From the NCBI GenBank assembly GCA_017557635.1, contig JAFYYH010000016.1, positions 62,001-126,000 on the forward strand: DNA of 64,000 nucleotides. Direction: 5' to 3'. The DNA comes from Bacteroidaceae bacterium. GTDB lineage: Bacteria > Bacteroidota > Bacteroidia > Bacteroidales > Bacteroidaceae. Made by a program: the position numbers and the translations under genes. The notes under the pieces were generated by a model that saw nothing but the letters and a program-made list of their open reading frames with translations, had not been told where the DNA came from and searched no databases. This document shows positions 1 through 64,000 of this stretch, in pieces. Numbering within the stretch: position 1 is the first letter of the stretch; each line of letters begins with the position of its first letter.

Positions 1-516
1 CCAAAGCAGGTAGTCGAATCCGTCTATGTCCGAAATGCTCTCTTCCTCCTGGGCTGCGGGCAGTACAGCGGCTGCGTCAGCGTGGCTGAACTCCACCCTT
101 TGAGGGGGCAGGCAGCTTTCGTCATCGCAGGCACCGTATGTGAGTGCGCCCTCGATGCTCCATCCGGTCCTTGTAATTTTAAAATTCTGATAGAATGTGA
201 CCTTCTTCTCGAAATATCGCACTCTCATGCCGAATACCGGATCGTCCACTTCGATCTCATCTCCTTTGAAAAGCAGTTTGGATACGGGTTCCAGGCCGAC
301 AAATGCGTCCAGGTTCAGCTCGGCGGATATCGGACCTCCGACGGGAAGACCGGTTGAATAGACATGCCAGCCGTCAGATATCTTCAGGTCAAAGGAGAGA
401 CGGACTGTATCGGCGGCAACCTGTTCGATGCGGTTTGTGGAAGTGACAGGTTTTGGGGCAGGACCGAAAGGCAGAGCCTGGAGGAAGGTCAATAAGATTG
501 TCAGGAATGTGGTCAT
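1..516 (-). CDS. dsbD: DsbD-type thiol:disulfide interchange protein, N-terminal part (runs off the window)
   Basis: Reading leftward from an ATG at 516, 172 codons stay open to the window edge. The product has a short hydrophobic signal segment (residues 2-16) and then the periplasmic DsbD alpha (DsbC/PF11412-like) fold, with a GWHVYSTG stretch near residue 53. A cysteine pair (YGACDDESCLPP, about residues 128-139) matches the family's redox-active region that passes reductant to periplasmic partners. The transmembrane and thioredoxin domains expected downstream lie outside the window. The gene is divergent from the peptidase starting at 610. I am confident of the family; the gene symbol assumes the missing domains are present. 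Confidence 0.8.
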   Translation of the reverse strand, partial: MTTFLTILLTFLQALPFGPAPKPVTSTNRIEQVAADTVRLSFDLKISDGWHVYSTGLPVGGPISAELNLDAFVGLEPVSKLLFKGDEIEVDDPVFGMRVRYFEKKVTFYQNFKITRTGWSIEGALTYGACDDESCLPPQRVEFSHADAAAVLPAAQEEESISDIDGFDYLLW

Positions 517-579
517 CTTTTTTTCAATGTTTGCGCGAAGTTATCAAAAATCACTTATAGGATTATAAAGAATAAATGA

Positions 580-587
580 TATATTTG
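580..587 (+). promoter_or_regulatory. Bacteroidetes -7 box (TATATTTG) for the S9 peptidase
   Basis: TATATTTG fits the TAnnTTTG consensus of the Bacteroidetes primary sigma factor. It ends 22 nt before the ATG at 610, close to the usual spacing in this window. I see no clear -33 element. Confidence 0.6.
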
Positions 588-609
588 CTTTTTAAATAAG
601 CATTAAGAA

Positions 610-2727
610 ATGAATCAGAGACGTAATGCCTTTATCGGCATAGTGCTTGCGGCAGTTGTCGTAACTGCTTTTTATCTTATGAGAGACAAGAACGAAAACA
701 GCAAGGTAAACATTGGAAAGAGTGACATCAGAGTAGAGGACGGACGTTTTACCCCTGAGGTTCTGTGGTCCATGGGACGTATCGGAGGAGTTGCAGTTTC
801 GCCCGATGCATCCAAGATTGCTTACCAGGTTTCTTATTACAGTGTGCAGGAGAATGCCAGCCATACCGTCATCTATGTGATGGATGAGAACGGTGAGAAC
901 TCACGGCTTCTGACCAAGTCAGCCAAGTCTGAGCACAGCCCGGCGTGGATTGACAACGATCATATTGCATTCCTTACGTCAAGCAAGGGCGTTCAGCAGG
1001 TTTTCAGCATGGACGCCAACGGAAAGCATCGCAAGCAACTCTCTTTCATGGATAAGGATGTGGAGGGTTTCCTCTTCTCGCCGGACATGAAGAACGTGCT
1101 CCTGATAATGAGCGTACCCAATCCTCTTGTCAAGGAGAAGCAGTATGAGGACCTGCCCAAGGCCAGCGGTATGATTGCCGATGACCTGATGTTCCGTCAT
1201 TGGGACAGTTGGGTGACATCACTTCCGCACCCGTACGTGGCTGCGTTTGACGGCGGTAAGGTGGCCGATAAGTGCGTAGACCTGCTGGACGGCGAGCCTT
1301 ATGAGAGTCCGATGCTGCCGTTCGGAGGCATTGAGCAGTTCGCATGGAGCCCCGACGGCAAGAGCGTGGCTTATACCTGCCGCAAGAAGGCCGGCGCAGA
1401 GTATACCAAGAGCACTGACTCGGACATATATCTTTATAACATAGAGAACGGCGAGACAAAGAACCTGTGCAAACTGCCGGGTACCGAGGATCTAAACATG
1501 GGTTATGACATCAATCCCAAGTTCAGCGCCGACGGTCGTTACATAGCATGGCAGAGCATGGAGCGTGACGGTTACGAGAGTGACATCAACCGTCTCTATG
1601 TGCTGGATCTGACAGACGGCAGCAAGAAGTTCGTCACCGAGAGTTTTGAAAGCAATGTTGACGATTTCATCTGGGCCGGCGACAGGAATTATTTCTATTT
1701 CATCGGCTCATGGCAGGGATGCATGTCGCTATTTTCGGCCGACCTGCAAGGTAATGTTCTGCCTATCAATACCGATGCCTGTGACTACAACTCACTGGCA
1801 CTTGGAAACAAGAACCGTCTGATAGTAACCCGTCAGTCAATGCGCTTTGCGACTGAGATTTACTCTGTTGACACAAAACGCGGACTTGCAGCCAAACTGA
1901 CCAATGAGAACGGTCATATCTATTCCCAGTTGGAGAATATAAAGGTTGAGGCTCGTGCAGTCAAGACTACCGACGGCAAGGATATGCTGACATGGGTGGT
2001 ATTCCCGCCTGACTTTGACGAGACCAAGAAATATCCTACGATACTGTTCTGTGAGGGTGGTCCCCAGAGCATGGTTTCACAGTTCTGGAGCTATCGCTGG
2101 AACTTCCGCATCATGGCTGCCCAGGGTTATATCGTAGTGGCTCCCAACCGCCGCGGCCTGCCTGGATTCGGAAAGAAATGGCTGGAGGATATCAGCGGTG
2201 ATTACGGCGGCCAGTGCATGAAGGACCTGCTGTCGGCTATCGATGATGTCAGCAAGGAGCCGTATGTGGATAAGGATCGTCTGGGTTGTGTAGGTGCAAG
2301 TTTCGGAGGCTATTCAGTATATTGGCTGGCCGGTCATCATGAGGGACGTTTCAAGTGCTTCATTGCTCATGACGGCATATTCAACCTTGAACAGCAGTAT
2401 GTTGAGACCGAGGAGATGTGGTTCCCGCAGTGGGACCTGGGCGGCCCGTACTGGGATAAGAACAAGGTGACAGAGAGCACATACGCCACATCACCGCATC
2501 TGTTTGCCGACAAGTGGGATACGCCGATACTCTGCATACACGGTGAGAAGGATTACCGCATACTCTATTCACAGGCCGTATCGGCCTTCCAGGCAGCCCG
2601 TCTGAGGGGCGTTCCGGCAGAGCTTCTGCTCTTCCCGGATGAGAACCACTGGGTTCTGAAACCGCAGAACGGCGTGCTGTGGCAGAGAACTTATTTCAAC
2701 TGGCTTGACAGATGGCTGAAAAACTGA
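610..2727 (+). CDS. S9 family prolyl-oligopeptidase-type dipeptidyl peptidase (DPP5-like)
   Basis: This 705-residue protein begins with a hydrophobic signal anchor (residues 9-24), so it should act in the periplasm. Residues ~55-420 form WD40-like beta-propeller repeats (SPDxxxxAY motifs), and the C-terminal ~260 residues form an alpha/beta hydrolase. The catalytic triad is visible: Ser564 in a GASFGG motif, Asp648 in HGEKDYR and His680 in DENHW. The spacing matches Porphyromonas-type DPP5, which removes dipeptides from peptides for asaccharolytic growth. The exact substrate preference is inferred. Its last 16 bases overlap the start of the next gene, so the two are probably co-transcribed and translationally coupled. 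Confidence 0.88.
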   Translation: MNQRRNAFIGIVLAAVVVTAFYLMRDKNENSKVNIGKSDIRVEDGRFTPEVLWSMGRIGGVAVSPDASKIAYQVSYYSVQENASHTVIYVMDENGENSRLLTKSAKSEHSPAWIDNDHIAFLTSSKGVQQVFSMDANGKHRKQLSFMDKDVEGFLFSPDMKNVLLIMSVPNPLVKEKQYEDLPKASGMIADDLMFRHWDSWVTSLPHPYVAAFDGGKVADKCVDLLDGEPYESPMLPFGGIEQFAWSPDGKSVAYTCRKKAGAEYTKSTDSDIYLYNIENGETKNLCKLPGTEDLNMGYDINPKFSADGRYIAWQSMERDGYESDINRLYVLDLTDGSKKFVTESFESNVDDFIWAGDRNYFYFIGSWQGCMSLFSADLQGNVLPINTDACDYNSLALGNKNRLIVTRQSMRFATEIYSVDTKRGLAAKLTNENGHIYSQLENIKVEARAVKTTDGKDMLTWVVFPPDFDETKKYPTILFCEGGPQSMVSQFWSYRWNFRIMAAQGYIVVAPNRRGLPGFGKKWLEDISGDYGGQCMKDLLSAIDDVSKEPYVDKDRLGCVGASFGGYSVYWLAGHHEGRFKCFIAHDGIFNLEQQYVETEEMWFPQWDLGGPYWDKNKVTESTYATSPHLFADKWDTPILCIHGEKDYRILYSQAVSAFQAARLRGVPAELLLFPDENHWVLKPQNGVLWQRTYFNWLDRWLKN

Positions 2728-3941
2728 CATACATACTGTTTTCGATTCCCGGACTCACCATTATAGTCTGTGCAATCATTCTGATCCTGAGGGGCAAATG
2801 TTCTCCCAGAATAACCAGGTCTATGAGCGCTATGCTGATAGTGGTGGCAATCAGTATGCTTTCTTACGCTCAGTTTTACAACCAAGAGCTGGCATCAAGA
2901 TATTCATGGGGATTTGATTTCCTGTACTGCCTGATCACTCCGTTCTGTGCTCCGCTCTATTATGTGGCTATCAACTGCCTGACTGACATCAAGCGCCGTC
3001 CGGCTTTGAACGTAGCGATGTTCCTGCCGGCCGTCATATACGCTGTGCTGCTTATTTCGGCACAGATACTGATGAACAGCGAAGAGCGTCACGCCTACAT
3101 CTGTAATGAGATACTTGGACGTAACATACAGATTGAGTCATCGGTGGCATACACCTGGATGGTTCTGGTGGGTAAGAAGATTTTCAGCGTGTTCATGCCT
3201 GCTCAGGGTATTCTGGTTATGATTTACGGAGAGTTCCGTCTTAATACCTACACCCGTATGCTGGAGGATTACAGCTCGTCATATGTGTCGGGTAAGTCAA
3301 TCAAGATGCGCGGCATACATGTCCTGACAATTCTTGTTGTGGCGACCGGACTTGTAATGTCTTCAATACCGATTCCTGAGAGTTCCGATCATCTGCTGCT
3401 GGTAACGGTTGCTGTTGTAGGTCAGGTGGTAATGGTATCGCTGATTGTTTCCTACATCATGAAACTGGAGTATTCGGCCGAGGAGATTAAGGAGGTCATA
3501 GATGAGCCTGTAGTTTCAGTTCAACCTATTGTAAGAGCCCGTCCGACAGTTGTTGACCATGTCGCTTCGCCTGTAACTGTTGTAAAAAGGGAGGAACCTG
3601 TGCCGTCTACGCTTATGGAGAGGATTGAATACGCAATGCGCAAAGACAATCTTTTCCTGCAGCCTGACCTGTCACTGATGACATTGTGTGAAAAGGTGGG
3701 TACAAACCGTACATATGTCTCTAAGGCAATCAAGGATGCCAAGGGATGCAACTTCCCGGATTATGTGAACCGTTTCAGACTTGATTATGCGTTGGCGCTG
3801 ATGAAGGCTACCCCCAAGGATGATATCGTTATCCAGAATATCGCAATGCAGTGCGGGTGCGGTTCGATTCAGACTTTCTACCGATACTTCAAACTGTTCT
3901 ACAACGAGACGCCGACTCAATGGATTGAGAAAAACAAATAA
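2712..3941 (+). CDS. Membrane-anchored AraC-family transcriptional regulator
   Basis: A 409-residue protein. About seven hydrophobic segments occupy residues 5-250, followed by a short variable linker and a C-terminal AraC-type double helix-turn-helix (about 305-405; the second motif contains GCGSIQTFYRYFK and then PTQW). Such proteins sense a membrane or extracytoplasmic cue and act on DNA while tethered. Its ATG lies inside the 3' end of the DPP5-like peptidase gene (16-nt overlap in another frame). That suggests coupled expression and perhaps control linked to peptide metabolism; this last point is inference. Transcription ends in the strong hairpin at 3941. Confidence 0.85.
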   Translation: MAEKLTYILFSIPGLTIIVCAIILILRGKCSPRITRSMSAMLIVVAISMLSYAQFYNQELASRYSWGFDFLYCLITPFCAPLYYVAINCLTDIKRRPALNVAMFLPAVIYAVLLISAQILMNSEERHAYICNEILGRNIQIESSVAYTWMVLVGKKIFSVFMPAQGILVMIYGEFRLNTYTRMLEDYSSSYVSGKSIKMRGIHVLTILVVATGLVMSSIPIPESSDHLLLVTVAVVGQVVMVSLIVSYIMKLEYSAEEIKEVIDEPVVSVQPIVRARPTVVDHVASPVTVVKREEPVPSTLMERIEYAMRKDNLFLQPDLSLMTLCEKVGTNRTYVSKAIKDAKGCNFPDYVNRFRLDYALALMKATPKDDIVIQNIAMQCGCGSIQTFYRYFKLFYNETPTQWIEKNK

Positions 3942-3973
3942 AAAAAGGCTTCGCAATCAGCGGAGCCTTTTTT
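3941..3973. terminator. Bidirectional intrinsic terminator between convergent genes
   Basis: A run of six A, a 14-bp stem (AAAAAAGGCT plus four more pairs including one G-T) with loop AATCA, and a run of six T. It starts at the last base of the AraC stop codon and ends 2 nt before the yidC stop codon, so it can serve both strands. Confidence 0.88.
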
Positions 3974-3975
3974 GT

Positions 3976-5877
3976 TTATCTCTTCTGTTGTTGCTGTTTC
4001 TGCAATCTTTCCTGTTCTTTCTGGAGAGCTTCCAGACGGGCCATCATACTGTTGCCGCCGGACTTACGCTTGTTGGGATCGTTGCGGCTGGCTTCATAAT
4101 CGGCTTCAAGTTTGGCCAGGATGGCTTTGTCATCGGTTGAACGGCGCAGCCATATCATGGTGATGATACCTACCAGACCGGATATGAAGTAGTAGTAGCA
4201 CAGACCTGATGAGTAGTTGTTGAATGAGAAGAAGAATATTACCGGCATGAGATACATGGTCCAGCGCATCATCTTCATTGTGTCCTCCTGTCCGGGAACG
4301 GTCTGCTGCTGTTGCATTGAGTAGATGGTGTTGATGACGTTGGTTACGCAGAACAACAGGCAGAATATACTAAGGTGGTTACCTATAAGAGGTATGTTGG
4401 TGCCCCAGCTGATGAGGTCATCGAAACCGGTAAGGTCAGTTGCCCAGAGGAAACTCTGCTGACGCAGCTCGATTGCGTTGGGTACAAAGAAGAAGAACGC
4501 CATCCAGACAGGCATCTGTACCAGTGAAGGCAGGCAGCCGCCCATGGGGCTTACGCCGTACTTGCTGTACACAGCCATGGTTTCCTGCTGCTTCTTCATT
4601 GCATCCTCGGGTTTGGGATACTTGGCGTTAACCTCATCGATATAGGGCTTGAGAGCGCGTGTCTTGGCTGATGACATATAACTCTTGACCTGTGCGGGGA
4701 ATACCAGTGCCTTGACGATAAGAGTCATGAGCAGGATTACCAGGCCCATGTTCAGGTTCCACTTTGAAAGCAGGTTGAACAGAGGTATGATGAGGAAACG
4801 GTTAACCTCGCGAACTACAGGCCATCCGAGGTCGATAACGCGGTTGAGGCGAACCTTCTGGTCTCCGTGAGCCAGTTTGCTGTTCTGCTTGAGGATCTTG
4901 TAGTCGTTGGGTCCGAAGTAGAACTGGAACTTGGTGGGCTGGTTTCCTTCGGGGTCAAAACCGACGTTGGTCTTGGCCATGAGTTTCTTCATGTAGCCCA
5001 GTCCCTTGACGTATGAAACTCCTGACAGTTCAGTGTTCTCGGCGTATGTATCGGACGCAATCATTATGCATGAGAAGAACTGGTTCTTGTATGCAACCCA
5101 GTCAAGACGCTCCTCGACGGTCTTGTCGGTGGGCTTGCCGGTGGTCTTGCTTGTCTTGGTTGAGGCGGGTGCCACGTTCATCACCTTGGACTTTATCTTG
5201 TCGGCACGCTTGTAGGTGAGGGTGGTGTAACGCTGCTCGAACTCAAATCCCTTCTCCTGCTGGCGCAGGTTCTGTATCCAGTCAACTGCAAGTGTCTTGA
5301 GGTTGGATGAGAAGAAGTTCTCCATGCCGTTTGCCTTGATGTCAAGGTTGAGCATGTAGCTCTCAGGAATCAGAGTGTAGATGAAATCCAGGTGACCGTA
5401 ACCGTTGGTGTTCAGACGCATGATAACGGAATTCTCTCCGTTGTAAACGGTCTGGAAATAGAGGTTGCGGCTCTGTATGTTCTGGTTCTTTCCGTCTATC
5501 TTGAAGTTGAGGCTTATCTCGTTCTCTCCAAAGAGTGTCACATGCTGACCTATCTGGTCATTGTAGTTGCTCAACGATGCAAAGCATGGTGTGGCACCTT
5601 TTGATGTGATGCCTACTTTGAGAAGTCCGTTGTCAAGTACCACAAGATCCTCCTTGCCGTTCATGGCGGGGAAAAGAGGAGAGAGTGAATCCTGCTGTGT
5701 GGTGATCACGATGGTAGCCTCTTCGGCTATATCCTGAGCGTTCCTGGCGGAGTCAATCTTCTGCTCGTACTGTGCTTTGGCTGGTGCATTTTTCTTCTGG
5801 CTGTTACCGGACCACAGCAACATGACTGCCAGAAGGAGGCTTATGACGATAATGCCTATAAATGTTCTTCTATCCAC
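3976..5877 (-). CDS. yidC: YidC membrane protein insertase
   Basis: This 633-residue protein matches the long Gram-negative YidC layout: an N-terminal anchor (residues 5-23), a large periplasmic beta-supersandwich domain (about 60-350), and a conserved five-helix insertase core (about 355-585) with the characteristic NLLSKWNLNMGLVILLMTL region. It ends in a very basic, glutamine-rich tail (KRKSGG... to the end) that probably contacts ribosomes. It inserts and folds inner-membrane proteins, alone or with SecYEG. A -7 box on the same strand ends 30 nt upstream of the ATG. It converges with the AraC regulator and shares its terminator. Confidence 0.95.
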   Translation of the reverse strand: MDRRTFIGIIVISLLLAVMLLWSGNSQKKNAPAKAQYEQKIDSARNAQDIAEEATIVITTQQDSLSPLFPAMNGKEDLVVLDNGLLKVGITSKGATPCFASLSNYNDQIGQHVTLFGENEISLNFKIDGKNQNIQSRNLYFQTVYNGENSVIMRLNTNGYGHLDFIYTLIPESYMLNLDIKANGMENFFSSNLKTLAVDWIQNLRQQEKGFEFEQRYTTLTYKRADKIKSKVMNVAPASTKTSKTTGKPTDKTVEERLDWVAYKNQFFSCIMIASDTYAENTELSGVSYVKGLGYMKKLMAKTNVGFDPEGNQPTKFQFYFGPNDYKILKQNSKLAHGDQKVRLNRVIDLGWPVVREVNRFLIIPLFNLLSKWNLNMGLVILLMTLIVKALVFPAQVKSYMSSAKTRALKPYIDEVNAKYPKPEDAMKKQQETMAVYSKYGVSPMGGCLPSLVQMPVWMAFFFFVPNAIELRQQSFLWATDLTGFDDLISWGTNIPLIGNHLSIFCLLFCVTNVINTIYSMQQQQTVPGQEDTMKMMRWTMYLMPVIFFFSFNNYSSGLCYYYFISGLVGIITMIWLRRSTDDKAILAKLEADYEASRNDPNKRKSGGNSMMARLEALQKEQERLQKQQQQKR

Positions 5878-5907
5878 TTTAAAATGTTATTATTTGTTCA
5901 CGGACTG

Positions 5908-5915
5908 CGAAATTA
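5908..5915 (-). promoter_or_regulatory. -7 box (TAATTTCG) for yidC
   Basis: On the minus strand TAATTTCG fits the TAnnTTYG pattern used in this window; it ends 30 nt upstream of the yidC start. Confidence 0.45.
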
Positions 5916-5970
5916 CACAAAAAAGAGACACCATATTATACGTGTGTGAAGATATGATGGGTTTTTATTG

Positions 5971-5978
5971 TATTTTTG
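5971..5978 (+). promoter_or_regulatory. -7 box (TATTTTTG) very close to the DUF3078 gene start
   Basis: A consensus TATTTTTG ends only 8 nt before the ATG at 5987. Transcription would start almost at the start codon, implying a leaderless or nearly leaderless mRNA. Confidence 0.6.
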
Positions 5979-5986
5979 CACTTGTC

Positions 5987-7348
5987 ATGATGCGAAAACT
6001 TACATCCTTCTGTATCGCGGTTATCGCCTTACTGGCATTGCCTATTGATGTTGCCGCTCAGCAAAGCCGGGATTCACTACGCCGGATTCTGCCTGACACT
6101 ATCGTTGTCAACAGGCTGAGAGCGCGTCTGGATACCATGTCTATCCAGTACGAGAATACCGAGATGGACGTTACGTTTGATGACATATCGGACAATCCCT
6201 TGTATTTCAGACTGTTCATGCCGCTGGTTCTGTACCGTTCGGCCGTATCGGAAGCAATCTCACCGTCAGATGAGGGGAATGCCGACAATGACAGCCTGCT
6301 TCCCTTGAAACCTTTGGACATAGGTTATGACAATACTCTGGCCAGGATGATTGATGAGGCGCTTGTCAGGATCTACCTGGAGCACCCTGAACTGGTTAAG
6401 ATGACCGAAGCCGAACTCATGGATGTGCCTACGGTGATACCTATCTCTGAGGATATGGTCAGGGGAATCCAGTTTAATGATAACAGAGGCGGTTATGAAC
6501 CTGCATCAGTAAGTCCTGAGAGGGTTCGTTCAAGACTCCGCTATTGGAAGACATTCGGCAATTTCCAGGGCAAGTATACTCAGAGCTACTATTCGGACAA
6601 CTGGTATAAGGGCGGTGAGAGCAACCACTCAATCCTGGGTCAGATCAATCTGGAGGCCGATTATGCCAAGAACCATACCACTTTCGACAACAAGCTGGAA
6701 CTGAAGCTGGGTTACTATAATACATCACAGGTTAACGGCAGGAGCTCTTTCCGTACCAATGAGGACCTTATCCGTTTTACTTCGAAATATGGACTGAAGG
6801 CCTTTGACAACTGGTATTATTCGGCCCAGTTCCAGGGATATACGCAGTTTGCCCCGGTTTGGGACACTAAGGATCCTACTAAGCTGAAATCCAGATTCAT
6901 GGCTCCGGCATACGGTAACCTCTCCATCGGTCTGGATTACAAACCCAAGTTCAAGAAGAAGGGAATCACGCTTTCCGTACTGGTTTCACCTCTGTCATAT
7001 AACTGCAAATATTCGGCTGTGGACAGCATTGCCACAAGCTTCGGTATTGAGGCGGGTAAGCAGATCAAGCACAGTTTCGGTTCCCGGTTTGACGGAAACC
7101 TTAAGTGGACTTTCCTTGAGGACTTTACCTGGACCAACAAGACACAGTTCTATACTACATATGAGAGTACTGAAATCAACTTTGAGAATACCATTGATTA
7201 CAGACTTTCAAAGTATCTGTCGCTGCAGTTCTTCTGCCACTGGCGTTTTGACGACAGCGTAAAGCGCAAAAAGGATAAGGACGGTAACCTGATGGGTTAC
7301 GGTCAGTTCAAGGAATTTCTTACCCTTAACTTCAATTACGCCTGGTGA
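5987..7348 (+). CDS. DUF3078 domain outer-membrane beta-barrel-like protein
   Basis: A 453-residue protein with a signal peptide ending near QAQQS-like residues (ALPIDVAAQQ, about 26). A charged linker follows to about residue 180. The C-terminal ~270 residues are rich in aromatic, alternating strands (for example NWYKGGESNH, YYNTSQVNGRSSF), the pattern of Bacteroidetes DUF3078 proteins, which are predicted to sit in the outer membrane. Its function is unknown. Two adjacent ATGs (5987, 5990) could start translation; an open frame extending further upstream is rejected because the promoter box lies inside it. It is divergent from yidC. Confidence 0.75.
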   Translation: MMRKLTSFCIAVIALLALPIDVAAQQSRDSLRRILPDTIVVNRLRARLDTMSIQYENTEMDVTFDDISDNPLYFRLFMPLVLYRSAVSEAISPSDEGNADNDSLLPLKPLDIGYDNTLARMIDEALVRIYLEHPELVKMTEAELMDVPTVIPISEDMVRGIQFNDNRGGYEPASVSPERVRSRLRYWKTFGNFQGKYTQSYYSDNWYKGGESNHSILGQINLEADYAKNHTTFDNKLELKLGYYNTSQVNGRSSFRTNEDLIRFTSKYGLKAFDNWYYSAQFQGYTQFAPVWDTKDPTKLKSRFMAPAYGNLSIGLDYKPKFKKKGITLSVLVSPLSYNCKYSAVDSIATSFGIEAGKQIKHSFGSRFDGNLKWTFLEDFTWTNKTQFYTTYESTEINFENTIDYRLSKYLSLQFFCHWRFDDSVKRKKDKDGNLMGYGQFKEFLTLNFNYAW

Positions 7349-7391
7349 TTTTTAGCTTCTTTTTGGCGCTTATTCCATTGGCTTTCGGTCA

Positions 7392-7406
7392 TAATGGACC
7401 CCATTA
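7392..7406. terminator. Weak hairpin between convergent genes
   Basis: A 6-bp perfect stem (TAATGG/CCATTA) with a 3-nt loop lies between the convergent ends at 7348 and 7454. Looser complementarity also exists between TTTTTGGCGCTTA (about 7363-7375) and TAAGCCAAAAA (about 7441-7452). It may end both transcripts, but no strong T run follows the stem. Confidence 0.35.
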
Positions 7407-7453
7407 CTCCCTTCAAGCTAATTAAATCATCATCCAAAAATAAGCCAAAAATA

Positions 7454-8326
7454 TCAGTGGGAGGATCTTTTGCGCTCCTTCATAATCTCTGAGCGGCGTT
7501 TGAAAGGTGAATCCGGTTCCCGTGCCATGTACCAGTATTCCATATGGTCTGTGGTAATGGGGAAGAGTCGTGTCAGTACCAGCAGCAGTTTGCTGGTGAA
7601 TGTGAGTGTGGCACGGCGTGAACGACGGCGGATATGGTTGAGCATGATCTCGGCCACACGTTCGGATGTCATCATTTTTCCTTCCTCGCGAGGGGTGTCG
7701 CCCTGCTGGCTTCCATCGGCCATGAGAGCGGTCTTGCGTATGTTGGAGGCGGTGAATCCGGGGGCGTATATCATAACGTGGAGTCCGTCATAGAGGTGCT
7801 CGGAACGCAGGGTGTCCAGGAATCCGTTGATTGCGAACTTGGATGCCGAATATCCGGTGCGGCCGGGCAGACCCTTGTAACCTGCGGTGGATATCACTCC
7901 CACCACTGAGCCTTTTGTGTCCAGAAGGTAGGGCAGAGCATATTTGGTGCAATAAACCGTTCCCCAGAAATTGACATCCATAAGGCGGTGTATCACGCTC
8001 AGGTCCAGGTCTTTGAACATGGCGCGCATGGAGATTCCCGCATTGTTTATCAGGATGTCAATGCGTCCGAATCTTTCAACCGTCTTGTCGATGAGATTGC
8101 GGCAATCGGCCTCGATGGAGACATCGGTCCTTATGCTTATTACTTCGGTGTATTGGGAGAGTCCTTTCTGGAGTTCTTCCAGTTTGTCCACTGAGCGGGC
8201 GGCAAGTACTACTTTGGCTTGGTATTTTGCAAGCAAGGTGGCAGTGGCAAGACCTATACCGGAACTTGCGCCTGTGACAATGGCTACTTTGTCCTTGAAA
8301 TAGCGTTGGTTGTTCATCAGGTTCAT
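7454..8326 (-). CDS. Short-chain dehydrogenase/reductase (SDR) family oxidoreductase
   Basis: A 290-residue classical SDR. The Rossmann dinucleotide motif TGASSGIG lies near residues 18-25, NNAG near 93-96, and the catalytic YSASK motif near 158-162 follows the expected upstream serine (ISTAG). It should oxidise or reduce a hydroxyl/keto group with NAD(P)(H); the substrate cannot be told from the sequence. A C-terminal extension of about 60 basic residues ending KERKRSSH resembles membrane-associated SDRs acting on lipids. Two starts are possible, 8326 or 8317 (Met4). It is divergent from purU. Confidence 0.82.
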   Translation of the reverse strand: MNLMNNQRYFKDKVAIVTGASSGIGLATATLLAKYQAKVVLAARSVDKLEELQKGLSQYTEVISIRTDVSIEADCRNLIDKTVERFGRIDILINNAGISMRAMFKDLDLSVIHRLMDVNFWGTVYCTKYALPYLLDTKGSVVGVISTAGYKGLPGRTGYSASKFAINGFLDTLRSEHLYDGLHVMIYAPGFTASNIRKTALMADGSQQGDTPREEGKMMTSERVAEIMLNHIRRRSRRATLTFTSKLLLVLTRLFPITTDHMEYWYMAREPDSPFKRRSEIMKERKRSSH

Positions 8327-8420
8327 CTAAAATTTCAGTAAAGATAAATCGTTTTTCATGAATTGGTGCCTTTAAATATGTTTTCGTAGCCATAATGCGC
8401 ATAAATTGCGCCATTTTGTG

Positions 8421-8428
8421 TATTTTCG
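8421..8428 (+). promoter_or_regulatory. -7 box (TATTTTCG) for purU
   Basis: TATTTTCG followed by GCG ends 21 nt before the purU ATG, the modal spacing in this window. Confidence 0.5.
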
Positions 8429-8449
8429 CGCCTTGAAAAACAAAATACA

Positions 8450-9301
8450 ATGACCGTAACACTTCTTTTGCACTGCCCCGACAGACCGGGAATCATTGCA
8501 GACATTACCAATTTCATCACTGAAAACCGCGGAAACGTAGTTTATCTGGCGCAGTTCGTGGATCACGTGGAGAACGTGTTCAACATGCGTATTGAATGGA
8601 ATATTGACGAGTTCCTGATACCTAAGGACAAGATTGCGGATTATTTCGGTACACTCTATGCCAAGAAGTATGACATGAATTTCCGTCTCTACTTCAGTGA
8701 CAAGCAGCCGCGCATGGCAATCTTCGTATCCAAGATGTCACACTGTCTGTTTGACCTGCTGGCACGTTACAGCGCAGGGGAGTGGAACGTGGAGATTCCG
8801 CTGATTATCAGCAACCATCCCGATATGAAACACGTGGCCGATATGTTCGGCATTCCGTATTATGTGTTCCCCATCACAAAGGAGAACAAGCTGGAGCAGG
8901 AGACTGCCATGCTTGACCTGCTGAAGGAGAATAACATTGATTTCATTGTTCTGGCACGTTACATGCAGATAATCGGTGACCGTATGATTGCCGCTTATCC
9001 CAACAAGATAATCAACATCCATCATTCGTTCCTGCCTGCTTTCGTGGGCGCCAAGCCTTATCAGGCTGCGTTTGACCGCGGTGTGAAGATTATCGGTGCA
9101 ACCAGTCACTACGTTACCGCCGAGCTTGATGCCGGTCCTATCATCTGCCAGGATGTGGTTCGCATATCACACAAGGACATGCCCAAGGATCTGGTCAACA
9201 AGGGCAAGGACCTGGAGAAGATAGTTCTTTCGCACGCAGTGCAAAAGCACATAGAACACAAGATTCTGGTTTACAAGAACAAAACGGTGGTCTTCAGTTG
9301 A
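8450..9301 (+). CDS. purU: Formyltetrahydrofolate deformylase
   Basis: A 283-residue protein with an N-terminal ACT regulatory domain (about residues 1-80, opening VTLLLHCPDRPGII) and a formyltransferase-fold catalytic domain. The latter carries the hallmark INIHHSFLPAF (about 189-199), SHYV and the ELDAGPII segment with the catalytic Asp. It hydrolyses 10-formyl-THF to THF and formate, balancing one-carbon pools and supplying formate for purine synthesis. The length is typical. Its last 8 bases overlap the 3' end of convergent uvrB. Confidence 0.95.
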   Translation: MTVTLLLHCPDRPGIIADITNFITENRGNVVYLAQFVDHVENVFNMRIEWNIDEFLIPKDKIADYFGTLYAKKYDMNFRLYFSDKQPRMAIFVSKMSHCLFDLLARYSAGEWNVEIPLIISNHPDMKHVADMFGIPYYVFPITKENKLEQETAMLDLLKENNIDFIVLARYMQIIGDRMIAAYPNKIINIHHSFLPAFVGAKPYQAAFDRGVKIIGATSHYVTAELDAGPIICQDVVRISHKDMPKDLVNKGKDLEKIVLSHAVQKHIEHKILVYKNKTVVFS

Positions 9302-11306
9302 CCTTCTTAAGCGCTTCAAGCTTAAACATTTCATCCCTATACTGAGCGGCTTCCATGAAGTCCATTCTGGAGGCTGCTTCGTTCATTAGGCGGCGGGTGC
9401 GGGCTATCGCCTTGTCAAGCTGCTGCGGTGTCATGCTGGCTATTACAGGGTCTGCAACCGCTCTTGTACGGTCCTTTATCTCGTAAGGCTTGGGTTCGGC
9501 CTCCTGTCCGGCCGGTATCAGCATTGAGGTGTTGAGAGCCTTCTGAATCTGCTTGGGCGTTATTCCGTGCTCCTTATTGTAATTCATCTGCTTTTCGCGG
9601 CGGCGTGTGGTCTCGGCAATGGTCAGACGCATGCTCTCGGTTATCTTGTCGGCATAGAGTATTACTTTTCCGTTTACGTTACGGGCGGCACGGCCTGCAG
9701 TCTGGGTGAGCGAGCGGTGGTCACGCAGGAATCCCTCCTTGTCGGCATCGATGATGGCCACCAGTGATACCTCGGGCAGGTCAAGTCCCTCACGCAGCAG
9801 GTTTACACCTACAAGTACGTCATACAGGCCCTTACGCAGATCCGTCATGATCTGGATACGCTCCAGGGTGTCTACGTCACTGTGTATGTAGTTGGCTCTG
9901 ACTCCGTTTTTCAGAAGGTATTCGTTGAGCTCTTCGGCCATGCGTTTGGTCAGGGTGGTTACAAGCACACGCTCGTCACGTTCGGAGCGCACGGCTATCT
10001 CCTCCATCAGGTCATCAATCTGATTCTTGCTGGGACGTACCTCGATCTCCGGGTCAAGCAGTCCTGTGGGACGGATGACCTGATCCACTACGACGCCTTC
10101 GCTCTCGGCGAGTTCGTAATCGGCCGGTGTGGCGCTCACGTATATGGTCTGTCCGGTGAGTTCCTTGAACTCCTCGAACTTGAGCGGACGGTTGTCAAAT
10201 GCGGCGGGAAGACGGAATCCGTACTCTACAAGTGATTTCTTGCGGGCGCGGTCACCGCCTATCATGGCATGCAGCTGAGGTACGCTCACATGGCTCTCGT
10301 CAATGACCGTCAGGAAATCCTTGGGGAAGAAATCCAGCAGGCAGTAGGGGCGGGTGCCGGGGGCGCGGCCGTCAAAGTAACGTGAGTAGTTCTCAATTCC
10401 GCTGCAGTGTCCCAGCTCGCGTATCATCTCGATATCGTATTCCACGCGCTCCTTGAGGCGTTTTGCCTCGAGCGGTTTGCCAATCTCCTGGAAGTACTCC
10501 ACACGCTCCACAAGGTCATCCTGGATGGCGCGGATGGCGCGCTCCTGGCTCTCCTTGGTGGTCATGAAGAGGTTGGCGGGGTATATGCGGTAGAAATCGT
10601 AATCGTCAATGCGCTCACCGGTGAGTACATCGAACTCATAGATGGAGTCTATCTCGTCATCCCAGAACTGGATGCGTACGGCGGTGTCGTTGTATGCCAG
10701 GTTGATGTCCACATTCTCGCCCTTGACACGGAAACAGCCGCGTCCCAACTCGATGTCATTGCGTGTGTAGAGTGAGTCCACCAGCTTGCGCAGCAGTACG
10801 TTACGGTCTATGCGGTCACCCTTGCGCAGTTCGATCACGTTGTTGTAGAAATCGGCCGGATTACCCATGCCGTAGATGCATGAGACCGATGAAACCACAA
10901 TCACGTCGTTACGTCCGGAGAGCAGGGCCGATGTTGCCGAGAGGCGCAGTTTGTCAATCTCGTCGTTGATGGCCAGGTCCTTCTCGATGTATGTGTCAGT
11001 GGCGGGAAGATAGGCTTCCGGCTGGTAATAATCATAATAGGAAACGTAGTATTCAACGGCGTTATGGGGAAAGAATGCCTTGAATTCGCTGTAGAGCTGG
11101 GCTGCCAGCGTCTTGTTGTGGCTGAGCACCAGAGTGGGGCGGCCTATGTTCTTTATGACATTGGCTATGGTGAATGTCTTTCCCGAGCCGGTGACGCCCA
11201 GCAGTGTCTGTGCATGCGCTCCGTTAAGCAACCCTTCGGTGAGTTGCTGAATGGCCTGCGGCTGGTCGCCGGTGGGCTCGAACGGTGATACTAACTTGAA
11301 ATCCAT
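9294..11306 (-). CDS. uvrB: UvrABC excinuclease subunit B
   Basis: A 670-residue UvrB with Walker A GVTGSGKT (residues 37-44), the beta-hairpin YYDYYQPEAYLP segment (about 90-101) that inserts into damaged DNA, a DESH Walker B, helicase motifs to about residue 600 and a C-terminal UVR motif (MDFMEAAQYRDEM) that contacts UvrC. It verifies lesions delivered by UvrA in nucleotide excision repair; uvrA lies about 7 kb away at 18601. The length is typical. A weak -7-like box (TATCTTTA, 11328-11335 on the minus strand) ends 21 nt upstream. Confidence 0.97.
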   Translation of the reverse strand: MDFKLVSPFEPTGDQPQAIQQLTEGLLNGAHAQTLLGVTGSGKTFTIANVIKNIGRPTLVLSHNKTLAAQLYSEFKAFFPHNAVEYYVSYYDYYQPEAYLPATDTYIEKDLAINDEIDKLRLSATSALLSGRNDVIVVSSVSCIYGMGNPADFYNNVIELRKGDRIDRNVLLRKLVDSLYTRNDIELGRGCFRVKGENVDINLAYNDTAVRIQFWDDEIDSIYEFDVLTGERIDDYDFYRIYPANLFMTTKESQERAIRAIQDDLVERVEYFQEIGKPLEAKRLKERVEYDIEMIRELGHCSGIENYSRYFDGRAPGTRPYCLLDFFPKDFLTVIDESHVSVPQLHAMIGGDRARKKSLVEYGFRLPAAFDNRPLKFEEFKELTGQTIYVSATPADYELAESEGVVVDQVIRPTGLLDPEIEVRPSKNQIDDLMEEIAVRSERDERVLVTTLTKRMAEELNEYLLKNGVRANYIHSDVDTLERIQIMTDLRKGLYDVLVGVNLLREGLDLPEVSLVAIIDADKEGFLRDHRSLTQTAGRAARNVNGKVILYADKITESMRLTIAETTRRREKQMNYNKEHGITPKQIQKALNTSMLIPAGQEAEPKPYEIKDRTRAVADPVIASMTPQQLDKAIARTRRLMNEAASRMDFMEAAQYRDEMFKLEALKKVN

Positions 11307-11348
11307 TGTTTACGTAAAAGCGAGCTGTAAAGATACGGCATTTTTTTG

Positions 11349-11356
11349 TATTTTTG
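11349..11356 (+). promoter_or_regulatory. -7 box (TATTTTTG) for the C-GCAxxG-C-C gene
   Basis: A consensus box ending 20 nt before the ATG at 11377. It sets the start downstream of a longer open frame beginning at 11251. Confidence 0.55.
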
Positions 11357-11376
11357 AGCCTCTAAAAGTTTTTGAA

Positions 11377-11832
11377 ATGACAGTTGAAGAGAGAGAACAG
11401 AAGGCCGGTGAACTGTTTAAGGCCGGATACAACTGCTGCCAGGCTGTGGCTATGACTTTTGCCGATGTCCTGGGTATGTCCGAGGACGAGGTTGCACGTC
11501 TTGCCAGCGGATTCGGCGGTGGAATGGGCAGAATGCGTGAGGTTTGCGGAACCGTATCGGCCATGACTATGATAGCCGGTGCCATGATTCCGGCTGATGA
11601 CGTAAACGACAAGGAGGCCAAGACCGCCAATTACGCACTGGTTCAGGAGATGGCCGGCGAGTTCAAGCAGATGTGCGGCAGCATACTTTGCCGCGAACTG
11701 CTGGGTCTGAGCAAGCCTGAGGGTACTCCGGTGCCGTCGGACCGCACTCCCGAGTATTATAAGAAACGTCCCTGCGGTGAGCTTTGCTCAATTGCTGCGG
11801 GTATTGTAGCACGAAAATTGGAAAAGAAATAA
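11377..11832 (+). CDS. C_GCAxxG_C_C family protein (predicted redox/metal protein)
   Basis: A 151-residue protein of the small family named for its conserved cysteines: YNCCQAV near residue 21, FGGGMGRMREVCGTVSA near 48-64, a later cysteine in MCGSILC and a terminal PCGELC. The cysteine pattern suggests iron-sulfur or other metal binding; the biochemical role is not established. It starts at the ATG at 11377, placed by the promoter box. Its stop codon shares one base with the start of the next gene (TAATG), so it is translationally coupled to the dipeptidase. Confidence 0.8.
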   Translation: MTVEEREQKAGELFKAGYNCCQAVAMTFADVLGMSEDEVARLASGFGGGMGRMREVCGTVSAMTMIAGAMIPADDVNDKEAKTANYALVQEMAGEFKQMCGSILCRELLGLSKPEGTPVPSDRTPEYYKKRPCGELCSIAAGIVARKLEKK

Positions 11833-13457
11833 TGAAGAAACTGATCTTAACCCTGTCAGCAGCGCTGTGCACAGTAGGTGCATTTGCCTGCACTAACCTT
11901 ATAGTTACCAAGGGTGCATCGGCCAGCGGTTACAACATGTGTACCTATGCGGCCGATTCACACCAGCTTTACGGAACCCTGCACCAGAGTGCCGCAGCGG
12001 ATTTTCCTGCAGGTGCCATGCGTGAGATTGTTGACTGGGACAGCGGCAAGCGTCTTGGCGAGATTCCGCAGGCCAGCCATGTATATGCTGTGATAGGCAA
12101 CATGAACGAGCATCAGCTGGTGATAGGCGAGACTACATACGGAGGTCGCGAATTCATCGATTCCACCGCTATATTGGACTATGGTTCACTCATCTATATC
12201 GCCCTTGAGCGTTGCAAGACCGCGCGTGAGGCAATCCTGCTTATCGACAAGCTGACGCAGCAGTACGGTTATGCCTCCGAGGGTGAGTCTTTCACCATCT
12301 GCGACCCCAGTGAGGTGTGGATCATGGAGATAATCGGCAAGAACCCCAAGTTCGACAAGAAAGGCCGTAACATCAACAAGGGCTCTGTATGGGTTGCAAA
12401 GCGTATTCCTGACGGTTACATATCGGCTCACGCCAACCAGTCACGTATAACCACGATTGATTTCAATGACCCTGAGAACTGCCTCTATGCCAAGGATGTA
12501 ATCAAGCACGCCCGTGAGCAGGGCATATTCAGCGGCAAGGATGAGGAGTTCAGTTTCTGCGACGTTTACAATCCTTTGGATTTCGGCGGTGCCCGCGGAT
12601 GCGAGGCAAGAGTATGGTCATACTTCAACAGATTCGCCGATGGAATGGATGAATATCTGGATTATGCAATGGGTTATGACCTTAAGAACCATATGCCGCT
12701 TTATGTGAAGCCTAACAGAAAAATCTCAACAAAAGACCTGGCTGACATGATGCGTGACCACTATGAGGGAACACCCATGGACATGACCACCGACATAGGC
12801 GCAGGCGGCAGCCATCTGCCTTACCGCTGGCGTCCCATGGAGTTTGAGTATCAGGGTTGGGAGTACGTGAACGAGCGTGCCATCGCAACCCAGCAGACCG
12901 GTTGGTGGTATGTGGCCCAGACCCGTTCGGACAGCAAGTACGGTGTGTTCTGGTTCGGTGTCGATGATGCCGGCACATCTCCGCTCATGCCTTTCTTCAG
13001 TTGCACTAACAGCGTTCCGGAATGCCTCAGAGAGGGAAACGGTTCTCTTCTGGAGTACTCGGAGACATCTATGTTCTGGATTGTAAGCCGCATAGCACAG
13101 TTCGCATACCTGCGTTATGACAAGATAGGTGCCGAGGTGCGCAGCATAATAGATGAGTATGAGAACGGGATGATGGCAAAGGTTGATGCCGTGATTGACT
13201 CAGAGTCTGCCGACGCATTGTCCAAGTTCGGAGTAGACAATGCCAATGCACTGTTCGACAGATGGAAGGATCTGGACAAGTATCTTCTGGTAAAATATAT
13301 TGACGGAAACATTAAGCGTCAGAATGAGGACGGATCATTTGTAACCAACGGCTACAGTGATGCCATTCCCGAATATCCCATCTGGGAGGATTACTCAGAC
13401 AAGTGGAAGGAGAACGTGGTCCGTGACAACGGCGATGTGCTCCGCATACGTAAATAA
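11832..13457 (+). CDS. C69 family dipeptidase (Ntn-hydrolase)
   Basis: A 541-residue secreted or periplasmic peptidase. A signal peptide (MKKLILTLSAALCTVGAFA) is followed at once by Cys20 in a CTNLIV motif, which fits the N-terminal nucleophile exposed after processing in C69 (PepD) enzymes. The conserved ETTYGGR and EGESFTICD segments and the WW-rich region near residue 355 also match the family. It would cleave dipeptides. The start ATG overlaps the previous stop by one base; a longer open frame from 11784 is rejected because the signal peptide starts at 11832. Confidence 0.85.
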   Translation: MKKLILTLSAALCTVGAFACTNLIVTKGASASGYNMCTYAADSHQLYGTLHQSAAADFPAGAMREIVDWDSGKRLGEIPQASHVYAVIGNMNEHQLVIGETTYGGREFIDSTAILDYGSLIYIALERCKTAREAILLIDKLTQQYGYASEGESFTICDPSEVWIMEIIGKNPKFDKKGRNINKGSVWVAKRIPDGYISAHANQSRITTIDFNDPENCLYAKDVIKHAREQGIFSGKDEEFSFCDVYNPLDFGGARGCEARVWSYFNRFADGMDEYLDYAMGYDLKNHMPLYVKPNRKISTKDLADMMRDHYEGTPMDMTTDIGAGGSHLPYRWRPMEFEYQGWEYVNERAIATQQTGWWYVAQTRSDSKYGVFWFGVDDAGTSPLMPFFSCTNSVPECLREGNGSLLEYSETSMFWIVSRIAQFAYLRYDKIGAEVRSIIDEYENGMMAKVDAVIDSESADALSKFGVDNANALFDRWKDLDKYLLVKYIDGNIKRQNEDGSFVTNGYSDAIPEYPIWEDYSDKWKENVVRDNGDVLRIRK

Positions 13458-13501
13458 TATTAAATAACGGGCGCATACTTGCTCCGTTCACTCAAAATAG
13501 G

Positions 13502-13509
13502 TACTTTTG
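13502..13509 (+). promoter_or_regulatory. -7 box (TACTTTTG) for the bamD operon
   Basis: The box ends 19 nt before the ATG at 13529. It makes that ATG the start in preference to the upstream TTG at 13514, which would lie at or before the transcription start. Confidence 0.6.
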
Positions 13510-13528
13510 CAGGTTGAAATTTCACAGC

Positions 13529-14365
13529 ATGCGTAAGACTGCGTCAATAATATTGTTCTCCACCCTTGTTCTGGCAGTGTTGTCGGGCTGTTCAGGCTAT
13601 AACAAGATCCTGAAAGCGTCTGACTACAACACCAAGTACAGTCTGGCAAAGACATACTACATGGAGGGCCGCTACACAAGTTGCAGTTCAATTCTTGAGG
13701 AGTGTGTGGCATATCAGCGCGGTACTGCACAGGCTGAGGAGTCGATGTATCTGCTGGCTTCGTGCTACTACAATCTGAATGACTATCTGTCAGCATCCCA
13801 GTATTACATGGCTTGCTACAGGTCATATCCGAACAGTACGTACTCAGAGAACTGTCTCTTCTGGTCAGGCAAGAGCCTCTATCTGGATACTCCGGATCCG
13901 CGTCTTGACGCTACCAGTACTACGAACGCCATCATGCAGCTGCAGAGATTTGTGGAGACATATCCTATGAGCAAGTACCGTCCTGAGGCGGAGGATATGA
14001 TCTACACCATGTATGACCGTCTGGTAGAGAAGGAGCTGGGTACTGCGGAGCTTTATTACAATATGGGCAACTATATGGGTAACAATTACCGCTCAAGCAT
14101 AATTGTTGCACAGAATGCCCTGCGTGACTTCCCTTACACCAAGTACCGTGAGCAGCTTTCACTGCTGGTGCTTAAGGCAAAGTTCCAGATGGCTCAGGAG
14201 AGCGTTCTCGAGAAGAGGGATGACCGATATCGCGACGCTATCGACGAGTATTACGCTTTCAAGAATGAATTTCCTGAAAGCACACACATGAAGGAGGCGG
14301 ACAAAATGTTCCGTATCTCCACCAAAAACTTAGGAAACAAGAATCAAATAATAGAAGAAGACTAA
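13529..14365 (+). CDS. bamD: Outer membrane assembly lipoprotein BamD
   Basis: A 278-residue lipoprotein with lipobox LSGC (Cys about 21) and five TPR-like repeats, including KTYYMEGRYTSCSSILEEC, then SCYYNLNDYLSASQYYMAC and later YRDAIDEYYAFKNEFPES. It should act with BamA in folding outer-membrane proteins. Gene order bamD-rpoZ-DUF4293 is typical of Bacteroidales. The intergenic gap to the next gene is 1 nt, so this is an operon. Confidence 0.9.
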   Translation: MRKTASIILFSTLVLAVLSGCSGYNKILKASDYNTKYSLAKTYYMEGRYTSCSSILEECVAYQRGTAQAEESMYLLASCYYNLNDYLSASQYYMACYRSYPNSTYSENCLFWSGKSLYLDTPDPRLDATSTTNAIMQLQRFVETYPMSKYRPEAEDMIYTMYDRLVEKELGTAELYYNMGNYMGNNYRSSIIVAQNALRDFPYTKYREQLSLLVLKAKFQMAQESVLEKRDDRYRDAIDEYYAFKNEFPESTHMKEADKMFRISTKNLGNKNQIIEED

Positions 14366-14366
14366 A

Positions 14367-14699
14367 ATGGATTTCAAGAAGACAAATGCTCCGACCAACA
14401 CGGTAACCCGTGACTTGGTCAATTTTGTAAAGGACACCAACAACATCTACGAGAGTGTTGCTATCATGGGCAAGCGCGCCAATCAGATTTCCGTTGAGAT
14501 GAAGGAGGAACTCAAGTCAAAGCTTGAGGAGTTCAGTTCAACTACCGACAATCTGGAGGAGATGTTCGAGAACAGGGAGCAGATTGAGATTTCACGTTAC
14601 TACGAGCGTCTTCCCAAACCGACCCTGATCGCTGCTCAGGAGTTCGAGGAGGGTAAGATCTATTTCCGCAATCCCGCTAAGGAGAAAGAGAATCTTTGA
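14367..14699 (+). CDS. rpoZ: RNA polymerase omega-like subunit (RpoZ/Rpb6 family)
   Basis: A 110-residue protein with the Bacteroidetes omega signature: NIYESVAIMGKRANQIS near residues 27-43, corresponding to the helix that clamps the beta-prime C terminus, then an acidic helical region. It is longer at its C terminus than enterobacterial omega. It sits between bamD (1 nt upstream) and a DUF4293 membrane protein whose ATG overlaps its stop codon. The role in RNA polymerase assembly is inferred from the family. Confidence 0.85.
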   Translation: MDFKKTNAPTNTVTRDLVNFVKDTNNIYESVAIMGKRANQISVEMKEELKSKLEEFSSTTDNLEEMFENREQIEISRYYERLPKPTLIAAQEFEEGKIYFRNPAKEKENL

Positions 14700-15172
14700 T
14701 GAAGATAGAACTCTACCTCCATCAGGTATGGCTGGCTCTCATCTGTGTATTGATGTTTGCCGGCCTTCTTCTTCCCATAGGACAACTGTCCAATGCGGAG
14801 GGAGCATCGGCGGAACTCACTAATTTCCGCATCAATTTCATTGAGGGTGACAGTGCCGGCGCCATGTGGGCACTGGGAGTGATAATGATAGTGATACTGG
14901 CTGTGGGCGTATTTGAACTGCTGCTGTCAGGCTTCCGTAACTTCGTGCTTCAGAAGCGTCTGCTGGTGTTCATGATGCTGCTTACGGTAGGCTATTATAT
15001 CCTTCTGGTGGTATATGTGCTGCTGGTAAAGGGCGATGCATCTTTCGCACCCCATATTGCAACTGCATTCCCTCTGATAAGTCTTGTGCTTGAGTACATG
15101 ACAATAGGCGGCGTAGCCAAGGCTGAGGCTGCCATCATCGCAAAAGCAAGCGGTTTCCGCCTGCGTGATTAA
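14699..15172 (+). CDS. DUF4293 family four-helix membrane protein
   Basis: A 157-residue protein with four predicted membrane helices (about residues 8-28, 58-80, 88-110 and 120-140), matching the Bacteroidetes DUF4293 family that routinely follows rpoZ. Function is unknown. The ATG at 14699 overlaps the rpoZ stop as TGATG; a TTG one codon upstream is less likely. The last four bases overlap the convergent beta-barrel gene. Confidence 0.8.
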   Translation: MKIELYLHQVWLALICVLMFAGLLLPIGQLSNAEGASAELTNFRINFIEGDSAGAMWALGVIMIVILAVGVFELLLSGFRNFVLQKRLLVFMMLLTVGYYILLVVYVLLVKGDASFAPHIATAFPLISLVLEYMTIGGVAKAEAAIIAKASGFRLRD

Positions 15173-15864
15173 TTGAGAAGATTGAAGGAATAGGTGGCGC
15201 GGACAGAGATTGTACTGTTCGCGCAGCGGGCAAAGTAGTCCTTCTTTGTGATGCCGTAGATATTGCCGAGTCCAAAGTAGTATCGGCCCTCTATTCCGAA
15301 GTTTCCCACTCCCGTACGTAATTCGATTCCGACACTGGCGGTTATACCGTAGTCCAGTTTGTTCTCTATTCCCTTACCGTACTGTTCAGTAACCTGATTG
15401 GGACGGTTGGAGGTGTCCCAGGGACTCTTTCCGCCGTATATTTCCCTTTCACCGAGCAGATATGCCACCTGGGGACCCAGGTTGATATGGCCCTGTACGC
15501 CGCGGAATTCGCGTCCGAAACCCAGATGTGCCAGGAACGGTACCTCTACATATGTGGAGACGCGGGTGTATTCATTTTCTGAGCCGTCCTCGATAAGCTC
15601 GGTCCAGCCTCGGTTGGCGATGTTGCACTCCAACTGTGTGCCGCATATGAGAAAGAAGTATTTCTCGGATATGTGACGGATGCTCACACCGTAGGTGGGG
15701 CCCAGGCTCAGTGTCTGCTTGATGGACGGTATGAATGAGACCTGGCTGGTACCCATGCCGCCGTTAACGCCTATTGATACGGTATGTCTTGAATCACCGA
15801 CCTGAGAGTAGGCGGTGGTGAATGCGAACGCTAAAGTGAATAGTATGGCGAGTCTGCGCTTCAT
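15169..15864 (-). CDS. Outer-membrane beta-barrel protein (PorT-like/PF13568 type)
   Basis: A 231-residue protein with a cleavable signal peptide (ending TTAYSQ, about residue 21). Alternating strands then run through the chain with glycine and aromatic girdles and a C-terminal ATYSFNLLN ending in a beta signal. Its length suits an eight- to ten-strand barrel. Its ATG overlaps the stop of the LysM/binding-protein gene by four bases (ATGA), so the two are translationally coupled and may act together in the envelope. The exact function is unknown. Confidence 0.72.
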   Translation of the reverse strand: MKRRLAILFTLAFAFTTAYSQVGDSRHTVSIGVNGGMGTSQVSFIPSIKQTLSLGPTYGVSIRHISEKYFFLICGTQLECNIANRGWTELIEDGSENEYTRVSTYVEVPFLAHLGFGREFRGVQGHINLGPQVAYLLGEREIYGGKSPWDTSNRPNQVTEQYGKGIENKLDYGITASVGIELRTGVGNFGIEGRYYFGLGNIYGITKKDYFARCANSTISVRATYSFNLLN

Positions 15865-17678
15865 CTGTCAAAGTCTTTCTTCTCGACCTTGTAGTCGTTT
15901 GAGAAGTGGATAAAGAATACTTTGCGGTTTATGAAACCTCCCCAGTTGTTGACACGCTCAAACTTGAATCCTACATGGACGGGGTCTGTCTCAAGGTCAT
16001 TGAGGTGGTTCTCGAAGTCCTTGCCGTAGGTGGCCAGTCCCTTTAGGAAGAAGTAGCCGGTGTCATAGCCGTACGGTGCGAAACTGGGATAACTGATCAT
16101 CATCTGGCGGCTGAATGAGCGACGGAACAGGGTGTTGAACTCGACTGATTCCTTGAGCATGTTGTTTGTATAGAACCAGGTGTAGAACCAGGTGTCAACC
16201 TCATAGAACTCTTCCAGATGGTCCGCTGCGTATATCTGATACTTGGGATAGCCGAACAGGTGAGTCTCTATCTCGGGAGCCTTGGTGCGGTTAATGATCT
16301 GGAGGACGGGCAGCATGGTGTTGAGCGGTCCGCTCTCATCAGAATTGATGATGAAGATGTTCTGCTTGCCGGGCACGAGGGTATCCATGAGAATCTGGTA
16401 GGTGGTGTCCACCATCAGAGTGGTAAGAGGTATCCCGTGATCGGAAAGCGTATGTTTAAGACCGTCAATGAATTCATTCCTGCGGTATTCATCGGCATCC
16501 AGCAGTATAACATTGGCATTGTCAAACTGCTCCAGGAAGTGGTTGTAAATTTCCTGGTTGAAGTATGACTGCGGGGTGTTGAGCTGATAGACATAGGGGT
16601 TGTTGAATACGTCATCGGCACCTGCGTTCATGGGGAGTACCAGGGGAACCTGATGTACTGTCGACCAACGGGCGACCTCGGTTATCTGGTTTGTCCATCT
16701 GGGGCCGAAGATGATATTGACGTCATCCAGCTTGCCGCTCTCAAGCAACGGTTCCAGGGAATTGCCTTCACCCTGTGAATCGAAAACCTTGAGGTTTACT
16801 GATATGTTCTCTTCCTTGAGTCTGTCAAGTGCCAGAAGTATTCCCTGGTAGAATTCAACCATCTGTTTCTGGAGTGTGGTGGTTGAGTCCTCAAGTGAGA
16901 AGGGCAGGATGAGGGCGGCTGTCAAGGTACCGTCCGATTTCTCTTCCTGGAGTTCGTTCATGCTGAACAGCATGCTGTCTGGGATGGACTCCATGCGGTT
17001 CCTGGCCTCAAGGATACGCTGCTTGCGCTGGGCTATTTCCCTGCTCGAGAACGGTATCTTGACTACGGCACCCTGTTTGAGCTTGGTGTACTTGTATTCA
17101 GGGTTTGCCTCAAGGAACTCCTCCTGTGTTATGTCGTAGTTGCGGCAGATGCGGAAGATGGTCTCACGCTTCTTTACCACATGGGTTGTCTTGTAGACGG
17201 CGGTATCGGACTTGATGGTCTGGGCATCGGTCTGAATCTCCTGGGGGGCGTTTTCGCCGGCGTTCTCGATGGTTGATGCAAGCGGATCCTTGTCGGAGGG
17301 GGCGGGGATGGTGATTACCTGACCGACCTTGAAGTTATCTACTGAGAGGCCGGGGTTGGCGTCACACAACTCCTTGACCGATATGCGGTTCTGGACCGAT
17401 AAGCGGAAGAGTGTCTCGCCTTTTTGGATGGTGTGGAACTTTCCTGAAGCGGTCTGTTTCTTGTTGGGGATACGCAACTGCTCGCCGGTACGTATGACTT
17501 TTTCGCTGCCGGGATTGAGTCTTATGATCTCATCCTCGGTTACGCCGTACATTCTTGAAATGGAGTATAGTCCTTGTCCTTGTGTAACGGTATGCATGAA
17601 GTACTCCTGCGCTCCTGCCTGAATGCTGAAAAGCACTGAGAACAGTACCGTTGCTATGATTGTCTTGAGATTTCTCAT
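15861..17678 (-). CDS. Triple-LysM lipid-free envelope protein fused to a periplasmic-binding-protein-like domain
   Basis: A 605-residue exported protein. After a signal peptide (about residues 1-24) come three LysM repeats (about 27-72, 84-128 and 158-202; each with a G(Q/E)xLYSIS-like start and a terminal IP), which bind peptidoglycan. Residues ~260-605 resemble a type I periplasmic binding fold (leucine-binding protein family) starting at TAALILPFSLED. The architecture suggests a ligand sensor held on the cell wall. The start at 17678 is chosen because it opens the signal peptide and lies 22 nt after a -7 box; an upstream frame to 17771 crosses that box. It is coupled to the downstream barrel gene. 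Confidence 0.85.
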   Translation of the reverse strand: MRNLKTIIATVLFSVLFSIQAGAQEYFMHTVTQGQGLYSISRMYGVTEDEIIRLNPGSEKVIRTGEQLRIPNKKQTASGKFHTIQKGETLFRLSVQNRISVKELCDANPGLSVDNFKVGQVITIPAPSDKDPLASTIENAGENAPQEIQTDAQTIKSDTAVYKTTHVVKKRETIFRICRNYDITQEEFLEANPEYKYTKLKQGAVVKIPFSSREIAQRKQRILEARNRMESIPDSMLFSMNELQEEKSDGTLTAALILPFSLEDSTTTLQKQMVEFYQGILLALDRLKEENISVNLKVFDSQGEGNSLEPLLESGKLDDVNIIFGPRWTNQITEVARWSTVHQVPLVLPMNAGADDVFNNPYVYQLNTPQSYFNQEIYNHFLEQFDNANVILLDADEYRRNEFIDGLKHTLSDHGIPLTTLMVDTTYQILMDTLVPGKQNIFIINSDESGPLNTMLPVLQIINRTKAPEIETHLFGYPKYQIYAADHLEEFYEVDTWFYTWFYTNNMLKESVEFNTLFRRSFSRQMMISYPSFAPYGYDTGYFFLKGLATYGKDFENHLNDLETDPVHVGFKFERVNNWGGFINRKVFFIHFSNDYKVEKKDFDR

Positions 17679-17700
17679 AAGTGAATATCTTTCCAGAGGG

Positions 17701-17708
17701 CAAAAATA
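17701..17708 (-). promoter_or_regulatory. -7 box (TATTTTTG) for the LysM gene
   Basis: Minus-strand TATTTTTG ending 22 nt before the ATG at 17678. Confidence 0.6.
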
Positions 17709-17784
17709 CAAAAAAGCGTTTAATCTGCGTTTATATATAGTATCTATAACATTGGTACAAGTTAGAATCAACGTATATTTTGAG

Positions 17785-17792
17785 TACCTTTG
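17785..17792 (+). promoter_or_regulatory. -7 box (TACCTTTG) for the CHU_C-uvrA unit
   Basis: The box ends 19 nt before the ATG at 17812 and lies inside a longer open frame from 17623, which argues against that longer start. Confidence 0.6.
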
Positions 17793-17811
17793 CGTTTTGA
17801 AACGAGACTAT

Positions 17812-18594
17812 ATGAAAAAGAGCGCTTTCAGAAAGTTTTTGTGCGCTGCGGCACTGGCTGCGGCACCTTGTTTCACTGCCTTTGCCGGTATCCCTCAGGT
17901 GCAGGTGAAGGTTATCCTTGTATCCGCCTCGGGCGATTCAACCGTGATCTCTCCGGGAGAGGTGTCACCCTCTGAACTCAATGCGCCCCTGAAGGCGACA
18001 TTCATATCGGAACTTATAACCGATGACGGCAAGGATTACGTGCTGTTTCCCGAATGGACGGTCAAGCGTGAGGATACGGAGACATCGGAACTTAACGACT
18101 TCCTGAAACGTCAGGACAGGGTTACTGAGTATGAGTTCACCGATAACGGCAAGTTCCATGTGTTCTATGCCTGGTCATACAGGGAGAAGGATGATACGGA
18201 GACCATTCCGGGTGCAGATGTGGCTTCCATGCAGTTTACGATCGGTGACTCCGAGATACGTCTTTTCAATGCTTTCTCACCCAACGGTGACGGCATAAAT
18301 GACGTTTACAAGATATATGTACGCTCCATCGTGACGTTGAATGTGGCAATATTCAACCGTTGGGGACAGACCATAAAGACCGTATCGGGCAAGATGGACC
18401 AGATCCTTCCGTCCGATGCCGAGCCCGACAACGACGGCGGATACCTGTTTGAGATATGGGACGGCACACACAACGGTGACGTGGTGAATGACGGAGTCTA
18501 TTACATTAATGTACAGGCCGTTGGTGCCGGAGGCCGTGTCTTTGAGAAGAAGGCCGATATCAACGTGCTTAAGGGACTCGGATTAGGGAATTGA
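17812..18594 (+). CDS. Exported protein with gliding-motility-type C-terminal (CHU_C) domain
   Basis: A 260-residue protein with a signal peptide (ending TAFAG, about residue 25), an Ig-like central region, and a C-terminal domain from about residue 155 with the CHU_C hallmarks: FSPNGDGINDVYKI, IFNRWGQ, WDGT(H)NGDVVNDGVYY. Such domains act as type B sorting signals of the type IX secretion system in many Bacteroidetes. Whether this cell has that system cannot be seen here. The stop codon is 6 nt before the uvrA ATG, an unexpected operon partner for a repair gene. Confidence 0.8.
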   Translation: MKKSAFRKFLCAAALAAAPCFTAFAGIPQVQVKVILVSASGDSTVISPGEVSPSELNAPLKATFISELITDDGKDYVLFPEWTVKREDTETSELNDFLKRQDRVTEYEFTDNGKFHVFYAWSYREKDDTETIPGADVASMQFTIGDSEIRLFNAFSPNGDGINDVYKIYVRSIVTLNVAIFNRWGQTIKTVSGKMDQILPSDAEPDNDGGYLFEIWDGTHNGDVVNDGVYYINVQAVGAGGRVFEKKADINVLKGLGLGN

Positions 18595-18600
18595 TTGATA

Positions 18601-21468
18601 ATGGAGAAGTCTAAGATTGTAGTAACAGGTGCCAGGTCCAACAACCTGAAGAACATAGATGTGGAGATTCCGCACAAGTCTCTCACGGTGGTTACCGGAC
18701 TGAGCGGAAGCGGAAAGTCTTCACTGGCATTTGACACCATCTATGCTGAGGGTCAGCGCCGTTACATCGAGACTTTCTCTGCATACGCACGCAATTTCCT
18801 GGGGAACCTTCAGCGTCCCGACGTGGACCGCATTACAGGACTGAGCCCCGTAATTTCAATTGAACAGAAGACAACCAACCGGAATCCGCGCTCTACAGTG
18901 GGTACGGTGACCGAAGTTTATGACTATCTGCGTCTGCTTTTTGCACGTGCGGGTGAGGCATTCTCATACCTGAGCGGTGAGAAGATGGTAAAGTTCACCG
19001 AGGAGCAGATAATAGACCTGATACTGAGCGACTATGACGGTCAGCGCATATATGTGCTGGCTCCGCTGGTACGCAACCGTAAGGGACACTATAAGGAACT
19101 CTTTGAGAGCATACGCCGTAAGGGATACCTGAATGTGCGTGTGGACGGCGAACTGCGCGAGGTCAAGCCCGGCATGAAACTGGACCGTTACCGCAACCAT
19201 GACATTGAGGTTGTGATAGAGAAACTGGTTGTCAATGAGAAATACAAGCACCGTCTGGCTGACAGCGTGGCTCTGGCCATGAAGCAGGGTGAGGGACTGA
19301 TGATGGTTCTCTCAATGCCCAAGGAGACCATTCCCGGCCGCCCGGAGCCCGGAGTGCTGCGTCACTACAGCAAGCGACTGATGTGCCCTGTAACAGGACT
19401 CTCATACCGCGAACCCGCTTCGCACAACTTCTCATTCAACTCGCCGCAGGGATTCTGCCCCAAGTGCAAGGGCCTGGGTTACATATCGGCCGTTGACGAG
19501 GAGAAGGTTATACCAGACCGCTCGCTTTCAGTGCGTCAGGGTGCCATAGCCCCGTTGGGCACATTTAAGAATACGCTAATATTCAGGCAGATAACAGCTC
19601 TGCTTGCCAAATATGACTATACGCTCGACACTCCCATATCAGAGATGACCAATGATGTGATCGAGGAACTCCTGAACGGTTGTGACGAACGCATCAAGGT
19701 ACAGATAACCGGTATCAACAGCGAGGCCGATGCCGTATTCATGGAGTATGAGGGCATATTCAAGTATGTGCGCTCTCTTCAGCAGCAGACAGACCTGACG
19801 GCTGCCGAGCAAAAGTGGGCCGATCAGTTTGCTGTAACCCGTGTCTGCCCTGAGTGCGGCGGTGCCCGACTGAACAAGGAGGCTCTGAACTTCCGCATTG
19901 ACGGCAAGAACATCTACGAACTGGCTTCGATGGACATTCAGGACCTCTATGAGTGGTGCTGCAATGTGGAGCCCCGCCTGAGTGAGCGTCAGCGTACCAT
20001 AGCATCCGAGATTCTCAAGGAGATACGTACCAGACTCAGTTTCATGCTTGAGGTGGGCCTGGATTACCTGTCTCTGAACCGTCCGGCAGAGTCACTTTCC
20101 GGCGGTGAGGAGCAGCGCATACGTCTGGCTACGCAGATCGGCTCCAAACTGGTCAATGTACTCTATATTCTTGACGAGCCGAGCATCGGCCTTCATCAGA
20201 GAGACAACGTTCGTCTGATTGAATCTCTCAAACAGTTGCGTGACGGCGGCAACACCGTTCTTGTGGTGGAGCATGACCGTGACATGATGCTGGCTGCTGA
20301 CTGGATAATTGACCTGGGTCCGCGTGCCGGCCGCAAGGGTGGTGAGGTGGTGTTCCAGGGAACCATCGGTGACATGCTCAAGACCGAGACCCTGACTGCC
20401 GGTTATCTGAACGGCAAACTTGATACCGCATCCGGCAACCTGTCTGACCGCCGTGAAGGCAACGGAGAGAGCATTGTGCTGCACGGCTGCCGCGGCAACA
20501 ACCTTAAGGGTATTGACGTGGAGTTCCCGCTGGGCAAACTCATCTGCGTGACGGGTGTATCGGGCAGCGGCAAGTCAACCCTGGTCAACGAGACTCTGCA
20601 GCCCATTCTCTCGCAGCGTTTCTATCATTCATTGAAAGAACCGCTTGCATATGACTCAATAGAAGGCATTGAACTCATTGATAAGGTGGTTGATGTGGAC
20701 CAGTCGCCCATAGGCCGTTCACCCCGTTCCAACCCCGCCACATATACCGGTGTATTCAGCGATATCCGACAGCTCTTTGTTGAACTTCCGGAGTCCAAGA
20801 TACGTGCCTACAAGCCGGGCCGATTCTCATTCAATGTATCCGGAGGCCGATGCGAGGCCTGCGGCGGAAACGGCTACAAGACCATTGAGATGAATTTCCT
20901 GCCCGACGTGATGGTTCCCTGTGAGGTCTGCCACGGCAAGCGTTACAACCGTGAGACCCTTGAGGTCCGCTACAAGGGCAAGTCCATAGCCGATGTTCTT
21001 GACATGACGATCAACATGGCTGTTGAGTTCTTCGAGAACGTTCCTACCATACTTAACAAGATAAAGGTGCTGCAGGATGTGGGCCTGGGTTATCTCAAGC
21101 TGGGACAGCCCTCCACCACGATATCAGGCGGTGAGAGCCAGCGTGTGAAACTGGCTACGGAACTTGCCAAACGCGATACAGGCAGTACTCTGTACATCCT
21201 TGACGAGCCTACCACAGGACTCCACTTTGAGGATATCCGCGTGCTTATGAACGTGCTTAACCGTCTGGTTGACAAGGGTAACACCGTAATAGTCATTGAG
21301 CATAACATGGATGTAATCAAACAGGCCGACTGGGTCATTGACATCGGCCCCGAAGGCGGTCGCGGCGGCGGTATGATCGTTGCTCAGGGCACTCCCGAGC
21401 AGGTTGCAGCCTCCGGGAAGGGCTACACTTCTAAATTCCTCGCTGAGGAACTAATCAGAGAGAAATAG
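18601..21468 (+). CDS. uvrA: UvrABC excinuclease subunit A
   Basis: A 955-residue UvrA with two ABC ATPase modules: Walker A GLSGSGKSS near residue 33 and GVSGSGKST near residue 656, and signature motifs LSGGEEQR and SGGESQR. The C-terminal zinc finger is intact (CEACG...CEVCHG, about 755-785). The first zinc-binding site reads CPVTG...CPKC, lacking one cysteine of the usual CxxC pair, a variation I recall in Bacteroidetes UvrA. It scans DNA for lesions and loads UvrB. The ATG at 18601 is chosen over a TTG at 18595. The last three codons lie in a 30-bp inverted repeat arm. Confidence 0.97.
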   Translation: MEKSKIVVTGARSNNLKNIDVEIPHKSLTVVTGLSGSGKSSLAFDTIYAEGQRRYIETFSAYARNFLGNLQRPDVDRITGLSPVISIEQKTTNRNPRSTVGTVTEVYDYLRLLFARAGEAFSYLSGEKMVKFTEEQIIDLILSDYDGQRIYVLAPLVRNRKGHYKELFESIRRKGYLNVRVDGELREVKPGMKLDRYRNHDIEVVIEKLVVNEKYKHRLADSVALAMKQGEGLMMVLSMPKETIPGRPEPGVLRHYSKRLMCPVTGLSYREPASHNFSFNSPQGFCPKCKGLGYISAVDEEKVIPDRSLSVRQGAIAPLGTFKNTLIFRQITALLAKYDYTLDTPISEMTNDVIEELLNGCDERIKVQITGINSEADAVFMEYEGIFKYVRSLQQQTDLTAAEQKWADQFAVTRVCPECGGARLNKEALNFRIDGKNIYELASMDIQDLYEWCCNVEPRLSERQRTIASEILKEIRTRLSFMLEVGLDYLSLNRPAESLSGGEEQRIRLATQIGSKLVNVLYILDEPSIGLHQRDNVRLIESLKQLRDGGNTVLVVEHDRDMMLAADWIIDLGPRAGRKGGEVVFQGTIGDMLKTETLTAGYLNGKLDTASGNLSDRREGNGESIVLHGCRGNNLKGIDVEFPLGKLICVTGVSGSGKSTLVNETLQPILSQRFYHSLKEPLAYDSIEGIELIDKVVDVDQSPIGRSPRSNPATYTGVFSDIRQLFVELPESKIRAYKPGRFSFNVSGGRCEACGGNGYKTIEMNFLPDVMVPCEVCHGKRYNRETLEVRYKGKSIADVLDMTINMAVEFFENVPTILNKIKVLQDVGLGYLKLGQPSTTISGGESQRVKLATELAKRDTGSTLYILDEPTTGLHFEDIRVLMNVLNRLVDKGNTVIVIEHNMDVIKQADWVIDIGPEGGRGGGMIVAQGTPEQVAASGKGYTSKFLAEELIREK

Positions 21469-21651
21469 TATAAAAAAGGGGGTATACCCCTCCGGGAGAA
21501 TGCCCTCCCACAACATCTTGTATCTATTTCGAAACTGTGAGCAAGCTCCCAGTTCCAAAATAGCTACAACCTGTCGCGGGCCCCTCCCACTGGTCACGCG
21601 TGGGTGCGAGACTCCCTGAGAGGTATACCCCCTTTTTTATACTATTTCTCT
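21459..21651. repeat. 193-bp near-palindromic element spanning two convergent stop codons
   Basis: Arms 21459-21488 and 21622-21651 are perfect 30-nt inverted repeats; allowing two mismatches they extend to 40 nt each (to 21498 and from 21612). Both TAG stop codons (uvrA 21466-21468 and the methyltransferase gene 21642-21644) are inside the arms at mirrored positions. The interior folds again: 21519-21537 pairs with 21550-21568 (three mismatches, apical GAGCAAGCTC), and CCCAC at 21586-21590 pairs with GTGGG at 21600-21604. It may act as a bidirectional terminator, but it is far larger than needed. It could be a mobile palindromic element. Confidence 0.85.
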
Positions 21652-22844
21652 TTTTGGAGGTTTAGCAAAACTCGCTTGCCGTCTTTTAGGGTGGTGGCAA
21701 TGAGGTAGCGAGGGCCTCCGTCGCGGAGTTTCAGTTTCTGCTGTAGCGCAGGGGCGGTTTCGGGGAAGTTGCGGACGGAGAGATTGGCTTGGGTCTTGGT
21801 TAAGGCAGACAACGATCTTTTGTCAAACGGAATAATTCCTTCAATTTTGAATATACGGCCGGGGAATGACTCCGGCTTTTCTTTGCTCCAGAAGAGATGG
21901 GTGTCCAGATGGAGCAGGGCGGTACCGGTCTGTGCGGCTATTGTGCGGAATAGGGCGCTTTTCATATATGGGGCCGATGGCTCTGAGATATAAGTGCCGG
22001 GTAGCAGTTGCTCCGGGGCTGCAATGGGCAGAGGCAGGGCGTTATCGGCGCTTTTGGCCGATGAAACCGCCATTTCCGGCGTTCCGTCAGCATTGATATC
22101 GACGGCCTTGATGACAGGTTCTTGAGAATAGCCGCGCTCCAGGATGAACACCAATTCCTTGCATTCACCCTCCAAACCAATTATCAGGATGCGGCTTACG
22201 TTTCTGAGCTCTGTTAGCGCACGGCTTATGTCGAGCATGGGTGAGAGCTTGACCATGACGTATTTTGCTGCTTTCAACAGGTTGTCCTGAAGAGCTTTGA
22301 TATCAGGTTGACAGTCTGATATGGATACCACTTTGCGGCCTGCGCCGTCACGTCTTGCGGGGTCAAGATACAGCAGGTCAAAGGTGCCTTGTTGTGCTAT
22401 GAAATCCTCTGCTGATCCGCATGTGACAGCAATATCGGAACGTTGTAAAACCTTGTAGTTGTTTAATGCTATGTCACAAAGTTCACTGGACATCTCGTTG
22501 TAGCAGGTGCTGGAGGCACTCCTTGAGATAAAGAAGCAATCTACTCCGAATCCGCCGGTGAGATCGGCCATTTTGAAATCCTTGCCTATGAACTGTTCTA
22601 CGACTGATGCTTTGTATTGTGCTATGTACTGTGACGTGCACTGCTCCATAGACAGATGCCTGGGATAGATGACGCCATCTGTATCGGCCCAAAGCGGCAG
22701 TTTGGATTTGGCGGCCTGCCATCCTGATATCTGCGTCAGAGCGTACTGTAAATCAATTTCTTTGGGATGGCTGGCAAGAGCTAGTTTGCGGACATCGTCA
22801 GTTCGGTGCTCGCGGATAAAATGTTCTGTCTTATTGTTTTCCAT
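21642..22844 (-). CDS. Class I SAM-dependent methyltransferase with THUMP-like C-terminal domain
   Basis: A 400-residue protein. A Rossmann methyltransferase core begins near residue 95 with DLTGGFGVD (motif I) and continues with YLDPARRDGAGRK (motif IV region, about 170-182). The C-terminal third resembles the THUMP-like domain of this Bacteroidetes family, thought to act on RNA; the substrate is unknown. The ATG at 22844 is chosen over a TTG at 22868. The final codons fall within the palindrome at 21459-21651. It is divergent from the lipoprotein genes at 22926. Confidence 0.75.
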   Translation of the reverse strand: MENNKTEHFIREHRTDDVRKLALASHPKEIDLQYALTQISGWQAAKSKLPLWADTDGVIYPRHLSMEQCTSQYIAQYKASVVEQFIGKDFKMADLTGGFGVDCFFISRSASSTCYNEMSSELCDIALNNYKVLQRSDIAVTCGSAEDFIAQQGTFDLLYLDPARRDGAGRKVVSISDCQPDIKALQDNLLKAAKYVMVKLSPMLDISRALTELRNVSRILIIGLEGECKELVFILERGYSQEPVIKAVDINADGTPEMAVSSAKSADNALPLPIAAPEQLLPGTYISEPSAPYMKSALFRTIAAQTGTALLHLDTHLFWSKEKPESFPGRIFKIEGIIPFDKRSLSALTKTQANLSVRNFPETAPALQQKLKLRDGGPRYLIATTLKDGKRVLLNLQKEK

Positions 22845-22884
22845 CCCTTTTTGGATTTGCAGTCCCAAATTTAGGAAAATAGTG

Positions 22885-22892
22885 CAACTTTG
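22885..22892 (+). promoter_or_regulatory. -7-like box (CAACTTTG) for the lipoprotein pair
   Basis: A one-mismatch TAnnTTTG box ending 33 nt before the ATG at 22926, followed by C as in many boxes here. Confidence 0.4.
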
Positions 22893-22925
22893 CTTAATTT
22901 CACACCATTAAACCAGAAATGCTTT

Positions 22926-23549
22926 ATGAAGAAACTTCTTTTTGCACTTGCCGGCATGTTGGCATTGGTGTCATGCAGCGCCAGGAATAACTCTCAGGTC
23001 CTTGCTCACGAGATTGACTCTTTAATGATTGATCGGTTTTATTATGCTAAACGTCCTCATACATACAGGATAGCCGATACGCAGACCATTTCCGGCATGG
23101 AAACGGGTAACTATTCAGTCAATTGGTATGTGGATACTGAAGAATGGGATTTTGACCCTGAAACCAATCATATTTTCGCAAAAATAGAATTCAAAAAAGG
23201 AAACAAGATTCTGGAGTCATTTGTTGACGACGAAGGATGGTCTTATTTTGGAGTTGAGAATTCAAAGACAATAATGTTCAAATCATTCAGGATTGATGAT
23301 GATTGCACTGCTGTGGTATTCAGGGGTGGAGCATATGCCGCAGGAGTACCTAATCTTACAATCTTTGCTGTATCCGGAAATGATGTAAAAGTTGTATTTA
23401 ACAAGGAGTATTTTATCGGAAAGGTTGATAATGACAGAATCACAATCCAAAAAGAATATAACGGCCCTGAGTTAGGCCATATAACCATATCAGATGGACA
23501 TATTTCAATTGTCACCGATGAATATCCTACAGGTAAAACAATATATTAG
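22926..23549 (+). CDS. Hypothetical lipoprotein
   Basis: A 207-residue lipoprotein of no family I recognise. The signal peptide MKKLLFALAGMLALVSC has a clear lipobox (Cys17). The mature part is predicted mostly beta-strand, with many charged residues and no conserved catalytic motif that I can see. Its signal peptide is nearly the same as that of the esterase that follows 4 nt after its stop, suggesting local duplication of the 5' end or a shared origin. It is probably co-transcribed with the esterase. Confidence 0.7.
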   Translation: MKKLLFALAGMLALVSCSARNNSQVLAHEIDSLMIDRFYYAKRPHTYRIADTQTISGMETGNYSVNWYVDTEEWDFDPETNHIFAKIEFKKGNKILESFVDDEGWSYFGVENSKTIMFKSFRIDDDCTAVVFRGGAYAAGVPNLTIFAVSGNDVKVVFNKEYFIGKVDNDRITIQKEYNGPELGHITISDGHISIVTDEYPTGKTIY

Positions 23550-23553
23550 CATT

Positions 23554-25044
23554 ATGAAGAAACTGTTTTTTGCATTGGCCGGCATGCTGACACTTGTGGC
23601 GTGCGGCACAAATGATAACGGTCCCGTCCTTACCATTGAGGGAGGACAGATTCAGGGCGTTGCTGCTGATATCAAGGGAGTTACCGTTTATCGTGGTATT
23701 CCGTTTGCTGCACCTCCTATAGGAGAGAACCGCTGGAAGGCTCCGCAGCCTGTTGTTCCATGGGAAGGCGTAAGACTGTGTGACAAGTTCGGTCATCCGC
23801 CATTCCAGGCAGCCCATTATCCCGGCGGCTACACCACTGAGTGGGGTTACGGCGATGAGGCTCCTTACAGCGAGGATTGCCTTTACCTGAACGTATGGAC
23901 CAAGAAACCGGGTCAGACCGATGCCAAGCTGCCTGTTGCCATCTGGATATTCGGCGGCGGCATGCGTGAAGGCTGGGGTTCGGAGCCTGAGTTTGACGGT
24001 CAGGAGTGGGCCAACAAGGATGTTGTGCTGGTTTCATTCAACTACCGTGTAGGTCCGTTCGGATTCTTTGCACATCCTGAACTTTCTGCCGAGGATCCTG
24101 AGCATGCAACAGGAAACTGGGGTACTCTGGACCAGATTGAGGCTATGAAGTGGGTCAAGAAGAACATCGCTCAGTTTGGCGGTGATCCTGATAACGTGAT
24201 GATATTCGGACAGAGCGCCGGATCACGCAGCGTCAAGTTCCTCTGCTCATCACCGCTGACCAAGGGCCTGTTCAACAAGGCTGTAATCATGAGCGGAAGC
24301 GGACTGGTTAAGCCCCGTCCTCAGAGCGCTACAGCACCTATGGGACGTGGAATGGGCATGGGTATGGGTATGCCGCAGCAGGGCATGACCACATTGGCTG
24401 ATGCCGAGGCATCGACCAAGGAGGTATGTGACTGGGCAAACATGACTACTCTGCGTCAGCTGCGTAATGCCAGCACCGAGACCATATTCGCTATGGCTAC
24501 TCTCTACACCAATGTTACCGGAAAGCGCAGCGTCCTGACTGCTTCACCCATATCACCTTATATTGACGGATATGTTCTGAAAGAGTCATTTGATGATGCA
24601 TGCCTGGACGGTTCTCTGGCTCAGGTTCCTTATCTGATTGGCTACACTCTGAATGATGCTGGCAATATGGGAACCCAGATTGCTGATTTCTGTATCAACC
24701 GCGAGGAGATGGGCGGCAAGGCATACGCTTATCAGTTTGCCCGTCCGCTGCCCGGTGAGAATCCTCTGGTAACCAACAGACTGCGTGGCGCGTTCCACTC
24801 ATCGGACCTCTGGTTCGTATTCAAGTCATTGAAGCATTGCTGGCGTCCCTGGACCCAGGGTGACTGGGATCTGTCTGAGAAGATGCTGACTGCATGGTCC
24901 AACTTTGCCAAGTACGGTGATCCCTGTGGTCCCGACGGCGGCGAATGGAAACCGTTCACTCAGGACAATCAGCAGTTCATGATCTTCAAGCTGGATGAGA
25001 ATGACGTGGAAGCATCGGAACTGGGCAATCCGCTTGCCAGATAA
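23554..25044 (+). CDS. Type B carboxylesterase lipoprotein
   Basis: A 496-residue lipoprotein (lipobox LVAC, Cys17) with the type B carboxylesterase fold: YRGIPFAAPP near residue 46, EDCLYLNVW near 107, and the nucleophile elbow GQSAGS with Ser221. The acid is probably the Asp in YTLNDAGNMG, where most family members have Glu; the His is in AFHSSDLW. The oxyanion segment reads IFGGGMREG. Residues ~263-276 carry a methionine-glycine run (GMGMGMGM) not expected in this family. It would hydrolyse an ester at the cell surface or in the periplasm; the substrate is unknown. Confidence 0.85.
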   Translation: MKKLFFALAGMLTLVACGTNDNGPVLTIEGGQIQGVAADIKGVTVYRGIPFAAPPIGENRWKAPQPVVPWEGVRLCDKFGHPPFQAAHYPGGYTTEWGYGDEAPYSEDCLYLNVWTKKPGQTDAKLPVAIWIFGGGMREGWGSEPEFDGQEWANKDVVLVSFNYRVGPFGFFAHPELSAEDPEHATGNWGTLDQIEAMKWVKKNIAQFGGDPDNVMIFGQSAGSRSVKFLCSSPLTKGLFNKAVIMSGSGLVKPRPQSATAPMGRGMGMGMGMPQQGMTTLADAEASTKEVCDWANMTTLRQLRNASTETIFAMATLYTNVTGKRSVLTASPISPYIDGYVLKESFDDACLDGSLAQVPYLIGYTLNDAGNMGTQIADFCINREEMGGKAYAYQFARPLPGENPLVTNRLRGAFHSSDLWFVFKSLKHCWRPWTQGDWDLSEKMLTAWSNFAKYGDPCGPDGGEWKPFTQDNQQFMIFKLDENDVEASELGNPLAR

Positions 25045-25056
25045 CCGGGCACTGAT

Positions 25057-27933
25057 TTAATTGCGGCCGCAGAGACTTTTGAAATCACAGTTCTTGCAGG
25101 CCTCATCATCATCTGTGGGCTCAAAGGGAATATCGGGATTGAATATCTCAGAGATTATCCCTTTGAGCCTTTCTTCAAACTCCTGTCCGCACTGGGTCTT
25201 GTAATCATAGATCACATTGTTGCCTATGCTGTAATAGATATCCTCCTTTACAGGCTTTGAGGATGATCTGGTAAACAGCAGGACCGGTGCAAGTTTATGT
25301 GCGCTGTATTTGGCCTGATGGCTCATTATACAGGCATAGTACAGAATCTGGAATGCCTGGCTGTTGCGATACTTGTATTTGGTGGGAGGGAACAGGTCGT
25401 TTATGGATTTAGGCATACCCTTATCCTTTCCGGTCTTGTAATCGACAATCCGCAGTATTCCGTCCTTGCTGTCCATTCGGTCAATAATTCCCTTGAGACG
25501 GACGGTGTACTGGCTTCCCTTATTCAGTGGATCATCAACCTGGATAGGTAATTCATATTGCTTGGATTCACTGGCTTCATACTTGAACGGGGCATACAGA
25601 TCAGCGTCCATCTGAAGTATCTGACGGAGGTACTGCACAATAACCTCGTAGTTTATGGACTGTATGCCGCTGTAATCGGCCAGGGCAATCTGCTTCTCAT
25701 CAAAATAATCTTCAGTGAAAGCCTGCTTTACAAATCCTGTCAGGCGTTGTTTGTCCTTTAGCAATGACTCGATAGCCTCACGGGTTATAGTGCCTCCTCC
25801 CTGTGATGCAAGTTCATTGTATGCAAGCTCAGCGCTCTTGTGGAACAGCGTTCCGAACATTGCATAGTCAATCTCTGTGTCAGTGTCATCGGGCTTTCTG
25901 AGGCCTGCAATCTGAGCCAGATAGTACTTGAGCTTGCAGTCCATATACTTGTTCAGGGCAGATGGCGACAGGGTGGTCTCCTGATACGTACGGCAGAGTT
26001 GCTCAAGGACTTCAGGGGTCTTGCTTACTGATAAGACTGTCGGTGCTGAGTCTGTGCGGTCGGATTTGAGCAGCTTGCGTTCTATGTCACGTCCGCTTAC
26101 AATGAGCTGCAGCAGGTAACGTGATATCTGGCCTTTGCCTATTCCGGGTGCATCGGCATTGCCGTTATAGACCATCGTAACGTTATCGGCGCGCTGTATC
26201 AGATGGTGGAAATTGTACGATGAAACGGCGCTTTTATCCTGTAAAGTGGTAAGTCCGAACGCCAGACGGATGTTATACGGTATGAATGATGCGTTCTGTC
26301 CGGATTTGGGCAGGGTTCCCTCCTGCGCCGACAGCAGCAGTACATTCTTGAAGTCAAGGTTACGGGTCTCAATAAGTCCCATAATCTGCATGCCTACGGC
26401 CGGTTCTCCATGGAACGGAACGGTGGTAGAGGAGAGTATGGAGCGTATCAGGCGGCACAATGTCTCGGTCTGCAGTTGCAGGCCACCTTGTTCTACGAGT
26501 GAGTGCAGACGGCTTATCTGCGTGTAGATGCGGTATAATGCTTCCTGGTTGAGCGGCTGGAAGAGGGTGTCATCATCACGCTCACGAATAACCGGCACAA
26601 ATGCCTTGAGCACGGTAAGCAGGTACTGTAGCAGTGATAAATTATCGGCGGCAGGTGTGAACAGCACAGCAAGCTCTTTGCTGGCTGTGAGTGCACCGGT
26701 ATCCGGGAACATACGGCGTGATTTGCGCAGTTCTTCAAGTATGGTGAGCGCATCCTTTGACAGTGCGGCTGTCATGGGGTTGCCCAATACACGACTCAGT
26801 GTCTGTATGCTGTAACGTCCCTTGTTGCGTGCTGCAAGACGCTGCATGTCAAGCAGGGCCGATACCAGACTGTAGAGCGGGGTCTCAGTCAGGTTATAAC
26901 CCATGGTGATGTTGACATTGGCAATCCTGTCCTGCGGAACGCTGTGCAGAACGGGTTGCAGCAGGGACTCATCGGCCAGGACTATTGCGGTCTCGCGGCC
27001 GGCTTTGCCTTCAAGTCCCAGTGAATCAAGCCATTGCGGAATAAAGCGTGCCTGGGCGTTATCGGTCGATGTCTCAACGATGGTGAGTTTGGCCTTGTGC
27101 AAGCTCTGGAAGAGCTCGGCAGGCAGTTCGTTGGGGAATTCCTTGAGATTGTCCCTTAAGAAACGTCCTGCTTCATGGTGCATGCTGCCCTCCGTGTAAG
27201 AGGGGTCATAATCCCAATAGAACATTGCTTTGCCTGCACTCCGGATCGCACGGAACAGAGCCCTTTCGGCCTTGTCCAGGCTGTTGAATCCCACAAAAGC
27301 GTATTTGCGGGCTGTAAATTTGCCCGGATCTATGTTTTCAATGACCCTGCGCTGAATCATTCCGTTATAGCCGATTCCCTTTTCCGCCAGTAACGCTGTA
27401 AACCGGTTGTAGATATTGCCGAGTATGCTCCAGATAGCAGTATGGTTCTTCTTGAGAGCGGTGGGTTTGGAGTTCTTCATCTCGCCGAAGAACTGTTCCA
27501 AAGCCTTGGTCTGCTCCGGGGTCAGGAATGAGAGGTCTGTCATATCCTTTTGTTCGCGGAGTAGGCTAAACAATTGATCTGCAGGGGCTAAGTTGCGGTC
27601 TATGTCATCAAAATCGGCAAGCATGAGTTCGCCCCATGACCAAAAACTGTCAAGAGATTCCTCGGAATGTAACTCCTCCTGATAGATCTTATGGAGTAGG
27701 GTGACCATCTCGATGCGGTCAGCCGGACGCAGGTCAGACTGAGAACGGAACAGGTCCTCGATCGTAGTGTACCCAGGTGACCATACAGGTTGCGCACAGC
27801 AACTTGACAGGTTGTCGTCAAAGAACAGCCTAGCGCGGCGGTTAGGGAATACCACCGTAACATCAGCCAGTCCGTTCTCGGCACCGAACTTGCTGTAAAG
27901 GTCCTCTGCTACTATCTTAAGGAACGGTTCCAT
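25057..27933 (-). CDS. addB: AddB-like PD-(D/E)XK nuclease/inactivated helicase subunit
   Basis: A 958-residue protein resembling AddB. The helicase-like N-terminal part is degenerate. The C-terminal RecB-type nuclease carries GIIDRMD...IVDYKTGKD (about residues 820-845) and a QAFQILYYA motif. An iron-sulfur cluster is predicted from one cysteine ahead of the nuclease (MDCKLKYYL) and three near the end (CKNCDFKSLC). With AddA it would resect double-strand breaks. The ATG at 27933 lies 5 nt after the upstream stop, so it is the last gene of a four-gene operon; an alternative TTG at 27960 overlaps the previous gene. Confidence 0.83.
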   Translation of the reverse strand: MEPFLKIVAEDLYSKFGAENGLADVTVVFPNRRARLFFDDNLSSCCAQPVWSPGYTTIEDLFRSQSDLRPADRIEMVTLLHKIYQEELHSEESLDSFWSWGELMLADFDDIDRNLAPADQLFSLLREQKDMTDLSFLTPEQTKALEQFFGEMKNSKPTALKKNHTAIWSILGNIYNRFTALLAEKGIGYNGMIQRRVIENIDPGKFTARKYAFVGFNSLDKAERALFRAIRSAGKAMFYWDYDPSYTEGSMHHEAGRFLRDNLKEFPNELPAELFQSLHKAKLTIVETSTDNAQARFIPQWLDSLGLEGKAGRETAIVLADESLLQPVLHSVPQDRIANVNITMGYNLTETPLYSLVSALLDMQRLAARNKGRYSIQTLSRVLGNPMTAALSKDALTILEELRKSRRMFPDTGALTASKELAVLFTPAADNLSLLQYLLTVLKAFVPVIRERDDDTLFQPLNQEALYRIYTQISRLHSLVEQGGLQLQTETLCRLIRSILSSTTVPFHGEPAVGMQIMGLIETRNLDFKNVLLLSAQEGTLPKSGQNASFIPYNIRLAFGLTTLQDKSAVSSYNFHHLIQRADNVTMVYNGNADAPGIGKGQISRYLLQLIVSGRDIERKLLKSDRTDSAPTVLSVSKTPEVLEQLCRTYQETTLSPSALNKYMDCKLKYYLAQIAGLRKPDDTDTEIDYAMFGTLFHKSAELAYNELASQGGGTITREAIESLLKDKQRLTGFVKQAFTEDYFDEKQIALADYSGIQSINYEVIVQYLRQILQMDADLYAPFKYEASESKQYELPIQVDDPLNKGSQYTVRLKGIIDRMDSKDGILRIVDYKTGKDKGMPKSINDLFPPTKYKYRNSQAFQILYYACIMSHQAKYSAHKLAPVLLFTRSSSKPVKEDIYYSIGNNVIYDYKTQCGQEFEERLKGIISEIFNPDIPFEPTDDDEACKNCDFKSLCGRN

Positions 27934-27938
27934 AGTCT

Positions 27939-28868
27939 TTATAGTTTCACTGCATCCCAACCATAATCCTTGTAATATCGGATGTCCAGATTATGGCTTT
28001 TTACATACTCGCCAAGCTGCTCGCGGCGTACAGCCTCACGAACATCCTGGTTGGAATGCATGTTCTGGTAAATGTCATAATAGTCACCGAAAAGTCGCCT
28101 TACACTTGCGTCATAACCTGCACCGTCAGCAGCCTGCACAAATCCGGTAACCCTGACAGTTCCGTTCTGCTTGTGCAGAGTCATGTATCCGGAGTGATTG
28201 CCGCCTGATACAGTCTTAAGAGTGTCACCGGACAAATTGTACCACCATATCCAGAAATCACCCCAGACAAGAGTACGGTCGGCCTTTTCTTCCTCTCTTA
28301 TTATCATCAGGGTGGGGATGCATAGTTCACCATGACTGTACTGCGGTCCAATCTCCGTTACAAGATAATCGCTAATGGCATCACGCAGAGCCTGCTCCTT
28401 GCGGTTGTTGGCTATATATTGGATGCAGTCCTGCTTATGCTCGTCAAAGTCACACATCAGCCACACTCCGTTTACCTTCTCCATATAGAGCCTGTGCTCC
28501 TCAATGTCCGTCTCGGGATCAAAGGAGCCGTCCTCCCACATCTGGCGTACGTTTATTGTGGCCACGGCATGAGTGTCATCGGTCTTGTTGACATCAACGA
28601 CAGTGTAGTCTGCAATAGTTCCGCCATTACCGGTCACAAAGTAATAGAGCCACTCATGGTCCAAAGCCTCATGGGCGGGCAGCCGGTAGAACATAGTGTC
28701 CAGCAGCGCATAGAAATCGTCCGTCATAAAGTCCTTTGACTTTTCCAGCAACTCATGGTCCGGAATGTACTGGCACAGTTCCTCTGCGCGGTTCATAAGC
28801 TGCTTATGACTGTCGCCGCAGGCGGCCAACATCAGTACAGCCGATATTATCACCAATGCTCTCTTCAT
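27939..28868 (-). CDS. Hypothetical lipoprotein between GH16 and addB
   Basis: A 309-residue lipoprotein (MKRALVIISAVLMLAAC, Cys17). I recognise no family. The mature part is acidic and rich in Trp/Tyr, with a central WxxGDFWIWWYN stretch near residue 218 and a C-terminal helical segment. It lies 4 nt after the GH16 stop and 5 nt before addB, so it is clearly in the same transcript. No catalytic motif is evident; a surface ligand-binding role is only a guess. Confidence 0.7.
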   Translation of the reverse strand: MKRALVIISAVLMLAACGDSHKQLMNRAEELCQYIPDHELLEKSKDFMTDDFYALLDTMFYRLPAHEALDHEWLYYFVTGNGGTIADYTVVDVNKTDDTHAVATINVRQMWEDGSFDPETDIEEHRLYMEKVNGVWLMCDFDEHKQDCIQYIANNRKEQALRDAISDYLVTEIGPQYSHGELCIPTLMIIREEEKADRTLVWGDFWIWWYNLSGDTLKTVSGGNHSGYMTLHKQNGTVRVTGFVQAADGAGYDASVRRLFGDYYDIYQNMHSNQDVREAVRREQLGEYVKSHNLDIRYYKDYGWDAVKL

Positions 28869-28872
28869 ATGA

Positions 28873-29712
28873 TCAGTTCTGGGCAGGTTGCTGGTAAACG
28901 CGGACGTAATCCACTTCCATGGTGACGGGAAGGGCATCCTCGTCAACGCCTTCCTGGCCGCCCCAGTCGCCGCCCCATGCAAGATTCAGGATTATGTGGA
29001 AGGGGTAGTGGAAGGGCCACTGGTCGTGGTCTTCACCAAGAACAGCTTTCTCCAGATGGAGCTGCTCCTTGCCGTCCACGTAGGTTATGATCTCATCCTC
29101 GGTCCAGAGGAGGGAGTAGACGTGGAAGTCTCCCTCGGCCTTCTTGATGGTCATGGCGTGGTTCTTGTGGGTGTTCTTGGTGTGGTTGTAATCCTGGGTG
29201 TGGATGGATGATGATACCTCGTTGGGAGTGAATCCGACCTCTTCCATGATGTCAATCTCACCGCAGCGTGGCCAGCCGTTGTTGGGCATGCGGTTGGCGG
29301 CGGGCATCATCCAGAATGCGGGCCATGTACCTTTACCTTCAGGCAGTTTGATACGTGCCTCAAAGTAGCCGTACTGCCAGCCGGTGCGGGCGTTGCCGTT
29401 GATGCGGCCTGAATAGACCTTGCCGTCCTCCTTGAAGCAGTTGATGCGAAGTGTGCCGTCCTTAACCTCGGTTACCGGTGTGCCGGCGGGAGTGAGGTGG
29501 TTTACGTAGTTCTGGAGTTCATGGTTGACCATGCCCTGACGCATTACTACGTGGGTCCACTTGGCGGCATCAAGCTCGGTGCCCTCATTGAACTCATCCT
29601 GCCATACAAGGTCGTAACCTTTTGGGGCATAACTCTTGGCACGTTTTCCCTGGGCTGTAACCATGGGCAGACATGCTATTGCTGTAATCAAAAGAACTTT
29701 TTGGATAGTCAT
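28873..29712 (-). CDS. GH16 family endo-beta-glucanase (laminarinase-like), secreted
   Basis: A 279-residue enzyme with a signal peptide (ending VTAQG, about residue 21) and a complete GH16 jelly-roll. The active-site signature GEIDIMEEVG places the nucleophile Glu152, the assisting Asp154 and the acid/base Glu157; WPAFWMMP precedes it and the C-terminal WGGDWGG and EVDYVRVYQ strands match laminarinase-type members. It would cleave beta-1,3 or mixed-linkage glucans. The gene sits 12 nt downstream of addA and is the odd member of a DNA-repair operon. No SusC/D pair is nearby. Confidence 0.9.
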   Translation of the reverse strand: MTIQKVLLITAIACLPMVTAQGKRAKSYAPKGYDLVWQDEFNEGTELDAAKWTHVVMRQGMVNHELQNYVNHLTPAGTPVTEVKDGTLRINCFKEDGKVYSGRINGNARTGWQYGYFEARIKLPEGKGTWPAFWMMPAANRMPNNGWPRCGEIDIMEEVGFTPNEVSSSIHTQDYNHTKNTHKNHAMTIKKAEGDFHVYSLLWTEDEIITYVDGKEQLHLEKAVLGEDHDQWPFHYPFHIILNLAWGGDWGGQEGVDEDALPVTMEVDYVRVYQQPAQN

Positions 29713-29724
29713 AAGCTTATTGTG

Positions 29725-32700
29725 TTAGCAGTCAGTAATCTTATTTGAATATACGTACCAGATGTGGCCCTCAACAGAGGGGTAGCCCATCTTGTGGAGA
29801 AGGTCCATGTATTCACGTACCTGGTGGAGATACTCCTCGCGGTCACGGCCGAACTTGAAGTCCACTACAATGGCGTGGCCGTCGGGGGCAATCATTACAC
29901 GGTCGGGGCGACGGGTCTGGAGCACGCCTCCGTCACGGTAGATAATCGAGACCTCATTGAAAAGGCGGTAGTCTCCGTTGAACCATGATGATACGCCCGA
30001 TGCTTCTATGTGTTGGGGTATCATCTTCTTGATTTCATCGGCCTTTTTGGAAGATTCAATGAGACCTTGGCTGTACATGATGTCAACCTGCGTATTTATG
30101 TCATCCATTGTGCGGATGGTGGCAAAGATGCTGTGAAGAAGCTTGCCGGTCTGTATGTACTCCTCCTGGTGATCATCAGGGTCATCGGTGGAATGGACAA
30201 AACGGGTGGATTCGCCGGACTGGCGGAACCGGGCGTTTATGGGATAGGTTTCAAGTGCAAGTTCCTGGATTGTGGGCTTGGCATCAAACGGATTACGGCT
30301 GTCTGTACGGGCTTTCTCTGAATGGGGGCAGATCTGTCCGGTCTCATAGATTATGCCGTCATTGCTTATCTGACTCTGGAAGGGTTCATTGCCAAGGCAG
30401 AATTGAAGCACGTCAAATACCGTGTAGCCGCTATGCGGATGGTCGCAGAGTATAATAAGGTTGCTCTCGGCACGAGTAAGGGCTACATATAGCAGGTTAA
30501 GGTTATCTACTGTCTGCAGGCCGGCTTCACGTTTGTAATACTCGTTGAATACCGAGTTGGCCAGACTGCTGTTGAATCCGACCGGAATGAACGGCATTCC
30601 GTCAAAAGGCTGGGCTTGGGGCTTTATCCAGAGACGGTTCTCATGGAATCCGCCGGCATCAATGATAGGCCAGTCACAGAAAGGTACAATTACGGTATGG
30701 AACTCAAGACCTTTGGATTTATGGATGGTCAGCAGACGTATTCCGTTGATATCGGGAGCAGGGATGGGGGTCTTGTAGAGCCTTTCGTCCCATTGGGTGA
30801 TGAATTCAGCCAGATCACCCGGGCTGCGGCTGAGCCACTGGCAGACGGTATCCTGGAATGCCATTACGTACTGGCTCTGGCCGTTGATGCGGTCCAGGTT
30901 CAGTATGGTGTAGAGTTTCTCCGTGAGTTCATAGAGAGGCAGATGTCGTAATGCCTCGGCCTGTCCGATGAATGCTTTCGGTAATGTATCTTCCAGTCCC
31001 TGCGCATAAATCCGGTCGAATGATAGTTCTGTTCCGATAACAGAGCATGAGTATTCCCATGCCAGTTGAGCCAGAGCTATGCGGTCCGTGCTGTCGGAAA
31101 GCCAGCGCAATGCGTTGACCAGTACCCTGACTGAAGGCGATGAATCCAGCTGGAATGCTTCGCCCGAAATCATATTGTACTCCGGACGGTTCTGGGCAAA
31201 CCATGCGGCTATATCGGCTATCCTGTCTTTCTTGCGGCAGAGTATTGCTATGTCAGTCTGAAGGACTCCTGCTTCAGTCAGTTTGTCAAGCTGATCGGCT
31301 ATCTTGGGGCAGATGGCCTCGACCAGCTCTTTTGAATTGTATTTCTCATTAATTACCTCGGCATAGACATAGCCGGTTCCGTCGTTGTGCGTGGACTTCT
31401 GCTGAACGCCGCTGTAGGCCTGCTGGAGGTCGGGATATTCCAAACCTGTCTCCTCGGTGTAATGCTGTGCCAATATGTCGGCGGCCATGGGAAACAGGGT
31501 GTTGTTGAAGTCTATTACCTGTTGGCGGCTGCGGAAGTTGGTGTCCATGGACACAACGTGGGGATGATATATTGCGAGTTCCCTTTCTATGCCGGTGTTG
31601 AGGATGTTCCAGTCACTGTTTCGCCAACGGTAGATGGATTGCTTTACGTCACCTACTACAAGGCAGTCCTGATTTATGGAAAGGCATTCTTTCAGTAACA
31701 GCGCCAGGTTTCTCCATTGCAGGTTTGAGGTATCCTGGAACTCATCAATCATGAGATGGCGGGTGAAACTGCCGGTTTTCTCATATACGAATGACGTGTC
31801 GCCTTCCTCCATTGAGTGCAGAAGCTGCGGGGTATCGGCCAGTATGAACCGGCCCTGTTCCTGGCTCTGGCTGTCAATCTCCTTGCGGATGCTCAGAAGC
31901 AGGCTCAGTTCGTGCATGTATTTGAGTGCCGCCTCGTAAGAATTGCTTTTGAATGTGTATTCTGCGTGAAGGTCACGGACTCTGGCAAACAGCGGGGAGA
32001 ACTGCTCCTGAGCAAGGTTTACCAGGAACGGATACTTCTTTCTGGTATCGACCTTGTAGAATGATTCAGGCTGGTCTATGCACTTAGTGAATGTGGCGCC
32101 CAAGTCTTTGTCAAGAATTGCACCGCTTATAACCTTCCGGACCTCACCGGCGGGGTTGCTTGACAGTATATCCAGTCCGAATCCGGCGCCTGAAAGGGCC
32201 GATTCAATCTGATGTCCTGCATTCTTGATCTCCTCAAGCATGGGCGGCAGGATGCGGTCACGTGCCGTTATGAGATTCTCTTTGTAGTCCGTTACCGCAT
32301 CGGGATTCTCCGTGAGGATACGGCGCAGTTCCTGCCCGTTTTCCATGAATATCTCGCTGAAGAGTTCCCTTGAGAAATTCTTGATGGTCTTGTCTATTGA
32401 CCAGCTTTTGTCATTCTCAATGTTGTTCTCCACAAATTTCATGATGTTGCGCTTGTCGGGGGAGTCCGGCTCGACATTTGCCAGAAATGCATCGACAGCC
32501 TCTTCTATGGCGGTATCTATGTCCAATTCAAGTGTGAGATTGCCGCCGATGTTCAGCTCGCGGGCAAGGCCGCGCAGTACGGACTGGAAGAAACTGTCAA
32601 TGGTCTCCACGCGGAAGCCTCCGTAATCCTGCAGTATCATGTCTAGCGCCAGCAGGGCGTTGTGACGGATGGTCTGCTCATTAAGCGTAACAGCCTTCTT

Positions 32701-32934
32701 TACCTCCAGATAATAACTCTCAGAATTCTTGAGGCCGTGTCCGATGCCATACAGCTGCGAAAGGATACGCTGTTTCATCTCGGCTGTGGCCTTGTTGGTA
32801 AAGGTAACGGCAAGGATATTACGGTAGTCCTCAGGGTTTTTCACAAGCATGGTAATGTACTGAACGGCCAGACGGAACGTTTTGCCCGATCCGGCCGATG
32901 CCTTATACACAGTCAGCTGAGAATTGTTACCCAT
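29725..32934 (-). CDS. addA: AddA/RecB-like UvrD-type helicase-nuclease
   Basis: A 1069-residue protein with Walker A KASAGSGKT (residues 11-19), a Q-motif-like N terminus, helicase motifs such as MIDEFQDTS (about 395-403) and VGDVKQSIYRWR (about 425-436), LTIHKSKGLEF (about 722-732) and a C-terminal RecB nuclease motif with IVVDFKFGRDREEY (about 1030-1043). It should unwind and degrade DNA ends with the AddB-like partner three genes downstream. A -7 box ends 16 nt upstream of the ATG; panB is transcribed divergently. Confidence 0.88.
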   Translation of the reverse strand: MGNNSQLTVYKASAGSGKTFRLAVQYITMLVKNPEDYRNILAVTFTNKATAEMKQRILSQLYGIGHGLKNSESYYLEVKKAVTLNEQTIRHNALLALDMILQDYGGFRVETIDSFFQSVLRGLARELNIGGNLTLELDIDTAIEEAVDAFLANVEPDSPDKRNIMKFVENNIENDKSWSIDKTIKNFSRELFSEIFMENGQELRRILTENPDAVTDYKENLITARDRILPPMLEEIKNAGHQIESALSGAGFGLDILSSNPAGEVRKVISGAILDKDLGATFTKCIDQPESFYKVDTRKKYPFLVNLAQEQFSPLFARVRDLHAEYTFKSNSYEAALKYMHELSLLLSIRKEIDSQSQEQGRFILADTPQLLHSMEEGDTSFVYEKTGSFTRHLMIDEFQDTSNLQWRNLALLLKECLSINQDCLVVGDVKQSIYRWRNSDWNILNTGIERELAIYHPHVVSMDTNFRSRQQVIDFNNTLFPMAADILAQHYTEETGLEYPDLQQAYSGVQQKSTHNDGTGYVYAEVINEKYNSKELVEAICPKIADQLDKLTEAGVLQTDIAILCRKKDRIADIAAWFAQNRPEYNMISGEAFQLDSSPSVRVLVNALRWLSDSTDRIALAQLAWEYSCSVIGTELSFDRIYAQGLEDTLPKAFIGQAEALRHLPLYELTEKLYTILNLDRINGQSQYVMAFQDTVCQWLSRSPGDLAEFITQWDERLYKTPIPAPDINGIRLLTIHKSKGLEFHTVIVPFCDWPIIDAGGFHENRLWIKPQAQPFDGMPFIPVGFNSSLANSVFNEYYKREAGLQTVDNLNLLYVALTRAESNLIILCDHPHSGYTVFDVLQFCLGNEPFQSQISNDGIIYETGQICPHSEKARTDSRNPFDAKPTIQELALETYPINARFRQSGESTRFVHSTDDPDDHQEEYIQTGKLLHSIFATIRTMDDINTQVDIMYSQGLIESSKKADEIKKMIPQHIEASGVSSWFNGDYRLFNEVSIIYRDGGVLQTRRPDRVMIAPDGHAIVVDFKFGRDREEYLHQVREYMDLLHKMGYPSVEGHIWYVYSNKITDC

Positions 32935-32950
32935 AGGAGTTTAAACTATC

Positions 32951-32958
32951 CAAATTTA
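32951..32958 (-). promoter_or_regulatory. -7 box (TAAATTTG) for the addA operon
   Basis: Minus-strand TAAATTTG ending 16 nt before the addA ATG. Confidence 0.55.
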
Positions 32959-32981
32959 GTGATTCCTTTTTATAAAAGCGT

Positions 32982-32989
32982 TATCTTCG
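32982..32989 (+). promoter_or_regulatory. -7 box (TATCTTCG) for panB
   Basis: TATCTTCG followed by CGG, 47 nt before the panB ATG; about 24 bp separate it from the divergent addA box. Confidence 0.5.
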
Positions 32990-33036
32990 CGGTCCAATTA
33001 TATATACTCTGACAGTCAAAATTTATTTCAATTATT

Positions 33037-33855
33037 ATGGGATATATTACTGAGGACAAGAGAAAAGTGACCACACAGCGTCTCAGAGAGATGAAACAGC
33101 GTGGTGAGAAAATTGCAATGCTCACAGCATACGATTACACTATGGCAAAGATGGTTGACGGTGCCGGCATTGACGTTATCCTGGTAGGTGATTCGGCTTC
33201 AAATGTCATGGCCGGTAATCAGACCACACTGCCTATCACACTTGACCAGATGATATATCACGCCAAGTCTGTGGTACGTGGTGTACAGCGCGCCCTCGTG
33301 GTGGTTGACATGCCGTTCGGTACCTATCAGATCAACGATTCAGAGGCTGTTACAAACGCAATAAAGATAATGAAGGTATCTCATGCCGATGCCCTCAAGC
33401 TGGAGGGCGGCGAGGAGATACTGCCTCAGGTACGTCATATTATTGAAGTAGGTATTCCCGTTATGGGACATCTGGGTCTGACACCCCAGTCAATCAACAA
33501 GTTCGGAACATACGCCGTACGCGCCAAGGAGGAGGCCGAGGCCGAGAAACTGATATCCGATGCCCACAAGCTGGAGGAGGCCGGCTGTTTCTCAATCACA
33601 CTGGAGAAGATTCCCGCAAAGCTGGCCGAGCGCGTAGCCAAGGAGGTCTCAATTCCCATCATCGGCATAGGTGCCGGTGGCGGAGTGGACGGTCAGGTGC
33701 TTGTATGCGCCGATATGCTGGGCATGAACAACGATTTCAGCCCCCGATTCCTGCGCCGTTACGCCAACCTCTACGAGACCATCACCGATGCGGTTGGCCG
33801 CTACGTGGAGGACGTCAAGAACAGCGACTTCCCCAACGAGAAAGAACAGTACTAA
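33037..33855 (+). CDS. panB: 3-methyl-2-oxobutanoate hydroxymethyltransferase
   Basis: A 272-residue PanB, first committed enzyme of pantothenate synthesis (ketoisovalerate plus methylene-THF to ketopantoate). Family motifs are clear: [25 protein letters not shown] (about residues 29-53), KLEGG (about 124-128), [10 protein letters not shown] (about 146-155) and [15 protein letters not shown] (about 207-221). The last 25 codons have a diverged copy at 40181-40255 (nine differences in 75 nt, eight of them synonymous or stop-for-stop). This 3' end therefore marks the left edge of an island. The stop codon begins the palindromic terminator at 33854. Confidence 0.97.
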
Positions 33856-33894
33856 AATGATACCAAAGGGGTCAGACCCCAATGGTATCATTTT
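33854..33894. repeat. REP-like palindrome / bidirectional terminator after panB
   Basis: AAAATGATACCA (33854-33865) pairs with TGGTATCATTTT (33883-33894); inside an A-A internal loop, GGGGTC pairs with GACCCC around a single A. The A and T runs make it a bidirectional terminator for panB and hicB. Its GATACCAAAGGGG core is related to other palindromes in the island and to REP-like sequences associated elsewhere with RayT transposases (that relation is from memory and inferred). Confidence 0.8.
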
Positions 33895-34298
33895 TAGATG
33901 AACTGCACTGATTTGAGATCATCGGCAAAAGCGTGGATGGCATTTTCCATCTTTTGCACGGTCTTACGGGTGGGTACGCTTCGGCCCGTAACATAATGGG
34001 ATAACTGTCCCTGATTGATGCCTGTTATGCGCGACAAGCCAGCCAGAGTGAATGAACTGGCGTAGTAGGAGAGGAACGATGCCATATCGTATTTGTACAC
34101 CATCTCAACCTCGGTGAATTTTTTGCCAATCTTCTGGTAATGGCGGCGCATATCTTCATAACCACCCTCAAAGTATTTCTTGGCTTCGGCTACCGTCTTG
34201 CCGGTTCCGGTTATCAGATAAGATAAATCATCGGCATCACTGTAGATGCTATAGGATCCGTCACTTGCGCGTTCTATTATTGCATTTACTTTTCTCAT
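33894..34298 (-). CDS. hicB: HicB-type antitoxin with C-terminal helix-turn-helix
   Basis: A 134-residue antitoxin. Residues ~4-60 resemble the partial RNase H fold of HicB (IIERASDGSYSIYSDADDL...TVAEAKKYFEGG). Residues ~85-125 form an XRE-like helix-turn-helix (LAGLSRITGINQGQLSHYVTG), which would bind the operon promoter and autoregulate. It follows hicA by 15 nt on the same strand, the standard toxin-first order. Its stop lies in the REP-like terminator shared with panB. It belongs to the island downstream of panB. Confidence 0.88.
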   Translation of the reverse strand: MRKVNAIIERASDGSYSIYSDADDLSYLITGTGKTVAEAKKYFEGGYEDMRRHYQKIGKKFTEVEMVYKYDMASFLSYYASSFTLAGLSRITGINQGQLSHYVTGRSVPTRKTVQKMENAIHAFADDLKSVQFI

Positions 34299-34313
34299 AG
34301 TGTCTTTTTGTTT

Positions 34314-34502
34314 TTATTTCAATCCGGCCTGTTTCAAGATCTTGTTCAGTGTTCCTGAAGCGACCTCTTCACTACCATGATTACTCATCATAAACTCTCT
34401 GTCTGTTATTGGGCTATGCCATAAGGGATGACCTGCCATCTGATCGCCTGTGTCATAGCATCCAGCTTTCTTTAAAAGCCGTTCTAGTTCGCTGTATTTC
34501 AT
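34314..34502 (-). CDS. hicA: HicA-type mRNA interferase toxin
   Basis: A 62-residue HicA with the small dsRNA-binding-like fold: MKYSELERLLKKAGC, then GHPLWHSP carrying the likely catalytic histidine region, then NHGSEEVASGTL and a closing LKQAGLK. It would cleave mRNA until neutralised by HicB. The ATG at 34502 is used rather than a TTG at 34517 because the -7 box overlaps the latter. No Shine-Dalgarno sequence is evident. Confidence 0.88.
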   Translation of the reverse strand: MKYSELERLLKKAGCYDTGDQMAGHPLWHSPITDREFMMSNHGSEEVASGTLNKILKQAGLK

Positions 34503-34514
34503 GATTAGCGTTTT

Positions 34515-34522
34515 CAAAAGTA
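34515..34522 (-). promoter_or_regulatory. -7 box (TACTTTTG) for hicAB
   Basis: Minus-strand TACTTTTG ending 12 nt before the hicA ATG. An inverted copy of the same octamer sits at 34576-34583 on the plus strand with no long gene after it. AT-rich near-repeats between the two boxes (around ATTAATATTACTCA and GAGAATTAATAC) could be a HicB operator. Confidence 0.5.
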
Positions 34523-34654
34523 CGAATATTAATATTACTCACAAAGAAAATGGCGAAAAAAAGTATGAGAATTAATACTTTTGTAGAGATGGACTATGTC
34601 TTTTCCATAGGCAATCAAGGCTTTTAGGTTATACATTAATTGGTATTAAATAAC

Positions 34655-34699
34655 AAAGGGTATTCCAGTCTGACACCATTGCCTTGTGGAATACCCTTT
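34655..34699. repeat. Perfect 13-bp inverted repeat (hairpin) upstream of hicAB
   Basis: AAAGGGTATTCCA (34655-34667) pairs with TGGAATACCCTTT (34687-34699), 19-nt loop. The right side continues into GGTATCA, making CCCTTTGGTATCA (34694-34706) an inverted match to TGATACCAAAGGG at 33858-33870 on the other side of hicAB. The stretch 34503-34764 otherwise holds only the hicA promoter region and a 12-codon open frame at 34589-34627 of no evident meaning. Confidence 0.75.
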
Positions 34700-34764
34700 G
34701 GTATCAGATGATACAAATATACATTGTTTTTATTATCAGTGCAATATTATTGACCAATTGGTAG

Positions 34765-35790
34765 TCAGAACGAGTATCCCAGGCCGATGGATGGGAGGAA
34801 ATAGTTGGTGGATGGCATGTAGATGAGGCTGGGGGATAGAGCAACATGATTGAAACGGAATGCTGCGGCAGCCTGAAATACTATTCCGCGACCGGAGAGG
34901 TCAGATACGACGGCCCATTTTTTGCTTATGTCACGCCATAGATGCTCGTTGATCCCGTAACCGGTTCCCAGATAAACGGATACAATTCCGGAACGGTTGC
35001 TCCATACGGATAATCCACCGGTTATAAATAATTCATTGTCGGTTACACTTCCTTCTCCCCAGAAAACTCCACCTCCTTGGATGTTTCCGTTGCTTAGACA
35101 GGAGTAATCAGAACTTTTTAGTGAACCGTTAGTAAGTACAGAAATGAAACCTGACCTGAATGGCTTGCGGCCAACTGCAATCATGCCTCCAAATACCGGG
35201 CTCCTGTTATATCCTGCTATGATATATACCTCAATATCAGGGAATCTGTTATTGGAATCAAAAACTTGATTGGCGGCAGTTTCCGTTATTAACAGGTCTT
35301 GGCTTAACTTTTCATCGGCCCCGATCTCTGAAGGAACCATGATTAGTTGTTCTGATACGGTTGGGCGGGCTATAGTTAATCCGGAAAAATCCGGTACCTG
35401 GACTGGCTCATTGATAGTGAGTTGTTCAGATTGGGGTTTATGGGCATGGGACTTGGTGGGGAATGCCTGTTGCTCGTCGATGGGTTCATGGACATTGGCA
35501 GTTCCCGAATAACTGTCACGGATGGCTGTAAAGCGCTTTTTCTGCTCATCGGTCATGGAGCCGGATGCGTTCTGTAAAGTGTTGCGTAGTTGACTGAGTT
35601 CCTGAAGCAATGATGTGACGGCTCTGTCAGAAACGGGTTCGCCTGCCATGATCCTGTCTCTGAGTGTAATGCACTGCCCGCAAATATCCTCATACCGGTC
35701 CAGAACCTTGTCCCAATCGGTATTCTGGGCCATTACGTAGGCTGGACTGATTAGTAACAGTGCAATTAGTGATAATACCGCTCTTTTCAT
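34765..35790 (-). CDS. Exported coiled-coil / C-terminal beta-barrel-like protein of unknown function
   Basis: A 341-residue protein with a signal peptide (ending YVMAQN, about residue 22). A helical region follows (about 25-95, heptad-like: LLQELSQLRNTLQNA), then a linker (about 95-175), and a C-terminal half (about 185-341) of alternating glycine and aromatic strands ending GLGYSF, typical of an outer-membrane barrel. I do not recognise the family. It is divergent from a membrane Ser/Thr kinase with back-to-back promoter boxes only 19 bp apart, so the two are probably functionally linked. Confidence 0.6.
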   Translation of the reverse strand: MKRAVLSLIALLLISPAYVMAQNTDWDKVLDRYEDICGQCITLRDRIMAGEPVSDRAVTSLLQELSQLRNTLQNASGSMTDEQKKRFTAIRDSYSGTANVHEPIDEQQAFPTKSHAHKPQSEQLTINEPVQVPDFSGLTIARPTVSEQLIMVPSEIGADEKLSQDLLITETAANQVFDSNNRFPDIEVYIIAGYNRSPVFGGMIAVGRKPFRSGFISVLTNGSLKSSDYSCLSNGNIQGGGVFWGEGSVTDNELFITGGLSVWSNRSGIVSVYLGTGYGINEHLWRDISKKWAVVSDLSGRGIVFQAAAAFRFNHVALSPSLIYMPSTNYFLPSIGLGYSF

Positions 35791-35800
35791 TATTCGCTCA

Positions 35801-35808
35801 CAAAAATA
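35801..35808 (-). promoter_or_regulatory. -7 box (TATTTTTG) for the exported barrel-like protein
   Basis: Minus-strand consensus box ending 10 nt before the ATG at 35790. Confidence 0.55.
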
Positions 35809-35827
35809 GAGAATTAATTCTTACCTT

Positions 35828-35835
35828 TACTTTTG
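35828..35835 (+). promoter_or_regulatory. -7 box (TACTTTTG) abutting the kinase start
   Basis: The consensus box ends 2 nt before the ATG at 35838, so the usual initiation point would fall at or just inside the coding region. The mRNA is either leaderless or made from another promoter that I do not see. Confidence 0.5.
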
Positions 35836-35837
35836 GA

Positions 35838-36785
35838 ATGAATGATGACTCGGCATTCTTTGTCAATGCAAAATTGGAGAGTACTGATCTGGCTGGTTAC
35901 AGGGAACTGATTCACAGTTCTGACGGCGGATGGACGGAACTGTACCGCATAGACAGGTCCGGAAAGTTCCGTGTGCTCAAGGCCCTCAAGGCCCAGTACC
36001 GTGGAGAGCCTATGTATGAGATGCTTCTGCGTAAGGAGTTTGAGATAGGCTATAATCTGCAGCATCCCGGAATATGTGAGGTCTACGGTTATAGCCAGAT
36101 TCCTGACCTTGGAAACTGCATAGAAATGGAGTGGATAGACGGTACGACACTGTCGGATTTGATTCAAACCGGCCGTCTGACGTCTGGCATTTCCCGAAGG
36201 ATTGCTCTGCAGCTTTGTGATGTGCTGTCATATCTGCATTCCAAGCAGGTAATTCATCGTGACCTTAAGCCGTCAAATATCATGGTCACCCATAACGGCC
36301 GGAATGTAAAACTGATAGACTTTGGTTTGTCCGATACCGACAGTTCAAGCATTCTTAAATCGCCGGCGGGTACCGCATCGTTCGCAGCTCCGGAACTGAC
36401 AAACGGGAGTACTGTCGATGCCCGGACCGATATTTACTCGTTGGGTAAGATACTGTCGTTGCTTAAAGGCGGTTTTGTCCGCATTGCAAGAAAATGTACA
36501 AAAAACAATCCTGATGACCGGTATCCGGATATCGAATCTGTCAAGGACGCGATACGTGTACAACCTTGGCTCAAATCTGCCCCATATATGTTGGTCGCTA
36601 TTGCGGCAGTTATTGTTTGGGGAATAATGAATACTTCCGATAACAATCCCATTCCATCGGCTATTCCGGCTACCATAGCCCAACCTGCGGAAATGTCAAC
36701 TGATACAACCATATCGGACCCATCGGTAATAGATGAGTTGTTCCGTCAGGCTACCGATATGGTGAATTCGGGAAGTAACAGATAA
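35838..36785 (+). CDS. Transmembrane eukaryotic-type Ser/Thr protein kinase
   Basis: A 315-residue protein. The kinase domain spans residues ~30-240 and has all key residues: Lys48 (FRVLKALKA), Glu67, the catalytic loop HRDLKPSN (His140-Asp142, Asn147) and DFG at 161-163. The activation loop has a SPAGTASFAAPE segment. One membrane helix follows (about 250-264), then a short exported tail of ~50 residues ending DELFRQATDMVNSGSNR, which looks like a cut-off TPR-type start. It would phosphorylate cytoplasmic partners on an envelope cue. The lack of PASTA or other sensor domains is unusual; the divergent barrel-like protein might provide sensing. Confidence 0.9.
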   Translation: MNDDSAFFVNAKLESTDLAGYRELIHSSDGGWTELYRIDRSGKFRVLKALKAQYRGEPMYEMLLRKEFEIGYNLQHPGICEVYGYSQIPDLGNCIEMEWIDGTTLSDLIQTGRLTSGISRRIALQLCDVLSYLHSKQVIHRDLKPSNIMVTHNGRNVKLIDFGLSDTDSSSILKSPAGTASFAAPELTNGSTVDARTDIYSLGKILSLLKGGFVRIARKCTKNNPDDRYPDIESVKDAIRVQPWLKSAPYMLVAIAAVIVWGIMNTSDNNPIPSAIPATIAQPAEMSTDTTISDPSVIDELFRQATDMVNSGSNR

Positions 36786-37340
36786 TCAGTTTACAGTCAG
36801 TTTGGTAAGTCCTTTGCTCTTTCCTGCTACATAGGACTGTAATTGCTGCCCATTGCGTAAGACGCTGCCTATGAACAAAGGCTGGCCTTTTATGAATTGG
36901 GCAGTCTCAATAATGTCACCTTCTTTGAGTTTTGAGTTCAAAGACTCCTTGACGTTATACCTGTTCTCACCGATGTATTCCAGCCTTACTGTTCGGTCAG
37001 GCATCCAACCTATTTCAATGACTGCTCCCTTTTTAAGCTCAGATGATATGACTTTCTCTGAATCAAAGAATGATGATGTCTGCTGCAACTCAAGGCAAAG
37101 GGTCCTGTAATCAGCGCGTCCCACATATCGGGATAAGATATCGAGTGTTGAATTGCGCGGGTCAGAACCATACGTAACATACCCCCATAGCCTTTTTAGG
37201 GTGGATACTGAAACTGGCTGAGCTACTGCGTTTTCTATGGCCGATGCCAGACCTTCAAAATCAGACGGGTTCTTGACAGGTTTTCCATAAACACGGCAAA
37301 TCTCATCCTTGAGAAAATCAAATTCAACGGAGTTATTCAT
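36786..37340 (-). CDS. Regulator-like hypothetical protein with N-terminal helical (HTH-like) region
   Basis: A 184-residue protein. Its N-terminal ~80 residues contain VSVSTLKRLWGYV...STLDILSRYVGRADYRTL, a pattern I associate with uncharacterised Bacteroidetes proteins having a winged or helix-turn-helix-like start. The C-terminal ~85 residues are predicted beta (KKGAVIEIGWMPDRTVRLEYIGENRYNV). It meets the kinase gene end to end (stop codons adjacent). The ATG at 37340 overlaps the end of the upstream LRR gene by 8 nt, so it is translationally coupled to it. It may be a kinase target, but this is only suggested by position. Confidence 0.55.
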   Translation of the reverse strand: MNNSVEFDFLKDEICRVYGKPVKNPSDFEGLASAIENAVAQPVSVSTLKRLWGYVTYGSDPRNSTLDILSRYVGRADYRTLCLELQQTSSFFDSEKVISSELKKGAVIEIGWMPDRTVRLEYIGENRYNVKESLNSKLKEGDIIETAQFIKGQPLFIGSVLRNGQQLQSYVAGKSKGLTKLTVN

Positions 37341-38436
37341 ATGTGAATTCAATGTTACTATCGGGCTCGGTCCTGATGCTTCCTATTGCCTGGTCACGGG
37401 ACATAATGACTTTCTTCAGGTTCTTGCATCCCCAGAAATCAACGCCGTTGAGCAGGGGACATTTGGATATGTCAATCTCGGTCAGAGCCTCGTCATCGGC
37501 GCAGTCAAGACTCTCCAAAACCTTATTGTCTAATGTTATGGAGGTCAGGTTGGGGCAGTGACCTACATGCAGTTCTCTGAGTTTGTCCAGGCCGCTGCAG
37601 TCAAATGTGCTGATCAGATTGTACTCTACCGACAACAGGTCAACCTCTTTGAGCATGGATACATCAATCTGGGTAATACTGTTAAGATTCAACTCTACAA
37701 AGGTCAGCTTGGTGTTGTGACTGAAATCTATATCCTTTATAACGTTGTGCTCAACATGCAGCTCTAATAAATTAGGATTGCCTGAAAGGTCTATGTGTTC
37801 AAGTTTGCCGCAAACGGAATCTCCTATGCGTGTGCCGTGAGCGGTAATCTTAGTCAATGAGTGCAGCCTCTCAATACCTTTCAGCGTAGATATGTTGTCT
37901 GTGTTAATCTCAATTGTATTGATGCTCTTGGCCTCAATAGTGTCAATTTTGTCATCGTTGTTTGAGTCATACCTCAACACAATCCATTTACGTAGATTAT
38001 CGTCTTCAAACACAATAGTGCTTGAAGTGTCCACAGGAACTGACAAGGTCTCAAAAGAAACGGTGTCACTGGTGATAGTAATTCCACCTCCATTATCGGC
38101 CTTAGCCCAGAAAAAATACTTGGTCTGAGGTTTGAGATTATCGGCCCACGCCCGTAAGATGTAGCTGTCTGTTGGGGCTTTGAGTGTGATTTCTTGAGTG
38201 CTACTGTCCGTCTGAATTACGAATCCGAAAGATGTAAGCATTCCCGGATTTGATACCAAAGCATTAAGACGGGCGCTATTCAAATCGATGCTGTCTGCAT
38301 ATACCGATTCAAACTTGGGCACAGCAATAGGAGGTTGCGGCAGATAGCTTTCATCACAGGCTACAATAACCCCAAAAGCAACCATGCAGCCTGCTACTAT
38401 ACTTCTTGTCTTCCGGAAAACACTGAACATCAGCAT
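37333..38436 (-). CDS. Leucine-rich-repeat lipoprotein with fibronectin-III-like domain
   Basis: A 367-residue lipoprotein (lipobox VIVAC, Cys about 27). Residues ~40-135 form a fibronectin-III-like domain common in Bacteroidetes surface proteins (SARLNALVSNPGMLTSFGFVI...YFFWAKADNGGG). Residues ~165-365 form leucine-rich repeats of the short kind (HIDLSGNPNLLELHVEHN, FVELNLNSITQIDVS, LESLDCADDEALTEID). It probably binds a ligand at the cell surface. It precedes and overlaps the regulator-like gene at 37340 by 8 nt and lies in the panB island. Confidence 0.8.
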   Translation of the reverse strand: MLMFSVFRKTRSIVAGCMVAFGVIVACDESYLPQPPIAVPKFESVYADSIDLNSARLNALVSNPGMLTSFGFVIQTDSSTQEITLKAPTDSYILRAWADNLKPQTKYFFWAKADNGGGITITSDTVSFETLSVPVDTSSTIVFEDDNLRKWIVLRYDSNNDDKIDTIEAKSINTIEINTDNISTLKGIERLHSLTKITAHGTRIGDSVCGKLEHIDLSGNPNLLELHVEHNVIKDIDFSHNTKLTFVELNLNSITQIDVSMLKEVDLLSVEYNLISTFDCSGLDKLRELHVGHCPNLTSITLDNKVLESLDCADDEALTEIDISKCPLLNGVDFWGCKNLKKVIMSRDQAIGSIRTEPDSNIEFTYE

Positions 38437-38747
38437 CTAACAATATAGGTGAACGGGATGCGTTCTTTCAACCTCCACAAATATACAACTATTCCGCCTC
38501 AATGTCATATAACGGCGGATTGAGAACATAACTTGGACTAAACTTGAACCAATTGTGAACCTGGGTCTCAAAAATTCGTAATATATATTTGCCAATACAA
38601 ACCAGTTGAAATAATGCTTATGGTTATTTATAAAGTAAGGACAAAACGGCGAAAATGCTGTAACGGAGTCAATATATAACGCGGCATGGAAGTTCAAGTG
38701 GTTACTCCTGGTAATAATACAGTATAAATTAATAAATATATAGGCTT
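38437..38747. other. 311-bp AT-rich intergenic region with divergent promoter boxes
   Basis: The region holds a minus-strand -7 box TATATTTG (38478-38485), 41 nt from the LRR gene, and a plus-strand TATATTTG (38584-38591), 156 nt before the small gene at 38748. I see no strong hairpin in the long plus-strand leader. A 13-codon frame (38686-38727) directly precedes the small gene but shows no recognisable feature. Confidence 0.5.
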
Positions 38748-38921
38748 ATGAGTAGTGAAAATCTTCCTGGCAAATCAAACAATACTCTTGCGGAAACAGC
38801 AAAGGATTGTTTAACCAGCGGTAATCCGGTTAAAATAATAGGAGGTATAGCAATAGGTGTAATCGCAATTGGCGGAATGGCAATAGGTGCTATAGCTAAG
38901 TTGTCCGGCAAGAATGGGTGA
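38748..38921 (+). CDS. 57-residue glycine-zipper membrane micro-protein
   Basis: A small gene starting at the ATG at 38748. The product has a polar N-terminal half (residues 1-29) and one hydrophobic stretch (about 30-50) built of GGIAIGV / AIGGMAIGA repeats, a glycine-zipper pattern seen in membrane-inserting peptides and secretion-linked leaders, then a short basic end. Its last 8 bases overlap the start of the LHH nuclease gene, so translation is coupled. I do not recognise a family. It may help deliver or anchor the nuclease; a holin-like role is also possible. The DNA is AT-rich relative to core genes. Confidence 0.6.
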   Translation: MSSENLPGKSNNTLAETAKDCLTSGNPVKIIGGIAIGVIAIGGMAIGAIAKLSGKNG

Positions 38922-39411
38922 TTATAAAAAGGATTTAGGTTGGTCAAGTACAATTCTTGACTATATCTGTTCAGAAGAGGAGGCTGAGATTTATTCAAAA
39001 GCTGGATTAAAAGAGGCGATAATTGGAGGGAAACCTGCACTTATTCGTCAAGATATTGATTGGGCTGATTATAGCATTAAGCGTAATACTTGGTTAAGGG
39101 GTAAACTCTCAGACTATGACGAATGGGCAAAATATAATAATGCTGATTTGATAGGAGAGGGCTTTCCTCCTCGAGATCTTAACGGTGATCCGTATGAGCT
39201 TCATCATATTGGTCAAAGACAAGATTCTCCTTTTGCTGAATTAACCTGGGCAGAACATATGGGTGATGGCAATAATGTAATTCTTCACAGATTCGGTGAC
39301 GAATCAAAGATAAACCGTGAACTGTTCAGTTGCGAAAAATCAGAATATTGGCAAGCTCGTTTCATGCAGCTAAAGAAAGATGGCGAGTTGGAAAAAATAT
39401 ATAGTCGTTAG
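38914..39411 (+). CDS. LHH-family HNH/ENDO VII superfamily nuclease (stand-alone polymorphic toxin domain)
   Basis: A 165-residue protein. The C-terminal ~70 residues carry the LHH toxin signature: DLNGDPYELHHIGQ (about residues 88-101), SPFAELTWAEH (about 105-115), then a late His (ILHRF) and the E..YWQARF closing motif. Residues ~5-50 (EEAEIYSKAGL...ALIRQDIDW) match the segment that normally precedes LHH domains in large polymorphic toxins. Here the module stands alone with no RHS, PAAR or LXG part. It is predicted to cut DNA or RNA. The gene overlaps the glycine-zipper micro-protein by 8 nt and is followed after 31 nt by a YkvA-like gene. Confidence 0.8.
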   Translation: MGDYKKDLGWSSTILDYICSEEEAEIYSKAGLKEAIIGGKPALIRQDIDWADYSIKRNTWLRGKLSDYDEWAKYNNADLIGEGFPPRDLNGDPYELHHIGQRQDSPFAELTWAEHMGDGNNVILHRFGDESKINRELFSCEKSEYWQARFMQLKKDGELEKIYSR

Positions 39412-39442
39412 ATATGTGTTACTTGTTAAATATTGATTCGAT

Positions 39443-39808
39443 ATGGATGAGAAAAAAGTTAAGAATGTAGATGAACTAAAAGAGTATGAAACCTATTATT
39501 CAGACAAGAGTTTTTTGGAGAAGGTAGGCTCTGTATTTGCAAAGGCAGGAGAAACAGTAGTCAGGCCAGCGTTGTTGTTGTATTATGTTTTGAAAAGCGG
39601 TAATGTTTCGGCCCGTGATAGAGCAATAATAATTGGAGCGTTAGGTTACTTTATTTTACCTCTTGATTTGATTCCTGACATGATTCCTGTATTGGGTTTT
39701 ACGGATGATGCATCCGCTATAGCAATAGCTTATAAGGCCGTAAAAAACAATATAACGCCCGAGATAAAGCAACAAGCGGAAGAAAAACTTTCAGAATGGT
39801 TTGGGTAA
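39443..39808 (+). CDS. YkvA family (DUF1232) membrane protein, possible partner of the LHH nuclease
   Basis: A 121-residue protein with the DUF1232 core near residues 55-95 (ARDRAIIIGALGYFILPLDLIPDMIPVLGFTDD), which includes the diagnostic LPLDLIPD...GFTDDA. One or two membrane-associated helices lie around residues 38-52 and 58-75. DUF1232 function is unknown. Its position 31 nt after the toxin-like gene and its shared AT-rich codon use are what an immunity gene would show, but DUF1232 is not an immunity family I know, so this is inference. Probably the last gene of a three-gene transcript. Confidence 0.78.
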   Translation: MDEKKVKNVDELKEYETYYSDKSFLEKVGSVFAKAGETVVRPALLLYYVLKSGNVSARDRAIIIGALGYFILPLDLIPDMIPVLGFTDDASAIAIAYKAVKNNITPEIKQQAEEKLSEWFG

Positions 39809-39840
39809 AAAACCGATATAAAACTTTAATATAATCAGGC

Positions 39841-39911
39841 GAGGACGGTTCTTTTCTCACCTTTTTGCAGTTAATTATAAAATGGTACCAAACAGAACCG
39901 TCCCCAATGGC
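39841..39911. repeat. REP-like inverted repeat (GGACGGTTCT...AGAACCGTCC)
   Basis: GAGGACGGTTCTTTT at 39841-39855 is an imperfect inverted match (13 of 15) to AACAGAACCGTCCCC at 39891-39905. The right arm, with flanking GGTACCAAAC and CAATGG, recurs as a direct repeat at 40149-40181. Together they look like a REP-type element and a solitary half. Confidence 0.65.
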
Positions 39912-40086
39912 ACTTGAGTTAGTGATGATGTCCGGCGGTGACCATTTATGCCGATGCAACAAATGTGGGCATTTGTTTGTATCAAAGAGAGAATCAAGGG
40001 CTTGGGTGTACAGGCTTCTTGGAATAGAGACTTGCCCTAAATGCCACAGTATCAAAACTCAACAAATTGGGTTTTACAAATTATGA
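39907..40086 (+). CDS. Tiny zinc-ribbon protein
   Basis: A 59-residue protein whose start ATG (39907) emerges from the end of the REP-like arm. It has two knuckles, CRCNKCGHLF (about residues 15-24) and CPKCHSIKT (about 44-52), giving a classical four-cysteine zinc ribbon, with a SRAWVYRLLGI helix between. A longer frame from 39865 would translate the REP itself and is less likely. The function is unknown; it may be a fragment of a larger gene, since the REP abuts its start. Its TGA overlaps an ATG beginning a 19-codon frame. Confidence 0.55.
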   Translation: MALELVMMSGGDHLCRCNKCGHLFVSKRESRAWVYRLLGIETCPKCHSIKTQQIGFYKL

Positions 40087-40142
40087 AAACGGTATATTAT
40101 GGGGCCGATGGCTCTGTGAAGTTGGATTTTAAAACAGACTGA
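40083..40142 (+). other. 19-codon open frame, possible gene fragment
   Basis: An ATG overlapping the zinc-ribbon stop (ATGA) opens a 19-residue frame with a plausible hydrophilic sequence (KTVYYGADGSVK...). It is too short to assign. It may be the remnant of a gene truncated when the island formed. Confidence 0.25.
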
Positions 40143-40148
40143 TTAATA

Positions 40149-40181
40149 AAACAGTACCAAACGGAACCGTCCCCAATGGTA
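40149..40181 (+). repeat. Solitary REP-like arm, direct repeat of 39879-39911
   Basis: GTACCAAACGGAACCGTCCCC and its flanks repeat the arm at 39879-39911 with a few mismatches; only one arm is present. It lies directly before the panB remnant and so marks the right-hand edge of the island. Confidence 0.65.
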
Positions 40182-40255
40182 TTACCGATGCAGTAGGCCG
40201 CTACGTTGAGGATGTCAAGAACTGCGACTTCCCCAACGAGAAGGAACAATACTGA
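40181..40255 (+). pseudogene. panB': panB 3'-end remnant (last 25 codons)
   Basis: These 75 nt encode the same last 24 residues as panB (33781-33855) with a single Ser-to-Cys change, plus a stop (TGA instead of TAA). Nine of 75 bases differ, and eight of the nine are synonymous or stop-for-stop. No start codon or upstream panB sequence accompanies it. The pattern is that of a duplicated attachment-type site in which one copy came with an incoming element carrying a related panB end. It ends 4 nt before the stop of the convergent propeller gene. Confidence 0.88.
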
Positions 40256-40259
40256 TTAT

Positions 40260-41369
40260 TTATCGTATGATCAGCAGGACCGGATTTGAGTCCTCGTTGA
40301 TTTCCGGGAACTGCTTTGAGAGTTCGGGGTTCGTCAGGATGTTTCCTGCATCCAGAACCTTGAATGTATATCCGTCAGATACCGATAAAACCAGATAAGC
40401 CCTGTCATTGGCCGGGATTGCCGTGTCTTCCCAGTCCTTATAGGTGTAGGTCTTGTTGTTGATCTTATCGTAGTAAACCCTTAGTACAGTTTCATTATTC
40501 AGCACTCCGAAATGTACTACCCTGTATGTCTCGTTGCAATACATGATTTTGTATTGGTGCGGACCGCGTAGATTGCGTTCATTAAGCGCAACACCATTGG
40601 TCAACTGCCTGTCGCCCGATATGGAGTAAGCCACGTAAACGTTGTCATCGGTGATATGGAAGACGGAATCGCCTGCACATGTATTGTAATACCCGATTAC
40701 ATCGGGAGCCAGATGGAAAAGGTTGATGTCATGGTCGGTAAGATTGTAATGGTTAGGGATAACGGTCTTAATATAGTTACCCTGGGTATTAAACTCCGCT
40801 AAACCGGCCGGAGCTTCGGGATCGAAATTACCGTAGCGTTCATAAAACAGGAAATTACCATTACTCTTTACGACAAATTCATAATGTAGGAACGGCAATG
40901 GAATGGTTCTGAGGTGCTGACCGGTAAATGAATAGACTTCCATATCCCCATCCAATATCCCTGCTACATACAGCTCTTTCTTTTCCGGCAGGATGTCAAA
41001 ACATCTTGCGCTTAAATATTCTCCGTGTCCACGTCCTTTATAACCTATCTGCCTGATGAACTCTCCTGTACGGGAGAACTGTAAAACTCTCTCGTCTGTA
41101 GTGAGCAGGAAGATGTATTCATCGGTCATCCTGATGTCATTGACAGTGCTGACAAAGCTGTTTGCGCCCGATGTCTTAAGACGGATGGTGTCGACTGAAA
41201 AACCCAGTTTGGAGATGGTGGGGATATTGTCGGGGTTGGTCTTTTCAAGGATAGGAGCATAGATGTCAATGCATGCGGCATCCTTGACTTGATCCTTGCA
41301 TGAAGTTAACGCAGCACCTGCCATGATTATGAGTGCTGCACAGATACGGAAAAGGTCTTTTGTTCTCAT
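40260..41369 (-). CDS. 6-bladed beta-propeller lipoprotein
   Basis: A 369-residue lipoprotein (lipobox ALTSC, Cys about 24) of the Bacteroidetes 6-bladed beta-propeller type (DUF4934/NHL-like). Repeated blades appear as RVLQFSRTGEFIRQIGYKGRGHGEYL, ELYVAGILDGDMEVYSFTG and AEFNTQGNYIKTV. It is exported to the periplasm or surface; the function is unknown. The ATG at 41369 opens the signal peptide; a longer frame to 41504 overlaps the helicase and is rejected. It lies 7 nt after the helicase stop and is probably the last gene of the lon operon. Confidence 0.78.
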   Translation of the reverse strand: MRTKDLFRICAALIIMAGAALTSCKDQVKDAACIDIYAPILEKTNPDNIPTISKLGFSVDTIRLKTSGANSFVSTVNDIRMTDEYIFLLTTDERVLQFSRTGEFIRQIGYKGRGHGEYLSARCFDILPEKKELYVAGILDGDMEVYSFTGQHLRTIPLPFLHYEFVVKSNGNFLFYERYGNFDPEAPAGLAEFNTQGNYIKTVIPNHYNLTDHDINLFHLAPDVIGYYNTCAGDSVFHITDDNVYVAYSISGDRQLTNGVALNERNLRGPHQYKIMYCNETYRVVHFGVLNNETVLRVYYDKINNKTYTYKDWEDTAIPANDRAYLVLSVSDGYTFKVLDAGNILTNPELSKQFPEINEDSNPVLLIIR

Positions 41370-41376
41370 ATAAGCA

Positions 41377-42591
41377 TTATTTTTTGCGGGGCTTGTGGTA
41401 GAAATGTCTCTTTCCTTTGCCCTGAGGTTTTTTGCGTTCGGGAGAGTATTCCGGGGCTTCGCCGAGTTCATCGGGAATGGGGACTTTGTACACATCCTTA
41501 CCAAGGAACTTCTCTATGTGATGGAAACGGCTCTGGTCATCAAGGCTGACGAATGTGATTGCGCAGCCCTCGGCACCGGCACGAGCCGTACGGCCAATGC
41601 GGTGTACGTAATCCTCGGGATCCTGAGGAACGTCGTAGTTGATGACAAGATCTATATCATCGATGTCAATTCCGCGTGATACGATATCGGTTGCGACCAG
41701 TATGTTGATGTGGCCGTTGCGGAACTTGTGCATTATCTCGTCACGCTCTGCCTGGCTCAGGTCTGAATGCATCTCACCGACATTGAGTCCCAGGCGGCGC
41801 AGGGATTTGGTTATCTCCTTTACCTTGAGTTTTGATGAGGCGAATGCAATGACACGCTTGGGCGAGTTGTTGCTGAACAGGCTCTGTATGATGGGCAGTT
41901 TCTGTGCTTCATAGCAGACATATGCTGCCTGCAGTATCTTGTCGGCCGGTTTTGATACGGCCAGTTTTACCTCGACGGGGTTGTGGAGTATGGTGCGGGC
42001 CATGCGCTGGATCTCATCGGGCATGGTCGCGGAGAACAGCATGTTCTGGCGTTTGGCGGGGAGCTGCTTGACAATCTGCATGATGTCATCGTAGAATCCC
42101 ATGTCGAGCATGCGGTCAGCCTCATCCAGGATAAAGAACGATACCTTGGACAGATCGATGTTGCCAAGACTGATATGGCTGATAAGTCGGCCGGGGGTGG
42201 CTACAACAATATCGGTTCCCATGGCAAAGCCGCGTTTCTCCTGTTCGAAGCGTATGCCGTCATTACCTCCGTAGACTGCGGTGCCAGATATGTTGGTGAA
42301 GTAGGAGAAGCCCTCTACCTGCTGGTCAATCTGCTGTGCAAGTTCGCGGGTGGGGACCATGATGAGGCAGTTGACTGAACCTTCCGGATATCGGCCCGAT
42401 GACAACTTGTCAAGTACGGGCAGCAGATAGGCTGCGGTCTTGCCGGTACCGGTCTGTGCTATGCCTATAAGGTCATGTCCTTCAAGCAGAACGGGTATGG
42501 CTTTTTCCTGAATGGGAGTGCACTCCCTGAAGTTCATTGAATCTATAGCGTCCAGCAGATCGGGCTGGAAATCAAACTCGTCAAATCTCAC
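41377..42591 (-). CDS. rhlE: DEAD-box RNA helicase (RhlE-like)
   Basis: A 404-residue DEAD-box helicase: Q motif CTPIQEKAIP near residue 25, Walker A AQTGTGKT (about 45-52), PTRELA, the FILDEADRMLDMG box (about 150-162), SAT, and the C-terminal ATDIVSRGIDI and HRIGRTARAG motifs. A basic tail (SPERKKPQGKGKRHFYHKPRKK) would bind RNA. It remodels structured RNA, for instance in ribosome assembly or cold adaptation. It lies 10 nt after the lptF-type gene in a leftward operon beginning with lon. Confidence 0.92.
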   Translation of the reverse strand: MRFDEFDFQPDLLDAIDSMNFRECTPIQEKAIPVLLEGHDLIGIAQTGTGKTAAYLLPVLDKLSSGRYPEGSVNCLIMVPTRELAQQIDQQVEGFSYFTNISGTAVYGGNDGIRFEQEKRGFAMGTDIVVATPGRLISHISLGNIDLSKVSFFILDEADRMLDMGFYDDIMQIVKQLPAKRQNMLFSATMPDEIQRMARTILHNPVEVKLAVSKPADKILQAAYVCYEAQKLPIIQSLFSNNSPKRVIAFASSKLKVKEITKSLRRLGLNVGEMHSDLSQAERDEIMHKFRNGHINILVATDIVSRGIDIDDIDLVINYDVPQDPEDYVHRIGRTARAGAEGCAITFVSLDDQSRFHHIEKFLGKDVYKVPIPDELGEAPEYSPERKKPQGKGKRHFYHKPRKK

Positions 42592-42601
42592 GGTGAAAAG
42601 G

Positions 42602-43723
42602 CTATTTAGGTGCTTTTATGTATAGGAAGATGGCTATCGGAATGTATATCACGTTCGGGAGCCACTCGGCCCAGAATGCTGACATTGAGCCTGTTATGGC
42701 AAATGTCTGCGTCACTTCCTGGAACAGTATGTAACCGAAACTAAGACCCAGGCCGATACTCAGCGAGAGTCCCATTCCGCCTTTGCGCTTACGGCTGGAG
42801 AGCGATGCTCCCATGATGGTCAGGATGAATGAAGCGAATGACATGGCGTAACGTTTGTGGTATTCAACTTCAAAGTCCTGTATGTTGCCCATTCCGCGCT
42901 GTTTCTGTTTCTGGATGTATTCGCGGAGTTCGGCCGATGACATGGTCTCCTGCTGGCCGTTCTTGACCAGGAAATCGCCTGGCTCAAAGCGGATTATGGT
43001 ATCCAGCTCGTTTCCCTGGCTGATGGTCTCGACCGTGCCGGACAGGTCACGTATCATGTAGTTCTTTATCTTCCAATGATACTTCTCGGTCGACAGGGTG
43101 TCATATGCGGCGGTACGGGCTGTCATGTGTGATACCAGTTTCTTTCCCTCAAACTTGTCAAGGGCAAAACGGTATCCTGTCATATTGTAAGTCTGGAAAC
43201 TCTCGATATAGGCAATCACGCCGTCCTCTACCTCCAGCTGGATGTTATACGTGCCGTCCGAATTGTTTCGCGACGAACGTTTCATGTCGTACCGCTGCTC
43301 AAAGTTCAGTCTTATGACATTGGCCTTGGGTATGACATTCGATCCCAGATAGAGAGTGAGCAGTGATATTACCGCGGCCGATACCAGATACGGCACCATC
43401 ATACGCTTGAAACTCATGCCGGTTGAGAACATGGCAATGATCTCGGAGTTCTCGGCCAGTTTTGACGTGAAGAAGATTACCGCAATGAACACGAACAGCG
43501 GACTGAACATGTTGGCAAAGTAGGGGATGGCGTTGAGGTAATTCTCGAATATTATCTCGTGGGTGCTGGCCTTGCTCAGCTTGTCTATGTGCTCGTTGTA
43601 ATCAAATACCACGGCAATGACCACAATGAGCAGGATGGAGAAGAAATATGTACCCAGGAACTTCTTGATGATGTACCAGTCAAGGCGGGACAGCAGTCTA
43701 TGTCTGAACAGATTCTTCTTCAT
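42602..43723 (-). CDS. LptF/LptG (YjgP/YjgQ) family permease
   Basis: A 373-residue membrane protein with the YjgP/YjgQ fold: three N-terminal helices (about 18-38, 55-78, 100-120), a large periplasmic beta-jellyroll (about 130-275) and three C-terminal helices (about 285-370). LptF and LptG form the membrane part of the LPS transporter that moves lipopolysaccharide to the outer membrane with LptB. Only one such gene is here. Its stop overlaps nothing, but its ATG shares a base with the tgt stop, so it is translationally coupled. Confidence 0.88.
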   Translation of the reverse strand: MKKNLFRHRLLSRLDWYIIKKFLGTYFFSILLIVVIAVVFDYNEHIDKLSKASTHEIIFENYLNAIPYFANMFSPLFVFIAVIFFTSKLAENSEIIAMFSTGMSFKRMMVPYLVSAAVISLLTLYLGSNVIPKANVIRLNFEQRYDMKRSSRNNSDGTYNIQLEVEDGVIAYIESFQTYNMTGYRFALDKFEGKKLVSHMTARTAAYDTLSTEKYHWKIKNYMIRDLSGTVETISQGNELDTIIRFEPGDFLVKNGQQETMSSAELREYIQKQKQRGMGNIQDFEVEYHKRYAMSFASFILTIMGASLSSRKRKGGMGLSLSIGLGLSFGYILFQEVTQTFAITGSMSAFWAEWLPNVIYIPIAIFLYIKAPK

Positions 43724-44868
43724 CAGAGTCGTTGCATTACTCGTTTAACCATTACATCCTTCCAGGTGTGGTAGTCATCGGCCAGGATATGCTTACGTGC
43801 CTCACCGACCAGCCACAGGTAGAATGCCAGATTGTGAACCGATGCAATCATCAGTGCCAGGTACTCCTGTGCCTTGAACAGATGATGCAGATAAGCCTTT
43901 GTGTAGAGAGTGTCCACGCGTGATGCGCCATCGGCCTCAATAGGCTCGAATACATCCTCCCACTTTTTGTTGCGTATGTTTATGATGCCGTCCTTGGTGA
44001 ACAGCATGGCGTTGCGGCCGTTGCGGGTGGGCATTACGCAGTCAAACATATCTACGCCTAATCCTATGGCTTCCAGTATGTTGGCGGGGGTGCCTACGCC
44101 CATCAGGTAACGCGGCTTGTCCTGCGGCAGGATGCCGTGAACCAGGTCAATCATCTCATACATCACCTCGGTGGGCTCACCTACGGCAAGACCGCCAATG
44201 GCATTGCCTTCGGCCCCTTTTGAAGCTATGTATTCGGCCGATTTGGCCCTGAGATCCTTGTAGACGCAACCCTGAACGATGGGGAACAGGGCCTGGTGAT
44301 AACCGTACTTGGGCTCAGTCTCGTTGAAGCGGTCAAAGCAGCGGTCCAGCCAGCGGTGCGTGCGCTCCATTGACTGCTTGGCGTACTTGAATTCGGCGGT
44401 GCCGGGGCAGCACTCATCAAATGCCATGATGATATCGGCTCCGATGGTACGCTCTATGTCCATCACACGCTCGGGGGTGAACAGGTGACGTGAACCGTCG
44501 ATGTGTGACTGGAATGTCACGCCCTCCTCAGTCATCTTTCTGAGACCGGTCAGCGAGAATACCTGGAAGCCGCCGCTGTCAGTCAGCATGGGACGGTCAA
44601 ATCCGTTGAATTTGTGCAATCCACCGGCTTTTTCCAGGACCTCAAGTCCGGGACGCAGATAGAGGTGATAGGTGTTGCCCAATATAATCTGGGCTTTTAT
44701 ATCGTCCTTCAGTTCAGGCAGATGCACGGCCTTGACGGAGCCTACGGTACCTACAGGCATGAAAATGGGAGTCTGGATAACTCCGTGGTCTGTAGTTATC
44801 TTTCCGGCTCTGGCGTGGCTGGTGGCGTCAGTGTGCTGAAGCTCGAATGTCAGTTTGTTCTCAGACAA
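43723..44868 (-). CDS. tgt: tRNA-guanine transglycosylase
   Basis: A 381-residue Tgt that exchanges guanine-34 of GUN tRNAs for a queuosine precursor. Catalytic Asp residues are in LTDSGGFQVFSL (about 92) and FDCVMPTRNGR. The family's zinc site (CxCxxC...H) is missing its cysteines: the region reads EADGASRVDTLYTKAYLHHL (about 310-330), although the histidines and the HNLAFY segment remain. I recall this variant as common in Bacteroidetes. It lies 4 nt after lon. A putative queuosine-precursor transporter is at the right window edge, pointing to salvage. Confidence 0.93.
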   Translation of the reverse strand: MSENKLTFELQHTDATSHARAGKITTDHGVIQTPIFMPVGTVGSVKAVHLPELKDDIKAQIILGNTYHLYLRPGLEVLEKAGGLHKFNGFDRPMLTDSGGFQVFSLTGLRKMTEEGVTFQSHIDGSRHLFTPERVMDIERTIGADIIMAFDECCPGTAEFKYAKQSMERTHRWLDRCFDRFNETEPKYGYHQALFPIVQGCVYKDLRAKSAEYIASKGAEGNAIGGLAVGEPTEVMYEMIDLVHGILPQDKPRYLMGVGTPANILEAIGLGVDMFDCVMPTRNGRNAMLFTKDGIINIRNKKWEDVFEPIEADGASRVDTLYTKAYLHHLFKAQEYLALMIASVHNLAFYLWLVGEARKHILADDYHTWKDVMVKRVMQRL

Positions 44869-44872
44869 GGCT

Positions 44873-47344
44873 TTACTTTTGAGTTTCTTTTATTGGGACT
44901 ATCTCCTGGGCGTTCTTGACCTTCTCGTCAAGCAGTGCAATCTTCCAGACCTCACTTATCTCGCTGACGTAGTGGAACTCAACGCCCTTCAGGTACTCGG
45001 CCGGTATCTCCTCGATGTCGCGCTTGTTCTCGGCGCAAAGTATGATATCGGTTATGCCGGCACGTTTGGCGGCCAGAATCTTCTCACGGATACCGCCTAC
45101 GGGCAGAACCTTTCCGCGAAGCGTTATCTCACCGGTCATGGCCAGGTTGGCACGGACCTTACGCTGAGTGAAGGCCGATGCTATTGACGTTGCCATCGTA
45201 ATACCTGCCGACGGACCGTCCTTGGGAATGGCACCCTCAGGTACGTGGATGTGAACGTTCCATGAGTTGAATACGGTAGGATCAAGCTTGAGCAGTCCTG
45301 CATGTGAGCGTATGTACTCCATTGCCAGCATTGCAGATTCCTTCATCACGTCGCCAAGGTTACCGGTAAGTGTCAGCTTGCCCTCCTTGCCGCGGCTCAG
45401 GCTGGTCTCCACGAACAGGATCTCACCGCCAACGGCAGTCCAGGCAAGACCGGTTACCACACCGGCATAGTCATTACCCTGATACTTGTCGCGGGAGTAG
45501 GGCTTGGTACCCAGAAGTTCCTTAAGATCTGTAGGTTTCACCGTCATTTTGGCCTGCTCGGCGTTATCGGCATAACGGCATGCGGTCTTGCGGCATATCT
45601 TGCCGATCTTCTTCTCGAGTTCACGTACACCTGATTCACGGGTGTAGTTCTCGATGATTGACTCAATGGCCGGCTTGGTAATGGCCAGAGAGCCCTTCTT
45701 GAGACCGTTGGCCTCCATCTCCTTGGGAATGAGGTGGCGCTTGGCAATCTCAATCTTCTCCTCGGTGATATATCCGCTCACCTCAATTATCTCCATACGG
45801 TCCAGCAGAGGAGCGGGGATGGTGTTGAGGTTATTGGCGGTGGCTATGAACATAACCTTTGACAGGTCATAGTCAATATCCAGATAGTTGTCGTGGAATG
45901 CGTTGTTCTGCTCGGGGTCAAGTACCTCAAGCAGGGCCGATGAGGGATCACCCTGGTTGGTCATCTGGCTAACCTTGTCAATCTCGTCAAGTATGAAGAC
46001 GGGGTTGGATGAACCGGCCTTGACCAGCCCCTTTATTATGCGTCCGGGCATGGCGCCGATGTATGTCTTGCGGTGTCCGCGGATTTCGGCTTCGTCATGC
46101 AGACCGCCCAGCGATATACGTACGTATTTGCGCTTCAGGGCGTTTGCTATTGAAAGTCCAAGTGATGTCTTGCCAACTCCGGGAGGGCCGTAAAGGCAGA
46201 GGATGGGTGACTTGAAATCACCGCGCAGTTTCATTACTGCAAGGTGCTCAAGAATACGCTCCTTAACCTTCTCCAGTCCGTAATGGTCCTTGTCAAGGGC
46301 CTTGCGGGCGTTGCTCATGTCAAGGTTATCCTTTGTATATTCACCCCACGGCAGGCTCAGTACGGTCTGCAGGTATGAGAGCTGTACGTTGTAGTCAGGT
46401 GACTGTGAGTTGGTGCGCTCCAGCTTGAGGAGTTCCTTGTCAAATATCTTGCGGACATCTTCACTCCATTTCTTCTGTCCTGCCTTGAGGCGCATCTCCT
46501 CGATATCCTGGTCCTGGACGCTTCCGCCCAGCTCGTCCTGGATATTCTTGAGCTCCTGCTGCAGGAAGTACTCTTTCTGCTGCTTGTCAATGTCCTCATG
46601 GGTGCGGCGCTGGATGCTCATCTTGAGCTCGGCCAGCTGTATCTCACGGTTAAGCAGTGAGAGCAGTGTCAGAGCGCGGCTTGAGCATGTCGCTTCACGC
46701 AGCAGACGTGCCTTCTCCTTAACCTCAAACGGCAGGTTGGCGCATATGAAGTTGATCAGGAACAGTCCGTTGGAGATATTCTTGAGTGCGAAAGCTGCAT
46801 CGGGCTGAATGTTCTCGGACAGCTTTACGTATTTGATTGCGGCATCCTTGCAGGAATCAACTATCGCCTTGAACTCCTTGCTGCGGGTAGGGGGCAGAAC
46901 CTCGGGGAAGAGATCGGCTGTACCTACCAGGTAGGGCTTGTCACTGACAATGCTGCGCAGTTTGATACGCTGCATGCCCTGGAGTACTACCGTTGTGGTC
47001 TGGTCCGGCATGTCGAATACGCGGATGACCTTAGCCAGTACACCGACTGTGTAGAGGTCGTTCAGTCCCGGATTCTCAGTGTCGGGATCCTTCTGGCATA
47101 CAACAGCTATCTGCTTGCTCTCTGCCGATGCGTTCTGTATGAGTTTGAGTGACGATTTGCGGCCTACGGTTACGGGCATCACAACAGTGGGGAACAGTAC
47201 CATGTTCCTGAGCGGAAGCACGGGTACAACCTCGTCCAGTTCAGCGTCAAAAAGTCCGTTTTCGTTGCCGTCAAAGTCTGCTATCATTGAGAAAGCGGGA
47301 TTTGACTCGTCGAAAGTTTCTTCAGATTGTTTCTTCGTCCACAT
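44873..47344 (-). CDS. lon: ATP-dependent Lon protease
   Basis: An 823-residue Lon (LonA): N-terminal substrate-binding domain (about 40-240), a coiled coil, AAA+ module with Walker A GPPGVGKT (about 388-395), and the proteolytic domain with the catalytic dyad Ser712 (KDGPSAG) and Lys755 (GGIREK). The 43-residue dyad spacing equals that of E. coli Lon. It degrades misfolded and regulatory proteins. It is the first gene of the operon lon-tgt-lptF-rhlE-propeller. A tandem 11-bp repeat (ATTCTGCAAAT at 47350-47360 and 47361-47371) overlaps its promoter. Confidence 0.97.
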
Positions 47345-47349
47345 AAATC

Positions 47350-47374
47350 ATTCTGCAAATATTCTGCAAATTTA
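47350..47374 (-). promoter_or_regulatory. lon promoter with tandem 11-bp repeat
   Basis: Two head-to-tail copies of ATTCTGCAAAT fill 47350-47371. On the minus strand the second gives a -7 box TAAATTTG (47367-47374) ending 22 nt before the ATG, and the first gives a weaker AATATTTG. The repeat could be a twin promoter or an operator. Confidence 0.5.
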
Positions 47375-47436
47375 GATAATTACGCGCACGTAACAGCTAT
47401 TTATGCCGTCAAAAGGGGTGAATAAAACAAAAAAAG

Positions 47437-47444
47437 TAATTTTG
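47437..47444 (+). promoter_or_regulatory. -7 box (TAATTTTG) for trmN6
   Basis: The box ends 21 nt before the ATG at 47466 and lies inside an open frame from 47403, ruling out that longer start. Confidence 0.6.
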
Positions 47445-47465
47445 CAGTGTATTTTGTCACTCCCG

Positions 47466-48170
47466 ATGTCGAACCAGTACTTTGATTTCAAACGTTTCAG
47501 GATAGAGCAGGACAAGTGCTCCATGAAGGTGGGAACCGACGGTGTCCTGCTGGGTGCCTGGTTTCCGATGGAATCGGGAAAAAACGTCCTGGATGTGGGT
47601 TCCGGCACCGGACTGGTGGCAATCATGGCGGCTCAACGCGGCGCCTCAAGCGTAACGGCGGTCGAAATTGACCCACAAGCCTCAGAACAGGCATTTCAGA
47701 ATGCCGCAAATTCAGAATGGAGCGACCGGATTTTTGTGCAAGGTGTTGATTATGCCCATTTCACCGCCGAAATCAGGTTTGACCGCATAGTCAGCAATCC
47801 GCCGTACTTCCGCGACTCCCTGCGCTGCCCAGATTCGGGCCGCAATGCCGCACGTCACAATGACTCACTCAGTTACGAGACTCTGGTCCGATGCTCGGCC
47901 GCTCTTTTAGCACCTGACGGACTGCTTTGTGTAGTGCTTCCCTTTGACGCGGTAGGTGAGTTTACAAAGTGTGCCGCAACCCAAGGGTTGAACCTGTGCC
48001 GCAGGACCGATGTCATCACCGCTCCGGGCAAGCAGCCCAAGCGCTCGCTTCTGGCTTTCGGCAAACAGAAAACAGAACTCATAACTGAGGTTCTTGCCAT
48101 GTGCGGATCCGATGGGAAAGAGACATCGGACTACATTAATCTTGTAAGGGATTTTTACCTTAAATACTAG
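47466..48170 (+). CDS. trmN6: tRNA1(Val) (adenine-37-N6)-methyltransferase-like protein
   Basis: A 234-residue class I methyltransferase of the YfiC/TrmN6 family: FRFRIEQD-like start (FKRFRIEQDKCSMKVGTDGVLLGAW), SAM motif DVGSGTGLVAIM (about residues 44-55) and the N6-adenine catalytic motif SNPPYF (about 110-115). It probably methylates A37 of tRNA-Val. The start is set by the promoter box. The stop overlaps the convergent lipid kinase gene by 4 nt. Confidence 0.9.
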   Translation: MSNQYFDFKRFRIEQDKCSMKVGTDGVLLGAWFPMESGKNVLDVGSGTGLVAIMAAQRGASSVTAVEIDPQASEQAFQNAANSEWSDRIFVQGVDYAHFTAEIRFDRIVSNPPYFRDSLRCPDSGRNAARHNDSLSYETLVRCSAALLAPDGLLCVVLPFDAVGEFTKCAATQGLNLCRRTDVITAPGKQPKRSLLAFGKQKTELITEVLAMCGSDGKETSDYINLVRDFYLKY

Positions 48171-49066
48171 ATCCTGCGGCGTTTGTCCGGGATGAGTACC
48201 TTAAGCCCTCCCTTGATCATCTTCACATGGATTTGCTTACCCAGGGTCACGGGCTCGCCGTCGTAGTGGGCCGGTCCGTCCGAGTCACGTGTTATGGTCA
48301 TATGGGAACACTTGCGCACTGTTACCTTGGGGTTGCGGTCAATCATTTTGTTGAACAGTTGGAAGGCCATGAGCGGTGCATCCAGGGGCGTGAACGGATG
48401 TATCACGACTACGTCCATCAGACCGTCCTGCATGGATGCCGTGGGTGCTATGAAGGCGTTGTTGCCCCACTGGTCGGCATTGGCACAGGTTACTATGAAA
48501 CAGTCAAATGTCTCGCTCGAGTTGTCGAATGAGAGCTTGTAGGTCTTATCCTTATAGGTCGCTATTTCCCGGAGAATGCTCTCCATGTAGGTGAGTACTC
48601 CGCGGGTTCCGGCTTTTGAGAACGTATCGGTTACTTTGGCATCGAACCCGACTCCGCAGGTGCAGAAGAAGGGATGATTATCAATCATTCCGTAATCGAT
48701 TTCGGAGAATATTGATTTGTCAAGCCATTTTACTGCCTTGAAGGGATCCATGGGGATTCCCAGATGGCGAGCAAGACCGTTGCCCGAACCGCAGGGGATT
48801 ATGCCCAATGCGGTGTTTGTTCCTATCAGTCCGCGACCAACTTCGTTGACGGTTCCGTCGCCTCCTACGGCTATGACCGCATCGTAGTTTTGGGCGGCAT
48901 ATTGGCGGGCAAGTTCGGTGGCGTGTCCGCTGTACTGGGTTGAAACTATGCTGAAATCATAGAGGTCGCGGTTTACAAAACGCTCTATAATCGGAATGAC
49001 AGGTATGAGCCTGATTGTTCCCGACGTCGGGTTGTAAACAAACACTATTTTCCTCTTGGGATTCAT
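48167..49066 (-). CDS. Diacylglycerol/sphingosine kinase-type lipid kinase
   Basis: A 299-residue lipid kinase with the DAGK catalytic signature VAVGGDGTVNEVG (about residues 58-70), the NPTSG start motif near 12 and GSGNGLARHLG (about 92-102). It would phosphorylate a lipid hydroxyl such as diacylglycerol or a sphingoid base. Divergence from spt (83 bp apart, both with -7 boxes) suggests a link to sphingolipid metabolism; that is inference from position. Confidence 0.85.
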   Translation of the reverse strand: MNPKRKIVFVYNPTSGTIRLIPVIPIIERFVNRDLYDFSIVSTQYSGHATELARQYAAQNYDAVIAVGGDGTVNEVGRGLIGTNTALGIIPCGSGNGLARHLGIPMDPFKAVKWLDKSIFSEIDYGMIDNHPFFCTCGVGFDAKVTDTFSKAGTRGVLTYMESILREIATYKDKTYKLSFDNSSETFDCFIVTCANADQWGNNAFIAPTASMQDGLMDVVVIHPFTPLDAPLMAFQLFNKMIDRNPKVTVRKCSHMTITRDSDGPAHYDGEPVTLGKQIHVKMIKGGLKVLIPDKRRRI

Positions 49067-49094
49067 GAATTCAGCATAATTATAAATAGCGGTG

Positions 49095-49102
49095 CGAAGA
49101 TA
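49095..49102 (-). promoter_or_regulatory. -7 box (TATCTTCG) for the lipid kinase
   Basis: Minus-strand TATCTTCG ending 28 nt before the ATG at 49066. Confidence 0.5.
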
Positions 49103-49134
49103 GCGAAAAAGATTGCAGCAATCGGCAAAATGAC

Positions 49135-49142
49135 TAATTTTG
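49135..49142 (+). promoter_or_regulatory. -7 box (TAATTTTG) close to the spt start
   Basis: The box ends 7 nt before the spt ATG, implying a leaderless or nearly leaderless transcript. Confidence 0.55.
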
Positions 49143-49149
49143 CGCCGTT

Positions 49150-50337
49150 ATGAGCAAACTTAGCGAAAGATGTGCACAATATACTCTCCCACAGGAGGGT
49201 AAGGCACAGGGCATATATCCGTATCACAGGTGTATTTCGAGCCAGCAGGATACGGAGGTTATCATGGAGGGACGCAAGGTCCTTATGTTCGGTTCCAACT
49301 CTTATCTTGGACTGACCAATCATCCAAAAGTAATTGAGGCTGCAGTTGAGGCTGCAAAGAAATACGGTACCGGTTGCGCCGGTTCGCGTTACCTGAACGG
49401 TACACTGGACCTGCACAAGGATTTTGAGGCCGAACTTGCCGAATTCGTGGGCAAGGAGGATGCCATGATATTCAGCACCGGATTCCAGACCAATCTTGGC
49501 ACCATTTCATGTCTGATGGGTCGTGATGATTATGTTGTCTGTGACGATCTGGATCATGCATCAATCGTGGATGGCCGACGCCTCTCATTTGCCAAGCCGC
49601 TCAAGTTCAAGCATAACGATATGGCATCGCTTGAGAAGACTCTGCAACGCTGTGAGCCCGATTCGCTCAAACTGGTAGTGGTGGACGGCGTTTTCAGCAT
49701 GGAGGGTGACTTGGCCGATCTGCCCGGAATCGTAGCCCTGAAGGACAAGTACAACTGTGCCATCATGGTGGACGAGGCTCACGGACTGGGCGTTATGGGT
49801 GACCACGGACGCGGCGTCTGCAACCACTTCGGTCTTACCGATCAGGTGGATATCATTATGGGTACATTCAGCAAGTCACTGGCTGCCATAGGCGGTTTCA
49901 TTGCGGCCGATGCCTCCATAATCAACTGGGTGCGTCACCACTCACGCTCATACATTTTCAGCGCCAGCAACACTCCTGCAGCAACCGCAGCCGCACGTGC
50001 CGCACTGCAGATTATGAAGAACGAGCCCGAGCGCATTGCTCATCTGTGGGACCTTACCAACTACGCTCTCAATAACTTCCGTCAGCTGGGATTTGAGATC
50101 GGTAACACATCGACCCCCATCATTCCGCTGTATATCAGGGATTTCTACAAGACATTCTTTATTACCAAGATGCTGTTTGAGGAGGGCGTGTTCGTGAATC
50201 CGGTTATTCCGCCGGCATGCGCCCCCGAGGATACCCTGATCCGCTTCTCGCTCATGGCAACTCACACCAAAGAGCAGATCGACATCGCTACCGAGAAGCT
50301 GGTCAAGTGCTTCAAGGCATACGAAATCCTGAAATAA
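49150..50337 (+). CDS. spt: Serine palmitoyltransferase (alpha-oxoamine synthase family)
   Basis: A 395-residue PLP enzyme of the alpha-oxoamine synthase family. The PLP lysine is Lys242 (GTFSKSLAAIGG), with DEAHGLGVMG at about 208-217, HASI at about 136 and YGTGCAGSR at about 72-80. Its sequence, length and context match Bacteroidetes SPT, which condenses serine with an acyl-CoA to begin sphingolipid synthesis, rather than BioF (biotin) or Kbl. The start ATG is close to its promoter. It ends in the hairpin at 50339. Confidence 0.85.
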   Translation: MSKLSERCAQYTLPQEGKAQGIYPYHRCISSQQDTEVIMEGRKVLMFGSNSYLGLTNHPKVIEAAVEAAKKYGTGCAGSRYLNGTLDLHKDFEAELAEFVGKEDAMIFSTGFQTNLGTISCLMGRDDYVVCDDLDHASIVDGRRLSFAKPLKFKHNDMASLEKTLQRCEPDSLKLVVVDGVFSMEGDLADLPGIVALKDKYNCAIMVDEAHGLGVMGDHGRGVCNHFGLTDQVDIIMGTFSKSLAAIGGFIAADASIINWVRHHSRSYIFSASNTPAATAAARAALQIMKNEPERIAHLWDLTNYALNNFRQLGFEIGNTSTPIIPLYIRDFYKTFFITKMLFEEGVFVNPVIPPACAPEDTLIRFSLMATHTKEQIDIATEKLVKCFKAYEILK

Positions 50338-50338
50338 G

Positions 50339-50364
50339 AAAAGGAGCCAAGCGGCTCCTTTTTT
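50339..50364. terminator. Terminator between spt and tRNA-Pro
   Basis: A 10-bp stem (AAAAGGAGCC / GGCTCCTTTT) with an AAGC loop and a T run. It also has an A run on the 5' side, so it can end the tRNA transcript coming the other way (the tRNA 3' end is at 50367). Confidence 0.88.
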
Positions 50365-50366
50365 CG

Positions 50367-50441
50367 TCGGGATGAAAGGATTCGAACCTTCGACCACCTG
50401 GTCCCAAACCAGGCATTCTAACCGGACTGAACTACATCCCG
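50367..50441 (-). tRNA. trnP: tRNA-Pro (anticodon UGG)
   Basis: Minus-strand cloverleaf: 7-bp acceptor stem CGGGATG / CATCCCG, anticodon stem CCTGG / CCAGG around TTTGGGA with anticodon TGG (reads proline codons), and a TTCGAATC T-loop. Discriminator base A; CCA is not encoded. A -7 box (TATCTTTG, 50469-50476) ends 27 nt upstream. No integrated element flanks it. Confidence 0.95.
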
Positions 50442-50468
50442 AAAGCCTCTCTTTCCAGAAAAGCGGTG

Positions 50469-50476
50469 CAAAGATA
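50469..50476 (-). promoter_or_regulatory. -7 box (TATCTTTG) for tRNA-Pro
   Basis: Minus-strand consensus box 27 nt upstream of the mature tRNA 5' end. Confidence 0.55.
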
Positions 50477-50519
50477 ATGCATTTTTAATAAAAAAGGTTG
50501 GGGGGTAATAAAAAAGCAG

Positions 50520-50527
50520 TAACTTTG
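50520..50527 (+). promoter_or_regulatory. -7 box (TAACTTTG) for the polyamine operon leader
   Basis: TAACTTTG followed by CGG. It lies 321 nt before the next ATG (50849), whereas most boxes in the window end 7-30 nt before theirs; the excess is filled by a structured leader. Confidence 0.65.
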
Positions 50528-50532
50528 CGGTC

Positions 50533-50784
50533 AGGAAAGCAGAATGGATTGAATCAGAGTTTTCCTATTATTGAGTTGTGCGCATAACGCACATTGTGTA
50601 CGGAAACGTACCCCTTTTTTAAAGTTGGTTACTTTATAACCGCCCGACTTGGAAAACGGTCAATAAGAAGAGTAGTAAAAGTATTTGTTTACTATATAGA
50701 CTCTGATTTGAAAGTACAAAGGCCTTACTGCCCGCGTACCGAAGACGTAAACAAGAGAGGTTTTATTGTTTATGTCTTTTTTTT
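50533..50784 (+). ncRNA. Structured leader RNA with terminator: candidate riboswitch or attenuator of the polyamine operon (or a separate sRNA)
   Basis: Pairings read by eye: AATCAGAGT (50552-50560) with ACTCTGATT (50700-50708) closes a multibranched domain; inside, TTATTGA (50568-50574) pairs with TCAATAA (50660-50666). Hairpins GTGCG-CATAA-CGCAC, GTACG-GAAA-CGTAC and GGTTA-CTTTA-TAACC lie within. A further hairpin pairs TAGTAAA (50673-50679) with TTTACTA (50688-50694). The terminator at 50743-50784 follows. TTGTTTAC (50685-50692) can instead pair with GTAAACAA (50747-50754), the terminator's 5' arm, giving an antiterminator that excludes the 50673-50694 hairpin. I do not recognise a known RNA family; 6S RNA or another stand-alone RNA remains possible. 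Confidence 0.6.
50743..50784 (+). terminator. Intrinsic terminator in the polyamine operon leader
   Basis: A 12-bp stem AGACGTAAACAA / TTGTTTATGTCT (one G-T pair), 11-nt loop, then eight T. It lies 65 nt before the arginine decarboxylase ATG, so readthrough is needed to express the operon from the 50520 promoter. I see no second -7 box between the terminator and the ATG. Confidence 0.85.
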
Positions 50785-50848
50785 ATCCCCTCAGATGAGG
50801 GATGGAAAAAAGGCTGGATGGTTGAACTTTTAAAACGTTTTTGAGTAG

Positions 50849-52306
50849 ATGGATCAGCGAAAAGCTCCCGTTTATGAGGCTCTGCAGGAGTTCCGCAGGA
50901 ACAGAGTGGTACCGTTCGATGTACCCGGTCACAAAAGAGGTAGGGGCAACCCCGAACTCGTTTCGCTGCTGGGAAAGCAGTGCGTTGAGTTGGACGTAAA
51001 CTCAATGAAACCCCTGGATAACCTCTGTCATCCCATTTCCGTAATCAAAGAGGCCGAAGAACTGGCTGCCGAGGCATTCGGTGCCGCACACGCATTCCTG
51101 ATGGTGGGTGGTACGACATCGGCCGTACAGACTATGGTGCTTACCGCCTGCAAGAGCGGCGAGAAGATCATCCTGCCGCGTAACGTGCACCGCAGCGTCA
51201 TCAATGCGCTGGTTGTGAACGGCGCAACTCCCATTTACGTAAATCCTGATACTGACAGCCGTCTGGGTATAGCCCTGGGCATGAAGATATCACAGGTGGA
51301 GCGCGCCATCGAGGAGAATCCCGAGGCAAAGGCCATCCTGGTGAACAACCCCACATACTACGGAATCTGCTCCAACCTCAAGAAGATTGTGGAGCTGGCT
51401 CACGAGCACGGAATGATGGTGCTGGTGGACGAGGCTCACGGAACCCACTTCTATTTTGGTGAGGACATGCCTCTTACCGCTATGGCTGCCGGGGCCGATA
51501 TGTCATCGGTCTCAATGCATAAGTCGGGCGGAAGCCTTACGCAGAGCTCGTTCCTGCTTACCGGTCCCGATGTGAGCGCCGGTTATGTGCGTCAGGTGAT
51601 AAACCTCACTCAGACCACCAGCGCATCGTATCTGCTGATTTCAAGTCTTGACATATCACGCCGTAACCTGGCCCTGCGCGGCAAGGAGCTCTTCAGGGAG
51701 GTTATGCGCATTGCCAATTACGCCCGCACCGAGATAAACAAGATAGGCGGCTACTACGCTTACGGCAAGGAGCTGATAAACGGTGACAGCGTATTTGATT
51801 TTGACCCCACCAAACTGACAGTCTACACTTTGGATATCGGCCTTGCAGGCATTGAGGTTTATGACCTGCTGCGTGACGAGTATGACATCCAATTGGAACT
51901 TGGTGATATGGGTAACGTGCTGGCATACATATCGATAGGTGACCGTATGCGTGAGGTTGAGCGTCTGGTGAGCGCGCTGGTTGATGTCAAGCGCCGTTAC
52001 AGCAAGGACCGTTCAGGTCTGTTCGATCATGAGTATATCAATCCGTCTGTGGTCATGACTCCGCAGGAGGCTTTCTACGCTCCCAAGGAGGAGATGATTC
52101 CCATCCGTGAGACCAACGGACGTATATGTACGGAGTTCGTGATGTGTTATCCTCCCGGAATTCCTATCCTGGCCCCGGGTGAGCGCATCACGCAGGAAAT
52201 CATTGACTATATCCTCTACGCAAAGGACAAGGGATGTCAGCTGACAGGTCCCGAGGATGAGAGGGTAGAGCGTCTGAATGTGATTAAGGAAAGTACAACA
52301 TATTGA
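50849..52306 (+). CDS. speA: Arginine decarboxylase, aspartate aminotransferase fold (Orn/Lys/Arg decarboxylase family)
   Basis: A 485-residue PLP enzyme like Bacillus SpeA: PGHKRG near residue 26, GGTTSAVQ (87-94), the PLP-phosphate/ring Asp in DEAHGTH (194) and PLP Lys225 (SMHKSGG), with the C-terminal family domain from about residue 400 (CYPPGIPILAPGE). Assignment to arginine rather than lysine or ornithine rests on the operon, which holds a ureohydrolase but no other agmatine source. It would make agmatine. It is the first gene of a tight five-gene operon (gaps 12, 3, 1 and 8 nt) behind the structured leader. Confidence 0.85.
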   Translation: MDQRKAPVYEALQEFRRNRVVPFDVPGHKRGRGNPELVSLLGKQCVELDVNSMKPLDNLCHPISVIKEAEELAAEAFGAAHAFLMVGGTTSAVQTMVLTACKSGEKIILPRNVHRSVINALVVNGATPIYVNPDTDSRLGIALGMKISQVERAIEENPEAKAILVNNPTYYGICSNLKKIVELAHEHGMMVLVDEAHGTHFYFGEDMPLTAMAAGADMSSVSMHKSGGSLTQSSFLLTGPDVSAGYVRQVINLTQTTSASYLLISSLDISRRNLALRGKELFREVMRIANYARTEINKIGGYYAYGKELINGDSVFDFDPTKLTVYTLDIGLAGIEVYDLLRDEYDIQLELGDMGNVLAYISIGDRMREVERLVSALVDVKRRYSKDRSGLFDHEYINPSVVMTPQEAFYAPKEEMIPIRETNGRICTEFVMCYPPGIPILAPGERITQEIIDYILYAKDKGCQLTGPEDERVERLNVIKESTTY

Positions 52307-52318
52307 TTCTGACTGCCT

Positions 52319-53182
52319 ATGGAATTCTGGTTTACTGAGTTGCATACTCCTAACGTAAAGTTCTCAGTCAAGGTTGATAAGCACCTCTATACCGCTGAGA
52401 ATGATCTGGGTCGTGTAGATATCTTTGAGTCACCCGAGTTTGGCCGATTCCTGGCCGTTGACGGATACATAATCTTCACACAGAGAGACGAATTCATCTA
52501 TGATGAGATGCTGTCACACATACCTATGGCTGTGAATCCTAATGCCGAGAAGGTCCTGGTATTCGGTTCCGGTGACGGAGGTGTGGTTCGTGAGCTGCTC
52601 AAATACAAATCCATCCAGCAGATTGACCTGATTGAGATAAACGAGGGCGTGGTTCAGGCTTGCCGTGAGTACTTCCCTGAAATGGCAGAGTCACTTGATG
52701 ATCCCCGCGTAACCATCTACACTGAGAATGCCCTGCGCTATATACGTCATATTGAGAATGAGTATGACCTGATCGTGGTTGACTCGGCCGGATTCTACGG
52801 TCCTGGCGAGAGTCTGCTAACCCGTGAGTTCTACGGCAGCTGCTACAAGGCACTCAAGGCCGATGGCATCATGGTGAACCAGCATCAGAGCCCCTTCTAC
52901 GAGGAGGATCGTCTGGAGACCCAGAAGGCTCACATGCGAATTGTGAACCGATTCCCGATAAGCCGCGTGTATCAGGCACATATCCCGACTTATCCTTCGG
53001 GTTACTGGCTCTTTGGCTTTGCATCAAAGAAGTACCGTCCGGTATTGGATCTGGATGCCGATGCCTGGAACAAGCTCGGAATAAAGACCAACTATTACAC
53101 AACAAATCTGCACAAAGGCTGCTTTGCACTGCCCGCATATGTGGAGCGCATGCTGGCCGATGTGGAGACCATAAAGGACTAA
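52319..53182 (+). CDS. speE: SpeE-like aminopropyltransferase family protein with altered active site
   Basis: A 287-residue member of the spermidine synthase family: LAVDGYIIFTQRDEFIYDEML (about 45-65), SAM-type motif FGSGDGGVVREL (82-93), IEINEGVV (105-112). The catalytic-loop motif usually reading DSSDPxGPAESL is here DSAGFYGPGESL (155-166): Asp155 is kept but the second acidic residue is Gly158. No AdoMet decarboxylase (SpeD), which would supply its normal co-substrate, is in the window, and the operon has a carboxyspermidine route instead. Its true reaction is therefore uncertain. Confidence 0.82.
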   Translation: MEFWFTELHTPNVKFSVKVDKHLYTAENDLGRVDIFESPEFGRFLAVDGYIIFTQRDEFIYDEMLSHIPMAVNPNAEKVLVFGSGDGGVVRELLKYKSIQQIDLIEINEGVVQACREYFPEMAESLDDPRVTIYTENALRYIRHIENEYDLIVVDSAGFYGPGESLLTREFYGSCYKALKADGIMVNQHQSPFYEEDRLETQKAHMRIVNRFPISRVYQAHIPTYPSGYWLFGFASKKYRPVLDLDADAWNKLGIKTNYYTTNLHKGCFALPAYVERMLADVETIKD

Positions 53183-53185
53183 GCG

Positions 53186-54040
53186 ATGTTGGAAAGAAAT
53201 GTAGAGACCTTTATAGGCTGTGATGCCTCATATGCCGATGCCCGCATAGTGCTGTTTGGCGCCCCGTTTGACTCCACAACGTCATTTCGTCCGGGCACAA
53301 GGTTTGCACCTCATGCAATCCGTAGCGAGTCATTCGGTCTGGAGACCTACAGCCCCTGGCAGGACCGTGACCTGGAGGACATCAGCGTATTTGACAGCGG
53401 TGACATTGAGCTTTGCATCGGTAGTGCAGAGAAGGCTCTTGATCAGATATCGGACCGTACAGCTACGATTCTTAAGGACGGTAAGATTCCTTTCATGATA
53501 GGAGGTGAGCATCTGGTAACTCTGGGCGCATTCCGTGAGGTTTTCAAGAAGTACCCAGATGTGCATATCATACATTTTGACGCTCATACAGACCTGCGTG
53601 ACGACTATCTGGATGTGAAACTCTCACATGCATGCGTTCTGCGTCGCTGCCATGATCTTGTGGGTGACGGCCGAATCCATCAGTTTGGAATCCGCTCAGG
53701 CGAGCGTGCCGAGTGGCAGTGGGCACGTGCCGGTCACACTGACCTGCATCCTTTCAACTTTGACGGACTTGCAGAGACTGTTGCCGGATTGGCAGGTAAG
53801 CCTGTATATTTCACCATCGACCTGGATGTTATGGATCCGTCAGTATTCCCCGGCACAGGTACTCCTGAGTACGGTGGCGTTACTTTCATGCAGCTGTATG
53901 AGGCACTCAAGAACGTCTGCTACGGCTGCAACATTGTGGGCCTTGATGTCAATGAACTCTGCCCGCCTTATGACCAGACCGGAGCCTCTACCGCTGCGGC
54001 CTGCAAGATTATCAGAGAATTACTATTAAGCATTAAATAA
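53186..54040 (+). CDS. speB: Agmatinase-family ureohydrolase
   Basis: A 284-residue ureohydrolase with the full binuclear manganese site: His109 (GGEH), Asp132, His134 and Asp136 (FDAHTD), Asp212 and Asp214 (IDLDVMDP). The end SVFPGTGTPEYGG fits agmatinases. It releases urea from agmatine to give putrescine, or from an aminopropylated agmatine to give spermidine if the operon uses the carboxyaminopropylagmatine route. It starts 3 nt after speE and ends 1 nt before the dehydrogenase. Confidence 0.9.
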   Translation: MLERNVETFIGCDASYADARIVLFGAPFDSTTSFRPGTRFAPHAIRSESFGLETYSPWQDRDLEDISVFDSGDIELCIGSAEKALDQISDRTATILKDGKIPFMIGGEHLVTLGAFREVFKKYPDVHIIHFDAHTDLRDDYLDVKLSHACVLRRCHDLVGDGRIHQFGIRSGERAEWQWARAGHTDLHPFNFDGLAETVAGLAGKPVYFTIDLDVMDPSVFPGTGTPEYGGVTFMQLYEALKNVCYGCNIVGLDVNELCPPYDQTGASTAAACKIIRELLLSIK

Positions 54041-54041
54041 A

Positions 54042-55307
54042 ATGGGAAAGGTATTGGTTATTGGCTGCGGTGGCGTAGCCCAAGTTGCGATACAGAAGTG
54101 CGCCCAGAACGACGCAGTTTTTGACGAGATTTGCATTGCAAGCCGTACGGTTAGCAAGTGTGACGACCTTAAGAAGAAGATTGAGGCCGAGGGTAAGAGC
54201 CGTTCCAAGATTACCACTGCTAAGGTGAACGCCGACAGCGTGGACGAACTGATTGCCCTCATCAAGAGCGTAAAGCCCGATGTCGTGCTCAACCTTGCTC
54301 TGCCGTATCAGGATCTGACCATCATGGATGCCTGCCTTGCATGCGGCGTACATTACGTTGACTCTGCCAACTACGAGCCCGAGGATACCGAGGATCCCAA
54401 GTGGCGCGCCATCTATGAGAAGCGCTGCAAGGAGCTGGGCTTTACCGCATATTTTGACTACTCATGGCAGTGGGCTTATCAGAAGAAGTACAAGGATGCA
54501 GGCATTACCGCTATCCTGGGCACCGGTTTTGACCCGGGTGTAACCAGCGTATTCTCAGCATATGCCCTCAAGCACTACTTTGACCAGATAGACACCATCG
54601 ATATCCTGGACTGCAACGGCGGTGACCACGGTTATCCCTTTGCTACCAACTTCAACCCCGAGATCAATCTGAGAGAGGTATCGGCCAACGGTTCATACTG
54701 GGAGAACGGCCACTGGGTTGAGACCAAGCCCATGGAGATAAAGCGCGAGTACAACTTTGAGCAAGTAGGCATGAAGGATATGTATCTGCTTCATCATGAG
54801 GAGATTGAGTCACTTGCCAAGAACATTCCGGGCGTTAAGCGCATCCGTTTCTTCATGACATTCGGCCAGAGCTATCTGACCCACATGAAGTGTCTTGAGA
54901 ACGTAGGTATGCTGCGCACCGATCCCGTTATGTTTGAGGGCAAGGAGATTGTTCCTATCCAGTTCCTCAAGGCTCTGCTGCCCGATCCCGCATCGCTGGG
55001 CCCGCGCACAGTAGGTAAGACAAACATCGGCTGCATCTATACCGGTATCAAGGACGGCAAGAAGCGTGCCATCAAGATTTACAACGTGTGCGACCATCAG
55101 GAGTGCTACAAGGAGGTGGGCTCACAGGCCATCTCTTACACCACCGGCGTTCCCGCAATGATCGGCACCATGATGGTTATGACCGGCCAGTGGAAGGGTG
55201 CCGGCGTATTCAACGTTGAGGAGTTTGATCCGGATCCCTACATGGAGGCCCTGAACAAGTGGGGTCTGCCTTGGGTTGTTGATGAGAACCCCGTAATGGT
55301 TGACTAA
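54042..55307 (+). CDS. Carboxynorspermidine/carboxyspermidine dehydrogenase (saccharopine dehydrogenase family)
   Basis: A 421-residue saccharopine-dehydrogenase-family enzyme: NAD(P) motif VIGCGGVAQVA (5-15), LNLALPYQDL, YVDSANYEPED and GTGFDPGVTSVF. This family reductively condenses aspartate semialdehyde with a diamine (putrescine or diaminopropane) or, in a more recently described route, agmatine. It occupies the position directly before the matching decarboxylase. Codon use and spacing match the rest of the operon. Confidence 0.9.
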   Translation: MGKVLVIGCGGVAQVAIQKCAQNDAVFDEICIASRTVSKCDDLKKKIEAEGKSRSKITTAKVNADSVDELIALIKSVKPDVVLNLALPYQDLTIMDACLACGVHYVDSANYEPEDTEDPKWRAIYEKRCKELGFTAYFDYSWQWAYQKKYKDAGITAILGTGFDPGVTSVFSAYALKHYFDQIDTIDILDCNGGDHGYPFATNFNPEINLREVSANGSYWENGHWVETKPMEIKREYNFEQVGMKDMYLLHHEEIESLAKNIPGVKRIRFFMTFGQSYLTHMKCLENVGMLRTDPVMFEGKEIVPIQFLKALLPDPASLGPRTVGKTNIGCIYTGIKDGKKRAIKIYNVCDHQECYKEVGSQAISYTTGVPAMIGTMMVMTGQWKGAGVFNVEEFDPDPYMEALNKWGLPWVVDENPVMVD

Positions 55308-55315
55308 ATAGGCCG

Positions 55316-56458
55316 ATGAAAGCGACTGAATTGCAGACTCCGTGCTACGTCATTGACCGTGACCGTCTTGAGGCCAACCTCAAGATTCTGAACGGGGTGA
55401 TGGAACGTACCGGTTGCCGCATTCTGCTGGCTCAGAAGGCGTTCAGTTGCTATGCCGTCTATCCTTTAATATCAAAATATCTCTGTGGAGCAACAGCAAG
55501 CGGCCTCTTTGAGGCCCGCTTGTGCCACGAGGAGATGCCAGGCCGCGAGAATCACGTTTTCTCTCCCGCATTCCGCGAGGAGGATTTCTCTGAAATTCTT
55601 AAAATCTGCGACCATATAGTTTTCAATTCCATCCGCCAGTTGGAACTGTTCGGGCCTCGCGCCAAACAGGCTGGACTGCAGGTTGGATTGAGAATAAACC
55701 CGCAGGTTTCAACACAACCCGCAGAGCACGCCATTTATGATCCCTGCGCTCCCGGCAGCAGGCTGGGGGTAACATTGGAGGAGTTCCGCAAGGCATCGGC
55801 CGAAACCATAGGTCTGCTGGACGGACTGCATTTCCATACTCTTTGCGAGCAGAACTCCGATGACCTGGAAACTACACTGAATGCCTTTGAGGAGCAGTTC
55901 CGTGAGTGGCTCACCAAGATGAAGTGGGTGAACTTTGGCGGCGGTCACCATATTACCCGCGAGGATTACGATATTCCGCGTCTGGAGCGTTGCATCGGCC
56001 GTATGAGTAAAGGCTATGGCCTTACCGTATATCTGGAGCCGGGTGAGGCAATAGCTCTCAATGCAGGTTATCTGCATACCAAGGTTCTTGAGGTGCAGCA
56101 TCATGAGGGTGCAATGGACATTGCCATTCTGGATACATCGGCCGCATGCCATATGCCCGATGTTCTTGAAATGCCGTACCGTCCGCCACTTCGTGACAGC
56201 GGCCAGCCTCAGGAGAAAGCACACACTTACCGTCTTGGCGGCCCGACCTGCTTATCGGGCGATATAATAGGGGACTATTCCTTTGACACCCCGTTAAAAG
56301 AAGGCCAGACCCTCATATTCGAGGATATGGCCATCTATTCCATGGTCAAGAACAACACCTTTAACGGTATGCCCTTGCCGTCAATCTATCTTAAACAGGG
56401 CTCAGACTACTCTCTGATCAAATCCTTCACCTACCAGGACTTCAAGTCCCGCCTTTAA
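55316..56458 (+). CDS. nspC: Carboxynorspermidine/carboxyspermidine decarboxylase
   Basis: A 380-residue PLP decarboxylase of the alanine-racemase fold: Lys41 in LLAQKAFSCY forms the Schiff base, NFGGGHHIT (about 202-210) and the YLEPGEA segment (about 238-244) bind PLP phosphate, and the conserved GGPTCLSGD (about 306-314) supplies the partner-subunit Cys and Asp. It yields spermidine (or norspermidine, or aminopropylagmatine). Last gene of the polyamine operon; its stop overlaps a convergent small membrane gene by 4 nt. Confidence 0.93.
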   Translation: MKATELQTPCYVIDRDRLEANLKILNGVMERTGCRILLAQKAFSCYAVYPLISKYLCGATASGLFEARLCHEEMPGRENHVFSPAFREEDFSEILKICDHIVFNSIRQLELFGPRAKQAGLQVGLRINPQVSTQPAEHAIYDPCAPGSRLGVTLEEFRKASAETIGLLDGLHFHTLCEQNSDDLETTLNAFEEQFREWLTKMKWVNFGGGHHITREDYDIPRLERCIGRMSKGYGLTVYLEPGEAIALNAGYLHTKVLEVQHHEGAMDIAILDTSAACHMPDVLEMPYRPPLRDSGQPQEKAHTYRLGGPTCLSGDIIGDYSFDTPLKEGQTLIFEDMAIYSMVKNNTFNGMPLPSIYLKQGSDYSLIKSFTYQDFKSRL

Positions 56459-56772
56459 ATCCTTGGAGTGCGGATGATGTAGAGAATCCGCGAGATCAGG
56501 TAGATTATAAATGCCCACAAGAGAGAGGAAAAAGATTTTGTTAGTGTAGGAATGACAGTTCGCCATGAAAATTCCCATTTTTGTATTTCATCAAATGTGT
56601 GAACTCCATACACAACGAAAAGAAGTAATCCCCATATGATGGCAATTGTTCCTATAGCATAAAGCTTGCTTGGATTCTTCTTGGCAATGAAGCAGGTTAT
56701 TATCAGCAGAATAATGAATGTGACAGCAGCAACTGCTGTGGTTGATTGCAGAATAAATTGAATGTTATTCAT
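56455..56772 (-). CDS. Small three-helix membrane protein (paralogue of next gene)
   Basis: A 105-residue protein with three hydrophobic helices (about 12-32, 40-58 and 82-100). The last one, WAFIIYLISRILYII, matches WEYILFIYLISRIIGVI in the neighbouring 56792-57103 product, so the pair are probably paralogues. I do not recognise the family; a loose resemblance to small MotA/TolQ-like proteins is unproven. The ATG at 56772 is chosen over a frame extending to 56817, which overlaps the upstream gene. Confidence 0.6.
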   Translation of the reverse strand: MNNIQFILQSTTAVAAVTFIILLIITCFIAKKNPSKLYAIGTIAIIWGLLLFVVYGVHTFDEIQKWEFSWRTVIPTLTKSFSSLLWAFIIYLISRILYIIRTPRI

Positions 56773-56791
56773 AATGGTAACTGTTTGTTTG

Positions 56792-57103
56792 TTATGAATT
56801 CCGTTTCTGGATAACACCGATAATGCGTGAAATCAGATAGATAAATAGAATATACTCCCATGCAATAAACATAAACTTTAATCCACCGACCATTACATTT
56901 GGACTTATGTCACCGGCAACCTGTATGTCATGAAATCCCAGTATAAGACCATATATATAATGTATGGCGCTGATGGCCAAAGCAATGGAACCGATGGGCC
57001 TTACCCATCTGGGCGCTTTCCAGGCACACAGGAACATGAGTGCCAGCAGAATTGTCAGGATAGCTAATAAGCATCCGGGTAGTTGGGAAAAGATGTAACT
57101 CAT
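56792..57103 (-). CDS. Small three-helix membrane protein
   Basis: A 103-residue protein with three membrane helices (about 8-28, 36-56 and 72-96), of unknown function. It is co-transcribed with its likely paralogue 19 nt downstream. A -7 box ends 29 nt upstream. It is divergent from a membrane LytTR regulator across a region with two perfect 11-bp direct repeats, so it is a likely target of that regulator. Confidence 0.62.
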   Translation of the reverse strand: MSYIFSQLPGCLLAILTILLALMFLCAWKAPRWVRPIGSIALAISAIHYIYGLILGFHDIQVAGDISPNVMVGGLKFMFIAWEYILFIYLISRIIGVIQKRNS

Positions 57104-57132
57104 AATTTTTGGTTTTTAGGTTTGAACTGATG

Positions 57133-57140
57133 CAAAGTTA
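57133..57140 (-). promoter_or_regulatory. -7 box (TAACTTTG) for the small membrane protein pair
   Basis: Minus-strand consensus box 29 nt upstream of the ATG at 57103. Confidence 0.5.
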
Positions 57141-57174
57141 ATGGCCGATGTTTACTCCGTCCCCATGTTTTGAC

Positions 57175-57217
57175 TGTCAAATCCCCAAGATTGGTTCAAA
57201 AGACGATGTCAAATCCC
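57175..57217. promoter_or_regulatory. Paired direct repeats, candidate LytTR operator
   Basis: TGTCAAATCCC occurs twice, at 57175-57185 and 57207-57217, start-to-start distance 32 bp (about three helical turns). It lies between divergent promoters of a LytTR regulator and two small membrane proteins. LytTR proteins typically bind direct repeats spaced by whole helical turns. Confidence 0.55.
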
Positions 57218-57289
57218 ACGTTTCAGGTCCGAATCCTTAAAGTGAGGGTATTGGATGTAGTTTTATTGCGGAAAATGTCAGCAATTTCA

Positions 57290-57297
57290 TATCTTCG
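57290..57297 (+). promoter_or_regulatory. -7 box (TATCTTCG) for the LytTR gene
   Basis: The box ends 9 nt before the ATG at 57307, implying a very short leader. Confidence 0.5.
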
Positions 57298-57306
57298 TGA
57301 TGTGAT

Positions 57307-58050
57307 ATGAGAACCTGGATAACCATATTATATTGGATGCTGTCAATGGTGATAGCCGCACTGGTCGTGACAAGTGCGGGATACACTTTTCAGGAGTCTC
57401 TTTTTATGGGCAGCATGTTCCTGCCTGGAGCCATCGCAGCCAAGTACCTGTTACCTAAGGTCTCTTTCAAGAAACGCAGTGAAGGCATACAGGGAGTCAT
57501 TTACATTGTTCTGGCCATCCTGGTATTTGAGTTCCTGATCATCATTCTTGCAAACAATGTAATTCAGAATCAAAGGCACATTCTTGAGGTAGGGCGCAGA
57601 TACAATGAATTTGAAGTATATGAAATGCCTATTCCCGGGATGATACTGAACCCCTTCTTTATTTCCTTAATAATATCCGTACTTGCTATAGGTGGTTCAT
57701 TGATAGACCGATGGCTTAAAATAAATCATCCCGAACTTGAGACTCCCGTCACATTCTGCTCGGAGCGCAAAAAAGTGACATTGTTGCCCAGCGAGATAGT
57801 ATATGTGGAATCATGTGACACTGAGGTCCTTATACATGCTTCCGATGGTCGAATCCTGCGTAACCGCACCTCCATTTCGCAATGGGAGGCTCTGCTTGGA
57901 GAACCATTTATACGTGTCCACAGGGCATTTCTGGTAAACAGCAAATACGTGTCATCGTACAAAGGTGATACAATAAAAGTGGGAGACGAGGAACTCCCCG
58001 TCTCCCGCAAATATCAGAAGGATCTGAAAGAACTCTTTCCTGCCTCTTAA
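57307..58050 (+). CDS. Membrane-anchored LytTR-family transcriptional regulator
   Basis: A 247-residue protein. Four hydrophobic helices (about 5-24, 30-48, 64-84, 114-134) are followed by a C-terminal LytTR DNA-binding domain from about residue 150: IVYVESCDTEVLIHASDGR, RTSISQWEALLGEPFIRVHRAFLVN and the closing YKGDTIKVGDEELPVSRKY. There is no receiver domain, so control is probably by the membrane part or by the divergent small membrane proteins. Its stop overlaps the convergent dcu gene by 4 nt. Confidence 0.88.
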   Translation: MRTWITILYWMLSMVIAALVVTSAGYTFQESLFMGSMFLPGAIAAKYLLPKVSFKKRSEGIQGVIYIVLAILVFEFLIIILANNVIQNQRHILEVGRRYNEFEVYEMPIPGMILNPFFISLIISVLAIGGSLIDRWLKINHPELETPVTFCSERKKVTLLPSEIVYVESCDTEVLIHASDGRILRNRTSISQWEALLGEPFIRVHRAFLVNSKYVSSYKGDTIKVGDEELPVSRKYQKDLKELFPAS

Positions 58051-59390
58051 TAGATCATTTTGGTGATAAGTGTCGCCACAATAGTGCTCACGATGACGCT
58101 CACCATACCGGGCATCATGAATGAGTGATTCAGCAGGTATTTTCCTATTCTTGTGGTTCCGGAGCGGTCAAATGTAACCGTTGCGATATCGGACGGATAG
58201 TTGGGAATGAAGAAGTATCCGTAGACCGATGGCAACACACCCAACAGAACCGGGCCCGGAATGCCAAGAGAGTAGGCCAGAGGCAGCATGGCAACCACAA
58301 CGGCTCCCTGGCTGTTGACAAGTACTGATACCGTGAAGAATGCCAGTGAGATAGCCCAAGGATACTTGCTAACGATTCCCTGCAGGCCGTCCTGCATCTG
58401 AGGCAGATAGTTGCTGAAGTAGGTATCGGCCAACCATGCGATTCCGTAAATGGCTACTACGGCAACCATTCCTGACTGCCATACGGCGCCGGCAATGGCT
58501 CTTCGGGGATTGGCCTTGGCAATTATTATCATCAATGCGGCGGCTGTAATCATAACAATCTGGATGATTATGTTCATGCCTATGGGCTTGCCCGAAACCT
58601 TGGGACGGATGTCACAGCCAATTATCTGGAAGAATGAGTAGAGCGTGATAAGCAAAAGTGCTCCCAGGAATATGTAAACTGAGATTTTTGCGCTCTTGTC
58701 AATCTTCTGGTCAAGCAGGGACTGGGTCTCGCCGTACATGTACTTGTACATCTTTGGGTTGGCCTTGCGCTCCAGGAAAACGGGGTCCTTGTCAAGGTCC
58801 TTGCCGCGCTTGTAAGAGCAGAGGGCGGCTGCCATCAGTCCGCACAGACATGCGGGAATGGTGACTGCAATAACCTGCAGGTTGTTTATGTCAAATCCGT
58901 TGTCGTTGCTTATGATTACGAACGATGCTACTGCCGCGGCAATGGGCGAGCAGGTGATACCAACCTGTGATGCGATGGATGCCACGCCGCAGGGACGCTC
59001 CGGGCGTATGCCTTTTTTTAGGGAGATGTCACAGATGATGGGCATCAGGGTGTAGACTACATGGCCTGTTCCAACCAGCACTGTAAGGAAGAAAGTACAG
59101 AGCGGTGCCAGGAATGTGATATGCTCCGGATGCTTACGGAGCAGCTTCTCGGCAAGCTGTATGAGCCAGTCCATACCTCCGGCGGCCTGCATTATTCCGG
59201 CGCAGGTTACGGCTGCTATTATGATGTAAATGACGTCAGTAGGAGGGGTTCCGGGTTTCATTCCAAAGCCTAAAACCAGAATTGCAAGTCCAATACCGGA
59301 TATGGCACCCAGTGCAAGACTTCCATAACGTGAACCCACATAAAGCGCTGCCAGTACAATGAGCAGCTGAAGAATCATTACAAAACTCAT
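58047..59390 (-). CDS. dcuB: Anaerobic C4-dicarboxylate transporter (Dcu family)
   Basis: A 447-residue transporter of the DcuA/DcuB family with 10-12 membrane helices and the conserved GTGHVVYTLMPII and SQVGITCSPIAAAVAS motifs. It exchanges fumarate, succinate, aspartate or malate across the inner membrane in anaerobic metabolism; fumarate/succinate exchange fits the succinate-producing habit of this group. DcuA versus DcuB cannot be decided. The ATG at 59390 follows a -7 box by 26 nt; a longer frame to 59480 translates a palindromic terminator and is rejected. Confidence 0.9.
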   Translation of the reverse strand: MSFVMILQLLIVLAALYVGSRYGSLALGAISGIGLAILVLGFGMKPGTPPTDVIYIIIAAVTCAGIMQAAGGMDWLIQLAEKLLRKHPEHITFLAPLCTFFLTVLVGTGHVVYTLMPIICDISLKKGIRPERPCGVASIASQVGITCSPIAAAVASFVIISNDNGFDINNLQVIAVTIPACLCGLMAAALCSYKRGKDLDKDPVFLERKANPKMYKYMYGETQSLLDQKIDKSAKISVYIFLGALLLITLYSFFQIIGCDIRPKVSGKPIGMNIIIQIVMITAAALMIIIAKANPRRAIAGAVWQSGMVAVVAIYGIAWLADTYFSNYLPQMQDGLQGIVSKYPWAISLAFFTVSVLVNSQGAVVVAMLPLAYSLGIPGPVLLGVLPSVYGYFFIPNYPSDIATVTFDRSGTTRIGKYLLNHSFMMPGMVSVIVSTIVATLITKMIY

Positions 59391-59416
59391 AAGCAAAAAA
59401 TAATCAGTCCTTATGG

Positions 59417-59424
59417 CAAATGTA
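59417..59424 (-). promoter_or_regulatory. -7 box (TACATTTG) for the dcu gene
   Basis: Minus-strand consensus box ending 26 nt before the ATG at 59390 and lying downstream of the terminator at 59436-59472. Confidence 0.5.
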
Positions 59425-59435
59425 CGAATTTTAAA

Positions 59436-59472
59436 AAATGACACAATAGGGACTGTCCCTTTTGTGTCATTT
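59436..59472 (-). terminator. REP-like palindromic terminator after the radical SAM gene
   Basis: AAATGACACAA (59436-59446) pairs with TTGTGTCATTT (59462-59472) and GGGAC pairs with GTCCC inside. On the minus strand it is followed by a T run. An extra copy of the outer unit (TTTGTGTCATTTC) follows at 59471-59483, and the radical SAM stop codon falls in it. The sequence resembles REP palindromes seen in many bacterial genomes (from memory). Confidence 0.8.
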
Positions 59473-59476
59473 TGTG

Positions 59477-60334
59477 TCATTTCAGCAGGAGGTTGAAGGC
59501 TTGGGGTTTGATGCCCCAGGCGGGGGCAATAAGCATGGAGGATGGGGTTTCTGATACGAAACGGTCATAGAATATGTCCTGGCGGGCGGTCTTTATGAAA
59601 CGGGAGACCACGTCTGCGTACTCCTGTGCTGTAAATAATTTTATCTGTGAGGGATCTTCGTGATACATCTGGGCAAGTTTTGTTCCCTTTACAACTTGCA
59701 GTTGATGCAACTTCAGAGTCTTGATAGGAAGGGCCGATACACGCTCTGCATGCGTCATGAAATCCTGCTCAGTCTCACCGGGCAGGCCCAGTATGAGGTG
59801 GGCTCCCATATCTATTCCGCGCTTACTGAGGTCATTGATGCAGTCCACTGCACACTGGTAGGTGTGATGACGGTTGATGAGCTCAAGAGTGCGGTCAATG
59901 GTTGATTCTATTCCAATCTCCAGAAGCAGGTGAGGGTGGCCCTCAGGAGACTTGCGCCCGAAACGCTGCTCAAACCAATCGGCCAGATCAGGCTTGATGC
60001 AGTCGGGGCGGGTGGCAATGACCAGACCTTTCACACCCGGGTACTGCAGCGCCTCCTCATATAACCGAATGAGTTTGTCCGTGGGACCGAAAGTGTTTGT
60101 ATAGGACTGGAAGTATGCCAGATATCCGTAGCAGTCACCCTTGCGTCTGTTGAACTGAATGCCCTTTTCCAGTTGTGCCGTGATGCTACCGGAGTCATCC
60201 TGAGCGGCATAACTTGGGTTGAACGCAAGGTTGTTGCAGTATATGCATCGGCCCCGGTTAGGACATCCAAGCCCTGCGTTGACCGCAACTTTGATGACCC
60301 TGCCCGGGAAAATACCCGCAAGATACTCGTTCAT
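59477..60334 (-). CDS. TIGR01212-type radical SAM protein
   Basis: A 285-residue radical SAM enzyme. The iron-sulfur cluster cysteines lie in CPNRGRCIYC near the N terminus, a shortened version of the family's longer CPNRDG...C..C motif. It also has FQSYTNTF (about 75-82), IATRPDC, LLEIGIEST and LILGLPGET. The substrate is unknown; the family is often compared with tRNA- or heme-modifying radical SAM proteins. Met5 of a frame from 60346 is used as the start because the -7 box ends only 4 nt from the upstream ATG and 16 nt from this one. Confidence 0.85.
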   Translation of the reverse strand: MNEYLAGIFPGRVIKVAVNAGLGCPNRGRCIYCNNLAFNPSYAAQDDSGSITAQLEKGIQFNRRKGDCYGYLAYFQSYTNTFGPTDKLIRLYEEALQYPGVKGLVIATRPDCIKPDLADWFEQRFGRKSPEGHPHLLLEIGIESTIDRTLELINRHHTYQCAVDCINDLSKRGIDMGAHLILGLPGETEQDFMTHAERVSALPIKTLKLHQLQVVKGTKLAQMYHEDPSQIKLFTAQEYADVVSRFIKTARQDIFYDRFVSETPSSMLIAPAWGIKPQAFNLLLK

Positions 60335-60350
60335 TGTCCTGTACATACAA

Positions 60351-60358
60351 CAAAGATA
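60351..60358 (-). promoter_or_regulatory. -7 box (TATCTTTG) for the radical SAM gene
   Basis: Minus-strand consensus box 16 nt upstream of the ATG at 60334. Confidence 0.55.
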
Positions 60359-60367
60359 GAAAATATC

Positions 60368-60375
60368 TATATTTG
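60368..60375 (+). promoter_or_regulatory. -7 box (TATATTTG) for the GH54 gene
   Basis: The box ends 19 nt before the ATG at 60395; only 9 bp separate it from the divergent box. Confidence 0.55.
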
Positions 60376-60394
60376 CTGATATTAACTACCAATT

Positions 60395-62815
60395 ATGAGG
60401 CATTATTCCATTTACATTGCTGCCATCTTAGTGTTGGCAAGTTGCAACGGCAAAATTAAGGGGCCGTGTGATATTTATGAGAACTATGGTACGGAGTGCG
60501 TGGCTGCTCACAGCACCACCCGCAAGCTCTATTCCAAGTATAATGGACCGTTGTATCAGGTAATTCGTGATTCTGACGGTAAAACTCTTGATATAGGAAC
60601 GGTTGACGGAGGTTATGCCGATGCCGCCGCCCAGGATGCATTCCTGGAGGGAACTATAGGTTACATAAGTATCATATATGACCAGACAGGTCACGGAAAT
60701 CACCTGATTCAGGCTTCTCCCGGTACATTCAACGGTCCGGCAAAGGGTGAATTCAACACCTTGCCCATTGCTGACATGGCACCGGCAGTACTGAACGGCC
60801 ACAAGGTTTATGGAGCATACTTTATGCCCGGCATGGGTCTAAGGAACAACAACGCTTCATATCTGGCCATCAATGATGAGCCGGAGGGCATCTACTACGT
60901 GGTTGACGGAACACATTTTGACAGCGGCTGCTGCTTTGACTACGGCAACTCATCGACCAACGGCCGTGCGGTAGGCAGGGGCACAATGGAAACCACATAC
61001 TTTGGCACATCGACCAACTGGGGCAGCGGAAACGGTGACGGTCCGTGGATTATGGCCGATATGGAATCGGGCCTTTTCTCCGGCTACAATGCAAAGAAGA
61101 ATGATGTCCCGTCCATAACTGACTGGCGTTTTGTGGCTGCTTACGTTAACGGCGGAGGCGGCAACAAGTGGGATCTGCGTGGAGGCGATGCCACCAAGAC
61201 CGATGTTATTACATACTATGAAGGCGAGCGTCCTTCATCACCCAGCCAGACTGATGTCTATTTCCCCATGAGCAAGAAGGGCGGTCTGCTGCTGGCCAAC
61301 GGCGGTGACAACGGAAACGGATCAGCCGGCACGTTCTATGAGGGTGCTATGACTGTGGGTTATCCGTCATTTGAGGCAGTAAAGGCTGTTCAGGCTAATA
61401 TAGCATCGGCCAAATATTCAGAGCCTACACTCAAGGCTACACGACTGCTTACATTCCGCAAGGGTGAACCGCAGACACTGGTTGTGACATTCAGTAACAT
61501 TACCGGCGCTCCCATTCAGCATCTGGATCTTGCAATAGAACTGGACAACGGATGGAAATCAGAGGCTTTATATTCTGATGTGAATGAAAATGTCATGCCG
61601 GGCAATACTGTCGCATCATTCAGGATAACCGGTCCGGACAGAGACTATGCAGGTTTTGCAAAGGTTATTGCCAAATGGGATAACGGCGGTTATGAATGTT
61701 TGCCGATAAGGATCCGCAGTGCTGCGGCAGTTAGCATTAACGAGATAAGTCTGGGCAGCGATCAGTTCATTGAACTTTACAACTCATCCTCTGCACCCGT
61801 TGACCTGTCAGGCTGGGAACTTGAGATTACCCGTAGCGGATGGGCACCTGTCCGTGCCGCAAAACTGCCGTCAGGTACTGTAATCAAGGCAAATGATTTC
61901 CTTGTAATGCGCCCCAATGCAGCAGCCCTTCAGTTTGACGCATCTGCGCTTACCAAGATATTTATCCCCGTATCAACGGCTCCCAAGAGCGTTTTCAAGG
62001 CTGGCAGTACATCACTTCCCGTAACATCGGTTGAAGGTTTGCAGGCAGGTCAGAAGATTGGTATTGATTTGGGAGGCAAGTATGAGGAGGTGACATTGAC
62101 CAAAGTTGGAACTCCCGGTACCCAGACCGTTATGGTTGGCCCGGCCAAGGCAGGTGACAAGACCCTGAATCTTGAGGTCACAGCCAACCTTAGTGAAGGT
62201 ATGGAGATAACCATAGGTACCGGTCAGAGAAAGGAGGTGCGCAAAGTCACAAAGGTGGTCAAGGTGTCACAGGCTCCGGCACCCAGGCGTGGTTTCGGAC
62301 AGCAGTCACAGCCTCATGAGCCTGGTGTTGTGGAGATTGACAAGCCGCTTACAATTGACCAGATTGCAGGTGTCGATGTATGGGCATTCGGCACTGGAAT
62401 AGAGTTTACACCCGCACTGAGGTATGACCATATGAGCGGTGATGCCATATCGGCTCCGGCTGCTCCGCTGGCTCAGGACGGCAGTTACAGCTATACATAT
62501 TCAACAAGGGCAGGCGCCATTGCACTATATCACGGCGATGTTGTTGTTGATGCTGTTATTTACGGCTCCAAGCAGAGCAACTCAAGCGCCAACGGCACAA
62601 TATGCAGGCCTGATTTGGCTGTGCTGGAAGGTGAGCAGACCCAGGGAGGATGCCTTGCTGAGGTTCCGCAGATACGTGCGCCGCGCGGAATGAATCAGGG
62701 CGCGGCTCCGACATATTCGCTTGTGAGGTTCCCGGACGGTAACGACCGTGATGCTCTCTGTGAGATTGCATACACGTCAAAAGTTACTCCCGGTGCTTCC
62801 AATGCAATGGAATGA
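60395..62815 (+). CDS. GH54 alpha-L-arabinofuranosidase lipoprotein with NEW3-like and split lamin-tail domains
   Basis: An 806-residue lipoprotein (lipobox LVLASC, Cys17). Residues ~24-345 form a GH54 catalytic domain: adjacent cysteines 179-180 (SGCCFDYGN), nucleophile Glu224 (ADMESGLF) and acid Asp305 (GGDNGNGSAG), as in Aspergillus AbfB. Residues ~355-450 resemble a NEW3-type beta-sandwich. A lamin-tail domain starts near residue 448 (SINEISLGSDQFIELYNSS) but is interrupted at about 530-640 by two tandem modules of the form AGxxxLxVxxVxxLxxGxxIxI. It would release arabinose from arabinan or arabinoxylan at the cell surface. The usual AbfB carbohydrate-binding domain is absent. Confidence 0.85.
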   Translation: MRHYSIYIAAILVLASCNGKIKGPCDIYENYGTECVAAHSTTRKLYSKYNGPLYQVIRDSDGKTLDIGTVDGGYADAAAQDAFLEGTIGYISIIYDQTGHGNHLIQASPGTFNGPAKGEFNTLPIADMAPAVLNGHKVYGAYFMPGMGLRNNNASYLAINDEPEGIYYVVDGTHFDSGCCFDYGNSSTNGRAVGRGTMETTYFGTSTNWGSGNGDGPWIMADMESGLFSGYNAKKNDVPSITDWRFVAAYVNGGGGNKWDLRGGDATKTDVITYYEGERPSSPSQTDVYFPMSKKGGLLLANGGDNGNGSAGTFYEGAMTVGYPSFEAVKAVQANIASAKYSEPTLKATRLLTFRKGEPQTLVVTFSNITGAPIQHLDLAIELDNGWKSEALYSDVNENVMPGNTVASFRITGPDRDYAGFAKVIAKWDNGGYECLPIRIRSAAAVSINEISLGSDQFIELYNSSSAPVDLSGWELEITRSGWAPVRAAKLPSGTVIKANDFLVMRPNAAALQFDASALTKIFIPVSTAPKSVFKAGSTSLPVTSVEGLQAGQKIGIDLGGKYEEVTLTKVGTPGTQTVMVGPAKAGDKTLNLEVTANLSEGMEITIGTGQRKEVRKVTKVVKVSQAPAPRRGFGQQSQPHEPGVVEIDKPLTIDQIAGVDVWAFGTGIEFTPALRYDHMSGDAISAPAAPLAQDGSYSYTYSTRAGAIALYHGDVVVDAVIYGSKQSNSSANGTICRPDLAVLEGEQTQGGCLAEVPQIRAPRGMNQGAAPTYSLVRFPDGNDRDALCEIAYTSKVTPGASNAME

Positions 62816-62826
62816 TATAATTGATA

Positions 62827-63540
62827 ATGAGGAAATTAAAAGGACTGTTTATTATTCTGTCGGTAATTCTTGCCATGGCCTGTAAGGAAGAACAGGTCAT
62901 CGAGTACACCTTTGAACCCGGTGACATTGTGCCTGAAGAGGTACTGGACACTTTGAATATTGACAGATATTTTACAATCAGCGAGATTCCAGATACCATA
63001 TTCGAGTTCATGCAGGGGCGATCCTATAAGGAGGATTGCCTTATTCCGCGCAGTGACTTGCGCTATCTGATCATACTGCACCGCAATATGGACGGCCAGG
63101 CCGTAGTGGGTGAACTGGTGGTGAACAAGGAGATATCGGACGATATCCTTGCAATCATGCATGATCTCTACGATCTGTACTATCCGATAGAGCAGGTTCG
63201 TCTTGTGGACTACTATGAGGGCGATGATGAGCTCTCAATGGCGGCCAATAACTCATCGGCCTTTAACTGGCGTCCTTTGACCGGCTCTACGACAAAGATT
63301 TCAAGACATGCCATGGGAATGGCTATCGATATCAATCCGCTGTATAATCCTTATTATAAGTTCCATCGTGGCGTGGAGACTATCAAGCCCGAGGAGGGTG
63401 AGCCGTATGTGGACCGCATGTGGGAGTTCCCGTACAGCATTGAGGAGGATGATGTCTGCTACAACCTCTTCATGGAGCGTGGTTTCAAGTGGGGCGGCGA
63501 CTGGCGTTCGCTCAAAGATTACCAACATTTTGAAAAATAG
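62827..63540 (+). CDS. M15 family D-alanyl-D-alanine carboxypeptidase-type lipoprotein
   Basis: A 237-residue lipoprotein (Cys19 in LAMAC) with an M15C-like zinc peptidase domain: SRHAMGMAIDINP (about residues 160-172) supplies the His and Asp zinc ligands, and the terminal DYQHFE supplies the last His. It should cleave D-Ala peptide links in peptidoglycan or cell-wall fragments. The ATG at 62827 is chosen over a TTG at 62821. It follows the arabinofuranosidase by 11 nt, probably in the same transcript. Confidence 0.85.
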   Translation: MRKLKGLFIILSVILAMACKEEQVIEYTFEPGDIVPEEVLDTLNIDRYFTISEIPDTIFEFMQGRSYKEDCLIPRSDLRYLIILHRNMDGQAVVGELVVNKEISDDILAIMHDLYDLYYPIEQVRLVDYYEGDDELSMAANNSSAFNWRPLTGSTTKISRHAMGMAIDINPLYNPYYKFHRGVETIKPEEGEPYVDRMWEFPYSIEEDDVCYNLFMERGFKWGGDWRSLKDYQHFEK

Positions 63541-63543
63541 TTG

Positions 63544-63551
63544 TATCTTTG
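63544..63551 (+). promoter_or_regulatory. -7 box (TATCTTTG) for the queuosine-precursor transporter gene
   Basis: A consensus box immediately after the M15 stop; the distance to the ATG (63 nt) is longer than usual here and contains the preQ1-like leader. Confidence 0.6.
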
Positions 63552-63581
63552 CAGCGAGTTACGGTGAAGTGTGCCGTAGCA

Positions 63582-63614
63582 AGTGTGCTTGGAACCACTA
63601 TAAAAACAAGTAAA
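63582..63614 (+). promoter_or_regulatory. Candidate preQ1-I-type riboswitch
   Basis: AGTG (63582-63585) pairs with CACT (63596-63599); the loop's CTTG (63588-63591) can pair with CAAG (63607-63610) after an ATAAAAA linker, forming the H-type pseudoknot with the A-rich tail typical of preQ1-I aptamers. CTTG can instead pair with CAAG at 63580-63583, an alternative state. The tail ends 4 nt before the ATG of a queuosine-precursor transporter. The P1 stem is only 4 bp and the nucleotide after CTTG is G rather than the ligand-pairing C of the consensus, so this is a candidate, not a certain call. Confidence 0.5.
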
Positions 63615-64000
63615 ATGACTCAAAAATCAAATTCTGCAGGACAGCAGGGGCTGTCCGTTACGTTTGTGGTATTGGCAGTAACCTTCTGTGTCTGCCTCAT
63701 TACATCAAATCTTTTTGTGCCAAGGCTTTGGCGGGTAGGGAACACATGGATGCAGCTTTCAGGTGCTGTTGTGATTTTCCCCATATCGTACATAATCAAT
63801 GACCTGCTGACCGAGGTTTACGGTTACCGCAAGGCCATGAAGGTTATCTGGATGGGCTTTGCCATGAGTGCATTCGTGGCACTTGCCGCAGGTCTGGTAA
63901 GTATCCTGCCTTCTCCCATTGATCCTGAAAACCAGGCCGTGGCTGACAGTTTCAATCATCTGTTCGGACTTATTCCGCGTACAACGGCCGCTTCACTTCT
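63615..64000 (+). CDS. yhhQ: Queuosine precursor transporter (YhhQ/QPTR family), N-terminal part
   Basis: The first 128 codons run off the window edge. The product has a polar start (MTQKSNSAGQQG) and then helices, with family motifs LITSNLFVPRLW (about 30-41) and FPISYIINDLLTEVYGYRKA (about 56-75), which include the conserved NDxxTEVYGY signature. The family imports preQ0/preQ1 or queuine-type bases. Together with tgt at 43723 and the preQ1-like leader it points to salvage of queuosine precursors. Confidence 0.88.
   Translation, partial: MTQKSNSAGQQGLSVTFVVLAVTFCVCLITSNLFVPRLWRVGNTWMQLSGAVVIFPISYIINDLLTEVYGYRKAMKVIWMGFAMSAFVALAAGLVSILPSPIDPENQAVADSFNHLFGLIPRTTAASL

Follow-up and report, generated by a model that had tools for sequence, protein, structure and literature searches.

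The window analyzed in this study, a stretch of 64,000 nucleotides, belongs to a 2.4-Mb genome (G000) that is assembled in 24 contigs and is closest, among named relatives, to uncultured Bacteroidaceae and Bacteroidales of rumen and gut. Gene order and protein models revealed on its plus strand a spermidine operon, speA-speE-speB-CASDH-nspC. It encodes a speA-type Orn/Lys/Arg decarboxylase of 485 aa (50849..52306), whose matches to decarboxylase models were all below the curated cut-offs, a spermidine synthase (speE, 52319..53182; model over cut-off), an agmatinase (speB, 53186..54040; TIGR01230 over cut-off), a carboxy(nor)spermidine synthase/dehydrogenase (CASDH, 54042..55307; NF043000 with 415.7 bits, below the cut-off of 800) and a carboxynorspermidine decarboxylase (nspC, 55316..56458; TIGR01047 over cut-off). 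At the head of the operon, directly 5' of speA (ATG at 50849), there is a leader of about 320 nt. The initial annotation of this DNA had placed a promoter 321 nt before speA, and a Bacteroidota-type promoter was indeed found on the plus strand (50498..50527), with TTG at 50498-50500, a 19-nt spacer and TAACTTTG at 50520-50527, the end of this box being 321 nt from the ATG. A generic scan for sigma-70 promoters came out negative, as expected for a box of the Bacteroidota type. Between an upstream ORF of 395 aa and the leader promoter, the minus strand carries a terminator-like hairpin (50339-50362) and a tRNA gene (50367-50441).

The predicted folding energy of the leader was -70.3 kcal/mol, compared with -54.5 kcal/mol in dinucleotide shuffles (sd 4.6, z -3.4), and it beat 200 of 200 shuffles. 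An intrinsic terminator on the plus strand (50741..50784) consists of a hairpin at 50741-50779 followed by a U-tract (-14.1 kcal/mol). The structured leader with a terminator described in the initial annotation was thus confirmed, together with the two features from which it had derived a switch, namely the 8-nt complementarity between TTGTTTAC (50685-50692) and GTAAACAA (50747-50754) in the terminator 5' arm, and a competing 7-bp hairpin at 50673-50694.

Sequence comparison identified within the leader a conserved core that is common to Clostridia (50568..50704, plus strand). It was described by model R1 (122 positions, 29 pairs, 29 sequences), to which the window, itself in the model, scored 96.5 bits; alignment A1 contained 29 of the carriers known at the time and alignment A3 contained 79 elements picked to cut duplicates. 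All its helices are on the plus strand. P6 (50568..50666) joins TTATTGA (50568-50574) with TCAATAA (50660-50666) and is paired in 95-99% of cells, with little covariation because its sequence is nearly invariant. P6 encloses P4 (50578..50592; GTGCG 50578-50582 with CGCAC 50588-50592), a region that differs between groups with the pairing kept, and P5 (50622..50651; AAGTT 50622-50626 with GACTT 50646-50650), which in turn encloses P5a (50627-50641; GGTTA 50627-50631 with TAACC 50637-50641); an extra hairpin, P4', is located at 50598-50611. The competing hairpin of the initial annotation corresponds to P7 (50673..50694; TAGTAAA with TTTACTA), whose sequence is among the most conserved of the element, with 93.8% of cells paired and changes on both sides in two of its seven pairs. 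Across 78 distinct sequences, 16 of the 29 core pairs had changed on both sides, and cells changed on both sides numbered 101 against 18.2 in shuffles, in a kind of test that related sequences inflate. Pairing was kept in 95.3% of core cells versus at most 43.6% in slid controls, a percentage biased toward the structure, since the alignment was fitted to it. RNAalifold on four close relatives gave changes on both sides in only one of 55 pairs, this set being uninformative. On these comparisons, the 5' leader possesses the conserved and covarying structure that is expected of a riboswitch.

Two further plus-strand helices were recognized around the core. P0 is a 5' hairpin (50533..50566) in which AGGAAAGC (50533-50540) pairs with GTTTTCCT (50559-50566), and the P1 5' strand lies for the greater part in its loop, P1 being the closing helix (50552..50708; AATCAGAGT 50552-50560 with ACTCTGATT 50700-50708). 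Given that the MAFFT alignment of whole Bacteroidales elements (A4) left the P1 strands out of register, native duplexes were compared with duplexes swapped between elements, in permutation tests that leave shared ancestry in. In 11 Bacteroidales, the P0 arms gave -6.91 kcal/mol for native versus -4.48 kcal/mol for swapped pairs and the P1 strands -18.68 versus -12.51 kcal/mol, each with 0 of 20000 permutations as good; for the P0 arms of eight diverse Bacteroidales elements, it was 2 of 20000. Among non-Bacteroidales, the 40 of 58 whose 3' tail matched the pattern were used, the score being that of the best duplex at any upstream position, so that some counted pairings are neither P1 nor P1b; the P1 strand gave 0 of 10000 permutations, and P1b (GCAAAUAUUU with AAAUAUUUGC), which is absent in the window, was moderately supported (24 of 10000). 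An automatic joint search for P0 and P1 in the 79 elements showed a modest excess (mean score 33.3 versus 29.1 in shuffled sequences), with 25 of the 79 beating all of 12 shuffles and other hairpins being chosen in several members. P0 and P1 overlap by 2 nt in the window. As both helices are supported and the P1 5' strand lies in the P0 loop, a pseudoknot is implied as the probable fold, in which P0 and P1 may form simultaneously.

The end of the TANNTTTG box was located 3-5 nt 5' of P0, the first helix, in all 22 Bacteroidales elements examined, with helix starts picked by hand. The RNA should therefore start at the element, and from the position of the box we infer a transcription start just 5' of P0. 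This spacing and the conservation of the core across two phyla argue that the leader is more than a chance fold, being a genuine conserved folded RNA.

Regarding its distribution, the best 80 of 508 speA loci, taken from genome contigs, were compared. A core match (E <= 0.1) was present in 53 of these 80, and likewise in the window. Many of the carriers were Clostridia, and the 27 loci lacking a match included many of the Prevotella type and six Clostridial ones branching early in the speA tree; it must be noted that one of these 27 had only 30 nt of upstream sequence (L049) and that two matches were cut by a contig end (L012, L072). Whole-genome searches with R1 were not guided by genes and, in the large ones, scored only about 10 first-look candidates per genome, so weak matches may be missed. 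They revealed one copy each in 41 of 291 genomes in a sample of the class Clostridia, and matches in two of 295 genomes of the order Bacteroidales (one being the window's own), in one of 277 genomes of the phylum (again the window's own) and in 18 of 37 genomes of the window's genus, one of which carried an additional, partial copy at the end of a different contig. Roseburia hominis (L091) is a cultured gut carrier. A DNA similarity search in plasmids found no match, and viral contigs did not match the exact core pattern.

The genes that follow the element belong to polyamine metabolism. After the 41 Clostridial elements, the first recognized gene on the same strand was speA in 13 cases, speD in 14, CASDH in one and potA in 13 (41 of 41), as recognized with eight reference proteins, all of them polyamine proteins, and with L095 and L111 counted from the initial gene scan. 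The gene alignments started 69-395 nt after the core, which leaves room for a short unrelated ORF in between. Including the loci reached from speA, polyamine genes follow at all 78 loci other than the window (speA 44, speD 20, potA 13, CASDH 1), many of the 44 speA loci having been found through speA itself. Since ABC ATPases resemble each other, the 13 potA products were scanned against NCBIfam; the best model was a spermidine/putrescine transporter ATPase in all 13, over the cut-off in nine and below it in L112, L122, L126 and L129, of which L112 and L122 were read from an internal ATG. The PotB beside potA in L127 was a best match below the cut-off, as was (below cut-off) the CASDH of L104, and the speD of L132 was over it.

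This gene set also bears on the nature of the signal. The available part of a previous report (PMC10853860) stresses that the binding of polyamines to RNA is non-selective, which is a difficulty here, and the leader might accordingly be a general sensor of cations (Mg2+ or ionic strength) rather than a selective polyamine riboswitch; we consider this improbable, given that a polyamine gene came first after 41 of 41 Clostridial elements found in the unguided search, although only polyamine proteins served as references. Attenuation by a leader peptide, in which a ribosome would sense arginine or charged tRNA, could make use of the short ORFs that exist in the leader. Nevertheless, window-type cores range from 113 to 214 nt (137, 138, 139 and 154 nt included) and thus do not change in triplets, the conserved parts are RNA pairs, and an arginine peptide would poorly suit the elements before speD and potA, so that such a mechanism is extremely improbable.

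The initial annotation, made without access to Rfam, had named 6S RNA as a known family that the leader might match. At gathering scores, the only Rfam match in the whole 64-kb window was the upstream tRNA gene, and at E <= 5 the matches in the leader region were all far below their cut-offs. The 6S RNA model (RF00013) found nothing in the leader or in the genome and this family was rejected, as were the T-box, with no covariance model match in the leader, and SAM-I, with no SAM-I family at E <= 5 in the leader, L077 or L127. No other credible Rfam family covered the core of L077 and L127 at E <= 5. The annotation had also been aware of no element of this form in Bacteroidales. This stands at the site itself, where Rfam has no match; in Clostridia, by contrast, there is a known relative, RF02440 (SpF59_sRNA, ldcC RNA), a family of 54 nt typed as an sRNA gene. 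The name ldcC motif is said to come, most likely, from Weinberg et al. 2017. Of 20 loci scanned, 11 had an RF02440 match, situated immediately 5' of the core. Over its cut-off it was found in 34 of the 291 Clostridia genomes, all of them among the 41 carriers of R1, the remaining seven core-bearing genomes having no such match; in 34 of 34 genomes it was on the same strand and ended 0-47 nt upstream of the core. Lactococcus lactis, used as a control, matched RF02440, and among the 295 genomes of the order Bacteroidales none did; neither did the window leader, even at E <= 5.

It follows from this arrangement that RF02440 is one arm of a larger leader RNA in Clostridia. It belongs to the same leader, found before the same genes, but its model includes neither the core nor P0/P1, nor does it extend to the P5 antiterminator or to the terminator, whereas the form in the window lacks the RF02440 arm, which in Bacteroidales is either lost or was never present. 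A locus filed as Lachnospiraceae (L031) has a Bacteroidales-like P0/P1 together with the RF02440 arm. No description of the core was found in the literature searched, and the source publication of the ldcC motif may show more than Rfam does.

A terminator-like hairpin was found 3' of the core in 74 of the 79 elements, some of these picks being doubtful. No terminator was detected within 330 nt in five of 21 Bacteroidales elements (L028, L032, L036, L042 and L045), and the expression platform is consequently not uniform. These five retain near speA the hairpin arm bearing ACAAGA, a motif present in 24 of 24 Bacteroidales elements examined, and they possibly use a different platform, either translational or Rho-dependent.

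The pairing of core segments with the 5' arm of their own terminator, as compared with the arm of another species, was analyzed in 53 Clostridial elements of the 74 with a terminator; the 16 Bacteroidales were omitted, and L114, L031, L132, L134 and L128 were excluded by hand for a doubtful terminator or core. Of 21 scan positions, numbered from the conserved UCAAU (-30 starting 30 nt before it), those at -30, -25 and -20 gave 0 of 2000 permutations as good, with native versus swapped energies of -9.35 versus -7.19 kcal/mol at -25 (z -8.6) and -9.98 versus -7.76 kcal/mol at -20 (z -8.8). Position -15 was borderline (64 of 2000) and the remaining ones ranged from 131 to 1925 of 2000. This places the covariation on the P5/P5b 3' strand. 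Hence, P5 when closed would free the terminator and when open would allow the antiterminator, and the pairing in Clostridia follows the logic of an end-product OFF switch. The mutually exclusive structures of the expression platform that are characteristic of riboswitches are in this way shown by comparison for the Clostridial relatives.

This covariation also argues for action in cis. The related RF02440 is classed in Rfam among sRNA genes and the terminated leader could be a stable product, which would suit a small RNA acting in trans or a 6S-like RNA. Nevertheless, we hold this to be very improbable, considering in addition the negative result with 6S RNA and the polyamine genes that follow at 78 of 78 loci, many of which were found through speA. 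From the comparisons made here, then, the leader emerges as a real and conserved cis-regulatory RNA, which may act in trans as well.

In the window, two candidate antiterminators can be drawn on the plus strand. The first is that of the initial annotation (50685..50754), joining TTGTTTAC with GTAAACAA and excluding both P7 and the terminator; the second (50648..50755) is at the position used in Clostridia and joins CTTG (50648-50651) with CAAG (50752-50755), only 4 bp. Enforcing them cost 16-22 kcal/mol (-54.1 and -48.1 versus -70.1 kcal/mol for the free fold, in a nested model without the pseudoknot), and therefore any switching in the window would be kinetic, taking place during transcription. 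That the exact switch of the initial annotation, P7 against UUGUUUAC/GUAAACAA, operates in the window's own leader is possible but doubtful. The pairing is a perfect 8 bp there, it is complete in 11 of the 13 window-type elements and its enforced fold is cheaper than the P5 alternative; on the other hand, it is weaker in L012 and L025, it is complete in none of the 11 other Bacteroidales elements, and the UUGUUUAC segment gave no signal in Clostridia (248 and 623 of 2000 permutations at offsets 15 and 20). These comparisons lend it no support as a general mechanism. The attenuator logic claimed initially is retained in the form of a cis-acting attenuator or riboswitch candidate, with two exclusive structures backed by covariation in the 53 Clostridial elements, where the P5 3' strand and not the UUGUUUAC segment is involved.

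Considering all the above, the leader is likely a polyamine-responsive transcription attenuator, and probably a riboswitch. RNA polymerase would start just before P0 and would make a domain of about 180 nt, with P0 first and P1 closing on its loop, then P6 around P4 and P5/P5a, and finally P7. When the end-product polyamine is high, the domain would fold with P5 and P1 closed, the terminator at 50741-50779 would form and speA-speE-speB-CASDH-nspC would be off. At low levels, one of the domain's strands would pair with the terminator 5' arm and transcription would continue; this strand is the P5/P5b 3' strand in Clostridia, and in the window it would be UUGUUUAC (50685-50692) or else the P5 strand, which is shorter there. 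An attenuator that shuts off the operon when polyamines are plentiful is very probable.

The presence of both synthesis and import genes under one RNA points to an end-product polyamine as the signal. Spermidine, to which the speD and CASDH routes both lead, would for this reason fit best, and we infer that it is the likeliest ligand, with putrescine next. Of the ligands put forward in the initial annotation (arginine, agmatine or a polyamine), the genes speA, speD, CASDH and potAB favor an end-product polyamine and disfavor arginine. The sensor could also be a polyamine-responsive RNA-binding protein acting on the same RNA, since the covariation and the switching pairs concern structure and leave the identity of the sensor aside, and the available text of PMC2965389 mentions protein factors as another option for premature terminators of such a kind. 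We judge a protein sensor unlikely, though the points against it (a large RNA with invariant stretches, common to two phyla together with the operon) weigh little. Direct binding of the polyamine by the leader is the reading that we favor.

The literature searched contained one bacterial class of polyamine riboswitch, a rare one that originated from SAM-I (Salvail et al., 2023; PMC10853860). According to the available part of that report, it is a SAM-I variant with a four-stem architecture that acts as an OFF switch for spermidine, and its authors considered that further polyamine riboswitch classes surely are still to be found. It resembles the leader described here in its location before polyamine genes, its terminator and antiterminator, and its spermidine-OFF response, demonstrated there and proposed here; it differs in having the SAM-I fold, to which the window leader has no match. 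Other candidate cis elements tied to polyamine genes are set apart by their descriptions, as far as the accessible passages give them: the odc1 motif, an alphaproteobacterial hairpin with a uORF that acts on translation, and the potE motif, which is rated a weak candidate and is separated from its gene by some 200 nt (both PMC8632094); and the speF motif, likewise a structured leader before a polyamine decarboxylase gene, which is alphaproteobacterial, precedes an ornithine decarboxylase gene and had no ligand found (PMC11477304). The speF motif was not among the Rfam matches of the leader at E <= 5. The attenuator-like leader before potABCD in Pasteurellaceae (ABC-leader; PMC2965389), compared by its description in the available excerpts, is reported from two Gammaproteobacteria. 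The portions available of PMC6429828 and PMC11109978 contained no mention of ldcC, speA, decarboxylase or polyamine, and the passages of PMC10043782 did not mention such an element.

On balance, we lean slightly towards the view that this RNA represents a second, unrelated natural class of polyamine riboswitch: a large pseudoknotted RNA that would shut off spermidine/putrescine synthesis at the speA, speD and CASDH operons as well as import at potAB, in roughly one seventh of Clostridia genomes, and that would have moved with the operon into gut Bacteroidales, discarding there the sole arm catalogued in Rfam. If so, a single RNA would govern how much polyamine gut bacteria make and take up. 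The gene set, the covarying expression platform and the cultured gut members make the question of a polyamine riboswitch directly testable in this sparsely described RNA family. The 54-nt "sRNA" of Rfam, the only arm included in that database, would become one arm of a large leader, and the family deserves redefinition.

With respect to its origin, a midpoint-rooted tree of 59 speA proteins placed those of Bacteroidales, and a few filed as Bacillota, nested inside the Clostridial ones, and the presence of the element followed this tree with four changes versus 19.6 in shuffles. Within the window's genus, the element was present wherever a full-length speA reached at least 94% identity (16 of 16 genomes) and absent in three genomes with 86-87% identity (G802, G189 and G070). 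It was also present in a genome whose speA is split over two contigs (G815) and in one with no speA match (G799), and it was not found in two with a partial speA (G791 and G792). The simplest account of these data would be a joint arrival of operon and RNA from Clostridia, with loss of the RNA in Prevotella-type lineages.

Some members depart from the common architecture. A window-type core of 113 nt (L023:2742-2854; R1 67.5 bits) has neither the 5' strand of P5 nor hairpin P5a, and core length and R1 score were the same in G809; according to the model, this natural deletion should disable the proposed switch. Another window-type element (L021:2642-2855) has a long insert between P4 and P5, with a core of 214 nt versus 137 nt. 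In several elements before potA (L121-L124, L127-L129 and L131) the core is kept and the 3' end is altered or shortened, with GAGTACGCG or a similar sequence replacing P7. In addition, the MAG contigs of the close relatives L002, L006, L010, L011, L012, L014 and L018 begin or end in or beside the leader, and G104 has two leader versions on two contig ends, which suggests strain variation or repeats.
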